Assembly: GCA_963422465.1 (NCBI GenBank)
Contig: OY730169.1
Coordinates: forward strand, 1,984,001 to 2,048,000
From: Lichina pygmaea
Taxonomy: Eukaryota; Ascomycota; Lichinomycetes; Lichinales; Lichinaceae
Length of the DNA stretch: 64,000 bases
Direction: 5' to 3'
In this document: positions 1 to 64,000 of the stretch, one piece after another
Position numbering within the stretch: position 1 is the first letter of the stretch
How the letters are laid out: each line of letters starts with the position of its first letter
Program-made: the position numbers and the translations under genes
Notes under the pieces: model-generated
Told to the model about the DNA's origin: nothing
Seen by the model: the letters and a program-made list of their open reading frames with translations, nothing else
The model's database searches: none

Positions 1-1257
1 CGGGGCGAGGTTGAAAGGGGGCGTTCCGAGCTGAAGCGCGAACGTGAGAAGGCCGCGGCGGCGCTGAAGGGCGCAGGCGCCACCGTCAACGGGATCGCGA
101 ATGCCGAGGGCGCCAAGGAGGTCGAGCAGCGCGACGACGAGATCCGTGGGTTGAAGGCCATCATCCACTCGCTGAGCCGGGATCCGGTGTCGGACGGCCA
201 CGACCCGAACGGTCGATCGCTACCGCAGAGGAACGCTACCGGCGTTCAAGACGTCGAGCGACAACGGCTGAGCCGACAGCTGTCGGGCGAGCAAGCAGTT
301 CGCAGCCGACTCGAGCACGAGCTGCGCGACCTGCGAAGTCTCGTGGAGAGGAAGCTGCATCGGGAAGGCGAGCTGGAACGCGAACTGGAGCGGCTGCGAC
401 TGGGAGGCAGCCCGTCGAGCGCCTATCGGATGAGCACGTCCTCTGAACACACGGTCATGCAGGGCAAGAGCGGTGGCGTCGGTGGTTCGAGTGGTGAGAC
501 GGACGCTCCTGAAGCCAACGGCAACGCCGGTGGTGCTTCGGCGGCGGCCCCATCAGCAGGATGGCGAGATTCTCCGTCCTCGTCGTTGACCGCCAAGATG
601 GCCACGGCCAACGCTCGGCCAGGAGCTGCAGCAACGCAGCTGGAGACGATGCATGAGCACGATACCTACTCCTCCGACGCCGACGGAAGTTCCTTGTGGT
701 GCGAGATTTGCGACATTGGCGGTCACGACATCTTGACCTGCACCAACATGTTCGGGACCAACAACGCCAAAAACAACATCACGAGCTCGACCTCCCAAAA
801 GCCAGTGGACCAGCTCACTCCTAGCCTCGGCACGGCACCAAATCCACGATCGTCATCAACCTCGCCGATCGCGCCGAACGCGGCAGGGTCTCCCCGCACA
901 GGCCGTGACGTGGTGGTGGAAGGGCTCAAGGGATTCTCTATGAATCCTGCCGTGGGAAAGACCACCACCACCACCAACGCAGGCACCATCAGCAGTATAG
1001 GCGCCTTTCACGGCCCAGCGCCATCCGCCTCATCTTTCCCCGCGGTACAGCCACGGCAAATGGTGCATCACGCGCAACCGCAGCAACAGTCGCAGCCGCA
1101 GCCCCCGTCCCAGCAGCATCAGCAGCAGTACTCAGACGACCAAAGTACGATGGCCCCCGGCAAGGCCAGCGGCATCGTCGATCCGAACAAATGGTGCGCC
1201 CTTTGCGAAAGGGATGGCCACGAGAGCGTCGACTGTCCTTTTGAGGAGGGTCTGTGA
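1..1257 (+). CDS. CLIP-170-like microtubule plus-end protein, C-terminal part (5' end outside window)
   Basis: The frame is open from base 1 to a TGA at 1255-1257, giving 418 visible residues; the start lies upstream of the window. The first ~130 residues are charged and heptad-like (many E/R/L), fitting the end of a long coiled coil. A Ser/Ala/Gly/Gln-rich linker follows. Two zinc knuckles end the protein: WCEICDIGGHDILTC near nt 697-741 and WCALCERDGHESVDC near nt 1192-1236. Each has the C-x2-C-x4-H-x4/5-C type layout of the CLIP-170 family tail, which binds dynactin and folds back on the N-terminal CAP-Gly domain. The CAP-Gly domain itself is not in the window, so the assignment rests on the coiled coil plus the paired terminal knuckles. 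Role by family: tracking growing microtubule ends. The GC- and CpG-rich composition matches the other genes at this end. Confidence 0.7.
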   Translation, partial: RGEVERGRSELKREREKAAAALKGAGATVNGIANAEGAKEVEQRDDEIRGLKAIIHSLSRDPVSDGHDPNGRSLPQRNATGVQDVERQRLSRQLSGEQAVRSRLEHELRDLRSLVERKLHREGELERELERLRLGGSPSSAYRMSTSSEHTVMQGKSGGVGGSSGETDAPEANGNAGGASAAAPSAGWRDSPSSSLTAKMATANARPGAAATQLETMHEHDTYSSDADGSSLWCEICDIGGHDILTCTNMFGTNNAKNNITSSTSQKPVDQLTPSLGTAPNPRSSSTSPIAPNAAGSPRTGRDVVVEGLKGFSMNPAVGKTTTTTNAGTISSIGAFHGPAPSASSFPAVQPRQMVHHAQPQQQSQPQPPSQQHQQQYSDDQSTMAPGKASGIVDPNKWCALCERDGHESVDCPFEEGL

Positions 1258-4200
1258 ATGGGTTGCTTCCTTGCTAAGTGATCTGTGTGTGTATGTGTGT
1301 GTTGGGGGGAGGGGGGGGGGAAGATTCGCTTTTGTAGCACGGGAAATGAACGTGCGCCTTCCCCTTGCATACAGCTCAGAATGTTGGAGATGCTGATTTC
1401 TAGTCGTCGTGTTTCCTCTTATCCTCTTCTTCTGTCGTTATCTATACAATTCCCTTCTTCTCCTTCTTCTTTCCCTCCTTCCTTTCTCTGCATCTTTCAT
1501 CCTTGGGAGAGTGAAGGAGGGAGGGGAGGGAGTGAGACGAGAGGAAGAGGATCATGCTGGCGTCTTTACTGCTCCTGTCTGTTTGATTCTTGTATAGTAC
1601 TTCAGCTACGCTAACATGTTTCTTGGAGCCTGTTCTCTTCATCAGCACAATAGCATTTTTTTTAATCATGAGAATCGCGTCGTCAGGACTTCGTTGACAG
1701 GCACGACAGACTACCGCGGCTGACTCGGTCGATGCCTTCTGTTCTCTGGCCTTCTATCCCTTCGTTCATAGGGAGGTTGTCTGAGCTGGATAGTAGATCA
1801 GGAGGCTCGGACTGGTTGTTGATGGGGGTTGCTACCTGTCGCTACCTGCGTCGTATGCCATGGTGCTGTTGTCGATGCTGCTCTGCGACGAAGTGAGTCA
1901 CGTGCTTCATTGGCCTTGCACATCCAGTACCACTGGCACCATCAGCACCAGCATGTTACTAATTATTCGCAGTCAATCTATGGCTCTTCTGGAGCAATGC
2001 GCAGTGAAATCAGGTCGAGGCGGCTTTCTTTTGTCTGCTGTCACTCCCATACCGTACCTGATATGAGCGTACCTGGCCCACCGGGTACGTCTTCGATGAA
2101 CCTGGAGCACTCACCCACTCTATCAGGCTCGCGGTTACATTCTTCTATGTTGCTCCGAGGAGCACTGGCTAATCATGCGGTGGCTTCGATGATCAGGCCA
2201 CACAGCAACTTCGTGACGCTAAGACCCAGCACGTTACTTCCCGTCGGCCTTCGGTGCTTCTTCGGCCCTATCTCAGTCCTTTCTTGGTTCTTTCCTTTGG
2301 TCCCTTCCAGCATTTACTGCGTATTTCTTCGTTCGAGTGTCTCGTCATACAAGTATGCATGTTTCTACCCCCGTCAAGATGAGTTGACAGAAACCGGCAC
2401 CGAGCCACGCTGGTCCAGAGCTTCCACCAAGCGCAGCCTCAGCGATCATCCCCCTATCTGATGTCATGTCAACGGTCCTGGCTGTACAGGAGGCTCGTTA
2501 AATGCATGCTCAAGTTCACACTGGAGACGAACGATATGATCGTCCTGAGTTTATTTTCCTGCTCTTGTCTTGTTCTGCTCCGCATGCTGCCACGTAGTCA
2601 ATTCAAAGCACGCATTTCAATGTCTGCAATTATTCCATGCCAAAATATTCTACCAGGACAGCCATGGAAGTGTGAGCATGCCGGTGCGCTGCATCGTTGC
2701 CACAGGACGATGGCCTTGCCGATGTCCTCGATGCTACTCTCGTTTGTCACCCTCCAATCCAGGCATCTAGCCACAGATGGTCCATCTCTGAAGTATGAAC
2801 CTGCAGTTTCTTTGTGGGATATACATACGTAGCTCTTTCGGCTACAGATGTCACCACAGGCACGTCCCTGGCCAACTTGGACATCTACAAGCCGTCGAGC
2901 ATATGACACTCAATTTCCGCTACGAAGGATAGCTTCAGACGTCAATGCGGAAATCTTTCAGATGCCTGTGAAGGTCATCGACAGTATAAACCTTCCTCAA
3001 ATGGACTGCATCCGCATCAAGCCTCTCACTGTTCTGCTTTTTGGGACACTTACGTTGCCCCTTTGGCCAGAACTATCGACGCGGAACCGCTGTCTGGTGG
3101 TTGGCCAAGGGCGTCAAGTAGCCCGTCTGTGCCGACACCTGAACGGTGCGGACGATAGGAAACCTGCCGTCGACATTCATGGTACGCACCCGCTGACCAC
3201 AGTCAAGAGATGGTTGGTCATCTCGAAATCGAATCCTCCCGGAATAAGAGCTTGTGCGAGCATCCATCGACCGAGCCCGGTAAGTACAGTATCACTCAAC
3301 AAGAAACCAGAGATTCGTGCCCGTGAAAAGCTTCATCCCTGCAACTCAGACTCTGAGCCATCTGGAAAGTCTTCCGGATCCTATACTTGACGGGTCACTA
3401 TCAGTCAAGCGCCCCAGGGCCCCGACTTCACACGTCCCGTTCAAGAGGTCTACAGTATCAACGTGGCCGCTCGTGGCTCGGTCAAAGTACGATGATTGCC
3501 TGTTGGGATCATCCACGTCTTGAACAATTTTGACGCAGTTCTTCTACCAGTAGTCTCAGCCCCCCTGGGGGGGGGGGGGCAAGTATCCACACGCATCCGG
3601 TCCCTCTGCGCATCAAGAACTCGACGGAGTTCGGACACAGTGGCCTTAAATCTCGTCGTCGCCAGAAACGGGTACGAGGTCGAAGATGCTCTTCCGACGA
3701 TCGACGCCATGGGGCTGGAGCAAACTCCACCGGCTCCGTTTGAACTTGATCGGTTCGCGGTCGTGGCCCGTTGATGTCTCATGCATCATCGATCGATTGA
3801 TTTCTTGCTGGCTTGCTTGGTTTCTTGCTTGCTTGCTGGCTTGGTTTCTTGTTTCATTGGTTGACTGCTTCCCACGCTCACCCCAAGCCACTTTGCCAAG
3901 TCTCTCGCGTCCGGGGAGACGCAGCAGACAGCGACTACTCGAGAACGGATCAATACAAAATCCTTCTCTTGGAGTGTCAACTCTTCGATCCCACGATAGT
4001 CGGCTACACAAGGCCTACGTGGCCGGTTCGCTCTTCACGGCTCTCGGCTTGGTGGGGACATTTAACGGCGGCTTTACCGTAGGGAGATGTAGCTGTACGT
4101 AGCTGTAGCAAGTAAGGTATTGTTACAACTACTACCTAGCAGGAGTAGAGCCAGCAGTAGCAAAGAATAGAAAATTCGTAGCAGAAAAGGGGTATCATCC

Positions 4201-4470
4201 CGCTGCGATTTATCCCTTCACGATGCGCCTGGTCGCCCTTGACGCCGCTACTAAGCACGCCGCGTGAATGCCATCCTTTCGTCTACGAATAACGCAGAGC
4301 AACCACGATCCTTCATTGTCGCCTTTCTTGACGCCTTCCCGCACGGATGCCAATGCCAATAGCATTGCGTCGCGCTTCTTCTTGAACCACCCCCCCCCCC
4401 CCCCCCCCCCCACGACCGTATCTCACCCTACGGCTCGCAAGGGGGAAAAGGAAGTCCAGACAAGGGAGAA
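1258..4470. other. Intergenic spacer without a recognisable gene
   Basis: About 3.2 kb between the CLIP-like stop and the F-box stop. It contains a GT-rich/G-run stretch at 1280-1320, a C/G homopolymer block near 3561-3579, a GCTTG-type simple repeat near 3803-3850 and a run of 22 C at 4390-4411. Open frames up to 210 codons exist, for example 1829-2461 on +, but they lack recognisable domains, have atypical composition and do not form a consistent spliced model. I see no tRNA, rRNA or transposon remnant here. Confidence 0.5.
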
Positions 4471-4913
4471 TCATTCGGAATCAGACATAGTGTCGTCCTC
4501 GGTGGCCGGTTCTGATATGACGCTCGGCTCGGTCTCAACGGACCCGGCGTACTCATGGGGCGGATAGCTGGCAAGTCTTTCGGGCTGTAGTGCGACTTCA
4601 CGGTCCGTCTGTTCAGTTGAGACTAGGGCGTCGGACGGGATACGTGAAGGGTCGATCCTGAATCTTTCCAGGCCGTAGGCCAAGAACCACCCGCGCAGGC
4701 TTCTGTGATGGGCCGGTGGTGCAACCAACACCCTCTCCTCGACGACCCTCTCGGGGATGGCGGGTCCGAAAGTCGGTGTGAGCATCGACCATGTCTTCGA
4801 GAAGACGTCTTCTCGGCACCTGCCGACACAGTGCCGGACGGTACGACGCAGGGGCTCGAGCACAATCCCCTCGTCGAATACCGGCCCGAACGGACCTGGA
4901 CAGATGATTGTCA

Positions 4914-4959
<46 letters not shown>

Positions 4960-6905
4960 GATGCCTACTGCCACCGGTCTGATCGAAATGGACGGCGATT
5001 TCGACGTGCCAGCCATCATCCAGAAACATCTCCCGAGCGCATTCCATAAGCACAAGAAAATCCTCGGGGGTATCGAACAGGCTGCGGCGACACAGGTGGG
5101 AATGGGCGTGCCCCGACGGGTTTCTCACGTCCACGCAACAGCGCCAGCTATCCGTCCTCAGCCGCCAGAATCCAGACTTGGCCCGCAGCCGACGAGGCGT
5201 CCGGGCAAACGCTTCCACACAGATGTTCGGCATCGGGATGTCGAGATGGGTGAGGTTGGGAAATGCGTCCGGATCGGCGAGGTAGAGACAGTGGTGGGCT
5301 TCCCTAACGATCATCGGCTGCGCGTCGATTGTCAGGCACGTCAAGATGTTGCTCGCCACAAACATCACCGTGTTGAAGATCTCTGAGAAGACCACGTGCG
5401 AAAGTCAGCCATCAGCTCACTTCGCATACGTACCGCTGCCGCTGCTGGCGGGGAGTCGACTTACCTTCGAACGACGTGCCTGCGCTCACGTCAGTGTGAA
5501 CCACCCTGAGATTTTTCATCTTGGATATGCCACTACTGTGGAGGAACCAGTCCATGTTCCAGTAGTTGAACTCTATGTCCCCGCTAATACAGGAAAACGA
5601 GTCCACTTCTTTGAACAAAGAGCTGCCCATGACGTCGACTGTCCACAAGTGATTCATTTCGTCGGCGAGCTTGCGGTTCACTTGAGAGCCCATCTGTTCG
5701 AATTGTGTCGGTCCGACCCCAGCAGCACTTTCATAGGTGTCCCGCGGCAGATGTGGAGTCAGGACGGCTCTGAACTCTCTTGGCATCGTGCGGTCGTGGA
5801 ACTTATCGTGCAAACCGTATGGGCAGCACAAGATCTCCATGTCGTCGCGAAAGGTGCACGAAGCAAGCGAAGGGGGTTGCAACGCCACTTGAGGCCACAA
5901 ACGATCCAGAGCGAGGACTAAGCGCCCCGGAGGATAATCTCGTGATGTCGAGAGCATACACAAAACAAACGCAGGAACTTCCACGTGCGCTCCCGTGCCA
6001 AGCTGATCGAGCAGGCCAAGTATCAGCGACGAGTGATACTTGGCGAAGGACAGCAGCTCGCCGCAGATGAAATCTAGGGCCCAGGGCAGCAATGGGTACT
6101 GGATCGTCGACAACCCCTCAACGGCATCGGGGCCGATCATGGCCGAGAGCGGCACTTTCAACTCAGCGCACTTGTACTCGCAAATTCGACCCAGGTCGAG
6201 CATGTCCCAAAACGGCGTGCTGCACATTTCTGTGTCCTGCCACGTGATGGCGCCGATGAAGCCTGTGGGAAATGGCGACCGATGATACATCAACCTTTCC
6301 TTGGCATACTCCAGGGTCCTGTAGTCATTCGGATTGCCGCAAGCTACCAGAACTCCTTTCAGATCCGGAAAGTCGCGCACCAGATCGACGAGCCGTAGCA
6401 AGGGGACGCGATACAGGATCGCACGACGATGGCCAGAATGGCCGAAGAGCTTGTGCCGGATTGCTTTCGACCAACGGGCGCAGGTCCCCCGCAACGGTCT
6501 TGACAGTCGAATGGCGTGGCGAAACTCAAGGTAGGAATAATGGCTGGAGGGAACGCGTAAGCAGCTCCGCAGATCGTCCTCGACATAGTCCTCGAAGATG
6601 GTCCAAAGGAGCTCGTCTGGCATAGACGCGAGAATCGCAGCAGAAGCGTTGGTTGCTCGAGGCACATGCTGCCGTTGCACCTGTATCTCCGCTGGGAGAA
6701 CATGCTCCTCCTGAGCCACCGGCTGGTTGTTCTGATGGTGATGATGCAGCTCAAGTTGATGACAGACGAGGCAGTCTCTACTACCAGCGACGGTAGTAGC
6801 AGCCACAGTCGTGCTGTTCTCACCCTCCTCGACGTTAATATCGCTATTAGCACCAAGAGAGGAGTTCGTAGGCGCAGAGACATTGATATCGTCGTGGATA
6901 TCCAT
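4471..6905 (-). CDS. F-box domain protein (three exons)
   Basis: Proposed CDS on the minus strand is 6905-5465, 5382-4969 and 4895-4471 (2280 nt, 759 aa). The first ATG of the open frame (6905) is chosen because upstream codons are a pyrimidine-repeat leader. The F-box is near residues 92-140 (MPDELLWTIFEDY then a helical stretch ending in RWSKAIRHKLFG). The rest is a long C-terminal region resembling fungal F-box proteins with degenerate leucine-rich repeats, expected to present a substrate to an SCF ubiquitin ligase through Skp1. Intron 1 (5464-5383, 82 nt) has a GTAAGT donor and CTCAG acceptor. Intron 2 (4968-4896, 73 nt) has a GTAGGC donor, a CTGAC branch and a CCAG acceptor; both introns keep phase. 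The acidic tail ends in MSDSE. The substrate is unknown. Confidence 0.65.
4917..4956. repeat. (GA)n microsatellite inside F-box intron 2
   Basis: Twenty GA dinucleotides. On the gene strand this is a TC tract between the GTAGGC donor and the CTGAC branch point of intron 2. It explains why an unspliced reading appears frameshifted here. Confidence 0.85.
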
Positions 6906-7281
6906 CTTGTCAGGACTACCGGAAGAGTAGTGAGAAGCACACTGCAACGCAAGTAGAGATGAGAAAGTTAAGAATTTCGAGGTGCAAGCAGGAGTGCTCC
7001 TCCTTCGACGCAGGGGTGGGTGAAGAAGAAGAAGAAGAAGAAGAAGGAGAGAAAAACATCTCCGGGCCACAGGGGCCAATATTTATGTTTCATCAATAAC
7101 ACGTCAACTGTGAAATGCGGCTCCAATTCCTCGTCGATAAGAGCACGACACCATCGCCATCGGTGCGCTAGTAGGTCGGTGGGCCGGCGAATCCCGGATG
7201 GGCGTATATTGACAACGACCCGTGCCAACCGTCTCCCAGCTGATCGCGTCGCGGTCAGACTGCAGCAGTGCAGGTGGCATC
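6906..7281. promoter_or_regulatory. Divergent promoter between F-box and kinase genes
   Basis: Only 376 bp separates the two divergent start codons. It contains a (GAA)8-type tract at 7022-7046, which reads as a pyrimidine tract in the F-box leader, and a CCAAT motif at 7076-7080. No TATA box is clear. A shared bidirectional promoter is inferred from the spacing. Confidence 0.45.
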
Positions 7282-8786
7282 ATGGCCCAGTATCTTGTGG
7301 ACCTGCTGTCGTCCCTGGCGAGCTGCATGTGCTGTTTCTCGGGAACGCCAAGGTTGAAGATCAAGAACCGGAGCTTCCGGATCCTGCGGTTGCTGGGAGA
7401 GGTACGAGCGCTGCATTCCCTGGAGCACTTGGGATGACTGTTAACTTGGCGAATCTGTGGACAGGGTGGCTTCTCGTACGTGTATCTGGTGCAGGACGTC
7501 TCCGACGACTCGCTGCACGCCTTGAAGAAGATTCGATGTCCGTTCGGCCAGGAGTCGGTGTCTCGGGCGCTGAAAGAGGTCGAGGCGTACGCGCTCTTTG
7601 CGCATGAGCCCACGATCATCCGCTCGGACGACTACAACATCGTAGCCGACAAGTCGGACCCGGGCGCAAAGACGGTGTACATCCTCCTGCCGTACTACCG
7701 ACGGGGCAATCTGCAGGACATGATCAACGCGAACCTGGTCAACCACACGAGGTTCCCGGAACGCAAGCTGCTGCGACTGTTCCTTGGTGTCTGCAAGGCC
7801 CTCAAGGCGATGCACCAGTACCGGGTCTGGGACGGCCAGAGCCGGGGCAAGCGGGTGAGAGATGACGCCGCCAAGGCCGACGACGAGGCCGCAGAGGAGG
7901 CTGCGGCGACTAGAAAGCAGACGAAGGATCAAAGACATCAGCCCGAGAACGATGACATTGAGCACGAGCCTCTGATGGAAAGCGAGGTGACTCGCGCGCA
8001 GGAAGGTTTAGCAGAGGGCGAGATGCGGGCGTACGCGCACCGCGATGTTAAGCCGGGTACGTGTGTTCAAGCCCCTGCACTTCAGTGAGGTGTAGTCCCA
8101 CTAAAATGGGGTGTGTAAAAGGCAACATCATGATCGCGGACGACGGTCGCACGCCAATCGTGATGGATCTAGGGTCGCTGGCGCCGTCCCCGACGCCGAT
8201 CACGTCGCGGTCCCTCGCGATCGCCGTGCAGGACGAGGCGGCTGAGCACTCGACGATGCCTTACCGGGCGCCGGAGCTGTTCGACGTCAAGACGGGCTCG
8301 ACCATCGACACCAAGGTCGATATCTGGTCGCTAGGCTGCACCCTGTACGCTTGTCTCGTGGGCAAAAGCCCGTTCGAGGCCCGCTCCGAGGAGACCGGCG
8401 GGAGCCTCAGCATGTGCGTGCTCGGCGGCGACTGGCGTTTTCCGGACGAGAAACCGCAAAATGCCGCAGGCTCGACGACGGGGAAAGCTTCTGCCGGTGG
8501 AGCGGGAAGCGCCACCGGCTCTGGCGGCAGCAGCAGCACTCGAGACCCATCGACGTCAAAGCTCGCAGGAACGCAAGGATCCGGCGCGGCAGGACCCGGC
8601 GCAGCGAATCTCACTTGGAGCCAACCGGTCAGACAAGTCGTGCGTCGCTGTCTCAAGGTGGAACCGGTTGAGCGACCGGACATAGACGAGCTGATAGGCA
8701 TCGTCGAGGATGCCCTCCGACAGCTCGGACCATCGAGCAACGCAAACCGTGACGGGGACAGCGAGAACGGGGACGACAGCGACTGA
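7282..8786 (+). CDS. Env7/STK16-like palmitoylated serine/threonine kinase
   Basis: CDS join(7282..7401, 7465..8056, 8122..8786), 458 aa. Intron 1 (63 nt, GTACGA..ACAG) and intron 2 (65 nt, GTACGT..AAAG, branch CTAAA) restore GEGGFSYVYLV and HRDVKPGNIM. The N-terminus has a cysteine cluster (CMCC, residues 15-18), the palmitoylation site type that anchors Env7/STK16 to membranes. Kinase motifs in order: glycine loop at ~39-46, catalytic Lys in HALKK (~61), HRD at ~232-234, DLGS in place of DFG (characteristic of the NAK/STK16 group), PYRAPE and DIWSLGC. A ~60-residue charged insert (ending near DIEHEPLMES) precedes the HRD motif, and a Gly/Ser-rich insert sits in the C-lobe. In yeast Env7 acts at the vacuole membrane and limits fusion; the same role here is inferred. 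The first in-frame ATG is used. Confidence 0.88.
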
Positions 8787-9751
8787 CTGACGGTAGCCCG
8801 CTGTACATCAAAAAATACGCAACACAGCTTTCTGTGATGGAATCTCATTCTGTGCTAATCTCATTTGCTGTGCTCATCCAGCTTCGTTCCATCTCTTTGG
8901 CACGGCATCGACTGATGCTCTTGGCGTCTTGCTTTCTCATCCCGTCTTGCGCTCTGTTCTGGTGTGAATTTCGTTCCACCTGAAGATCTCATACGATCTT
9001 GTGTCCCATTCCGTCTGGATTTCTAGTCTTGTTTGTGTTCTTCTATCCCATCTCGGATTCTTAATTCTGTCTTACTTGATCTCACTGTAAACTTTCTTTC
9101 ATCTACGAATCATGACAGGTGTACGCTCCGTCTGCAAGGATTTTGGGTAGTGAGCAGCTCCGCTAGGGGAACTATGGTAGAGATTGAGGGACGAGCGGGC
9201 TTGCAAGTCAATAGCAGAACATGATTTGCTATCGTCGAAGTGGCGTCCCAGAAGGTCGGTTCGATTCTGTTGGTTGTTCTCCAACCTTTGCAAATATGTT
9301 GCTGGGAAGATGATCCGTGCATTCGAAAAGCACCATCTTGAGCTTTCTCGGCTTCTCTGTTCTCATCGATGAGGTTCTAAAACTTCTCTTGTTTTCTTCT
9401 CCTGTTCTCTCTTGTTGGCTATCGGGACACATTGGAACATGTCATTGGGACACACAAGATGCAGACTGCTGGGAAGATCTAACGCCTGTCCTTGGTCCTA
9501 CCACTCGTGCCAGTACATGTTGCAGAGGTCACATTTCGATTAAAAACATCATGCACAGTACGTATTTTACAGCCAATATGAGGCCGCGAGTGATGCGGGG
9601 TTGGCTGCAACATCCCGTGTGTAACAGCCATATCATTACGCCGGAAGCTGTATTGCCTGACCTGTTGACGACGGCTTTGTTGTCTAACTCGTCCTTCTTG
9701 GAATTGTCAACTAGCTAACCGACCATAGCAAGGAGAGGAAGAAAAGAGGGG
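8787..9751. other. Intergenic spacer between kinase and BTB genes
   Basis: About 965 bp, T-rich just after the kinase stop (probable 3' UTR and terminator region). It contains only short frames with no domains. The proximal promoter of the BTB gene presumably lies in its right part; no TATA box stands out. Confidence 0.5.
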
Positions 9752-10822
9752 ATGTCGGACGAACTACTCTATGAATGCCCAGTCGCTCAAGGCCCAGATG
9801 ATGGCGATGGAGTTGATATCTCTGCAGGGGTGGCTTCCCCAAAGGAAGAGGAGCTGTTGGAAGCTACTGGTGAAGTGACTGTCGTCCGTGTGAGTGGGAA
9901 GTGGCTTATGAGCAAGTAGTCAAAGAAGCAAATCCCGAGAAACACCATCCTGAGTCCGAGCTTGCACCAGAAATTGCAAGGTACGGTAGGCTCTGGTTCT
10001 TGATTGTTGCTTTTCATCTCGGTGACTCATGCATCCAATATCAGTGTCTACGAATCTTCCATCTTCAAGATAATCGTCGGCACCCAGCGAAAGATCTTCT
10101 GGGCCCACCAAGATGCCCTCTCGAAGTCCCCTTTCTTCAAAAGCGCTTGCGAGGGCTCCTTTCGTGAGAGTACCTCCCGCGAGATCGTCCTGAAAGACGA
10201 CGATCCTCTGCTCTTTCACCACGTCCTGGACTTCCTCTACACCTCTGCCTGGAGCCCCGAGATCCTATGGGGGAGCGATGGCACAATTAGTCTCAAAGGA
10301 CGTTCCAATGACAAAGACGTCCGCACGATCGAATGTGGTCGCCAAGCGCAGCTCTACTGCATGGCCGACTTCTATCGTCTCGACGAGATGATGAGCCAAG
10401 CGGTCGAGAAACTGAAATTGTTGGCGCCGATCTCGATGGAGAATCTATTGGCGATCGCGAGCACGACATATGAGCGACTCCCGTCGTCCAATGAGGCTTT
10501 CCGCGAATTTGTCCGGACCGAGGCGTACAAGCTGAGGATTAGTCGTTTTACACCAACAGAGTGGTTTATGGACCATGTCGAGGAGGGGGGGTTACTGACA
10601 CAGGATCTGTTTATGGCCCTGCAGAGGACCTGCGAGAGACATGTTCAGAGTCTCGAAGAGAGCGGTCGTGATCATGATGTTTATTACGCTTGTGGTCGTT
10701 CGGGGGGAGGCATCTACCCTTCACCTGAATTTTACGATGAGTCTGTGGATGCGGAGATCCCGGTGGTCAAAGGGTGGCGAGTGCCGTCAGTGCAAAAGAA
10801 GAAGAAAAAGGGACGTCACTGA
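9752..10822 (+). CDS. BTB/POZ domain protein (three-exon model)
   Basis: Proposed CDS join(9752..9889, 9955..9980, 10045..10822), 313 aa. Exon 1 encodes an acidic leader (MSDELLYECPVAQ...). Intron 1 (65 nt, GTGAGT..TGAG) is weaker because no clear branch point is visible. Intron 2 (64 nt, GTACGG..TCAG, branch-like TGACTCA) is convincing and has the same length as the kinase introns. The BTB core starts near residue 55 (VYESSIFKIIVG) and includes FWAHQDALSKSPFF, the A-helix/hinge region that in fungal BTB proteins precedes FRE and the DDPLLFHHVLDFLYT helix. The C-terminal half is helical without a recognised second domain and ends in KKKKKGRH. Role by family: dimerisation or Cul3 adaptor; partner unknown. 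Exon 3 alone is certain. Confidence 0.65.
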
Positions 10823-11055
10823 GGCCCTCGCGGGCCTGAGGACTGAGATTTCCGAAACATCGAGTCCCAAGACAGTTTGCCACCAAGCACCGGCGTCTGA
10901 GACTGCGCTTCTTGGCCATCGAGATCTAGGAGCAGAAGCAGCGCGAGGAGCAGGCGCGGGGTACATAGCCAGGGCTACTCCCATGACATCGAGTAGCTGC
11001 AGGCCAGAGTCTGCCCGGAGTCCAATGTCAATGCTCTTCTCAACACCCTGATATA
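10823..11055. other. 3' flank of the BTB gene, last unique DNA before the transposon block
   Basis: CpG-containing sequence with no recognisable gene. It ends exactly at the TSD of the first retrotransposon insertion, AATCACAGTACTGT at 11056-11069, repeated at 19239-19252. Confidence 0.55.
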
Positions 11056-11244
11056 AATCACAGTACTGTTGATTGATTGATTGATTGAATTCCTACACCG
11101 TTCTAGCTCTAGTGTATCTAGGCTATGCCGGGTCAACTATAGAATTAGGCTAGGAAAACTCCAACGAGTAAAAAACCTCTCCCTGCAGCACCTAAGGCAG
11201 TGCTATCCTATCGAGTAATCTGTGGAACATGGGGGGGTGACTGG

Positions 11245-11613
11245 CTAGTAGCCAGTTTCCAGCTGCTCATGAGCCCAGGAGAACTGGGGAAGGACACCGT
11301 GGCGTAGGATCCACGAGGTGAGGGCGGTGGCGGGCCGCGGGCGCGATATCATCACCTGGTAGTCAGTAGTAGCAGCCGCAGTGTATAAACTGCGGCGTAC
11401 TCGCTGCAGCCGTGGGCAGTCTAGGATGACGTGCTTGGCAGTCTCCCACTGTGCCCCACAGCTGCAGGCAGGTGTCGGAAAGCCAGGACTCGACGCTTGC
11501 AAAGAAAGGCAGCCAGCCCGACCTTACCTGTACGTATCTGCGTTAAGATACTGCTCTGCACTTTGGAGAGGCCAGCTCGGAGCCGGAGAGTTGCCCAGTA
11601 TGGCATCTTATCC
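11245..11613 (-). pseudogene. LINE A ORF2 C-terminal fragment
   Basis: Two minus-strand frames together show the end of a Tad-like LINE ORF2: SSILTQIRTGKVGLAAFL, followed after a frameshift by CSCGAQWETAKHVILDCP, the cysteine/histidine motif that typically ends such ORFs. The final residues are at 11,248. Reverse transcriptase and endonuclease are absent because the copy is joined to module W at 11614. The same region occurs on the plus strand near 44,600-44,860 and 46,880-46,990. Confidence 0.75.
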
Positions 11614-12537
11614 GGCCACAGTTGAGCTATGCCGAGGCATAGCGCAGAGTCAACATCCTGTGCAGGGTCTCTGCCACGCTTCCCCGCAGTCCTGAGGCCT
11701 TTTGCGCTCCGCCGTGTACGCTCACCCCTAGGTCCTGCTTCAGAGCGCCGGGTTGCCAGCCCGGAGCCCACACTCCAACTGCAGTTTGCTCCTTGAGCCT
11801 GTCATTTGCAGTCTGAGCCTGCACTCTGTACAGACCAGCATGCACTTCTGTCCTCTTGGGCCATATAGACAGTCTTGTAGTAGGCCCAGACCCTACTGCT
11901 GTCACTGCCATTATATGCCACACCCCACAGCTCTCACTGTTTCGTGTTACCTCTGTAGATCTCTTGTACAGAGGCCGACCATGCCTCGCAGGCTCTACAG
12001 ACCCTGCAGGCCATGCCAGCACCTGCAGGACTGCCTTTCCAGCCCACTAACCAAGTAGGGAGGAGTCTCCATCTGCCCGCTGTCACCTGTGGGACCCAGA
12101 TGTACATGGTGGCCCACTGGAGAACCTCCAGTGCCCTAGCCCCAGTCTGTAGGTGGCCTGAAGAGAATCTGTGGCAAGACCTTAGGTGAAACCATCAAGC
12201 CAGCACTTTGACTATCACACAGCCCTTAGGTACTGGAGTGGTGGAAACTCTTTGTGCCACCTGCTCACCTTCTTTAACATGTAGTCTCTGTTTGATTAAC
12301 AACACTGTGGTACAGACATCACTCCCCTCCTAGAACAAGATCCTTGATGCATCAGCTGCTGGAGACTCTGCTAGAAGGGGGGTGTGTGATAGGAACTCCT
12401 CTTGTCTACTCCAGAGGTGCCCCGTCAGGTGTCTAGACTTCACATCCACCAGTTGCAAGACTGGCTTCAGGCTGTAGTGTACACGGTAGACATCTGTCAG
12501 GTGGTTTTCATAACCAGTTTGGTCGAAGTCTTCTGTT
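11614..12537 (-). mobile_element. Module W, copy W1, 3' part
   Basis: Homologous to 21,960-23,081 and 47,035-48,160. Its 3' end (11614-11643 on this strand) is GGCC plus CACAGTTGA and a perfect 8-bp stem with a 2-nt loop (11626-11643). It contains a short conserved frame ending ADASRILF (stop near 12,330). W1 is split by gypsy A1 at CTGTT (12533-12537). Confidence 0.8.
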
Positions 12538-13139
12538 TGTTGCAGTCCGTACCGTGCCGTCCTAACCGAGTATAGGATTAAGGGTGAGATGCGGAAGGCG
12601 GGTTGGTTCTCGCAGGAGAGGAGTGTCAAGGAGCGCGAAGGGGTTTGGTGGAACATGGTGGTGGTGACACCTGATCAATGGCTTCGTACAAAAGGATTGT
12701 ATTAAAGTAGATCTAGTTGTCTGGATCACAACATGAGTTGAAGACGATCATTCCATAAGGGAACTATCGCCGGACTATATAGTGCTGGCCTGTCAAGACG
12801 ATCAAGATTGTCTTGACAGTCTTGACGTCGAGACAGGTGAGATTGTCTCGACAGTCCCACCATGTTATGCACCCTGCGTCGAGACTGGTGAGATTGTCTT
12901 GATGCTTCATGCATCCTGCGTCGAGACTGGTGAGATTGTCTCGATGCTTCATGCATCCTGCGTCGAGACTGGTGAGATTGTCTTGATACTTCATGCATGC
13001 TGCGTCGAGACTCCTGTGTGTGTCTCGACAGTCACGTGACCCCTTGTTGGTTGGTCACTTGACTTCCATGGTGTCCTCTTGCCTGGCCCGCAGCCTGATT
13101 GCCTATAAATAAGTGGCTCCTATCCCATGGGTTGTAACA
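12538..13139 (-). repeat. Gypsy A1 3' LTR (type-1 U3)
   Basis: Bounded by TGTTGC and GTAACA on the plus strand. The U3 contains three to four ~48-bp tandem units near 12,870-13,010, each with GTCGAGAC/GTCTCGAC-type inverted repeats and CATGCATS. A TATATAG box sits at about 12,774-12,780, and TATAAATA in the opposite direction at 13,104-13,111. Confidence 0.92.
13104..13111 (+). promoter_or_regulatory. Antisense TATA box in 3' LTR, upstream of antisense ORF
   Basis: TATAAATA on the plus strand, 80 bp before the ATG at 13184. It is conserved as TATAAAT in every type-1 LTR seen here (about 18,997, 53,512 and 62,751). The unrelated outer U3 of A2 has TATATAAAG at the equivalent place. Confidence 0.6.
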
Positions 13140-13183
13140 CTACCCTCCTCTCCTTCATTCATCGTCCCGATGAATTCTTGAGT

Positions 13184-13684
13184 ATGTCTGCAAAATCACA
13201 TACCTCTACTTACCAAAAACAACTGGCAGCCCAGATCTGTGATCATAACTTCATGTCGCTTGCTCTGTGTGACTTCTGTGTTTTGAACCACAAGCCCTGC
13301 TTCCGAATGTCTGATGACAACAATAAGTTGAAGTGCGCTGAATGCACTTGTCGTGGGAAGTCCTGTGTGTCACTTTCTTGGGAGTCGCTGAACATGACCC
13401 GAGATAACCTTCGTGAGGATTTGGCTGTTGATGAGGCCAAGCGGGATGCTCTTGTTGAGCAGCTTGCCAAGCTGCAGGCTTGTGTGTCCTGAAAGCGAAA
13501 GGTTCTTGAAGGTGCTGAGGGTCAAGCAAAGAAGAAGCTCCAGTGCCTTGTTGCTGAAATAGAGGCAGATGGTGAAGACTTGTCGGCAACAGTTATTGAC
13601 GTGTCCGCGCTGCAGGCCGAGCTGTTCAGTCCTGCTTCTGCCAGAACTGCTGCAGGAGGAGCTGGCAGTTCGCGAGGTTCCTGA
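13184..13684 (+). pseudogene. Antisense ORF of gypsy A1: Zn2Cys6-like cysteine cluster protein, one in-frame TGA
   Basis: 501 nt on the strand opposite gag-pol. The start is set by alignment with A2 (MSAKS here, MPPKS there). One TGA at 13490-13492 interrupts it; A2 has CAG-AAG-TGA nearby, so decay of CGA arginine codons is likely. Cysteines follow C-x2-C-x6-C-x11-C-x2-C-x6-C (CDFCVLNHKPC then KCAECTCRGKSC), the spacing of the fungal Zn2Cys6 binuclear cluster, although the usual basic residues are fewer. A charged, probably helical stretch follows (DNLREDLAVDEAKRDALVEQ). The last 59 nt overlap the end of pol tail to tail (13626-13684). It is not a shadow frame: most of it lies outside pol, and its coding sense is conserved in A2 with the same length. 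Function unknown. Confidence 0.75.
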
Positions 13685-16600
13685 GTGGTTCCCAGGTATT
13701 TTCCGAGTCTGGGTAGTTTTTCCACTTGACAAGGTATCACTGACCTTTTCTCTTCAGGATCTGTTCAACCTCAAATTCCTGTTCTTCCTCTGGTTGGTAA
13801 TGAAATGTTTCCTGCAAGGGTGTGCTCTGGTCAGCTAATTCAATCATTGAGATGTGAAAGTTTGGGTGTACCCGAGCGTCTCTCGGTAGTCGCAGTCTGA
13901 AATTGACTGGTCCAGTTCTTTCTTTGACTGAAAATAGTCCGACCTTAACATGGTCCAGTTTCTTTGTTCTTGGTTTCTTGACTTTCCAATTTTTTGTGAG
14001 AAGGTAGACTTTATCCCCCTTCTTCAGCTGAGGTGCCATTTTCAATTTTTTGTCCATTTGGTGTTGCATCTTTTCTGAGGTCTCTTGAAGGTAATGCCTC
14101 ATCATCGTGTGTGTTTGTTATAGGAGCTTGTCATGTTGGAGTGCTTTCTCTGTGTTTGGTGAAGCTCTGCTTGGCATTCCGATGTTTGTGTGTTGTCCAA
14201 AATTGGCAAAGAATAGCAATTCCTTTGTTGAGTCTGATCTGTGCTGGTTGATTGCCAGCTGTGCCACCAGTAATAACTGTACCCAATTGCTGTAGGTCTG
14301 GTTGATGTAATACCGCAAATAAGTCTCCAGGACTTGGTTTACTCACTCTGTCTGGTTGTCAGTTCGTGGGTGATAGGCCGTAGATATTTTGGGTTTTGTT
14401 CCCATGGCTGCACTGATTGTCTTCCAGTAGTTGGACATGAAGAGTTTGTCTCTGTCTGTAATGATCATGATTAGAACTCTGTGGTCTCTGACCAATCTGT
14501 CCAGTAAGAAGTGTCCCAACTGTTCTGCTGTGTGGGTCTCCTTGAATGGTACCACTATTAGATATTTTGTGAATCTGTCCACTATCACTATAATTAAGTT
14601 GTAGGTGATTCCTGTGACTCGGTCTTTGGACTTGGGTAGCTTTGTGATGAAGTCTATTGACACATCTTCCCACAGGCCTCTTAGTATTGTGTTTGGGTGT
14701 CCCTCTCCGTATAGCTTATGTCTTCCATATTTGTTTTTCTGGCATAGTAGACACTTGCTGATGTAGCTTGTGACATGTTGTCAGAGGTTGATGACATTGT
14801 TCCCTGCCTGTTGGATAAGGTCTGTGGTTTTGGTGATTCCTGGGTGACTATGTGCTGGATTATCATGGTAGTTCCTTATTAGTTCTTCAGTGTCTTCTGC
14901 TGTGAGCTTGTTGATCTGTGGTTGAGGTACCAGGTTTCCTTGCTGGTCCTACTGTAAGATCATTCCTTGGTGTTCATCATCTTCCATGTGGTCTTTTCGT
15001 CAGCTTAGTGTGTCTACTCTCCTGTTGTCTTGTCCGGGGGTGTACAAGATCTTAAACTTGTGTTACCCTAGGAGTTCAGCCTATCTGACTTGCTGTCTGT
15101 TCAGCTTCTTGGTTGTCGTGAACGTTGTCAGATTCTTGTGGTCTGTGAGAATAGTGAGTTCAGAACTGCTTTCCGCGTACACTCTCCAGTGTTCGAGTGC
15201 GTTGACGACTGCCAGTAGCTCTTTGTTGTGGATATTATAGTTTCGTTCTGCTTGTGTTATTTTTCGTGAGTAGTAGGCAACTGGGTGCCACTTGCTGTCT
15301 GCCTGTTGGCATAAACATGCGCCTACTGCCTGATCTGAAGTGTCTGTCTTGATTCGTATCGGTTGGCCTGTCTTGAAGTTGAGGAGAACTGGTTCCTTGG
15401 CGCAAGTATCCTTGAGCTGTTGGAATGCTTTTTGTTGTCTCTCCATCCACCAGTACTCCACGTCCTTCTTTGTGAGTTCTGTCAGTGGTGTTGCCATCTG
15501 GGAGTAGTTCTTAACTGATGTTAGTGTTGGCTATTGTTGAATCACTTTGATTTTCTCAGGGTTGATCTTGATCCCTTCGATTCCTATGATGCATCTGAGG
15601 AATTCAACTTCCAGTTTGTTGAACTCGCATTTCTTTGGGTTGAGCTTGAGCCCTGCCTTTTGTAGGCATCGTAGAACATCCTTCACATGTTTGGTATGTT
15701 CCTGTTGCGTGTTCAAGTAGACAAGAATGTCATCCAAGTAGGTGATAGCTGTTTGGTCCAGGTGTACTCTGATAACATTGTTGATCAATGCTTGACATGT
15801 TGCTGGTGTGTTCGTGAGTCTGAATAGCATAACCAGATACTTGTAGTGTCTGTATCAGGTTCTGAAGGCTGTCTTCCATTCTTCTCCTTCTTTCATGCAT
15901 ATCAGGTTGTATACTCCTTTCAAGTCCAGCTTGGTAAAGATTGTAGCTTGGCTGATCCTGTCTTACAATTTGTTCACATTTGGCAACAGATATTGGTTTT
16001 TGATAGTAATATTGTTGAGTTTCCTGTAATCCACACAAAGTCGAAGACTTCCATCTTTCTTTAGTGCAAATAGTATTGGGTATCCTGCTGGCGATTGAGA
16101 TTCTCAAATAAAACTCTTTTTCAGGTTTTCCTCCAGGTACTCGCGAAGTACTTGGAGCTCTTTCTCTGATAACTGGTAAATTGGTCCAAATCCTAGCTCT
16201 GTCCCTGGTTGCAACTTGATCTCATGATCCCAAGGTTAGTGCTTAGGCAACACTGCTGTTGTTGTCTCTTCCTGAAAGAGGTTATCATACCCAGGTCAGT
16301 ACTCTTCAGAGATCTCCAGAGGGTTAACAACTTCCTCTCTCTTTATCTCTGACTGTTTGGCCACCTGGTTCCGGGGTGTGCCTGTCAAGGCAGACCTCTT
16401 CTCTTGAGAGTTGTCCTTTCTGTCAGTGAGGTTCCACTGAGGACTTCTTCCCTCATCTGTCTATGCCTTCTGCGGCTAGTAACAGGTCTGAGCTGTGTTG
16501 TTAGTGCAGTTCCTAAACGTGAGTACTCCTGTCTTCCAGTTAACAACTGGGTTGTGCTTCTTTAGCCAAGGCATCCCCAAATAGATATCCTGAGTGGCCA

Positions 16601-18412
16601 ACTTGACGATATCAAGGTGGATCCTTTCAGCATAGTGTCTGGTAACTATTTCCATTGGATGCGTCTCATGGCAGACTAGCTCTGTCTGTCCATTTGCCAT
16701 CACAAGCTGATAGGGCTGCTGCTTGCATCTCCTTCCAGTACCAAGGGTGTCGTAAAGTTGTCTTGAAATGTAGTTTCCACTGGCTCCAGAGTCAACAAGC
16801 ATGTATGTCCGTACTGGCATGTTGGCGTGTAGTGACACAGGCAATCGCAGGTGCTTTGCGTTGCTAGAGGTCATGTTGTTGAGCTCCTGATGTCACCCCT
16901 TGACAAGGGAGTTCAGTCTTTTCCTGATCAAAGTGTTTTTCCACTGACTGGGCAATAGGTCCAGCCATTCCCATCAGTTCTGAGGAATCTGTTCATGAAT
17001 TTGTCTTGCTGATGCTTGTCACATCCAGGCTTAAGGCAGTACTGCCAGTTGTTGATGTAGCAGTTGTTGTTATTGCCTTGCTGTAGGAACATGAGGTGTT
17101 CGTGCTAATCATGTGTGTGCCCGGGAAATACAGTGTGTTGGTGTTTGTCTCAAAGATAGATCTCACACATATCCTTCTTGCAATTGACCCAATACTTGTG
17201 GCAGGTGGCGCAGTAGGGTGAATGTCCTCCGTACCTTTGTAGTTGTTTGTGGTAGGTGCAGTAGTGTTTTGTGCAAAACCTCCACTGTAGTTCACCATAC
17301 TGTAGGTTTCATGAGTCCATGCTGTAAGCATAGCTTCCTTGTGGTATTTCTTCTTTGATAGACATGGGTTTGTCTTGGTCCCCATCAGAGGTGGTTAAGG
17401 GCTCCTGTCTCTTGTCCTGACCTGTCTGTTCTGGTAGGTTCTTACCTCCTGATGTTGCCAGTTGGTAGGCTACTTCCAATATCTGATCGTATTTGTTCCA
17501 TTGTTCAAGGGATAGCTGAGCCTCTCCTGGTGGGTCCTCCAGCTTGATGACATTCCAGTCTCTGTCAAGTGTATTAAGTTGCTGTCAGTGCACCTTGTTC
17601 TTTGAACAACAGTCTTTTGCCATGTGGCCTAGCTTACCACAGGCATAGCACTTCAGTGCTTTCCTCTTTTTGTTATTCCTTCCCTTTGTGAACCTTCCCT
17701 TGTGGTGGACTGCATCCAATTCCATGGGTGTATAGCCATATAGGTCATGTGGCGGTGCCTTGTTAGGTGGCTTATAGTGGTTGCTCACATGCTATGTAGG
17801 GTGGCTGTATCCTCCATCGTGGTGTTTCTCCATCGCTCACTTGAATAGCTTGTCATCAATGTTGATTGCTTGTGCGATGAGCTCGTCCAGTGTGTTGACC
17901 ACTTGTCTATCAAAGGTGATTTTGTCCTTCACATTTTCTTTGAGTCTATGTCAGTACATGACTATCAGGGTGTCATCGTCCCAGTCAGTCAGTACTGAGT
18001 ATTGCTTGAACTGCGTGGTGTACTCTGCAGCTGAGTGTTGTTGTTTGATGTGCTGGATCATTCGTATAGCCACTTTGTCTTTGTTAGATAGTCCAAGGAT
18101 CCTTTTGATCTTGTCTTTGAATTGCGTCTATTTTGTCATCTATTCCATCATGCTGTCATGGTCTCTGTTTCCTGAGAGATGTTTGTTGACGTAGGGCTTG
18201 ATCCATCAATAAGCATTACCTCTTATGTAAGTGGTTGCAAAGAGGGGCCACTTCTTCTTAGGCAGCTTTGTCTCTGGTTGGAATTAAAAGTAGACTTGGA
18301 GTTGCATGAGCCAGTCGTTGACCTTGTTTCTTTCACTGTAGAACAGGTCTGGCTTGGCGACACTAATCTTTCCATCTGGGAAGTTGGGGTTGGTTGCTCC
18401 TGAGGTACTCAT
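13626..18412 (-). pseudogene. Gypsy A1 gag-pol, degenerate
   Basis: Starts at ATG 18412 (MSTSGATNPNFPD), only 18 nt from the 5' LTR, and ends at a TGA at 13626-13628. Domains: gag with knuckle CYACGKLGHMAKDC (~17,600-17,660); protease with intact LVDSGASGNYIS (~16,790); RT with YLDDILVY (~15,730); RNase H with LTDHKNL (~15,130); integrase with STAYHPRTDNQTE (~14,350); C-terminal chromodomain (13,626-13,790). Many in-frame stops interrupt it, so this copy cannot make its proteins. Several stops lie at codons that are CAA in A2 and TGA here, or the reverse, as expected from decay of an ancestral CGA. Confidence 0.92.
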
Positions 18413-18430
18413 CCTTGAGGGTTTTCAAAG
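18413..18430 (-). promoter_or_regulatory. Putative primer-binding site of gypsy A1
   Basis: The 18 nt between the 5' LTR and the gag ATG do not begin with the TGG expected for tRNA 3'-end priming. On the minus strand, 2 nt after the LTR, they read TTGAAAAC. This is one mismatch from the complement of GTCTTCAA in the LTR (plus-strand TTGAAGAC at 18631-18638). A2 has the perfect pairing. Confidence 0.4.
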
Positions 18431-19032
18431 TGTTGTGGTCTGTACTGTGCCATCCTAACCAAGTATAGGATTAAGGGCAAGATGTGGAAGGCGGGTTGGT
18501 TCTCGCAGGAGAGGAGTGTCAAGGAGTGCAAAGGGGTTTAGTGGAACATGGTGGTGGTGACACCTGATCAATGGCTTTGTACAAAAGGATTGTATTGAAG
18601 TAGATCTAGTTGTCTGGATCACAACATGAGTTGAAGACAATCATTCCATAAGGGAACTATCACTGGACTATATAGTGCTGGCCTGTCAAGATGATCAAGA
18701 TTGTCTTGACAGTCTTGACGTCAAGACAGGTGAGATTGTCTTGACAGTCCCACCATGTTATGCACCCTGCGTCAAGACTGGTGAGATTGTCTCGATGCTT
18801 CATGCATCCTGTGTTGAGACTGGTGAGATTGTCTTGATGCTTCATGCATGCTGCGTCAAGACTGGTGAGATTGTCTTGATGCTTCATGCATGCTGCGTCA
18901 AGACTCCTGTGTATATCTTGACAGTCACGTGACCCCTTGTTGGTTGGTCACTTGACTTCCATGGTGTCCTCTTGCCTGGCCCGTGGCCTGATTGCCTATA
19001 AATGAGTGGCTCCTATCCCATGGGTTGTAACA
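18431..19032 (-). repeat. Gypsy A1 5' LTR (type-1 U3)
   Basis: 602 bp, same length as the partner LTR. Many CpG sites of the partner are TpG or CpA here. It contains the TATATAG box near 18,667-18,673 and the tandem U3 units at ~18,770-18,905. Confidence 0.92.
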
Positions 19033-19037
19033 CTGTT

Positions 19038-19238
19038 CTGCCGATGTTGCTTCACAGGGGTGTCCAGGGTGCCTGCATGACACCTCCAGTGGCCCATCAT
19101 TCCACAGGCACCAGCAGCTCAACCAGTGACTCAATTAGCTCTCAGTGCAGTGACTACAAGCAGCTTGGGAGACTGCCTGCCATCACTGCCCTGAGGTTCC
19201 CAGCCTGCACCGCGTGGAGGTTTGAGTCTTCACAGGCC
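19038..19238 (-). mobile_element. Module W, copy W1, 5' end
   Basis: Continuation of W1 on the far side of gypsy A1. It ends at the same GGCCTG as W2 and W3, next to the 14-bp duplication at 19239-19252. Confidence 0.8.
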
Positions 19239-19274
19239 AATCACAGTACTGTACTCTGTACGTACATACAGTAT

Positions 19275-19559
19275 TGTTAGGATCCCGGCCACCTAGCGGA
19301 GTCTGGGCAGTATTCTGTCAAGAGTTCTAGCCAGCAGTGTGGTGGCAGAGGAACAGAGGAGATCTTTCGGGTCCTGGAGAGTCTCTAGTAGAGCGGTGGG
19401 ACCAAGTCGGGGCAGGGCTGTCAGGCGCCTGCAGGTGGATGTGTAGATTGATCACTGAGGATCCTAATCCTCAGCGAGAAGTGCGCTATGTAGGAGCTGC
19501 TAGCTAAGCAGCTGACTAAGCGCGGTCAGGTGACAGGGGTAGCTTGGTTGCTCCTGACA
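19275..19559. repeat. Possible LTR of an unidentified element
   Basis: 285 bp with TGTTAGGA at the left and TCCTGACA at the right, a near-perfect 8-bp inverted repeat with TG..CA ends. It is followed by a C-rich stretch. No matching 5-bp duplication is visible, so it may be the single surviving LTR of a larger, unrecognised element. Confidence 0.35.
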
Positions 19560-19740
19560 CTACCCCCCCCCCTCAACCAACATCGCCCCAACATTGCAGT
19601 AGTCCACTGCTATAGCCTTGCTATAGCTCCTAGTAGGTTGGTCCTACCCCTGCCCACCTAACTAGAGTTCACCTCTAGCTAGACTATTCTTCGTGCAGAT
19701 CACTGTGAGAGTTATAGCTCTCTTTTCAGTTCAAGCACGG

Positions 19741-20596
19741 CACGCAGTCGGCGACTCAGTCGCTTCTGCTAACTAGGTAGTTGCGGCATCCAGCCTAACA
19801 ACTCCATCTCCGTGACTAGGCCCCGAAGGCGCTGTGTCGATTCCGCCAGGTAAGCCTCAGCCTTTAGCTTTTGACCTCCTGTTGCAGCTAATAGGGCAGT
19901 CTTCGACATATAGCCTACCGACTTCTTTTCGCAGTTCCAGAGCCCCGAAGGCGCTCCACAGACAGCTCGGTGAGTCCTTGGCCAGTAGCCTTGTGACCCC
20001 CTTCTGCAGCCCAGCTACCAGCTGACTGCTTTCTAGGCAATCTCCAGCAGCGAGCTGTCGATCCCTCTCTCCGCGGCTGGGGCCTTGAAGGCGCCACACA
20101 GCCGGCTGCCAGCAGGAGAGTCTTCGGCCTCTGGCCTCCCGACCCCCCTGTTGCAGATCAGTAGCTAACTGACTGCTTTCTAGGCAATCTCCAGCAGCGA
20201 GCTGTCGATCCCTCTCTTCGCGGCTGGGGCCTTGAAGACGCCACGCAACCGGTGGCCAGCAGAAGATTCTTTGGCCTCTGGCCTCCTGACCCCTCTGTTG
20301 CAGATCAGTCGCTAGCTGATCTTATAGGCAGTCTCCGGCTTGCAGCTGTCAACTCCTCCCTCCACGACTGGGACTCCAACAGCACTGCACAGTCAGTCTT
20401 CAGCAGGTGAGCTTTCGGCCTCTGGCCTAGCGACCCACTCCCTGCAGATCAGCTACTAACTGATCTGTTAGGCGATCTTCAGCTTGCAGCTGTCGACCCC
20501 TCTCTCAGCGCGACTGTGTCCCGGAGGCACACAGCCAGCTCTGCGGTAAGTCCTTGACCTTTGGCCTAGCGACCCCCTGATGCAGATCAGTGGTTA
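19741..20596 (+). repeat. Tandem array of ~145-bp exon-plus-intron-like units
   Basis: At least six units, continuing after chimeric element 2 at 23,082. Each has a ~78-nt block (GCAATCTCCAGC..GGCGCCACA type) and a ~66-nt block. The latter begins GTRAGY in most units (19850, 19970, 20406, 20545), contains CTAAC or CTGAC, and ends YTAG or TTAG (about 20035, 20183, 20328, 20472). In two units the donor has become GAGAGT or AAGATT. The intron-like block matches the intron length of the confirmed genes. No long reading frame spans the array, and the gene, if any, is unknown. Confidence 0.5.
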
Positions 20597-20764
20597 TTTT
20601 ATTTTATTTGATTCTTACACTGGTAGTAGCTTTACAGCCATGCAGATCTTCTAGCTAATAGTGAACTCCTTCAGAAAATCTTTGAAGAGATAAAAACTGA
20701 AGGCAGGGTGTGACTAGAGAATGTAACAAAAGGAATCTTGAAGTTTCTGGTAAGAGAAGAGAAT

Positions 20765-21959
20765 CTAGGTATTAGATTGGGAATAGTGGAGTTTGAAAGC
20801 TAGATTAAACTGGTTTAGTCTTTTCAAAGACATAAACCAGTACAAGAACTTCTGTAGTAGCTCTGGGTTTGAAATAATAGTGGTGAAGTCTTGGGGATTA
20901 AAAGAGACTTGTTGTCTTTGTCTTGAATAAAGAGAGCATGAAGAGGTGATATGTTTTGCAGTTTCTTCTGCTTGGCCACACACACATAGTGGGGTAGGGA
21001 AGTCAGGAACTCCAGCTCTGAAAAGAAAACTTGCCAGACTAATTCTTCCAGTCCTGATTTGCAGTAGCAGACTTGCCTCAGCGTTCTGTAACTCTTTGTA
21101 GAGCTTCAGATTGTTTTTGTGTGGCTTTTGACAGAAAGTCTGCCAGCCTGGATAGCTTCTTCTTTTCTTCTCTTCCCATTAGTCTTCCCACTCTTTAGTA
21201 AAGAGCTTTTGTAGTTCTTTCTTTGAACTAGCCTGGTTAGTAGTTATTTGACTTAACCAAGTGAATTTCCACTTAGGAGAGATAGTTGAGCATTTCTTTA
21301 AAGGTTTCTTCAAGAGAGAGGCATAGCTGGAAATAGTGGAAAAGATACTGTCAAGAAAGTATTTGAGAGGGGAGTTTTGAATAGAAGAAAGAAAACAGGC
21401 AGTGCGAAATTTAAAGTAGAAGTCTAGAGGTAGAAGAAAAAGCTCACTCTCTAATAGAAAAGAAGGAGTGGCTTTGAAAGCACCCCCAATAAGTCTTAGG
21501 CATCTGTTTTGAAATAAAACAAGAGAAGAGATATTGGAGGATTTTCTTAGAGGGTTAAACCAGATCCCCACTGCATAGCTCAGTAGAGATCTCAGTATAG
21601 CAGTGTACACCAGACGTGATGTGTGAACTGGAAAGCCCCAAGTAGAATAGGAAGTTCTAGAAAGAGAAGAGAGTGCTTTCTGTGCTTTTTGAAGAATAAT
21701 CCTCTGGTGTTTGTGCCAGTGGAGCTTTGCATCTAGGTACACTCCAAGTACTCACACTTCTTTTGGTTTGAGAATCACATTCCCCAGTCTGAGCTTGAGC
21801 TGAAGATTGTCTGATCTTCTTCTGGAAAAATGAAGTATTTCATATTTCTCAGTTGAGAAGACTATTCCATGTCTTGCAGCCCAGGATAGACATTTGTGGT
21901 GTGTGTTCTTTAACTTCAGAAGGTTACTTTTCAAGGAGTGACTAAAAGCAAGCAGATTT
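20765..21959 (-). pseudogene. LINE B ORF2 fragment (RT 3' half to C-terminal Cys motif)
   Basis: Minus-strand segments match the LINE B copies at 45.7 and 49.3 kb: ILHFSRRRSDNLQLKL, VYLDAKLHWHKHQ, LLSYAVGIWFNPLRKSS, TRTGRIGLASFL-like, then CGQAEETAKHITSSC and the terminal HYSQSN. Interrupted by stops and one frameshift, so inactive. The upstream RT core and the endonuclease are missing because W is joined here. Confidence 0.85.
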
Positions 21960-23081
21960 CCACAGTTGAGCTATGCTGAGGCATAGCGCAGAGTCGCTAT
22001 CCCTTGCAGGGTCTCTGCCACACTTCCCTGCAGTCCTGAGGCCTTTTGCACTCTGCCGTGTACGCTCACCCCTAGGTCCTGCTTTGGAGCGCCGGGTTGC
22101 CAGCCCGGAGCCCACACTCCAACTGCAGTTTGCTCCTTGAGCCTGTTATTTGCAGCCTGAGCCTGCACTCTGTACGGACTGGCATGCGCTTCCATCCTCT
22201 TGGGCTATATAGACAGTCTTGTAGTAGGCCCAGACTCTACTGCTGTCACTGCCATTATATGCCACACCCCGCAGCTCTCGCTGTTTCATGTTACCTCTGT
22301 AGATCTCTCGTACAGAGGCCGACTATGCCTCGCAGGCTCTACAGACCCTGCAGGCCATGCCAGCACCTGCAGGACTGCCTTTCCAGCCCACTAACCAAGT
22401 AGGGAGAAGTCTCTGTCTGCCCGCTGTCGCCTGTGGGGCCCTGGTTGTACATGGTGGCCCACTGGAGATCCAGTGCCCTGGCCCCAGTCTGTAGGTGGCC
22501 TGAAAAGAATCTGTGGCAAGACCTTAGGCAAAACCATCAAGCCAGCACTTTGACTATCACACAGCCCTTAGGTACTGGAGTGGCAGAAACCCTTCGTGCC
22601 ACCTGCTCACCTTCTTTAACATGTAGTCCCTGTTCGATTAACAACACTGTGGTACAGACATCACTCCTCTCCTAGAACAAGATCCTCAGTGCATCAGCTG
22701 CTGGAGACTCTGCTAGAAAGGGGGTGTGCGATAGGAACTCCTCTTGTCTACTCCAGAGGTGCCCTGTCGGGTGTCTAGACTTCACATCCACTAGTTGCAA
22801 GGCTGGCTTCAGGCTGTAGCGTACACGGTAGACATCTGTCGGGTGGTTTTCATAACCAGTTTGGTCGAAGTCCTCTGTTCTGCTGATGTCACTTCACGGG
22901 GGTTGTCCAGGGTGCCTGTGCGACACCTCCAGTGGCCTGTCACTCCGCGGGCACCAGCAGCTCAACTAGTGACTCAATTAGCTCTCGGTGCAGTGACTAC
23001 AAGCAGCTTGGGAGACTGCCTGCCATCGCTGCCCCGAGGTTCCCAGCCTGCACCACGTGGAGGTTTGAGTTGTCGCAGGCC
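21960..23081 (-). mobile_element. Module W, copy W2
   Basis: 1122 bp, colinear with W1 and W3 from the 5' GGCCTG end to the terminal CTCAACTGTGG. The 3' hairpin carries one C-to-T type change. No long frame; the short frame ending in DALRILF is shared. It has no resemblance to the sequence that precedes the same LINE B position in the copy near 52.9-64 kb. Confidence 0.82.
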
Positions 23082-23190
23082 AGATCAGTGGTTAACTGAC
23101 TGCTTTCTTAAGTGATCTCCAGCTTGCAGCTGTCGATCCCTCTTGTGCGACTGGGGCCTTGGAGGCACACAACAGCCGACTTCCCACAGT
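23082..23190 (+). repeat. Last unit of the exon-intron-like array
   Basis: Continuation of the array after chimeric element 2: the rest of intron 6 (TTAACTGACTGCTTTCTTAAG-like) and a seventh exon-like block (CTTGCAGCTGTCGATCC..CTGGGGCC). It then fades into non-repeated sequence. Confidence 0.45.
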
Positions 23191-23814
23191 CAATCAATAG
23201 CCTTAGTCTATAGCTAACTTATAGCTAGTACCTGGCACAGGCATTCACCCTCTGTGCTTGGACCTGTGGCTAGGGTGAGAGCTAGTCTCACCCTCACCCC
23301 CCCCTCTGCACCCACCTCCTGGCGGGTGGGGAGTGTACTCCCTTTCTCCAGCTACTAGCCCTGCCGGGCCCTTCTCCAGAGTAGCTTGCTAGACTCTGCT
23401 AGACTTCTCTGGCTAAGAGGTAGTCTCTAGTCTCGCCCTGCTTGCTACTTCCAAATAGTAGTTGTGGTTGCTGCAGAACTCTGCCAGCAACTCGGTAGCA
23501 ATAGGGTCGCAGCGCCACTGGTGTTTGCACAAGCTCTTTTAGAGTTTGCTACCCCAAGATTCTGTACATTCTGCAACCTTGCTAGTAACGTAGTTCAATC
23601 CAGCTTAGCACAACCTTGTAGGTCTGCTAGCTAGCTTGAAGTCTCTCTGTAGACTCATCGCTATGTAGGCCGACTCTGCAGCATGGCACCTAGGCCCTGC
23701 AGGTCACTATGCGCTGCATCACACTATAGTTCTAGAAGTCCGCCTGCTTTGCAGCGCGGCTTCTGCACATCACCCACACATCAGTGGTGTGCACTCAGGC
23801 TGCACCCTCCTTCT
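23191..23814. other. Unclassified sequence
   Basis: Moderately GC-rich, with many stops in all frames and several CTAG-rich stretches. No domain, LTR end or repeat unit is recognised. Confidence 0.4.
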
Positions 23815-24474
23815 AGGAGACACTCAAGCCTAGGAGCTCACCCGCCTTGCCCCCGCAGGGCGCAAAAGCAGCTCCTTTGACATCTGTGTACCCGCGCACC
23901 CACAGTGTGTGGTTGGGCTGGGGCTTCTCAAAGTCAACCACACCCTAGGAGTTCAACCACCTTGCCCCTGCCGGGTGCAAAGCAGCTCCTTGACATCTGC
24001 ATACCCGCGCGCCCACAGCGCGCAGTCAGGCCAGAGCTTCTCAAAGTCAACCGCGCCCTAGGAGTTCAACCACCTCACCCCCACCGGGTGTGAAGTGGCT
24101 CCTTCAATACGCCCATGCACCCACAGCGCACAGTCAGGCCAGGGCTTCTCAAAGTCAACTGTGTCATGGTTCTGGCCCAGTTGCATATCTGGCACAAGTC
24201 ACACACCTTGCCGGGAAGTCCCATCTGCACTGTTGCCTGCTTGCTTCGCTGTTGCCTGATCCCCTGCCTATAAGAACTTCTCCTGCTCCCCCAGCTTCTT
24301 CTCTTCTTCTTTTCTCTTTTCCTTCCTTGTCTTTCGTCTTGTACATCAATCCAAGTCTCAAGTCTCAAGCCAAGTCAGGTCAAGGTTACTGGATCAGTTA
24401 GGCTTGAGTTCTGCTCTGCTATTGCCTTGTCACAAACCGCACCCTAGGAGTTCACCCACCTCACCTCTGCCAGG
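23815..24474. repeat. ~113-bp tandem repeat, interrupted by a solo LTR
   Basis: Four units beginning CCTAGGAGYTCAMCC and containing CTTCTCAAAGTCAACC: about 23,830, 23,947, 24,056 and, after the solo LTR, 24,439. The last is cut by gypsy B1. Units are CpG-rich compared with the gypsy elements. No coding frame is shared by all units. Confidence 0.6.
24162..24434 (+). repeat. Solo LTR of gypsy family B
   Basis: 273 bp, TGTCA...TGTCACA, orientation as B2. It is flanked by AACTG (24157-24161) and AACCG (24435-24439), a 5-bp duplication with one CpG-type change. It retains GTCTTTCGT, the ancestral R sequence complementary to the family B primer-binding site. Confidence 0.85.
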
Positions 24475-24577
24475 TGTGACAAGGCAATGGCAGAGCAAAC
24501 AGGCAACAGTGCAGATGGAACTTCCCGGGAAGGTGCGTGACTTGTGCCAGATATGCAACTGGGCCAGAACTGTGACA
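24475..24577 (-). repeat. Gypsy B1 3' LTR with internal deletion
   Basis: Only 103 bp against 302 bp for the partner. The missing middle lies between two GCAGAGCA repeats that are both present in the partner LTR, suggesting deletion by slippage or recombination. The polymorphic ends TGTGACA..TGTGACA are intact. Confidence 0.8.
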
Positions 24578-27500
24578 TTACCCTCTTCCTTCACATGGCG
24601 AACTCCTGTGAGCCTCAGGCCACTCGTGGACGTAGTTCTGTGGCTGTGGTTTCCTTGGGTATTTCTCATGGAAGTTGTAGATAGTGTTTTTGGTGTTGTC
24701 AAGATGCTCAATAGACTCTTCAGTGGCATCTTCAATTGGCCATCCAGACTATTTGACCAGGTACTTGAACTTCTGTCAAGATGTTGCTGGCTTGGAGTCA
24801 AGGATTTCTTCAACCTGGAACTCTTCATCTGTGTCTTGACCAATGACAGGGCCAGGGTGTTCATTTGATTGGCCAGGGATAGGATTAGCAGGTGTCAGAC
24901 ATAGAAGGGAAACATGAAAGACAGAGTGGATCTTGAGAGTGTGTGGAAGCTCCAGATAGCAGGCACAGCTTCCAACTATCTTCAACACCTTGAATAGTCC
25001 AATCCACTTGTTGTCAAGCTTTTTGCATGGGTGGCGTGTCCTGATGTTCTTGGTATTCAGCCAAACAAGATCTCCAGTTTGATAGGACAGTGACAGGACT
25101 CAATGTAAATTGGTGGTGTGAGCTTGAGCTTCCTGGGATAGTCGGAGTTCAGCTTGCAACTGTTCCAGAATCTACGTTATTTCTCCAGAGATTTCCATAG
25201 TATCTTGGTTGTAGGCTTCACTCGTGGGTGTGATGCTGAGCTGTGGATGGAACTCTTTGTTGGCAAAGAACAGTGACATGCCAGAGGAATCAGACTGGGA
25301 GTTGTTCTGCGTGAACTCTGCCAGAGGAAGCCATTGGACCCAGTCATCTTGGAGATAGTTGACATAGGATCTCAGGTAGCGTTCAAGCTCCTAATTCTCT
25401 TGTTCTGTCTGACTATCTGTCTCTGGGTGGTGTCCTGAGGATAGTCATAGTATGACGTCAAGATGGGCACAAAGTACTTTCCAGAATAAGCTGACAAACT
25501 GACCTCCTCTGTCTGAGACAATACTCCTGGGCAAGCTATGGGTACAGACAACAAACTGGATGAACATCTGGACAAGATGTGAGGTTGTTATCTCAGCACA
25601 TAGTACAAAGTAGTGTTCTTTGGTGAGACAGTTAGTGATGACCCAGATGTGCTTGGCACCAGGGAAGCAGGCATCTCTTGACTTGGGCAAGTCAGTAATG
25701 AAATCCATAGCCAGATTCTGCCAACATTACTGAGGTACAGGAAGAGACAGCAGCTCTCCTTGGTGATCACAGGCAGGCTTTGCTCAAGAGCAGACATGAC
25801 AATTCCTGATGTACTGCCGTATAATGTTCACCATCTTTAGCCAATAGTACCAACAAGACAGGAGATTGTGGGTCTTGGCAATCCCAGTGTGGCCAGCCAT
25901 TGCTTGGTCATGGGCTTCTTGGAACAGGTGTAGACGTAGCTTATTGTTCTCAGGGATCCAGAGTCAGTTCTTGTAGAAGAGATAGTTATTTTCCAAGCTG
26001 CAGTCTGAGAGAGACACTTCTTGACTGTGCCTGACACCATCCCTTAGCATCTGTGACACTATTGCCACTGGATCACCTTCAGCAAGGTTGTTATAGGCAG
26101 CTTGGATGATGTCTGAAAGAGGTACAGCATCAGGTTCAGTGTCAACTGGTGCAGCTTCTGAACATCTCAGAATCTGGATAGGCTTGACTTGAACCTCTGA
26201 ATATGCAAGATTCTTGGGCTTGAGGACAACTTACTCCATGAAGTCTTGACAGGGATCACTGTCTGACAGGAGGTCTTGGGAACATCAAGTGAGAGCGTCA
26301 GCCTTGCACTGACTGCCTGGACAGTAGCTGATCTTGAAATTGAAGTGTGATAAGAACTTGCTCCAACAGGCTTGACGGTGGGAAAGGCACTTTGACAACA
26401 TGAAGTACTCCAAGTTCTTGTGATCAGAGATCACCTTGACAGGTTCTGGAGATCCTTCAAGCTCTGCTCACTATTCTTCAAAGGCACAGACAATTGCCAG
26501 CAACTCTTTGTTATAGATCTTGTAGTTGCATTCTGCTGGCAGGTGGTGGCGTGACAAGAAGGCAACAGGGTGTAGAACTCCTTCATGGTCTGGCTGTGAC
26601 AGGACAGCACCAGAGATGTAGTCAGAAGTGTCAGTCTCAACAACACACTCCTTCTCTAGATCAAAGTGCTGCAGGATGGGTGCAGTGCTGAACACCTTCT
26701 TGATACTTTCAAACAAGCACTGCTCTGGGGTTTCCCACTTGAAGGCAACATTCTTCTTAGTCAGAGCTGTGAGCAGGGATGCAAGCTTGGCAAAGTCTTT
26801 GATGAACCAGCGGTAGAAGTTTGCAAAGGTAATAAAGCTCTGCACTTCCTTGAGACTGGCAGGAGGCTTCCACTCCTTGATAGTGTCAGTCTTGGCTGGG
26901 TCCATACTCACAGATCCGGGTCAGCCATCTTCAGTGGCAGACTGAATGATAAGGCCAAGGTACTTGACTTGATGGACTTCAAAGTCATACTTGGAGATGT
27001 CAACTTGCAGGCTTACATCTTGTAGTTGACTGAGAACAAGCTTGATGTACTTCTGGTGTTTCTTGAGTGTCTGACTGTAGACAAGGATGTCATCCACATA
27101 GGCAGTGCCAAAGACATCAAGGATATCAGGTCCCAAAACATCATTGATGTAGTTCTGGAATATGCTTGGAGTATTGGCAAGACCAAAGGGCATGATGAGG
27201 TATTCGTAGAGGCCTGAGTGTGTGCGGAACGCAGTCTTCTATTCTTCACCTTCCTTCATCCAGATACAGTTGAAGGCACCAACAATGTCAAGCTTGGTGT
27301 ACCACACAGTTTTGCAAAGCTGGTCTAACATCTCCTGGATCAGTGGCAGGGGGTAACAGTTCTTGATGGTGATAGTGTTGAGTGCTCTGTAGTCTACATA
27401 GAAACATAATCCACCTTCTGACTTCTTGACAAAGAGGACTGGTGCAGTAGTAGGTGATGAAGATGCTTGAATAAAGCTCTTGTTCAGGTTCTCTGTCAGG

Positions 27501-28488
27501 TACTTCTTGAGAACTTCAAGTTCTTCTCTGCTTATGCTGTACAGAGGTCCAGAGGGTGCCTGGGTTCCTGGTTCCATCTTGATCTTGTGGTCAACTCCTG
27601 GGTGTAGAGAAGGAAGCTTGTCAGTGTTATCCTTGCTGAAGATGTCCAGGAACTTGTGGTACTAAGCAGGGAGAAGTGTGGCAGGATCCACACACTTTTT
27701 TGGCTTCAACACCTGCTCAATATCTCTCAGAGAAATACTGAACACCTGGTGATCTGGCTTGGTAGCAAGGAGAGAAAATACAGCAGTATTGATGGGGATT
27801 GGCGTGGCAGAAAGAGGCTTGGGATCCTGAGACTTTCCAGCAGACATCTTGGCTTCAAGATCTAAAGAGATTGGATAGCTATTGTTTGACTTGAGGCATG
27901 CAGATCAGCAGTGATCTGACTTGAACATGATTGAGGTGTTTGTCCAATCAATGTGTGGCCTGTGTTTCTGGAGCTATGGCATCCCCAGAATCACATCATA
28001 GTGAAGACCAGGAGACAAAGAGAGAGACTTCTTCCTGGTGCACGCTATGTGCTGTGGTCATGATTGTCTTGGCAAGATGTGTGGTTTGTGACATCTTGCC
28101 ATCAAATAATCACAATGTGTGTGGGTAGAGGAGAGGTTCTTGGTGAAGAGATTGCACAAAGGAAGCACCAATACAGCCAAATACTGAACAGCCAGAGTTA
28201 ATAAAAGCATTACACTTGAATTTCCTATCTAGGATACAAGGAAGAAACAAGCACTTGCTGTCCAATTACTGGTCTGGAGACAGATAGCCAACATGGAGAT
28301 TCTTTTCATGTTCTTGGGCATGACGATGACCAAGGACTACTTGTTTTCCGACTCTGGAGTAGTCTCAACAGTGGCAGACTTGGTGGTGGTTGTGGTGGTG
28401 GCAACAACAGGCATACTTTTCACTGGACAGAAGGTTGAGATGTGACCTTGGTTCCCATAGTAGAAGCAGAGGCCTTTGCTTTGGTGAC
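24578..28488 (-). pseudogene. Gypsy B1 pol and distal gag, degenerate
   Basis: Minus strand. Recognisable: gag knuckle CFYYGNQGHISTFC (one Cys replaced by Tyr; B2 has CFYCGNQGH), protease region, RT with YVDDILVY (~27,090), RNase H with DTSDYISGAVLSQ (~26,610), integrase with SDRGGQF (~25,520) and a C-terminal chromodomain (~24,700-24,870). The stop (TAA 24578-24580) abuts the LTR, so family B has no room for the antisense ORF found in A and C. Numerous stops and frameshifts. Confidence 0.9.
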
Positions 28489-28948
28489 TGTTAAAGGCCA
28501 GGCTGGGTTCACACAGAAACCGGTACAGTCTGTTGCTTTGCAGGGTGGATTCTAGACAGGGACTTGATAGAGAAATAGACAGATAAGTAACTCTCTCTGT
28601 ACTATTGTCTCAGTACGATGTGTGCATGTTGTGTTCAGCCTGGAGAGCTAATCCCTCTGGGCTCTTGGGGTGGTCTTTATACAGATGCCCTAGGGGGGGG
28701 GTCTTCTCCGAGGGGTATCATCCTTTTGTGTGGACAAGCTCCTCACTTAGCTTCTGCTTGTCCACCAGACAAGCTCCTCGCTTAGCTCCTGCTCGTCCAC
28801 CAGACAAGCTCCTTGCTTAGCTCTTGCTTGTCCACTGGATGAGCTCCTCGCTTAGCTCTTGCTTGTCCACCAGATCAGTCAGATGTTGTTCTGTATGACT
28901 AACACTCCTCCCTCGCTTACCTAGGCTGTTCCAGCCTAGTCCTTAACA
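28489..28948 (-). repeat. Gypsy C 3' LTR
   Basis: 460 bp. Its U3 contains three to four ~35-bp tandem units (GACAAGCTCCTCGCTTAGCTC type) at ~28,735-28,870. A TATAAAG box on the minus strand is near 28,675. Confidence 0.88.
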
Positions 28949-29008
28949 CTATCCTCTCTCTCCAAGAGTTCTGTCCCCAGATTCTTTTCTCCCTGCTCCT
29001 CTTTTGTC

Positions 29009-29581
29009 ATGAACCAAGATCAGACAACTTGTACTTGTTGTCGCAGTTCTCTCTCTTGTCGCATTGGCAAAATAGGCAAGGAATCGAAAATCACATGCGG
29101 TGCTTGTTGTCACAACCACGCTAAGTGTGTTGTGAGTTCTGCATCATCTTTTTGCTGTCAGTGTATCAAGAAAGGTTGTCGCTGTGACCTTCATCTCTCG
29201 GAATCAGAATGGAAGAAGATGGAACTTGAGCACAAGCAGTTCAAGGCTCAGCTGCAGGAGACTGATGACCAATTGTCAAAGTTGCTTCCTTGGCAGATCC
29301 GCCTCCACTGGCAGCTGAGTTGTCTCTCACAGAAGAAGGCTGATGCTATCTGTCGTGAGCTGTCAGCCATCAAGGATCAAGAGTCTCTTGATGCTCAGGA
29401 ACAAGAGGCTCTCTGTGTTATCCACAAACAGGAGGCCAGTCAGGCTGCTGCTCCACCATTCTTTGAGGATGTCTTCTCTTCAGAGACTTTGGCTTCTCTT
29501 GAGCTGTTGTCTCTGTCAGACCTGGTCACTGCGAGTTTGCTTGGTGGTAATCCACCAGCTTCTGGTTCATCGCAGAGCTGA
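29009..29581 (+). CDS. Antisense ORF of gypsy C: Zn2Cys6-like, intact 190 aa
   Basis: Uninterrupted ATG-to-TGA frame opposite gag-pol, 60 bp inside the 3' LTR. Cysteines are C-x2-C-x6-C-x8-C-x2-C-x6-C (CGACCHNHAKC then CCQCIKKGCRC), the same architecture as the antisense ORF of family A and the spacing of Zn2Cys6 clusters; an extra CTCC lies N-terminal. A charged helical segment follows (EWKKMELEHKQFKAQLQE; ICRELSAIKDQESLDAQEQE), probably coiled coil. A hydrophobic, Ser/Leu-rich tail ends the protein. The final 56 nt overlap the chromodomain end of pol (stop at 29526-29528). The intact frame in a CpG-depleted, stop-rich element suggests recent constraint or chance escape. Function unknown; nucleic-acid binding is inferred. 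Confidence 0.72.
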   Translation: MNQDQTTCTCCRSSLSCRIGKIGKESKITCGACCHNHAKCVVSSASSFCCQCIKKGCRCDLHLSESEWKKMELEHKQFKAQLQETDDQLSKLLPWQIRLHWQLSCLSQKKADAICRELSAIKDQESLDAQEQEALCVIHKQEASQAAAPPFFEDVFSSETLASLELLSLSDLVTASLLGGNPPASGSSQS

Positions 29582-32500
29582 AGTTCTCAGTTGGTTCCCA
29601 CAAATTCTCCTCTTCGTCAAATCCTAACCACTTCACCAGGTACTCAGTTTTCTGTCTGTTTCTTTGACTATCCAGGATCCTTTCAATATTGTACTCTTCT
29701 TTGTCATCCTTGAAGTTCTATTCTGTCTTGATCTCTGCGTCACTGAGTGCTGGTTCAAGCAGCAAGACGTGGAATACTCAGTGTATCCTTGCTTTTCATG
29801 GTAGTCTCAGTTGATAGTTGACCTTCCCAGTGTGCTTCTTGATTTCAAATAGTCTGATTTGTACATGGTCCAGCTTTTTGCTTGGTTGCTTTGAGCGCAG
29901 GTTTTTTGTTGATAGGTAGACCTTATCCCCCTTTTCCAGGGTTGGTCCCTTCAACCTTTTGTCGTGTAATCAGTGGGTGGTGGTGTTCTGGGCACAGTTG
30001 ATTGTTGTTTTCATCATCTTGTGCATAGCAGCAAGTTTGCTAACATTGACAACATTGCCTCCTGCTGTTGCCTGCTATTGGGGGTTTCTTCCATAGTTCA
30101 CAAAGAACAGTGTTGTCCCTGTCACGCTGTGTTGCTGGTTGTTGTACACAAACTGGGCTATTGGTAGCAGTTCCACCCAGTTATCCTGCTGGTGGTTGAT
30201 GTAGTGTTGTAGATACTGCTCCATTGTCTGGTTTGTCTGCTCAGTTTGTCTGTCAGTTTGTGGGTGGTAGGCTGTTGACATCCTTGTATCAATGCCAAGT
30301 TGCCTTGTCCACATGTTCCAGAATTTTGAGGTGAAGAGTTTGTCTTGATCTGAGATGATTGTCTTTGGTAGTCCTTGGTGGCTTACCAGCTCTTTGAGTA
30401 GGACGCTTGCAAGTTTGTTTGCGGTTCCTGACTCTTTCCACAGGACCAGGTGGGCGTATTTGGTGAGCTTGTCAACAACCACCAAAATGCTATCATATAC
30501 CACCTTTGTTGCTGGGTCTGTTGACTTTGGCAAATTGACCACAAAATCCATCATGATAGTTTCCTATAGTGCCTCGGGTAGGTCTATTTGCTGTGCCTGC
30601 CCATAGGGCTTATGTCTTGATGGCTTGTTCTTTGCACACTGTTCACAGTTGCGGATGAACTCTGTCATCTTGCGCCTCATTCTGTCAAAGTGGTAGTTCC
30701 TTTGGATTTTCTCCAAGGTTTTATCTTGCCTGGGGTGTCTGTGCAAAAGCCTGTCATGGTGCCTCTGGATCACCTCCTCTTGTGCTCTTTCTGGCACAAT
30801 TTCCTTTTTGTTTGCCACCTTGTGGCCAAGGGTAAGGAGTGGACCCTTTGTTTCAGTTGTTGCCAGTTGGGGTTAGGCATAGACCAGGGTTTGTCCTTTT
30901 GTCACTAGGATTGAGTGTTCCTCTGTTGTTTTGTTGTCTATTAAATCTGGTCGTCTGCTGAGTGCGTCCACTCAGGCATTCTCAGTGCCCTTCCAGTAGA
31001 GGATTTGAAAGTTGTATGATGCCAACAACTCTGCCCATCAAACTTGTTGTCAGTTTAGCTTCTTTGTTGTTGTGAAGTAAGCTAAGTTCTTGTGGTCTGA
31101 GTACACGTCTACTGTGTATTTTGCCCTCTCCAAGTAAGGCCTCTATTCTTGGAATGTATTGACAATTGCTAACAACTCTTTGTTGTGAACATCGTACCTC
31201 AGTTCTGGGCCAGAGAACTTTCTCAATCAGTACGCAACAGGGTGTAAGCAGTTGTCAGCATCTGGTTGACACAAGCAGGATCCCAATGCTTGGTCTGAGG
31301 CATCAGTTTCCAGAATAATCCTCTTCTCAGGATCAAATGATGCCAAAATAGGTGTGGAGATGAATTTATTCTTCAACTCCTGGAAGGCCACTTGTTAGCT
31401 CTCCCCCCACCTGAAAGATTTGTTCTTTCTGGTTAACTCTGTCAAGGCTGCTGCTGTTCTTGAGTAGTCCTTGATGAATCATCAGTAGAAGTTTGCAAAT
31501 CCTAGGAAGGATTGTACTTCTTTGAGGTTTTTGGGTGTTGGCCAGTCTTGTACTGCTGCTGTCTTTGTGTTGTCTATTCAGATTCCTTCTGTTGTCAGGA
31601 TCAACCCCAAATATTCCACTTCTTTTGTGTGGAAAACACTTTTATCAAGGTGTAACCTCATTCCTGCTTTCTGGAGTGTATGTAGGATTGTTTTGACATG
31701 CTGTTTATACTCCTCCAAGGTTCCATTAGTGTATACCAAGACATCGTCAATATAAGTGGTGACAAATATGTCCAGGTATTGTCGGAGGACAGTGTTAATA
31801 AGTGATTGGAATGTCGCCGGTGTATTTGTAAGGCTGAATAGCATCACAGTATACTTGTAGTGCCCGTACCTTGTACGAAAGGCTGTCTTCCATTCTTTGC
31901 TGTCTTTCATCCTAACCAGGTTGAAAGCACCTTGAATGTTGAACTTGGTAAACTATTTGGCTCCTTGGATCTGGTCTTGGATTTCTGATATCAATGGCAG
32001 TGGGTAGTGGTTTTTCACTGTAATCACATTTAGCTGCCAATAATCAACACACAGTCAAAGTTTGCTGTCTTTCTTTGGCACAAACAATATCAGGTATCCA
32101 GCTGGTGATGTTGAAGGTCTTATGAACTCTTTCACTAGGTTCTCGTCCAGGTAGTCTCTCAGGGCCTCAAGCTCTTTTGCTGACAGAGTGTAGATAGGGC
32201 TGTGTGTGGGTTTTTTTCTGTCTTCCAGTGGAATCTTGTGGTCCTACTCCTGATGTTCCGGTAGTGTCATGATCACTGTTTCTTCGAACATCTCCTGGTA
32301 TTCTTTATACTCACTTGGCAACTGCGGTGCCTGAGTCTCGCCCACAGTGTCTTGCGTGGTGCAAAGTTGTTGTGTTCAGAGTTTTATCCAGGCCACACAG
32401 GCCTGCCTGTGCCAGTGGTATTTCTTCCAGCGTGTCAGTGAGATTTCTTTAATTGTCACCCCTGGTTCTGACATGACCAGTGTTCTGTCTGGAAAGACTA

Positions 32501-34480
32501 GTTGCCTTCTTTTCCAGTCAATCCTTGGGTTTTGTTTTTCCAACCACGGAAGTCCCAATATAACTTTGTGTAGTATTCAGACCAAGTTGAATTCCTCTGT
32601 TCTGATCATCATGCTATAGACACTCAGTCTCAGGCTCTTGGTCTCCTTCATCACTCATCCCTCGTCTTTGGAGAGTGGTGTTCTGTCCACTACTGTCAAC
32701 TGGTAGAAGTCTTTCTTGCCTTGGACTGGAACCTTGTTTCTTCTGGCAAAGCTTTCTGACATGAAGTTGCCAGTCACACCAGAGTTGATCATGGCCTTAG
32801 CCAACCACCCATTGACTCTGATCTTGATGTGAAAGTGTGGGCTGCAGGCTGTCACGTCAAGGCTTGGCTTGACTTCTTCCTCCCAGAGTGTTGTCTTGCC
32901 TGCTCTTCTGACCCCAGTTCTGGAGAGTACTGCTAGTTTTTTGAGCCGCCTAGGCCCTGGGCCTAACACTCTACCACGTGTTGTTTGCATCGTGTGGTGA
33001 GGCATTGTTCCCACAGGTCTTGGTTGCAGTTGTCTTGTTCAGGGTTGACTCTTTGGATATGCATATTCTATCGCACTTCCACCTCAGACTCTGGGAACCA
33101 CATCTTCTTTCTTTTCTCTAGAAGGTGTTTCTTGCAGTGGTTGTCTTCACACACCTTCCAATAAGGTCATCCGCAGGCTGCTGTTGTAGCCTGGTGTAAG
33201 TCCACTTGTGTGGTGATGTCTCTGACCTGTGTGATGCTGAGAGTATCGTCAACCCATCATGACACTTGCGTCTCCCCTATTTCTGATAGGGTTGCATCCT
33301 GTTGTTGAAGGACAGGTTTGTTGGGGACTGGTGGTGGCTGGGCTTCCTTGTTGTCAACCTGTTCCTCTATATAGCCAGTTGTGTCAAACTTGGAGATCAG
33401 GTCTTCCTCCCAGTGGATTCTGTTGACCTTTCTTTGGACTTTGTTGAGGTGATCCAAGGTTTCCTGAAGCATGTTCTCAAGTTTTTCAGCATGTTGTCAG
33501 AGGTTGTTCTCCTCTCTGAGGAGTGCTGCCTCAGGGTGATTGTGGGGCAGTGTGCCTTGGGGGGCCCTCTGGGACTCCTCTGTCTCTCTGCCTTTCCAGA
33601 CACTTGTAGTGTTCAACTACTTCCCTTTGCTCTTCTTGTTCTTCTTCTTGCTCCTGCAGTTCACCACAAGGTGGCCCACTTTCTGACAGTTGTAACACTT
33701 CCATGTCTCCTTCTTTTGTGGTTCCACTGTATTGATTTCCATAGGTACCAAGCTGTAGTTATCTTTGGCAGTTGTTGGCTTTTTCTTCACCCATGGTTTT
33801 GTCTGCTTGCCTCACTTCTCAAGCTCTCTCTTGAACTGTCAGTCGTCAATGCAAGCTGCAGTCTTGATTATTTTGTAGAGCTCGGTTGGTCAGTCTCCTC
33901 GCGCGATGTCGTCCTTGACTTGTTCCTTGAGGTCTTGGTAGAATAGTGCTGTTAGTGCACTGTCCCCCCACTGAGTCCTCACTGCTAGTTGTTGGAACTT
34001 CGCTGCAAATTCCGATGCTGATCCAGTTTGCCGCAGTGCTTGGAGCTTTCGTTCCACATCCTTTTCTTCATCAAGGATCCCAAACATCTTTCTCATAGCT
34101 GTCTTAAAGGTTTTCAAGCTTCCCATGACCTGTCAGGTATTGTCTTCTTGCTCCTTGGGGTCTGCCTGATTGTCTAGGTAATCTCTTAAGTAGATGTTGA
34201 ACCAAGCGAAGGCTGGTCCTTCCAGGTAGGAGGCTGCAAATAGTACCTTCTCCTGGTCTGTCAGGAACTGGGCTGTGTTGAACCCATAGTAGAGCTCCAG
34301 TTGTGAGAAGAACAACTCCAGTCCTCCCCTGGATCCATCATACCTTTTCGGAGCACCTACCTTCAAGGGCTTCAGGGGTAGGTTAACAATAGGTGCTGCC
34401 TGGACAGCCTGGGCCTGAGCCACCTGAGCAGCCTGGGCTTGGGCTGCCTGAGAAGAGGTAGGGCTTTGTGGATCCACCAT
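29526..34480 (-). pseudogene. Gypsy C gag-pol, degenerate
   Basis: From ATG 34480 (MVDPQSPTSSQ) to TGA at 29526-29528. Gag has capsid-like FAAKFQQLAVRT and the knuckle CYNCQKVGHLVVNC (~33,690). In the protease the catalytic triplet reads INSG (~32,790), where DSG is expected: a GAC-to-AAC change in CpG context. RT has YIDDVLVY (~31,745), integrase has STAYHPQTDRQTE (~30,260), and a chromodomain (EYLVKWLGF) lies at ~29,530-29,660. Stops and the protease change make it inactive. Confidence 0.9.
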
Positions 34481-34508
34481 CGTATCAAGTCAGTGTCCTA
34501 TATGTTAG

Positions 34509-34518
34509 AGGCTGAAAC
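34509..34518 (-). promoter_or_regulatory. Putative self-primer binding site of gypsy C
   Basis: On the minus strand, 2 nt after the 5' LTR, the sequence TTCAGCCT is complementary to AGGCTGAA inside the 5' LTR (plus-strand TTCAGCCT at 36449-36456), about 45 nt after its TATAAAG box. Confidence 0.45.
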
Positions 34519-36728
34519 TGTTAAAGGCTGGGCCAGGTTCACACAGAAACTGGTACAGTCTGTTGCTTCGCAGGGCGGATTCTAGACAGGGACTTGATAG
34601 AGAAATAGACAGATACCGTACCCGATCACGTGACGCTCGATATCAGTCAACGCTCACTTAACCCACCGAGGACCCCCTCGACAATTTTGGAAATAACTCG
34701 ACAACCAGCAGTCAGAATCATCTCAAATTTGGATATGAGATAGAGCAGTATATATAGAAAAGATATTGAGCAGCGGAATTCTAGTATACAGAGTATGATA
34801 GCTTCTTTGTGACGTGATAATGTAAATACATGTTCAGGACCTTGTCATCTTCCCACCCCTTGTTGCTGTCACCAACGTTGGGAGAAGCCTCTTTAGCTGG
34901 TAGGAAAGATTCTTTCATAGACCTTTCAGCCTTCTGAACTTGTCTTTCTCCTTCTAATCACTTCTTGACTTCTCTATTAGCTATCTTTTTTACTTACTTT
35001 TCCGTCTTCTTTTCTTGCACTTGTTACTACGCACTTTTTCCTACCATTAAAGCCTATTGATAAGGAACACAACTGGCTAAGTCTATAACTTATATGAAAG
35101 CTTTTTCCAAGCTTGTATCATTCTCTTTAGTCTTATTCGTGAATAATAGACTAAATTTTGTTGATTTTTCAAACACTATTGCTATGGGGCATGCCTAGTG
35201 TGACGTGCACATACCTCTTCACCCAAGAGATTGTCAGAGACCACCTGCCACCCGCCACCTGCCACTTTGGACAGGCCGGGCCAGGAAGGCACCATATTTG
35301 GTAGATGGATAGCTCAGCTTGAGAGATCTCAAGCTGATCAATCAATCAACCTCTTGATGTTAGTTTTTTCATCTCTTTAACAGAAAAATACTTCCAGGAA
35401 CTTGGAGAAGAAGAAGTGACAAGGAAAATAACTTAATCTACTTGAAGGATATGATGTCAGTTACAAGTTTTTGCTCTGATAGTATTCACCATGCAGGAGA
35501 AGATGTGTGATCAACTATTGTATTAACAATAGTTTCTACCTAGCGAGAGAGTAGTAGCTATATAGATAGCCACTCTCAGGAGTAGCCTGACTACAACAAA
35601 CAACAAGACCAGTACTCTGATTTATCCTGAATAGTCAGTAACACCTCCAATCACCCAAGTTAAAGTTGGCAGTTTGTGACTCTGGTTGTACATAGTTAAG
35701 CAATCCAATGATCAGATAGGAGAAGAACAGAAGGTTCAGGAAAGCTCAGCTACTATTAAGAACTCTTTTCCACCAAGTAATAAGACCTGTCTTATTAAAA
35801 ATGCCGGAAAAAAGTAGAATTCAGAAAAGGAAGCTCTAAAACTGACTTCACATGACCAAGTCTTGAGCAAGCTATCATCCTGTGTACACTAGACTTCTAA
35901 TACTCCCTATCTCTTTTATATATTCTCATCCACCACATATTCAAGTCTGAGACTATTCTGACAAAGATTTGTTGTGATATTCAAGTTTTTATCAAGGTAG
36001 TCATCAACTGAGTGTTGAGTGATACCAAGTGTTATGTAATTGACTATAGTACGCAGACTGCAGAGAAAGAGAAGGTTCAGAGATATTCAGGGCCTATCGA
36101 GGAATCATTTCCACCAAGCCAGGAAGGTCCTGTTGTTGAAGATGACGGAGATAAGTTGAGCTCCAGGAAGGACAGTCTCAAACTGACTTCACGTGGCCGG
36201 GTTATGAAGAAGCCATCATGTTTTGTACACTATATTTCTATTGCTCAATATCTCTTCTATACATGCTGCTCTATCACATATCCAAATTTGAGATGATTCC
36301 AACAAATATCTATTGAGTTATTCAACTTTTTGTCGAGGGGGTGCTTGGTCGCTCAACCGAGCGTTGGGTGATAACGAGCGTCACGTGATCGACTACGGTA
36401 AGTAACTCTCTCTGTACTATTGTCTCAGTATGATGTGTGCGTGTTGTGTTCAGCCTGGAGAGCTAATCCCTCCGAGCCCTTGGAGTGGTCTTTATACAGA
36501 TGCCCTAGAGGGGGGGTCTCCTCCGAGGGGTATCATTCTTTTGCGTGGACGAGCTCCTCGCTTAGCTCCTGCTTGTCCACCGGACAAGCTCCTCGCTTAG
36601 CTCCTGCTCGTCCACCGGACGAGCTCCTCGCTTAGCTCTTGCTTGTCCACCGGATCAGTCAGATGTTGTTCTGTATGACTAACACTCCTCCCTCACTTAC
36701 CTAGGCTGTTCCGGCCTAGGCCTTAACA
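34519..36728 (-). repeat. Gypsy C 5' LTR, split by a TIR element
   Basis: Halves at 34519-34615 and 36399-36728 join at the TA duplication to give a sequence colinear with the 3' LTR (about 425 bp, fewer tandem units). Confidence 0.88.
34616..36398. mobile_element. TA-flanked terminal-inverted-repeat element (Tc1/mariner-type target), no transposase seen
   Basis: 1783 bp flanked by TA (34614-34615 and 36399-36400). Ends CCGTACCCGATCACGTGACG and its inverted counterpart CCGTAGTCGATCACGTGACG, with inverted similarity continuing for roughly 170-190 bp. TA target use fits the Tc1/mariner/pogo group. No DDE transposase frame is visible. One 94-codon frame (36012-36296, +) is shared with a diverged second copy of the same end region at ~35,700-36,050, so the element contains a partial internal duplication or an older nested relative. 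Confidence 0.8.
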
Positions 36729-37596
36729 GCAACATTCTCACTCTTCTGGTGTCAGCTTAGAGTGGCTGAGATCCATGGTAGGACTTGGTGGCTGTGGTGT
36801 GAAGACTGGCTTGATGAACCCTGGACACAGAACTGAAGCTCCTGACCGTGGAACTGAGGCTTGGGTGGGAGGTGCTTGACGTGGACAGCAAGAGTTGGCA
36901 GAAGTGGCACGCAACTGGTTGTCCTACAGCTGGCATTCCTCAACAAGCTTCTGATAGCTGATGTCCTTGAGGTTAATGCTGACAAGCTGCTTGGCAAGCT
37001 CTTCAGAGACAGTGCATCAAAGATGGCACTTCAAGGCCTTGTTGTTGAAGCCTGTGTGTGGAGCATACTGATTGAACTCTGTGAAGAACTTGGCAAAGGA
37101 ACAGTTGGCCTGACACAAGGTGATAAGCTTTCTCTGAGCTAGGAACTCTGGGTCTGGGTCAGAGAAGGTGTTCTGGAGATCTTGGACAATGTCATACCAG
37201 TCAATGTACTGGCCAGCCATGATCTTAGCTGAGATGTAGGACTACGCAGTGCCAGTCGTGTGTGAAAAGACGTACGTAATCTGCGATGTTTCCGTGGGGT
37301 ACCAGTCAGTGTTGAGTGTCATCTTGAGTGACAGTGACATGATGAAGCTCTCAAGCTTCTCATGTGTGATTTCTGTGTTTCCGCCATCGCCACTGAAGAT
37401 CTCTGAGTCAGCAGTGTGTTCAGACTTGGACTTGGGAGTAGTGTTAGTAGCTTGAATTTGCATGAACTCTACAAACATGTTGTGAAGGAACTTGTTATTT
37501 CCAGCAACTGGCATGGCTTGGTCTGGTTGTTGAGATATAACAAGGACATGAACATGGCTTGGTGAAGTGTGTTATGGTTGGGTAGGTCTTTCGTAG
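36729..37596 (-). pseudogene. Gypsy B1 gag, proximal part
   Basis: Minus-strand gag matching B2 (FSGDGGNTEITHEKLESF; NTDWYPTETSQITYVF; AQRKLITLCQANCSF). The probable start codon, ATG in B2 (39344), is ATA here. The sequence between 37586 and 37596 is the primer-binding region. Confidence 0.85.
37586..37596 (-). promoter_or_regulatory. Putative self-primer binding site of gypsy B1
   Basis: Minus strand, 2 nt after the LTR: ACGAAAGAC, perfectly complementary (9 nt) to GTCTTTCGT in the 5' LTR (plus-strand ACGAAAGAC at 37694-37702). Confidence 0.5.
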
Positions 37597-37898
37597 TGTG
37601 ATGAGGCAATAGCAGAGCAGAACTCAAGCCTAACTGATCCAGTAACCTTGACCTGACTTGGCTTGAGACTTGAGACTTGGATTGATGTACAAGACGAAAG
37701 ACAAGGAAGGAAGAAAAAAAGAAAAGAAGAGAAGAAGCTGGGGGAGCAGGAGAAGTTCTTATAGGCAGGGGATCAGGCAACAGCAGAGCAAACAGGCAAC
37801 AGTGCAGATGGAACTTCCCAGCAAGGTGCGTGCAGATGGAACTTCCTGGCAAGGTGTGTGACTTGTGCCAGATATGCAACTGGGCCAGAACCGTGACA
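37597..37898 (-). repeat. Gypsy B1 5' LTR
   Basis: 302 bp, TGTGA...TGACA. On the minus strand it has a TATAAG box (~37,760) and a long CT-rich tract. Contains a small internal duplication around GTGCAGATGGAACTTCC. Confidence 0.88.
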
Positions 37899-38939
37899 CC
37901 TGGGACTACTCCCCAAGACTGTACTTTCCTGGGCAGTCTTTTCCAACTAGACTCTAGAGAAATCTGGCTGTATTAACTCAAGCTGGAGACCACACCCCCT
38001 GCCTGAGCTTTCCTAGAGTTTTTCAACTCTACCAGCACTAGAGGCAAGCTCTAAACTATTTCTCTTATCCTGGGAGCCCTGATCTTCTTGATGCTAGATG
38101 TTTCTCTTAAGAGAAGTTCAAGCTGTTAACTCTGTCTGACTGGGAGTACTTGCTCAATCCTGGGACCACACCCCAAGACTGAGTGTTCCTAGGTAATTGG
38201 GGCCTGTCCCCAGTCTTTCAGAATCCCACTGGCCACTCTCTGCCTTGTTATAGATAGTCTGTTGGTTGTTGAAGTTGAAGATCGAAGATTCAGAGATCAC
38301 AACTTTTGACAAACAGGCTGGGTTACCCAAAGTGATGGGTTTTCACCTTAAGGTTTTGGTGGTTCCCAACAGATACTCGCTTGGTTTCCAGAACTTCTGA
38401 CAAAGTGCGGTGATTATCAGAAGTGATGGTCCTTGAACGTAGTGGTACTTGGAAGAGTTTTTTTGAGTTCTCTTATATACAGAAGTCTGAGGGGGGGGGT
38501 CCTCCCTGAGAAGTATCAGCTTTCTGTGTAGTAGAGTTGGCAGAGATAGTTACATCTCTGCCACCTCTGCCACCGGGTTGGGTGAACATTGTTCTGTGTA
38601 CCTCTGTACACTCGCTTAGGTCAGCTCAGCTGTTCCAGCCTGAGCCTTAACACAGTGGCTTCAGGGCTACCAGCCAGAAACAACTGGTGAGTGAGGTGGC
38701 AGTCCCACTACTCCAGGCTCACATGGCACAGCTACAACTGCAGGCACACACCCAGATGGGAGTCTCCGGAGTCCAGGTGGAGATCCAGGAGGCCTGTGAG
38801 TGACTCAAGCACCAACTTGCCCAGTGCCCAGACTGACACTGTTGACTCTACATCTCACCTGGTCAAGTGTGGCACCACTGGGCCAAATCAATCATCTGGC
38901 CCCAGCGGGCACTGGAGTCCACCAAGGGCTGCATCAGCC
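37899..38939. other. Unclassified repeat-derived sequence with an LTR-like segment
   Basis: 37,899-38,259 shows nothing recognisable. The segment 38,260-38,652 starts TGTTGG and ends CTTAACA. Its right half resembles the gypsy C LTR (TATACAGAAG, a G-run, GAGAAGTATCA, GCTGTTCCAGCCTGAGCC), so it is probably a diverged LTR of a C relative without a visible TSD. 38,653-38,939 has a degenerate frame rich in Gln/Ala that may be LINE coding sequence. Confidence 0.4.
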
Positions 38940-39285
38940 TGTCACAGTTCTGGCCTTGTTGTATATCTGGCACAAGTCACGCATCTTGCCGGGAAGTTCT
39001 ATCTGCACTGTTGCCTGTTTGCTCTGCTATTGCCTTATTGCCTATCTGGCACAAGTCACGCACCTTGCCGGGAAGTTCCATCTGCACTGTTGCCTGTTTG
39101 CTCCACTGTATCCCCTGCCTATAAGAACTTCTCCTGCTCCCCCAGCTTCTTCTCTTCTTCTTTTCTCTTTTCCTTCCTTGTCTTTCATCTTGTACATCAA
39201 TCCAAGTCTCAAGTCTCAAGCCAAGTCAGGTCAAGGTTACTGAATCAGTTAGGCTTGAGTTCTGCTCTGCTATTGCCTTGTCACA
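38940..39285 (+). repeat. Gypsy B2 5' LTR
   Basis: 346 bp with duplicated U3 segment, CCTATAAG box (~39,117) and pyrimidine tract. The R motif is GTCTTTCAT (39180-39188), and the following primer-binding region at 39288-39296 is ACAAAAGAC; each has lost the CpG kept in B1. Confidence 0.9.
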
Positions 39286-39343
39286 CTACAAAAGACCTAC
39301 CCAACCATAACACACTTCACCAAGCCATGTTCACGTCCTTGTC

Positions 39344-42300
39344 ATGTCTCAACAACCAGTCCAAGCCATGCCAGTTGCTGGAAATAACAAGTTCCTTTGT
39401 AACATCTTTGCAGAGTTCATGTGAATTTAAGCTACTAACACTACTCCCAAGTCCAAGTCTGAACACACTGCTGACCCAGAGATCTTCAGTGGTGATGGTG
39501 GAAACACGGAAATTACGCATGAGAAGCTTGAGAGCTTCATCATGTCACTGTCACTCAAGATGACACTCAACACTGACTGGTACCCCACAGAAACATCGCA
39601 GATTGCGTACATCTTTTCACACATGACTGGTACTGCGCAGTCCTACATCTCAGCTAAGATCATGGCTGGCCAGTACATTGACTGGCACAACATCATCCAA
39701 GATCTCCAGAACACCTTCTCCAACCTAGACCCAGAGTTCCTAGCTCAGAGGAAGCTTATCACCTTGTGTCAGGCCAACTGTTCCTTTGCTGAGTTCTTCA
39801 CAGAGTTCAATCAGTATACTCTATGCACAGACTTCAACAACAAGGTCTTGAAGTGCCATCTTTGATGTGCTGTCTCTGAAGAGCTTGCCAAGCAGCTTGT
39901 CAGCATTAACCTCAAGGACATCAGCTATCAGAAGCTTGTTGAGGAATGCCAGCTGCAGGACAACCAGTTGTGTACCACTTCTACCAACTCTCACTGTCCA
40001 CGTCAAGCACCTCCCACCCAAGCCTCAGTTCCACAGTCAGGAGCTTCAGTTCCGTGTCCAGGGTTCATCAAGCCAGCCTTCACACCACAGCCACCAAGTC
40101 CTACCATGGATCTCAGCCACTCTAAGCTGACACCAGAAGAGTGAGAATGTCACCAAAGCAAAGGCCTCTGCTTCTACTGTGGGAACCAAGGTCATGTCTC
40201 AACCTTCTGTCCAGTGAAAAACATGCCTGTTGTTGCCACCACCACAACCACCACCAAGTCTGCCACTGTTGAGACTACCCCAGAGTTGGAAAACAAGTAG
40301 TCCTTGGTTATCGTCACACCCAAGAACATAAAAAGAATCTCCATGTTGACTATCTGTCTCCAGACCAGCAATTAGACAGCAAGTACTTGTTTCTTCCTTG
40401 TATCCTACATGGGAAATTCAAGTGCAATACTCTTATTGACTCTGGCTGTTCAGCATTTGGCTGCATTGGTGCTTCCTTTACACAATCTCTTCACCAAGAA
40501 CCTCTCCCCTACCCACATACATTGTGATTGTTTGATGGCAAGACATCACAAACCACACATCTTGCCAAGACAATCATGACCACAGCACATGGCATGCACC
40601 AGGAAGAAGTCTCTCTCTTTATGTCTCCTGGTCTTCACTATGATGTGATTCTGGGGATGCCATGGCTCCAGAAGCACAGGCCACACATTGATTGGACAAA
40701 CACCTTAATCATGTTCAAGTCAGATCACTGCTGATCCACATGCCTCAAGTCAAACAATAGCTATCCAATCTCTTTGGATCTTGAAGCCAAGATGTCTGCT
40801 GGAAAGTCTCAGGATCCCAAGCCTCTTTCTGCCACACCAATCTCCATCAATACTGCTGTATTTTCTCTTCTTACTGCCAAGCCAGATCACCAGGTGTTCA
40901 GTGTTTCTCTGAGAGATATTGAGTAGGTGTTGAAGCCAAAGAAATGTGTGGATCCTGCCACACTTCTCCCTGCTCAGTACCACAAGTTCCTGGATGTCTT
41001 CAGCAAAGATAACACTGACAAGCTTCCTCCTCTACATCTAGGAGTTGACCACAAGATCAAGATAGAACCAGGAACCCAGGCACTCTCTGGACCTCTGTAC
41101 AGTATAAGCAGAGAAGAACTTGAAGTTCTCAAGAAGTACCTGACAGAGAACCTGAACAAGGGCTTCATTCAAGCATCTTCATCACCTGCTGCTACACTAG
41201 TCCTTTTTGTCAAGAAGCCAGGAGGTGGATTGTGTTTCTGTGTAGACTACAGAGCACTCAACACCATCACCATCAAGAACTGTTACTCTCTGCCACTGAT
41301 CCGGGAGATGTTAGACTAGCTTTGCAAAGCTGTGTGGTACACCAAGCTTGACATTGTTGGTGTCTTCAACTGTATCCAGATGAAGGAAGGTGAAGAATGG
41401 AAGACTGTGTTCTGCACATGCTCAGTCCTCTACAAATACCTTGTCATGCTCTTTGGTCTTGCCAATGCTCCAAGCATGTTCCAGAACTACATCAATGATG
41501 TTTTGGGACCTGACATCCTTGACGTCTTTGGCACTGCCTATGTGGATGACATCCTTGTCTACAGTCAGACACTCAAGAAACACCAGAAGCATGTCAAGCT
41601 TGTTCTCAGTCAACTACAAGATGCAAGCCTGCAAGTTGACATCTCCAAGTGTGACTTTGAAGTCCATCAAGTCAAGTACCTTGGCCTCATCATTCAGTCT
41701 GCCACTGAAGACAGCTGACCCAGATCTGTGAGTATAGACCCAGCCAAGACTAACACCATCAAGGAGTGGAAGCCTCCTGCCAGTCTCAAGGAAGTGCAGA
41801 GCTTCATTGTCTTTGCAAACTTCTACCACTGGTTTATCAAAGACTTTGCCAAGCTTGCATCCCTACTCACAGCTCTGACCAAGAAGAATATTGCCTTCAA
41901 GTGGGAAACCCCAGAGCAGTGCTTGTTTGAAAGTATCAAGAAGTTGTTTAGCACTGCACCCATCCTGCAGCACTTTGATCCAGAGAAGGAGTGTGTTGTT
42001 AAGACTGACACTTCTGACTATGTCTCTGGTGCTGTCCTGTCACAGCCAGACCATGAAGGAGTTCTACGCCCTATTGCCTTCTTGTCACACTGCCACCTGC
42101 CAGCAGAATGCAACTACAAGATCTACAACAAAGAGTTGCTGGCAATTGTCTGTGTCTTTGAAGAATGGCAAGCAGAGCTTGAAGAATCTCCAGAACCTGT
42201 CAAGGTGATCTCTGATCACAAGAACTTGGAGTACTTCATGTCATCAAAGTATCTTTCCCGCTGTCAAGCCTGTTGGAGCAAGTTCTTGTCACACTTCAAT

Positions 42301-44061
42301 TTCAAGATCAGCTACTGTCCAGGCAGTCAGTGCAAGGCTGACACCCTCACTTGATGTTCCCAAGACCTCCTGTCAGACAGTGATCCCTGTCAAGACTTCA
42401 TAGAGCAAGTTGTCCTCAAGTCTAAGAATCTTACACATTTAGAGGTTCAAGTCAAGCCCATCCAGATTCTGAGATGTTCAGAAGCTGCACCAGTTGACAC
42501 TGAACCTGATGCTGCACCTCTTTCAGACATCATCCAAGCTACCTATAACAACCTTGCTGAAGGTGATCCAGTGGCAACAGTGTCACAGATGCTAAGGGAT
42601 AGTGTCAGGCACAGTTGAGAAGTGTCTCTCTCAGACTGCAGCTTGGAAAATAACTATCTCTTCTACAAGAACTGACTCTGGATCTCTGAGAACAATGAGC
42701 TACACCTACACCTGTTCCAAGAAGTCCATGACCAAGCAATGGCTGGCCACACTGGGATTGCCAAGACCCACAATCTCCTGTCTTGTTGGTACTATTGGCT
42801 AAAGATAGTGAACATTATACAGCAGTACATCAGGAATTGTCATGTCTGCTCTTGAGCAAAGTCTGCCTGTGATCACCAAGGAGAGCTGCTGTCTCTTCCT
42901 GTACCTCAGTAATGTTGGCAGAATCTGGCTATGGATTTCATTACTGACTTGCCCAAGTCAAGAGATGCCTGCTTCCCTGGTGCCAAGCACATCTGGGTCA
43001 TCACTAACTGTCTCACCAAAGAACACTACTTTGTACCATGTGCTGAGATGACAACCTTGTATCTTGTCCAGATGTTCATCCAGTTTGTTGTCTGTACCCA
43101 TAGCTTGCCCAGGAGTATTGTCTCAGACAGAGGAGGTCAGTTTGTCAGCTTATTCTGGAAAGTACTCTGTGCCCATCTTGACGTCATGCTACAACTATCC
43201 TCAGGACACCACCCAGAGACAGATAGTCAGACAGAACAAGAGAATCAGGAGCTTGAACACTACCTGAGATTCTATGTCAACTATCTCCAAGATAACTAGG
43301 TCCAATAGCTTCCTCTAGCAGAGTTCACGCAGAACAACTCCCAGTCTGATTCCTCTGGTATATCACTGTTCTTTGCCAACAAAGAGTTCTATCCACAGCT
43401 CAGCATCACACCCATGAGTGAAGCCTGCAACCAAGATACTATGGAAATCTCTGGAGAAATAACACAGATTCTGGAATAGTTGCAAGCTGAACTCCGACTA
43501 TCCCAGGAAGCTCAAGCTCACGCCACCAATTTACATCAAGTCCTGTCACTGTCCTATCAAACTGGAGATCTTGTTTGGCTGAATACCAAGAACATCAGGA
43601 CACGCCACCCATGCAAAAAGCTTGACGACAAGTGGATTGGACTATTCAAGGTGTTGAAGACAGTCAGAAGCTGTGCCTGCCATCTGGAGCTTCCACACAC
43701 TCTCAAGATCCACTCTATCTTTCACGTTTCCCTTCTACATCTGACACCTGCTAATCCTATCCCTGGCCAATCAAATGAACATTCTGGCCCTGTCATTGGT
43801 CAAGACACAGATGAAGAGTTCCAGGTTGAAGAAATCCTTGACTCCAAGCCAGCAATGTCTTGACAGAAGTTCAAGTACCTGGTCAAATAGTCTGGATGGC
43901 CAATTGAAGATGCCACTGAAGAGTCTATTGAGCATCTTGACAACACCAAAGATGCCATCTACAACTTCCATGAGAAATACCCAAGGAAACCACAGCCACA
44001 GAACTACACCCACAAGCAGCCTGAAGCTCACAGGAGTTTGCCATGGGAAGGAGGGAGGTAA
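39344..44061 (+). pseudogene. Gypsy B2 gag-pol, degenerate
   Basis: ATG 39344 (MSQQPVQAMPVAGNN) to TAA 44059-44061, directly against the 3' LTR. Gag with knuckle CFYCGNQGHVSTFC (~40,160). Protease region with LIDSGCSAFG (~40,435). RT with LPLIREMLD then TAG, and YVDDILVY (~41,535). RNase H DTSDYVSGAV (~42,010). Integrase (HHPETDSQTE, ~43,210) and chromodomain (~43,800-43,950). Stops at TAG/TGA in several places make it inactive, but gross order and length are preserved. No antisense ORF: pol runs to the LTR. Confidence 0.92.
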
Positions 44062-44407
44062 TGTCACAGTTCTGGCCTTGTTGCATATCTGGCACAAGTC
44101 ACACACCTTGCTGGGAAGTTCTATCTGCACTGTTGCCTGTTTGCTCTGCTATTGCCTTGTTGCATATCTGGCACAAGTCACACACCTTGCCGGGAAGTTC
44201 TATCTGCACTGTTGCCTGTTTGCTCTGCTGTATCCCCTGCCTATAAGAACTTCTCCTGCTCCCCCAGCTTCTTCTCTTCTTCTTTTCTCTTTTCCTTCCT
44301 TGTCTTTTGTCTTGTACATCAATCCAAGTCTCAAGTCTCAAGCCAAGTCAGGTCAAGGTTACTGAATCAGTTAGGCTTGAGTTCTGCTCTGCTATTGCCT
44401 TGTCACA
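44062..44407 (+). repeat. Gypsy B2 3' LTR
   Basis: 346 bp, same structure as the 5' LTR, with GTCTTTTGT at the R motif, the opposite CpG decay product to that of the 5' LTR. Confidence 0.9.
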
Positions 44408-44598
44408 CAGTCTGCCCCTGTAGGCTGACAGCCACCCTGCAGCCACCCTGCCCCCAGGCACTCCCATACAGACAGTTTGGCAAGCCTGTCTGCTGGTGGA
44501 ACAATAGTGCTGGGAATGATGGCATAAGCTCCATGGGGGACTCCAACCACAAGTGCAACTGCTGGACCCAGACTCTGGAGGTGGTGATAATTGGAAGC

Positions 44599-44860
44599 TG
44601 GATAAGATGCCATACCAGGTGACTCTCCAGCTTCAAGCTGGCCTCTCCAAAGTGCAGAGCAGTATCTTAACACAGATACGTACAGGTAAGGTTGGGCTAG
44701 CTGCTTTTCTTTGCAAGTGTTGAGTCCCTGGCTTTCCAACACCTGCCTGCAGCTGTGGGGCACAGTGGGACATAGCCAAGCACGTCATCCTAGACTGCCC
44801 ACGGCTGCAGTGAGTACACCGCAGTTTATACACTGCGGCTGCTACTACTGACTATCAGGT
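44599..44860 (+). pseudogene. LINE A ORF2 C-terminal fragment
   Basis: Encodes the SKVQSSILTQIRTGKVGLAAFL and CSCGAQWDIAKHVILDCP motifs with stops. The reading is resumed after the LINE B insertion at 46,866 (MISCPRPATTLTSWIL). Confidence 0.75.
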
Positions 44861-46865
44861 CCTAGGTTCTGCCAAGCTCTAGCTATTCTGACTTCAACAT
44901 GCTGGAAACTAGAGTACTTCCCTGAAAGATTTAAGAGTGCAAAAACAGTCTGCTTGAGGAAACCTGGCAAGAGAACCTACAATCAAGCTAAAGCCTGGCG
45001 CCCTATAGCTCTGCTAAACACAACAGGCAAGCTGATGGAAGCTATTGCTGCAGCCAGACTAAGCAAGATAGCAGAAGAAGCTGGACTATTACCAGATATC
45101 CAGATAGGCTTTAGGAAAGGAAGATCCACAGAAGCAGCACTTTTCCTTCTAACCTCCCAAGTGGAAAAAGTCTGGAAGGAAGGCATGGTTGCATCCCTAC
45201 TCTCACTGCATATCTCAGGAGCCTATGACAGAGTTCTCCCCAAGATACTACAGCAAATTCTGAAAAGAAAAGGAATACCTGCCTGGCTAGCTTCCTGGAT
45301 CTACTCCTTCTGTGATAAGCGCTCTACCACTCTTGTCTTTGATGATTCTGAGTCTTGTTCTATTCCTATTCATTGTGGAGTTTCTCAAGGTTCTCCATTA
45401 TCCCCTATTCTTTTTCTATTCTACATTTCTGAATTGCATGAGACTGTGCATACTCCCTCTTCTGGTGTATCTGCCCTGGGGTTTGCAGATGATACAAATC
45501 TGCTTGCTTTTGGTCACTCCTTGAAAAGTAACCTTCTGAAGTTAAAGAACACACCACAAATGTCTATCCTGGGCTGCAAGACATGGAATAGTCTTCTCAC
45601 CTGAGAAATATAAAATACTTCATTTTTCCAGAAGAAGATCAGACAATCTTCAGCTCAAGCTCAGACTGGGGAATGTGATTCTCAAACCAAAAGAAGTGTG
45701 AGTACTTGGAGTGTACCTAGATGCAAAGCTCCACTGGCACAAACACCAGAGGATTATTCTTCAAAAAGCACAGAAAGCACTCTCTTCTCTTTCTAGAACT
45801 TCCTATTCTACTTGGGGCTTTCCAGTTCACACATCACGTCTGGTGTACACTGCTATACTGAGATCTCTACTGAGCTATGCAGTGGGGATCTGGTTTAACC
45901 CTCTAAGAAAATCCTCCAATATCTCTTCTCTTGTTTTATTTCAAAACAGATGCCTAAGACTTATTGGGGGTGCTTTCAAAGCCACTCCTTCTTTTCTATT
46001 AGAGAGTGAGCTTTTTCTTCTACCTCTAGACCTCTACTTTAAATTTCGCACTGCCTGTTTTCTTTCTTCTATTCAAAACTCCCCTCTCAAATACTTTCTT
46101 GACAGTATCTTTTCCACTATTTCCAGCTATGCCTCTCTCTTGAAGAAACCTTTAAAGGAATGCTCAACTATCTCTCCTAAGTGGAAATTCACTTGGTTAA
46201 GTCAAATAACTACTAACCAGGCTAGTTCAAAGAAAGAACTACAAAAGCTCTTTACTAAAGAGTGGGAAGACTAATGGGAAGAGAAGAAAAGAAGAAACTA
46301 TCCAGGCTGGCAGACTTTCTGTCAAAAGCCACACAAAAACAATCTGAAGCTCTACAAAGAGTTACAGAAAGCTGAGGCAAGTCTGCTACTGCAAATCAGG
46401 ACTGGAAGAATTAGTCTGGCAAGTTTTCTTTTCAGAGCTGGAGTTCCTGACTTCCCTACCCCACTATGTGTGTGTGGCCAAGCAGAAGAAACTGCAAAAC
46501 ATATCACCTCTTCATGCTCTCTTTATTCAAGACAAAGACAACAAGTCTCTTTTAATCCCCAAGACTTCACCACTATTTTTTCAAACCCAGAGCTACTACA
46601 GAAGTTCTTGTACTGGTTTATGTCTTTGAAAAGACTAAACCAGTTTAATCTAGCTTTCAAACTCCACTATTCCCAATCTAATACCTAGATTCTCTTCTCT
46701 TACCAGAAACTTCAAGATTCCTTTTGTTACATTCTCTAGTCACACCCTGCCTTCAGTTTTTATCCCTTCAAAGGTTTTCTGAAGGAGTTCACTATTAGCT
46801 AGAAGATCTGCATGGCTGTAAAGCTACTACCAGTGTAAGAATCAAATAAAAATAAAAAATAAAAA
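44861..46865 (+). mobile_element. LINE B copy, 5'-truncated, inserted in LINE A
   Basis: Flanked by ACTGACTATCAGGT (44847-44860) and ACTGACTATCAAGT (46866-46879), a 14-bp duplication with one transition. The 3' end is AAATAAAAATAAAAAATAAAAA. The 5' end is inside ORF2 before the RT core. Confidence 0.88.
44890..46688 (+). pseudogene. LINE B reverse transcriptase fragment
   Basis: RT motifs: AWRPIALLNTTGKLMEA, IGFRKGRSTEAALFLL, ISGAYDRVL, GVSQGSPLSPILFLFYI, GFADDTNLLAF (catalytic DD), then thumb and C-terminal CVCGQAEETAKHITSSC. A two-base loss near 45,560 and stops near 45,700 and 46,272 inactivate it. Unlike classical Tad elements, no RNase H domain lies between the RT thumb and the Cys motif. 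Confidence 0.88.
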
Positions 46866-47034
46866 ACTGACTATCAAGTGATGATATCATGCCCGCGGCC
46901 TGCCACCACCCTCACCTCGTGGATCCTGCACCACGGTGTCCTTCCCCAGTTCTCCTGGGCTCAGGAGCAGCTGGAGACTGGCTACTAGCCAGTCACCCCC
47001 CATGTTCCACAGATTACTTGATAGGATAGCACTG

Positions 47035-48160
47035 GGCCTGCGAAGACTCAAACCTCCACGTGGTGCAGGCTGGGAACCTCGGGGCAGCGATGGCAGGCAG
47101 TCTCCCAAGCTGCTTGTAGTTGCTGCACCAAGAGCTAATTGAGTCACCAGTCGAGCTGCTGGTGCCCGTGGAGTGACGGGCCACCGGAGGTGTCGTGCAG
47201 GCACCCTGGACACCCCCGTGAAGTGACATCAGCAGAACAGAGGACTTCGACCAAACTGGTTATGAAAACCACCCGACGGATGTCTACCGTGTACGCTACA
47301 GCCCGAAGCCAGCCTTGCAACTGGTGGATGTGAAGTCTAGACACCCGACAGGGCACCTCTGGAGTAGACAAGAGGAGTTCCTATCGCACACCCCCCTTCT
47401 GGCAGAGTCTCCAGCAGCTGATGCATCAAGGATCTTGTTCTAGGAGGGGAGTGATGTCTGTACTGCGGTGTTGTTAATCGAACAGAGACTACGTGTTAAA
47501 GAAGGTGAGCAGGTGGCACGAAGGGTTTCCACCACTCCAGTACCTAAGGGCTGTGTGATAGTCAAAGTGCTGGCTTGATGGTTTCACCTAAGGTCTTGCC
47601 ACAGATTCTCTTCGGGCCACCTACGGACCGGGGCTAGGGCACTGGAGGTTCTCCAGTGGGCCACCACGTACATCCGGGGTCCCACAGGCGACAGCGGGCA
47701 GACGGAGACTTCTCCCTACTTGGTTAGTGGGCTGGAAAGGCGGTCCTGCAGGTGCTGGCATGGCCTGCAGGGTCCGTAGAGCCTGCGAGGCATGGTCGGC
47801 CTCTGTACGAGAGATCTACAGAGATAACGTGAAACAGCGAGAGCTGCGGGGCGTGGCATATAATGGCAGTGACGGCAGTAGGGTCTGGGCCTACTACGAG
47901 ACTGTCTATATGGCCCGAGAGGACGGAAGTGCATGCCGGTCCGTACAGAGTGCAGGCTCAGGCTGCAAATGACAGACTCAAGGAGCAAACTGCAGTTGGA
48001 GTGTGGGCTCCGGGCTGGCAACCCGGCGCTCCGAAGCAGGACCTAGGGGTGAGTGTACACGGCAGAGCGCAAAAGACCTCAGGACTGCGGGGAAGCGTGG
48101 CAGAGACCCTGCACGGGATGTCGACTCTGCGCTATGCCTCGGCATAGCTCAACTGTGGCC
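47035..48160 (+). mobile_element. Module W, copy W3
   Basis: 1126 bp, the most CpG-rich and probably youngest copy. 3'-terminal hairpin GCTATGCC-TC-GGCATAGC at 48131-48148, followed by TCAACTGTGGCC. A short frame (EDFDQTGYENHPTDVYRV.. to ASRILF, stop ~47,442) is conserved in all three copies; no long frame. Confidence 0.85.
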
Positions 48161-50257
48161 CCTGATCTTCCTCTGGTCCCTGATCTGGAGACTCAAGAAG
48201 GACTAGCCAAAAGCTTTGAGGAGAAGACAAAATCTTTCTCAGCTCAATTCTTTCCAGAAGCACGTGTTCCAGAACCAAGTACAGAAAGTCACCAGAGTAC
48301 CCCAGAGATCCAGCTTTCTCAGGAGGTTACCACTGAAGAAGTGGAGCAAATTCTGAACAAGAAGAAACCTTTTACAGCAGGAGGAAAAGACAAGCTGCCA
48401 AATAGATTTCTGAAAGCTCTGGGTCCCAAGTTCTGCCAAGCTATAGCTGTTCTCACATCAACATGCTGGAGACTGGAATACTTTCCAGAGAAATTCAAGA
48501 ATGCAAAAACAGTCTGTCTAAGAAAACCTGGCAAGGGAATCTATAACCAAGCTAAAGCCTGGCGCCCTATAGCTCTGCTAAACACAACTGGCAAGCTGAT
48601 GGAAGCTATTACAGCAGCCAGACTAAGCAAGGTAGCAGAAGAGGCTAAACTCTTGCCAGAAATCCAGATGGGGTTCAGGAAAGGCAGATCAACTGAATCA
48701 GCACTTTTCCTTCTAACTTCCCAAGTGGAAAAAGTCTGGAAAGAAGGCATGGTTGCATCTCTACTTTCTCTGGACATCTCAGGAGCATATGACAGAGTTC
48801 TTCCAGAGATTCTTCAAAAGATTCTGGAGAGAAAAGGAATCCCTCTCTGGCTAACTTCTTGGATCTTCTCTTTCTGTACCAGACGTACCACCACCCTAGT
48901 TTTTGATGACTCTGAGTCCTCTTCTATTCCTATTCACTGTGGAGTTCCCCAAGGTTCCCCTTTGTCTCCTATTCTTTTTCTATTCTATATTTCTGAACTT
49001 CATGAGACTGTACATTCTCCTACTACTGGTGTTTCTGCTCTGGGATTTGCAGATGATACAAATCTGCTTGCATTTGGACACTCTCTTAAAAGCAACCTTC
49101 TGAAGTTGAAGAATACACATCTTAAATGTCTATCTTGGGCTGCAAGACATGGAATGGTCTTCTCTCCTGAGAAATATGAAATACTTCATTTTTCCAGAAG
49201 AAGATCAGACAATCTGCAGCTCAAGCTTAGACTTGGGAATGTGATCCTAAAACCAAAAGAAGAAGTGCGAGTATTGGGAGTGTACCTGGATGCCAAACTC
49301 CACTGGCACAAACACCAGAGAATTATTCTTCAAAAAGCACAAAAAGCACTATCTTCTCTTTCTAGAACCTCTTACTCCACCTGGGGCTTTCCAGTTCTCA
49401 CAGCACGCCTTGTGTACACTGCAATACTCAGATCTGTACTGAGCTATGCAGTGGGAATTTGGTTCAACCCACTCAGAAAATCCTCTAATATTTCCTCTCT
49501 TATCATATTCCAAAATAAATGTCTGAGACTTATTGGGAGTGCTTTCAAAGCCACTCCTTCTTTTCTATTAGAGAGTGAGCTTTTTCTTTTACCTCTAGAT
49601 CTCTATTTTAAATTTCGCACAGCTTGTTTTCTATCTTCTATCCAAACCTCCTCTCTGAAAGACTTTCTTGACAGTACCTTTGCTACTATTTCTTCCTATG
49701 CTTCTTCACTGAGGAAACTTTTAAAGAAATCCTCAACTATCTCTCCTAATTGGAAGTTCACTTGGTTAAGTCAAATAACTACTAACCAGGCTAGTTCAAA
49801 GAAAGAACTACAAATACTCTTTACTAAAGAGTGGGAAAACCAATAGGAGGAGAAGAAAAGAAAAGGCTATGCTGGATGGCAGGTGTTTTGCCAAAAACCT
49901 CACTACAACAACCTAAAGCTCTACAAAGAGCTACAGAAAGCTGAGGCAAGTCTACTACTGCAAACCAGAACTGGGAGAATTGGTCTAGCAAGTTTTCTTT
50001 TCAGAGCTGGAGTCCCTGACTTTCCTACCCCCCTATGCATGTGTGGTCAAGCAGAAGAGACAGTAAAGCATATCACCTCTTCATGCTCTCTCTACTCAAG
50101 TCAAAGACAACATGCTCTCTTTAACCCCCAAGATTTCACTACTATTATTTCAAACCCAGAGCTTCTACAGAAGTTTCTGTACTGGTTTATGTCTTTGAAA
50201 AGACTAAACCAATTTAATCTGGCTTTCAAACTTCACTATTCACACTCCAACATCTAG
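48161..50257 (+). pseudogene. LINE B ORF2 RT region, nearly intact
   Basis: Open from the junction to a single TAG at 49844-49846 (other copies have CAA or TAA nearby), then open to the natural end at 50255-50257. RT motifs complete: AWRPIALLNTTGKLMEAI, MGFRKGRSTESALFLL, DISGAYDRVL, GVPQGSPLSPILFLFYI, GFADDTNLLAF, ILHFSRRRSD, VLGVYLDAKLHWH; C-terminal CMCGQAEETVKHITSSC. The endonuclease is absent because W replaces the 5' part. An in-frame reading into W upstream (from 48053) is coincidental. Confidence 0.88.
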
Positions 50258-50580
50258 AAGCTTTTCCTACCAGACACTACAAGATTTCCTTTTGCTACAC
50301 TTTCTAGTCACCTCCCTGTCTTCAGTTTTTATTCCTTTAAAGGTTTTCTGAAGAAGTTCACTATTAGCTGGAAGATCTGCATGGCTGTAAAGCTACAAAC
50401 AGTGTAAGAATCAAATAAAAAAAATAAAAAAAAAATAGGATAGCACTGCCTTAGGTGCTGCAGGGAGAGGTCTTTTACTCTTTGGAGTTTTCCTAGCCTA
50501 ATTCTATAGCTGACCCGGCATAGCCTAGATACACTAGCGCTAGAATGGCGTAGGAATTCAATCAATCAATCAATCAATCC

Positions 50581-51500
50581 TCAGTCTGGGTTTGCTTCAA
50601 CTGATTCCACTCGTGAAGTTGTTGTTTGATGGTGTGAGAAGTGACAAATACATCGTGATTGTCAGCAAGGTACTTGGCCAGATCATTAGATGTTCGCCCC
50701 TGCTGGTAGAGGTCAGTGATCTGACCCCAGTACAGATCAAGATCTACTCTTGGTCAAGGCATTGGTATGTTGAGAGACTGATAGATTCTCTACTGGGGTT
50801 CTCTGAAGCCTACAGTGGCCGGCAAAAATTTTCGCTCGGAGTTTTGTCGGAGTGTCAGCTATCGTCCGCCGTAATTAGACTGCTAGATCACAACACAGAA
50901 TCAAGAGAGTCTTACGTGCTGGAAGCCTCTTCTGTACGGACACTGACACCGTACGCAGACCAGTCGCCTGGCCACTCAACAGTCATGAGCTTGGAATCAC
51001 AGACCACAGATTTGAATTGTAGCAGCCTTCGACAGATCCTTTCACAGTTACGGTATTTGACCACGAGCCCAAAGGAAGTACCGTACTGTACTGTACTAGG
51101 ATAGCCTATAGCATCGATTCCACAGCCTTTGTCGAGTTTTCTGAACAGCTTTCGTGGTATGTCGCAGTGTCCAAGAGGCTGAGAGGTCTAAATTGAGGAG
51201 CGAAGGGACGCAGAGATACAGAGACAGGGTGGGTGGCGGTAGGCTGGGCTGGTGGTGCAGTGTGGTGATAGCAGTGGCTCCCCCAGAAGTTAAATCAGCA
51301 TTTACTGATGGTCGACAAAGTACAAACACTACGCCCGGTCACAGAGCAGAGTATTCCTGCCACGTCAGAAGAGCAATAAGGGGGAAAGTGAAGACAACAG
51401 AGAGACACCGGGAGATGGTATCACCCCAGTGCCTGGAAAAGGTCAGGGGAGAAGTATCGAAAGTGGTACAGTGGCTTTCGTGGTGTTGATTGTCAGCAAG
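50581..51500. other. Unclassified, CpG-containing sequence
   Basis: Lies between the LINE A tail and a LINE B tail. It retains CpG and shows no transposon motif. A 170-codon frame (50592-51104, +) starts without a convincing ATG and has no domain. It may be original unique DNA into which the LINEs inserted. Confidence 0.4.
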
Positions 51501-52908
51501 ACTATTTTTTATTTATTTATTTGATTCTTACACTGATAGTAGCTTTTCAGCCATGCAGATCTTCTAGCTAAGAGTGAGTTTCTTCAGAAAACCTTTAAAG
51601 GAATAAAAACTGAAGACTGGGAGTGACTAGGGAATATAGTAAAAGGAAATCTTGTAGTGACTGGTAGAGAGAAAACTTCTAGATATTAGAGTGTGAATAG
51701 TGGAGTTTGAAAGCCAGATTAAACTGGTTTAGTCTTTTCAAAGACATAAACCAGTATAGAAACTTCTGTAGAAGCTCTGGGTTTGAAATAATAGAAGTGA
51801 AATCTTGAGAATTGAAAGGAGCTTGCTGTCTGTGACTTGAATAAAGAGAGCATGAAGAGGTGATATGTTTCACTGTCTTTTCTGCTTGACTACAGACACA
51901 TAAAGGGGTAGGAAAATCTGGAACTCCAGCTCTGAATAGAAAACTTGCCAGACCAATTCTCCCAGTTCTGGTTTGTAGTAGCAGACTTGCCTCAGCTTTC
52001 TGTAACTCTTTGTAGAACTTCAGATTGTTGTGGTGGGGCTTTTGGCAAAACACCTGCCACCCAGAGTAGCTTCTTCTTTTCTTCTCCTCCTATTGGTTTT
52101 CCCACTCTTTAACAAAGAGTTTCTGTAGTTCTTTCTTTAAACTAGCCTGGTTAGTAGTTATTTGGTTTAACCAAGTGAACTTCCAATAGGGAGAGATAGT
52201 TGAGGATTTCTTTAAAAGTTTCTTCACAGAAGAGGCATAGTGGGAGATATTAGAAAAGATATTGTCCAGAAGTGTTTTCAGAAAGAAGGTTTGAATAGAA
52301 GAGAGAAAACAGGCTGTGTGAAATTTGAAATAGAGATCTAGAGGTAAAAGGAAAAGCTCACTCTCTAATAAGAAAGATGGAGTGGCTTTGAAGGCACCTC
52401 CAATAAGTCTCAGACGTTTGTTCTGGAATGTGATAAGAGAGGAAATATTAGAAGATTTTCTTAGAGGATTGAACCAGATCCCCACTGCATAACTCAGTAA
52501 GGATCTGAGTATTGCAGTATACACAAGACATGATGTGAGGACTGGGAAGCCCCAAGTAGAATAAGAAGTTCTGGAGAGAGAAGAGTGCTTTCTGGACTTT
52601 TTGAAGAATAATTCTCTGGTGCTAATGCCAGTGGAGTTTTGCATCCAGGTACACTCCTAATACTCACACTTCTTCTTTTAGTCTTAGAATCATATTCCCC
52701 AGTCTGAGCTTAAGCTGAAGATTGTCTGATCTTCTTCTGGAAAAATAAAGTATTTCATATTTCTCAGAAGAGAAAACCATTCCATGTCTTGCAGTCTATG
52801 ATAGATATTTGAGGTGTATGTTCTTCAACTTCAGAAAGTTGCTTTTTAGAGAGTGTCCAAATACAAGCAGATTTGTATTATCTGCAAATCCCAGAGCAGA
52901 AACACCAG
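51501..52908 (-). mobile_element. LINE B copy, 5'-truncated
   Basis: Minus strand, tail at ~51,505-51,525, ending in the RT catalytic region (LVFG/GFADDTN region at ~52,870). Contains LLSYAVGIWFNPLRKSS, TRTGRIGLASFL and CSQAEKTVKHITSSC (the first Gly changed). Stops and a frameshift are present. The TSD cannot be fixed because the right end abuts the poly-T tail of the next LINE B. Confidence 0.82.
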
Positions 52909-53031
52909 TTTTTTATTTTTTTTATTTGATTCTTACACTGGTAGTAGCTTTACAGCCATGCAGATCTTCTAGCTAATAGTGAACTCCTTCAGAAAACCTT
53001 TGAAGGGATAAAAACTGAAGGCAGGGTGTGA

Positions 53032-53548
53032 TGTTGCGGTCCGTACTGTGCTGTCCTAACCGAGTATAGGATTAAGGGCGAGATGCGGAAGGCGGGTTGG
53101 TTCTCGCAGGAGAGGAGTGTCAAGGAGTGCGAAGGGGTTTTGGTGGAATATGGTGGTGGTGACACCTGATCAATGGCTTCGTACAAAAGGATTGTATTGA
53201 AGTAGATCTAGTTGTCTGGATCACAACATAAGTTGAAGACAATTGTTCTATAAGGGAACTATCACCAGACTATATAGTGCTGGTCTGTCGAGATGATCAA
53301 GATTATCTTGACAGTCTTGACGTCAAGACGGGTGAGATTGTCTTGACAGTCCCACCATGTTATGCACCCTGCGTCGAGACTGGTGAGATTGTCTTGATGC
53401 TTCATGCATGCTGTGTCAAGCCGCCCGTGTGTCTCGACAGTCACGTGACCCCTTGTTGGTTGGTCACTTGACTTCCATGGTGTCCTCTTGCCTGGCCCGT
53501 GGCCTGATTACCTATAAATAAGTGGCTCCCATCCCAGAGGTCGTAACA
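53032..53548 (-). repeat. Solo LTR, gypsy family A type 1
   Basis: 517 bp, flanked by TGTGA (53027-53031 and 53549-53553). It has fewer U3 tandem units than the 602-bp LTRs. Confidence 0.9.
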
Positions 53549-54013
53549 TGTGACTAGGGAATGTAACAAAAGGAATCTTGAAGTTTCTGGTAAGAGAAGA
53601 GAGTCTAGGTATTGGATTGGGAATAGTGGAGTTTGAAAGCTAGATTAAACTGGTTTAGTCTTTTCAAAAACATAAACCAGTACAAGAACTTCTGTAGTAG
53701 CTCTGGGTTTGAAATAATAGTGGTGAAGTCTTGGGGATTAAAAAAAACTTGTTGTCTTTGTCTTGAATAAAGAGAGCATGAAGAGGTGATATGTTTTGCA
53801 GTTTCTTCTGCTTGGCCACACACACATAGTGGGGTAGGGAAGTCAGGAACTCCAGCTCTGAAAAGAAAACTTGCCAGACCAATTCTTCCAGTCCTGATTT
53901 ACAGTAGCAGACTTACCTCAGCTTTCTGTAACTCTTTGTAGAGCTTCAGATTGTTTTTGTGTGGCTTTTGACAGAAAGTCTGCCAGCCTGGATAGCTTCT
54001 TCTTTTCTTCTCT

Positions 54014-54658
54014 TGTTACAACCCAGGAGGAACACAGTCTTTATATACTCACAGAAAGCAGCAGACTGGATACTGGACAGAAGTACCAGGCAGCGTGACA
54101 CGGGAACCAGTCACGTGACTGGCGAGACAAACCAGGGGGTGCTCGCCGCAGCATGCATATGCACAAACAAGTGAGCAAAGTGAGCAGAGCTCACCCAGCT
54201 CGCCGCAGCGTGCATGAACAAGTGAGCAAAGTGAGCAGAGCTCACCCAGCTCACCGCAGCGTGCATGAACTGTGAGCAAAGTGAGCAGAGCTCACCGATC
54301 TCACCGCAGTGTGCATGAACTGTGAGCAAAGTGAGCAGAGCTCACCGATCTCGCCGCAGTGTGCATGAACTGTGAGCAAAGTGAGCAGAGCTCACTGTGC
54401 TCACGAACTGAGCACTATATAGTCTGGCGATAGTTCCCCTATGGAATGATTGTCTTCAACTCATGTTGTGATCCAGATAACTAGATCTACTTCAATACAA
54501 TCCTTTTGTACAAAGCTGTTGATCAGGTGTCACCACCACCATGTTCCACCAAACCCCTTCGCACTCCTTGACACTTCTCTCCTGCAAGAACCAACCCACC
54601 TTCCAACTCTCGCCCTAATCCTATACTCAGATAGGACAGTACAGTACAGACTGCAACA
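54014..54658 (+). repeat. Gypsy A2 5' LTR (type-2 U3)
   Basis: U3 with five ~50-60-bp units built on GTGAGCAGAGCTCAC, a palindromic core, and GCAGYGTGCATGAAC (54,160-54,400). TATATAG at 54416-54422, then R/U5 homologous to type-1 LTRs. Confidence 0.92.
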
Positions 54659-54676
54659 CTTTGAAGACCCTCAAGG
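54659..54676 (+). promoter_or_regulatory. Putative self-primer binding site of gypsy A2
   Basis: CT then TTGAAGAC (54661-54668), perfectly complementary over 8 nt to GTCTTCAA at 54452-54459, which is 36 nt after the TATATAG box. It does not start with TGG. The gag ATG follows at 54677. Confidence 0.45.
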
Positions 54677-57600
54677 ATGAGTACCTCAGGAGCAACCAAC
54701 CCCAACTTCCCAGATAGAAAGATTAGCGTCGCCAAGCCAGACCTGTTCTATGGTGAAAGAAACAAGGTTGACGACTGGCTTATGCAACTCCAAGTCTACT
54801 TTCAATTCCAACCAGAGACAAAGCTGCCTAAGGAAAAGTGGCCCCTCTTCGCAACCACTTACATGAGAGGTAATGCTTATTGATGGATCAAGCCCTATGT
54901 CAACAAACATCTCTCAGGAAACAGAGACCATGATAGCACAACAGAATAGATGACAAAATGGACGTGATTCAAGGACAAGATCAAAAGGATCCTTGGACTA
55001 TCTAACAAAGACAAAGTGGCTATACGAATGATCCAGCACATCAAACAACAACACTCAGCCACAGAGTACACCACGCAGTTCAAACAATACTCAGTACTGA
55101 CTGACTGGGACAATAACACCCTGATGGTCATGTACTGACGTGGACTCAAGGAAAACATGAAGGATGAAATCACCTTCGACAGACGAGTGGTCAACACACT
55201 GGATGAACTTATCGCACAAGCAATCAACATCGATGACAAACTATTCAAGTGAGTGATGGAGAAACACTACGACGGAGGATACAGCCACCCCGCATGGCAT
55301 GTGAGCAACCACTACAAGCCACCTAACAAGGCACCACCACATGACCCATATAGCTATGCACCTATGGAACTGGATGCAGTCCACCACAAGGGAAGGTTCA
55401 CGAAGGGAAGGAACAACAAAAAGAGGAAAGCACTGAAGTGCTATGCCTATGGCAAGCTAGGCCACATAGTGAAAGACTGTTGTTCAAAGAACAAGGTGCA
55501 CTGACAGCAACTTAATACACTCGACAGAGACTGGAATGTCATCAAGCCAGAGAATCCACCAGGAGAGGCTCAGCTATCCCTTGAACAATAGGGCAACTAC
55601 AATCAGACATTGGAAGCAGCCCACCAACTGGCAACATCAGGAGGCAAGGACCTACCAGAACAGACAGGTCAGGACCAGAGACAGGAGCCCTTAACCACCT
55701 CTGATAGGGACTGAGACAAACCCACGTCTATCAAAGAAGAAATACCACAAGGAAGCTATGCTTACAGCATGGACCCACGAAATCTACAGCACAGCGAACT
55801 ACAGTGGAGATTTTGCACAAAGCACTACTGCACCTACCACGAACAACTACGAAGGTACAGAGGACATTCACTCTACCACACCACCTGCCACAAGCATTGG
55901 GTCAATTGTGAGAAGGATGTGTGTGAGATCCACCTTTGGGACAAACACCAACACACCACATTCCCTGGGCACACACATGACTGGCACGAACACCTCATGT
56001 TCCTACAGCAAGGCAACAACCACAACTGCTACATCAACAATTGGCAGTACTACCTCAAGCCTGGATGTGACAAGCATCAGCAAGACAAATTCATAAACAG
56101 ATTCCTCAGGACTGATGGGAATGGCTGGACCCATTGCCCAGTCAGTGGAAAGACACTTCAATCAGGAAAAGACTGAACTCCCTTGTCAAGGGGTGACATC
56201 AGGAGCTCAACAACATGACCCCTAGCAACGCAAAGCACCTGCGATTACCTGTGTCACTACACGCCAACACGCCAGTACGGACATACGCACTTGTTGACTC
56301 TGGAGCCAGCGGAAACTACATCTCAAGGCAACTTTACGACACCCTCAGCACTGGAAGGAGACGCAAGCAGCAGCTCTATCAGCTTGCGATGGCAAATGGA
56401 CAGACAGAGCTAGTCTGCCATAAGACGCAGCCAATGGAAATAGTTACCGGACACCATGCTGAAAGGATCCACCTTGATATTGTTGAGTTGGCCACTCAGG
56501 ATATCTATTTGGGGATGCCTTGGCTAAAGAAGCACAACCCAGTTGTTAACTGGAAGACAGGAGTACTCACGTTTAGGAACTGCACTAACAACACAGCTCA
56601 GACCTGTTACCAGCCGCAGAAGGCGTGGACAGATGAGGGAAGAAGTCCTCAGTGGAATCTCACTGACAGAAAGGACAACTCTCAAGAGAAGAGGTCTGCC
56701 TTGACAGGCACACCCCGGAACTAGGTGGCCAAACAGTCAGAGATGAAGAGAGAGGAAGTTGTTAACCCTCTGGAGATCCCTGAAGAGTACCGGCCTGGGT
56801 ATGATAACCTCTTTCAGGAAAAGACAACAACAGCAGTGTTGCCTAAGCACCAACCTTGGGATCATGAGATCAAGTTGCAACCAGGGACAGAGCCAGGATT
56901 TGGACCAATTTACCAGTTATCAGAGAAAGAGCTCCAAGTACTTCACGAGTACCTGGAGGAAAACCTGAAAAAGAGTTTCATTCAAGAATCTCAATCACCA
57001 GCAGGATACCCGATACTATTTGCACTAAAGAAAGACAGAAGTCTTCGACTTTGTGTGGATTACAGGAAACTCAATGACATTACCATCAAGAACTGATATC
57101 CGTTACCAAATGTGAACAAATTGCAAGACAGGATCAGCCAAGCTACAATCTTTACCAAGCTGGACTTGAAAGGAGCATACAACCTGATACGCATGAAAGA
57201 AGGAGAAGAATGGAAGACAGCCTTCAGAACCTGATACAGACACTACGAGTATCTGGTGATGCTATTCAGACTCACGAACACACCAGCAACATGTCAAGCA
57301 TTGATCAATAACATCATCAGAGCACACCTGGACCAAACAGCTATCACCTACCTGGATGACATTCTTGTCTACTTGAACACGCAACAGGAACATACCAAAC
57401 ACGTGAAGGATGTTCTATGATGCCTACAACAGGCAGGGCTCAAGCTCAACCTGAAGAAATACAAGTTCAACAAACCAGAAGTTGAATTCCTCAGATACAT
57501 CATAGAGATCGAAGGGATCAAGATTGACCCTGAGAAAATCAAAGTGATTCAGCAATGGCCAACACTGACATCAGTTAAGGAAGTACAAGCCTTCCTAGGA

Positions 57601-59514
57601 TTTGCCAACTTCAACTGACAGTTCATAAAGAACTACTCACAGATGGCAACACCACTGACAGAACTCACGAAGAAGGACGTGGAGTACTGGTGGACGGAGA
57701 GACAACAAAAAGTATTCCAACAGCTCAAGGACACTTGCGCCAAGAAACCAGTTCTCCTCAACTTCAAGACAGGCCAACCAACACAAATCAAGACGGACGC
57801 TTCAGATCAGGCAGTGGGAGCATGTCTATGCCAACAGGCAGACGGCAAGTGGCACCCAGTTGCCTACTACTCACAAAAAATGACACAAGTGGAATGAAAC
57901 TATGATATCCACGACAAAGAGCTACTGGCAGTTGTCAACATACTTGAACACTGGAGAGTGTACGTGGAAAGCAGTTCTGAACTCACTGTTCTCACAGACT
58001 ACAAGAATCTGACAATATTCACAACAACCAAGAAGCTGAACAGACAGCAAGTCAGATGGGCTGAACTCCTAGGGCAACACAAGTTCAAGATCTTGTACAC
58101 CCCTGGACAAGACAATGGGAGAGCAGACGCACTAAGCTGACGAAAAGACCACATGGAAGATGATGAACGCCAAGGAATGATCTTACAGCAGGACCAGCAA
58201 GGAAACCTGGTGCCTCAACCACAGATCAACAAGCTCACAGCAGAAGACACTGAAGAACTAATAAGGAACTACTACGATAATCCAGCACATGGTCACCCAG
58301 GAATCTCCAAGACCACAGACCTTATCCAACAGACAGGGAACAATGTTATTAACCTCTGACAACATGTCACAAACTACATCAGCAAGTGTCTACTATGCCA
58401 GAAAAACAAACATGGAAGATATAAGCCATACGGAGAAGGACACCTGAACACAATACCGAGAGGCCTGTGGGAAGATGTGTCAATGGACTTCATCACAAAG
58501 CTACCCAAGTCCAAAGACCCAGTCACAGGAATCACCTACAACTTGATTATGGTGATAGTGGACAGATTCACAAAATATCTAATAGTAGTACTATTCAAGG
58601 AGACCCACACAGCAGAACAGTTGGGACACCTCTTACTGGACAGATTGGTCAGAGACCACAGAGTTCTGATCATGATCATTACAGACAGAGACAAACTCTT
58701 CACATCCAACTACTGGAAAACAATCAGTGCAGCCATGGGAACAAAACCCAAAATGTCTACAGCCTATCACCCATGAACTGACAGCCAGACAGAGTGAGCA
58801 AACCAAGTCCTGGAGACTTACTTACAGCATTACATCAACCAGACCCACAGCAATTAGGTACAGTTATTACCAGTGGCACAGCTGGCAATCAACCAGCACA
58901 GATCAGACTCAACAAAGGAATTGCCATTTTTTGCCAATTTTGGACAACATGCAAACATCAGGATGCCAAGCAGAGCTTCACCAAACACAGAGAAAGCACT
59001 CCAACATGACAAGCTCCTACGACAAACACACACGATGATGAGGCACTACCTTCAAGAGACCTCAGAAAGAATACAATGTCAAATAGACAAGAAATCGAAA
59101 ATGGCACCTCAGCTAAAGAAGGGGGATAAAGTCTACCTCCTCACAAGAAATTGGAAAACAAAGAAACCAAAGACAAAGAAACTTGACAACATCAAGGTCA
59201 GACTATTTTCAGTCGAAGAAAAAACAGGACCAGTCAACGTCAAGATACGACTACCAAGGGATGCCAGAGTCCATCCAAACTTTCATATATCAATGATTGA
59301 ACCAGCTGACCAGAGCACACCCTTGCAGGAAACATTCCATTATCAACCTGAAGAAGAACAAGAGTTTGAAGTTGAACAGATCCTGGCTAGAAAAGGTCAG
59401 CAATACCTTGTCAAGTGGAAAGGATACCCAGACTTGGAAAATACCTGGGAACCACTCAAGAACCTCGTGAACTGCCAGCTTCTTCTGCGACAGTTTCGGC
59501 AGAAGCAGGACTGA
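54677..59514 (+). pseudogene. Gypsy A2 gag-pol, interrupted mostly by TGA at arginine codons
   Basis: ATG 54677 (MSTSGATNPNFPD) to TGA 59512-59514. Gag knuckle CYAYGKLGHIVKDC (first pair Cys to Tyr, ~55,440). Protease LVDSGASGNYIS (~56,290). RT DLKGAYN and YLDDILVY (~57,350). RNase H, integrase (MDFITKLPKS, ITDRDKLF, STAYHP, ~58,480-58,780). Chromodomain EFEVEQIL..YLVKWKGYPDLENTW (~59,350-59,490). Many stops are TGA where gypsy proteins have Arg, for example IKN-stop-YPLPN, FRT-stop-YRHYEY, DALS-stop and QTE-stop-ANQ, so the frame is otherwise preserved over long stretches. Confidence 0.92.
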
Positions 59515-59956
59515 ACAGCTCAGCCTGCAGGAGGGATGTGTCAATGACTGATCAAGTCAAATCCTCACTATCTGACTCCATCTCTTTCACCAAGCACTGA
59601 AGCTTCTGCCTTGCACAGACCTCGGCGCCCTCCAACACCTTTCACTTCTGAGACAGACGAGCCTGCACTGTGGCAAGTTGTTTGAAGAGTGCATCGTGTG
59701 TTGCCTTGTCAGCGGCCACATCCTCACGGAGGTTGTCCCGGGACATGTTCAGAGATTCCCAGGACACAGAGACACAAGACCTTCCGCGCCGAGTGCACAC
59801 AGCACATTTCAACTTATCGTCTTCTCCCGGTATCTGGAAGCACGGACGACCACGGAGAACACAAAAGTCGCAGGGTGTATGTGAAACAAAACCCTGATCG
59901 CAGATTTGAGCAGCAAGCTGAGTTCAGCTAACAGTCACACATGACTTTGGAGGCAT
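59456..59956 (-). pseudogene. Antisense ORF of gypsy A2: Zn2Cys6-like, three in-frame TGA
   Basis: Minus-strand 501 nt from ATG at 59956 to TGA at 59456-59458, the same length as in A1 with no indel between them. Cysteine pattern identical (CDFCVLRGRPC then KCAVCTRRGRSC), here with more of the basic residues expected in Zn2Cys6 clusters. All three internal stops are TGA. The 3' 59 nt overlap the pol end (59456-59514). Many differences from A1 leave the frame and the cysteines intact. Confidence 0.78.
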
Positions 59957-59999
59957 GACCAGATTTCATCAAGACGATGAAAGATGGAGAGGAGGATAG

Positions 60000-60680
60000 T
60001 GTTACGACCCAGGAAGAACACAGTCTTTATATACTCACAGAAAGCAGCAGACTGGATACTGGACAGAAGTACCAGGCAGCGTGACATGGGAACCAGTCAC
60101 GTGACCGGCAAGACAAACCAGGGGGTGCTCGCCGCAGCATGCATATGCACGAACAAGTGAGCAAAGTGAGCAGAGCTCACCCAGCTCGCCACAGCGTGCA
60201 TGAACAAGTGAGCAAAGTGAGCAGAGCTCACCCAGCTCACCGCAGCGTGCATGAACTGTGAGCAAAGTGAGCAGAGCTCACCGATCTCACCACAGCGTGC
60301 ATGAACCGTGAGCAAAGTGAGCAGAGCTCACCGATCTTGCCGCAGCGTGCATGAACTGTGAGCAAAGTGAGCAGAGCTCACCGATCTCACCGAGTGAGCA
60401 AAGTGAGCAGAGCTCACTGTGCTCACAAACTGAGCACTATATAGTCTGGCAATAGTTCCCCTATGGAACGATCGTCTTCAACTCATGTTGTGATCCAGAC
60501 AACTAGATCTACTTCAATACAATCCTTTTGTACGAAGCTGTTGATCAGGTGTCACCACCACCACGTTCCACCAAACCCCTTCGCACTCCTTGACACTCCT
60601 CTCCTGCGAGAACCAACCCGCCTTCCACCTCTCGCCCTAATCCTATACTCGGATAGGACAGTACAGTACAGACTGCAACA
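60000..60680 (+). repeat. Gypsy A2 3' LTR (type-2 U3)
   Basis: 681 bp, one more U3 unit than the 5' LTR. On the minus strand it carries TATATAAAG at 60025-60033. Confidence 0.92.
60025..60033 (-). promoter_or_regulatory. Antisense TATA box in A2 3' LTR
   Basis: TATATAAAG on the minus strand, about 70 bp upstream of the antisense ATG at 59956. Same position as TATAAATA in A1, though the surrounding U3 sequences differ. Confidence 0.6.
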
Positions 60681-60685
60681 TCTCT

Positions 60686-62185
60686 TCCCATTGGTCTTCC
60701 CACTCTTTAGTAAAGAGCTTTTGTAGTTCTTTCTTTGAACTAGCCTGGTTAGTAGTTATTTGACTTAACCAAGTGAATTTCCACTTAGGAGAGATAGTTG
60801 AGCATTCCTTTAAAGGTTTCTTCAAGAGAGAGGCATAGCTGGAAATAGTGGAAAAGATACTGTCAAGAAAGTATTTGAGAGGGGAGTTTTGAATAGAAGA
60901 AAGAAAACAGGCAGTGCGAAATTTAAAGTATAGGTCTAGAGGTAGAAGAAAAAGCTCACTCTCTAATAGAAAAGAAGGAGTGGCTTTGAAGGCACCCCCA
61001 ATAAGTCTTAGGCATCTGTTTTGAAATAAAACAAGAGAAGAGATATTGGAGGATTTTCTTAGAGGGTTAAACCAGATCCCCACTGCATAGCTCAGTAGAG
61101 ATCTCAGTATAGCAGTGTACACCAGACGTGATGTGTGAACTGGAAAGCCCCAAGTAGAATAGGAAGTTCTAGAAAGAGAAGAGAGTGCTTTCTGTACTTT
61201 TTGAAGAATAATCCTCTGGTGTTTGTGCCAGTGGAGCTTTGCATCTAGGTACACTCCAAGTACTCGCACTTCTTCTTTTGGTTTGAGAATCACATTCCCC
61301 AGTCTGAGCTTGAGCTGAAGATTGTCTGATCTTCTTCTGGAAAAATGAAGTATTTCATATTTCTCAGGAGAGAAGACTATTCCATGTCTTGCAGCCCATG
61401 ATAGACATTTGAGGTGTGTTCTTTAACTTCAGAAGGTTACTTTTCAAGGAGTGACCAAAAGAAACACCAGTGGAAGGAGAATGTACAGTTTCATGTAGTT
61501 CAGAAATATAAAATAGAAAAAGAATAGAAGATAAAGGGGAACCTTGGGGAACTCCACAGTGAATAGGAATAGAGGAAGACTCAGAGTCATCAAACACAAG
61601 AGTGGTAGAGTGACTGGTGCAGAAAGAGAGAATCCAGGAAGATAGCCAGAGAGGAATTCTTTTTCTCTCTAGGATTTGTTGGAGAATCTTAGGTAGAACT
61701 CTATCATAGACTCCTAAGATATCCAGAGAGAGTAGAGATGTAACCATACCTTTCTTCCAGACTTTTTCCACTTGGGAGATCAGTAGGAAGAGTGCTGATT
61801 CAGTTGATCTTCCTTTTCTGAAGCCCATCTGGATTTCTGGCAAAAGTCTAGCTTCTTCTACTACCTTGCTTAGCCTGGCTGCTGTAATAGCTTCTATCAG
61901 CTTACCAGTTGTGTTGAGCAAAGCTATAGGGCGCCAGGCTTTAGCTTAGTTATAGCTTCCTTTGCCAGGTTTTCTTAGACAGACTGTCTTTACATTCTTG
62001 AACCTCTCAGGAAAGTCTTCCAGTCTCCAGCATGTTGATGTGAGAACAGCTATAGCTTGGCAGAACTTAAGACCCAGAGCTTTCAGAAATCTATTTGGCA
62101 GCTTATCTTTTCCCCCTGCTGTAAAAGATTTCTTCTTGTTCAGGATTTGCTCCACTTCTTCAGCAGTAACCTCCTGGGAGAGCTG
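60686..62185 (-). pseudogene. LINE B RT, middle portion of longest copy
   Basis: Minus strand: MGFRKGRSTESALFLL, GVPQGSPLSSILFLFYI and VYLDAKLHWHKHQ. The catalytic FADD block is missing: the sequence jumps from PSTGVS to FGHSLKSNLL (~61,455), a small internal deletion that removes the RT active site. Ends at gypsy A2 after KEWEDQWEE. Confidence 0.85.
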
Positions 62186-62787
62186 TGTTGCGGTCCGTAC
62201 CGTGCCGTCCTAACCGAGTATAGGATTAAGGGTGAGATGCGGAAGGTGGGTTGGTTCTCGCAGGAGAGGAGTGTCAAGGAGCGTGAAGGGGTTTGGTGGA
62301 ATGTGGTGGTGGTGACACCTAATCAATGGCTTCGTACAAAAGGATTGTATTGAAGTAGATCTAGTTGTCTGGATCACAACATAAGTTGAAGACGATTGTT
62401 CCATAAGGGAACTATCGCCGGACTATATAGTGCTGGCCTGTCGAGACAATCGAGATTGTCTCGACAGTCTCGACATCGAGATGGGTGAGATTGTCTCGAT
62501 GGTCCCACCATGTTATGCACCCTGTGTCGAGACTGGTGAGATTGTCTTGATGCTTCATGCACGCTGCGTCAAGACTGGTGAGGCTGTCTCGATGCTTCCT
62601 GCATCCTGCATCAAGACTGGTGAGATTGTCTTGATGCTTCATGCATGCTGCGTCAAGCCACCCGTGTGTGTCTCGACAGTCACGTGACCCCTTGTTGGTT
62701 GGTCACTTGACTTCCATGGTGTCCTCTTGCCTGGCCTGCGGCCTGATTGCCTATAAATGAGTGGCTCCCATCCCAGGGGTCGTAACA
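62186..62787 (-). repeat. Solo LTR, gypsy family A type 1
   Basis: 602 bp, flanked by AGCTG (62181-62185 and 62788-62792) in LINE B. It has four U3 tandem units and relatively well-preserved CpG. Confidence 0.92.
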
Positions 62788-63224
62788 AGCTGGATCTCTG
62801 GAGTACTCTGGGATCTCTCTGTACTTGGTTCTGGAGTGAGTGCTTTGGGAAAGAACTGGGCTGAGAATACTTTTGTCTTCTCCTCAAAGGTTTTAGCTAG
62901 TCCTTCTTGAGTTTCCAAGTCTGGGACCAGAGGAAGATCAGGAGTCCTGTTGGCTTTTGTCTTTCCCCACTTTGCAAGCTTCCAGAATTTTGAAGAACTG
63001 GCTAGCTTATAGACTTGTTGCCTGAAGGTGTTCTGCTTTCCCTCTCTGACTACTTTTTTCTTTCTCTTGGTTGCTTGCTCTAGATCTTCTTGGGATGCCT
63101 GTCCTCTGAGAACTTGTCTTCTTACTCTTCTTTCCTCTCTAACCTTGTTCTGGATCTCTTGGTTCTACCAGGGAACTGAGTGGCCAGATTACTTCTGGAG
63201 CTGTGTGTATTTGCTTGCTACTCC

Positions 63225-64000
63225 TTAGAGAAAGTTGTCCAGATACTCCAAGTACTTATCCACTTCATCTTTGTCTTGAAAGTGGGAAGGTAGCTGTAGC
63301 TTCTCACACTCTGCTCTTGCAAAGTTTGAGTCCAGTGTTGTCCAGTTCTTTTCTGGCTTCCAGGATTTCCTTGGAGGATCCAGGTCCAGGCTAGTTAGTA
63401 CAGGTCTATGGTCAGACCCATGAAAGAACTGGAGAGCTACTTTAGAGAAAATCAGAGAGTTAGAAAGAGAAGAAGAAATAAAAGACAGATCAATAGCAGA
63501 ACTTGGTTTTTCAGAAAGAGATCTTGCTCTGGTAGGAGTAAAAGGTGTAATAGCTAAATCTAGATTTGAATCTTTCATTAGACTTTGGAACTTGTTTGCA
63601 GTCTCAGAGTATAGTCTTCTTTTCTTTGACCAGTCTGGATGATGGAGGTTTGAATCTGTTAGAAGAATATGTTGTCCTTGCTCTTGTAGAGTATTTTGGA
63701 GTAAACAGAGAAGAGCTTCTGATGCTTCTGTGTAATTTTCTTGGCTTGATGGAGTGAAGTAAAGATTATGTACCCAAAGAGAGGTGGTGGAGTTCTCCAA
63801 GTGGATTTCAAGAGAAATAAAATCTTTACTCCAGAAAGTAGGGTGAAGAGAAGAAAGTTTCAGGTTCTTGTTGATTAGAAAAAGTGTTCTGCCAATCTCT
63901 GAAGAGTAAAGAGGAAGAAAGGAAGAAAAAACAGTAGAGGTGCTTGTTTCTAGGTGGGGGTTTTTCCAGAGTTCTTGAAGTGCAATAATGTCCACCTCTT
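63225..64000 (-). pseudogene. LINE B endonuclease domain (5' end outside window)
   Basis: Minus-strand frame ending at 63225. APE-like endonuclease motifs: IALQELWKN (the QE metal site) near the right edge, LLTDSNLHHPDW (usual form GDFN-HHP-W; here TDSN), IDLSFISSS and SDHRPVLTSLDL (catalytic SDH) at ~63,405. Typical of L1/Tad-type LINE endonucleases, which nick the target for target-primed reverse transcription. A stop after YLDNFL interrupts the link to the RT. Confidence 0.85.

What the first reader, a model, noticed from the sequence alone, without database searches (positions are those of the whole stretch)
13184..13684. Antisense gene with Zn2Cys6-type cysteine spacing in gypsy family A
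A 501-nt frame on the strand opposite gag-pol is retained in both full copies (here and at 59956-59456) with equal length, no indels and an invariant C-x2-C-x6-C-x11-C-x2-C-x6-C pattern. The intervening sequence has diverged and pol has decayed. The spacing matches the fungal Zn2Cys6 DNA-binding cluster, followed by a charged helical tail. An element-encoded, antisense-transcribed regulator would be analogous in position to HBZ of HTLV-1 or to antisense ORFs reported in some plant gypsy elements. I know of no characterised fungal case. The decisive test is a dN/dS ratio below 1 across more copies.
Basis: partly seen in the sequence, partly recalled or inferred. Interest (0 to 1): 0.9.

Follow-up and report, generated by a model that had tools for sequence, protein, structure and literature searches.

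The report
Retrotransposon antisense gene, likely self-regulator
A fungal jumping gene carries, on its back strand, a small conserved gene that looks like a DNA-binding switch protein and is inherited together with a row of repeated mirror-symmetric DNA sites in the element's own promoter, which suggests that the element brings its own control switch.

Summary
13184-13684 (+) and 59956-59456 (-) are an antisense frame between pol and the 3' LTR of two Ty3/gypsy chromodomain elements, with C-x2-C-x6-C-x11-C-x2-C-x6-C. Both window copies are broken (1 and 3 stops), but in this genome the frame is open in 15 of 75 A-type and 2 of 56 B-type sampled copies. It is under purifying selection: dN/dS 0.09-0.23 between subfamilies; 0 of 5000 null simulations were as low. 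Relatives keep the six cysteines and a coiled coil. PF00172 stays below cut-off; structural matches to Zn2Cys6 factors are consistent but weak.

New here: U3 and gene form one cassette. U3 type equals gene type in 58 of 58 distinct copies, while the integrase tree mixes the types like shuffled labels (14 changes; shuffled mean 14.4). In the window pair the break lies at the sense TATA box. Between it and an opposed antisense TATA lie type-specific dyad arrays.

Best reading: an element-encoded Zn2Cys6-like dimer regulating its own bidirectional LTR. Binding and antisense transcription are inferred. Boty's antisense gene brtn is a fungal precedent for the general kind.

The parts
13184..13684 (+). 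Antisense gene, A-type, in copy A; Zn2Cys6-like cluster plus coiled coil; one internal stop
59456..59956 (-). Antisense gene, B-type, in copy B; three internal stops
12538..19032 (-). Copy A, LTR retrotransposon with gag-pol on the minus strand, 5-bp duplication CTGTT
54014..60680 (+). Copy B, same kind, gag-pol on the plus strand, 5-bp duplication TCTCT
12538..13139 (-). 3' LTR of copy A (5' LTR is 18431-19032)
60000..60680 (+). 3' LTR of copy B (5' LTR is 54014-54658)
12774..12783 (-). Sense TATA-like box ACTATATAGT; A-B identity falls from 0.90 to 0.50 at this point
12793..13028 (.). U3 array in copy A: six dyads TCGAGAC-N10-GTCTCGA, half-sites in decayed form included
60126..60427 (.). U3 array in copy B: GTGAGC and GCTCAC half-sites, many at 9-bp steps
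13104..13110 (+). Antisense TATA-like box TATAAAT, 80 nt before the ATG
59365..59508 (+). Chromodomain at the end of pol, copy B, next to and slightly overlapping the antisense gene

Best explanation
The frame is a real accessory gene of a Ty3/gypsy chromodomain retrotransposon, antisense to gag-pol between pol and the 3' LTR. It most likely makes a ~166-residue protein with a Zn2Cys6-like cluster and a coiled coil that binds as a dimer to the dyad half-site array in the element's own U3 and regulates transcription both ways: gag-pol through the sense TATA box, and the gene itself through the opposed antisense TATA box. Protein and sites travel as one cassette (array, antisense promoter, gene and the adjoining end of pol) that has been exchanged onto a common gag-pol backbone. 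Shown: coding selection, cysteine conservation, U3-gene linkage, shared pol, dyad arrays, two opposed TATA-like boxes. Inferred: zinc, dimer, DNA binding, that the array is the target, antisense transcription, and the sign of regulation (I favour activation or relief of silencing over repression).
Against: PF00172 below cut-off in the proteins scanned; profile match only 41-64% probable; fold scores weak (Foldseek E 0.63). No conserved basic patch between cysteines 2 and 3, unlike the host's Zn2Cys6 domains. Gene and U3 are neighbours, so linkage can be passive. The array motif was picked after looking, and the A-type 6-mer excess is narrow (8 against a shuffle maximum of 7). 51 of 56 B copies have a stop at codon 135, so most of B lacks the C-terminal end. 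No transcript data.
Confidence: 0.55

Rival explanations
1. The antisense protein is real and selected but acts elsewhere in the life cycle (nuclear import, integration, chaperoning); the U3 array binds host factors and hitch-hikes with the gene as its neighbour.
For: Selection and conservation do not say what the protein does. Neighbouring sequences stay linked without interaction, and the adjoining chromodomain end of pol is linked too (A-B 0.168). Similar roles are discussed for plant antisense ORFs (PMC7264820, passages).
Against: Zn2Cys6-like cluster plus coil, dyad array, and the cassette edge at the core promoter rather than at a random place.
Confidence: 0.27
2. The protein is a repressor that limits expression and copy number, in the manner of a self-limiting or antisense-coded negative factor.
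For: Same binding anatomy; an antisense factor of HTLV-1 opposes sense transcription (recalled).
Against: About 500 first-look candidate copies per query in this genome do not look like tight self-limitation; nothing tests the sign.
Confidence: 0.12
3. The antisense RNA, not the protein, matters: it forms double-stranded RNA or silences the element.
For: Discussed for other antisense transcripts (PMC7264820, passages); decay of C-to-T type shows that the host attacks the element.
Against: Selection acts on the amino acids.
Confidence: 0.04
4. The frame is a chance opening opposite unselected sequence.
For: Both window copies contain stops.
Against: dN/dS, zero-stop and cysteine simulations; relatives in other genomes with the same cluster and helix.
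Confidence: 0.02

Closest known systems
Boty-like elements of Botrytis cinerea with antisense gene brtn (Zhao et al. 2011, doi 10.1016/j.virol.2011.06.020; not held; known here from passages in PMC8365987, PMC7264820, PMC4227169, PMC5987419)
   Same: Fungal element with CHROMO domain and an antisense gene between pol and 3' LTR
   Different: BRTN sequence and domains not available here; no U3 cassette described in the passages seen
Antisense ORFs of plant gypsy elements (Grande gene23, RIRE2, Retand; PMC7264820, passages)
   Same: Position, orientation, presence in most copies, unknown function
   Different: Plant elements; no zinc cluster mentioned in the passages seen
VANC proteins of Arabidopsis VANDAL transposons (PMC5735166, abstract)
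   Same: Element-encoded, sequence-specific; targets often tandem repeats that differ between related elements
   Different: DNA transposon, anti-silencing shown by experiment; protein family not compared here
HBZ of HTLV-1 (recalled; antisense promoter in the 3' LTR mentioned in PMC7264820)
   Same: Antisense gene read from the 3' LTR
   Different: bZIP factor of a retrovirus; no bZIP match here
Fungal Zn2Cys6 factors (PF00172) and DUF3716 (PF12511)
   Same: Six-cysteine pattern; cluster followed by a coil; dyad sites with GAL4-like geometry (site rule recalled)
   Different: Below both Pfam cut-offs (20.6 of 21 bits; DUF3716 18.1 of 22 bits for P0132); longer middle loop; no conserved basic patch; carried by an element

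Membership tests
Fungal Zn2Cys6 cluster (PF00172) | Six cysteines, C-x2-C-x6-C-x(5-12)-C-x2-C-x(6-8)-C (rule recalled) | tested here: met
   Window copies; all six invariant in 18 members
Fungal Zn2Cys6 cluster (PF00172) | Pfam gathering score 21 bits | tested here: not met
   No hit for the window pieces at E up to 10; best relative P0138 20.6 bits, P0090 18.7 bits
Fungal Zn2Cys6 cluster (PF00172) | Basic residues between cysteines 2 and 3 | tested here: not met
   Conserved in 12 host domains, not in this family
Fungal Zn2Cys6 cluster (PF00172) | Zn2Cys6 fold | tested here: inconclusive
Fungal Zn2Cys6 cluster (PF00172) | Two bound zinc ions and DNA binding | not testable with these tools
   Needs protein work
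LTR elements with an antisense ORF between pol and 3' LTR (Boty, Grande) | Position and orientation | tested here: met
LTR elements with an antisense ORF between pol and 3' LTR (Boty, Grande) | Present in most copies with coding conservation | tested here: met
   All 30 integrase-chosen loci L031-L060 hold it, one (L034) only in part; dN/dS
LTR elements with an antisense ORF between pol and 3' LTR (Boty, Grande) | Homology with BRTN | not testable with these tools
   Paper not held
LTR elements with an antisense ORF between pol and 3' LTR (Boty, Grande) | Antisense transcript | not tested
   No RNA data; only a TATA-like box at a fixed distance
Ty3/gypsy chromodomain elements | Protease, integrase, chromodomain in pol; LTRs with target duplication | tested here: met
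   (integrase core below cut-off). Reverse transcriptase was not scanned
VANC-like element-encoded factors | Binding to own tandem-repeat motifs | not testable with these tools
   Arrays and linkage only
HBZ | bZIP domain | tested here: not met
   No bZIP family in the Pfam scans

The most novel reading that the evidence does not exclude
A fungal LTR retrotransposon lineage carries a self-contained regulatory cassette: an antisense Zn2Cys6-like factor plus the dyad array that it recognises, set between two opposed promoters. The cassette is swapped as a unit between gag-pol backbones, and protein and sites have co-diverged into different specificities. The protein belongs to a broad, largely unnamed ascomycete family that may be mostly retrotransposon-borne.
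Probability: 0.48. Interest if true: 0.87.

Novelty: new variant of a known kind. Interest (0 to 1): 0.75.

Why it matters
Antisense genes of LTR retrotransposons are known, but their function is not (PMC7264820, passages). Here one gets a testable molecular hypothesis: a specific protein, specific candidate sites, and two naturally diverged protein-site pairs that serve as each other's control. If true, an LTR element carries its own transcription factor and sites as an exchangeable module, and a family of small cysteine-cluster proteins listed as hypothetical gains a role.

Tried and rejected
Rejected: chance frame; gag of an element in the other orientation (protease, integrase and chromodomain lie on the opposite strand); a simple captured host factor that still matches PF00172 (27 PF00172 matches in the genome; by eye none lies at an element copy listed).

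Led nowhere: word searches for a fungal antisense zinc-cluster ORF and for self-encoded factors showed no such report in the titles and abstracts listed; DUF3716 with retrotransposon gave 0 papers; no useful PDB sequence match. PF27583, shown for P0102, was not among the Pfam-A matches of that protein here, so I cannot name it. The host was not identified: 32.5 Mb, 8 contigs. PMC8725592 (passages) gives Histoplasma WU24 as 32 Mb with 7 chromosomes, a resemblance only. PF02502 has no match in this genome; I looked because I recall a Coccidioides structure of that family, so this is weak evidence against Coccidioides.

Sampling limits: copies are the 30 best by gene similarity, the 30 best by integrase and 80 spread down two ranked lists of 150 (from 497 and 511 first-look candidates). 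The protein-based lists favour copies that keep the frame; only the integrase set is independent of the gene. Mended after re-checking: L141 (subtype C) had been counted as B, although the LTR beside its gene is inverted and its integrase is missing; one search repeats distances and trees without it. Two further odd rows were kept there: L020 (unrelated sequence in the integrase stretch) and L004b (U3 far from all). The coarser typing showed two loci with mixed types, which hold parts of a second element; typing directly upstream of each gene resolved them.

Full report
What is in the window. Two LTR retrotransposons carry the reported frame. Copy A spans 12538-19032 with gag-pol on the minus strand, LTRs 12538-13139 and 18431-19032, and a 5-bp duplication CTGTT. 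Copy B spans 54014-60680 with gag-pol on the plus strand and duplication TCTCT. Pol pieces match an aspartyl protease, the Tf2-1 SH3 domain and a chromodomain above cut-off, and the integrase core below it, so I call these Ty3/gypsy chromodomain elements. The frame lies antisense between pol and the 3' LTR. Its ATG is 44 nt inside the LTR edge in copy A, and it overlaps only pol's last ~56 nt. The cysteine spacing is exactly as reported, but copy A has one internal stop and copy B three.

Genome-wide copies. The window's own assembly (32.5 Mb, 8 contigs) gives 497 first-look candidates for an A-type query and 511 for a B-type query, 150 scored in each; the two lists may overlap. From 140 loci I extracted 135 distinct copies; 131 uninterrupted 501-nt copies (75 A, 56 B) were analysed. 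Left out of that count: L025 and L138 (498 nt) and L034 and L050 (run into unrelated sequence). The frame is fully open in 15 of 75 A and 2 of 56 B copies and in the one C copy, L138. Stops sit at codons whose other states include CGA, CAA, CAG or CGG. CpG count falls as stops rise (r -0.68 in A, -0.41 in B). This is decay by C-to-T/G-to-A change, as in CpG or RIP-like mutation. Most within-type variants are transitions: 175 of 193 in A, 179 of 193 in B.

Selection. Between open A (L002), B (L101) and C (L138) copies over the first 444 nt, which pol does not use, Nei-Gojobori dN/dS is 0.09 (A-B), 0.10 (A-C) and 0.23 (B-C); synonymous sites are near saturation for A-B and A-C. Over all 30 open A-B pairs the mean is 0.13 (0.09-0.18). 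Four of the five other frames give 1.4-1.9. The fifth, whose wobble position coincides with the gene's, gives 0.17, but none of the 131 copies is open in it. Within types pN/pS is 0.40 and 0.48, as expected if copies decay mostly neutrally after insertion. A base-composition null gave a mean pN/pS of 0.84 and never in 5000 trials a value as low as the observed 0.26; it does not model CpG context.

The cassette. Copies A and B are 0.88-0.98 identical per 150 bp along 14038-18387, about 0.85 along 13588-14037, and 0.89-0.92 in R-U5, but only 0.54-0.76 in U3 and 0.65-0.71 in most of the antisense gene. Finer windows put the edge at the sense TATA box (12774): 0.90-0.97 over 12578-12777, then 0.50. 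Over 58 distinct copies (41 A, 17 B; L141 left out), median distances within A, within B and between A and B are 0.092, 0.056, 0.431 in U3; 0.070, 0.079, 0.327 in the gene; 0.062, 0.055, 0.168 in the chromodomain end; 0.074, 0.053, 0.083 in the next stretch of pol; and 0.062, 0.039, 0.050 in the integrase (57 copies in the last two). U3 type equals gene type in all 58 (where 61 of 61 placed copies agreed, two being duplicates and one the unsuitable L141). On trees the type label changes once on the gene, once on U3, 5 times on pol +700..+1597 and 14 times on the integrase, against shuffled means of 14-15. Array, antisense promoter, gene and the adjoining pol end thus moved together onto one pol population, apparently more than once; poor resolution of the short integrase tree inflates its count, so 5 is the better guide.

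The sites. Between the sense TATA box and a TATA-like box on the antisense strand lie half-site arrays. The antisense box stands at -80 or -79 in 40 of 41 A copies and at -77 in 15 of 17 true B copies; the other two B copies read GTATAAAG. A has six dyads TCGAGAC-N10-GTCTCGA, some half-sites in decayed form; B has GTGAGC and GCTCAC, many at 9-bp steps; C has GCTCGA, TCGAGC and GCGAGC, also largely at 9-bp steps. The commonest 6-mer count exceeds the maximum of 500 shuffles in all three: 8 against 7 in A, 20 against 6 in B, 7 against 4 in C; tandem duplication alone raises such counts. The half-site patterns were chosen after looking. In P0006-type relatives the upstream extension MGINTQ...NTILPF would fit a TATAAAT box and the LTR edge read through in the same layout; that is inference from protein letters only.

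Mechanism and limits. The best account is a self-encoded, antisense-transcribed Zn2Cys6-like dimer acting on its own U3. Anatomy, selection and linkage are shown. Zinc, binding, transcription and sign are not. Linkage of neighbours may be passive; the edge at the core promoter and the symmetry of the arrays argue against that but do not prove it. The near-general stop at codon 135 in B (51 of 56) means that most B copies, if expressed, would lack the last ~31 residues.

Known and new. Antisense genes in this position are known in plants and in Botrytis Boty (brtn) (passages only). Element proteins whose targets form tandem repeats are known from VANC (abstract only). I found no report of an antisense Zn2Cys6-like gene tied to a U3 array; that rests on the word searches in an incomplete library.

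Noticed in passing
L141 (G000:C7:1388400-1391100), antisense gene from base 868: Subtype C: an open antisense gene on a truncated element whose adjoining LTR lies inverted, so that the LTR's sense promoter faces the gene. Possible domestication or rearrangement.
   Followed up: partly
window 59552-59554 and other B copies: Codon 135 is a stop in 51 of 56 B copies, so a C-terminally shortened form may have spread.
   Followed up: no
window 13628-13884: The chromodomain end of pol belongs to the swapped block (A-B 0.168 against about 0.06 within types), so targeting and regulation may travel together.
   Followed up: partly
window 24479-28027 and 40612-44160: Other long inverted repeat pair, 95% complementary over 3549 nt, apparently another repeat family.
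   Followed up: no
P0132, P0146, P0147: Distant relatives of the family; P0132 comes near DUF3716 (18.1 of 22 bits), which suggests a wider group of small cysteine-cluster proteins in ascomycetes.
   Followed up: partly
copies genome-wide: Decay is nearly all transitions with loss of CpG, as if by CpG methylation or a RIP-like process.
   Followed up: partly
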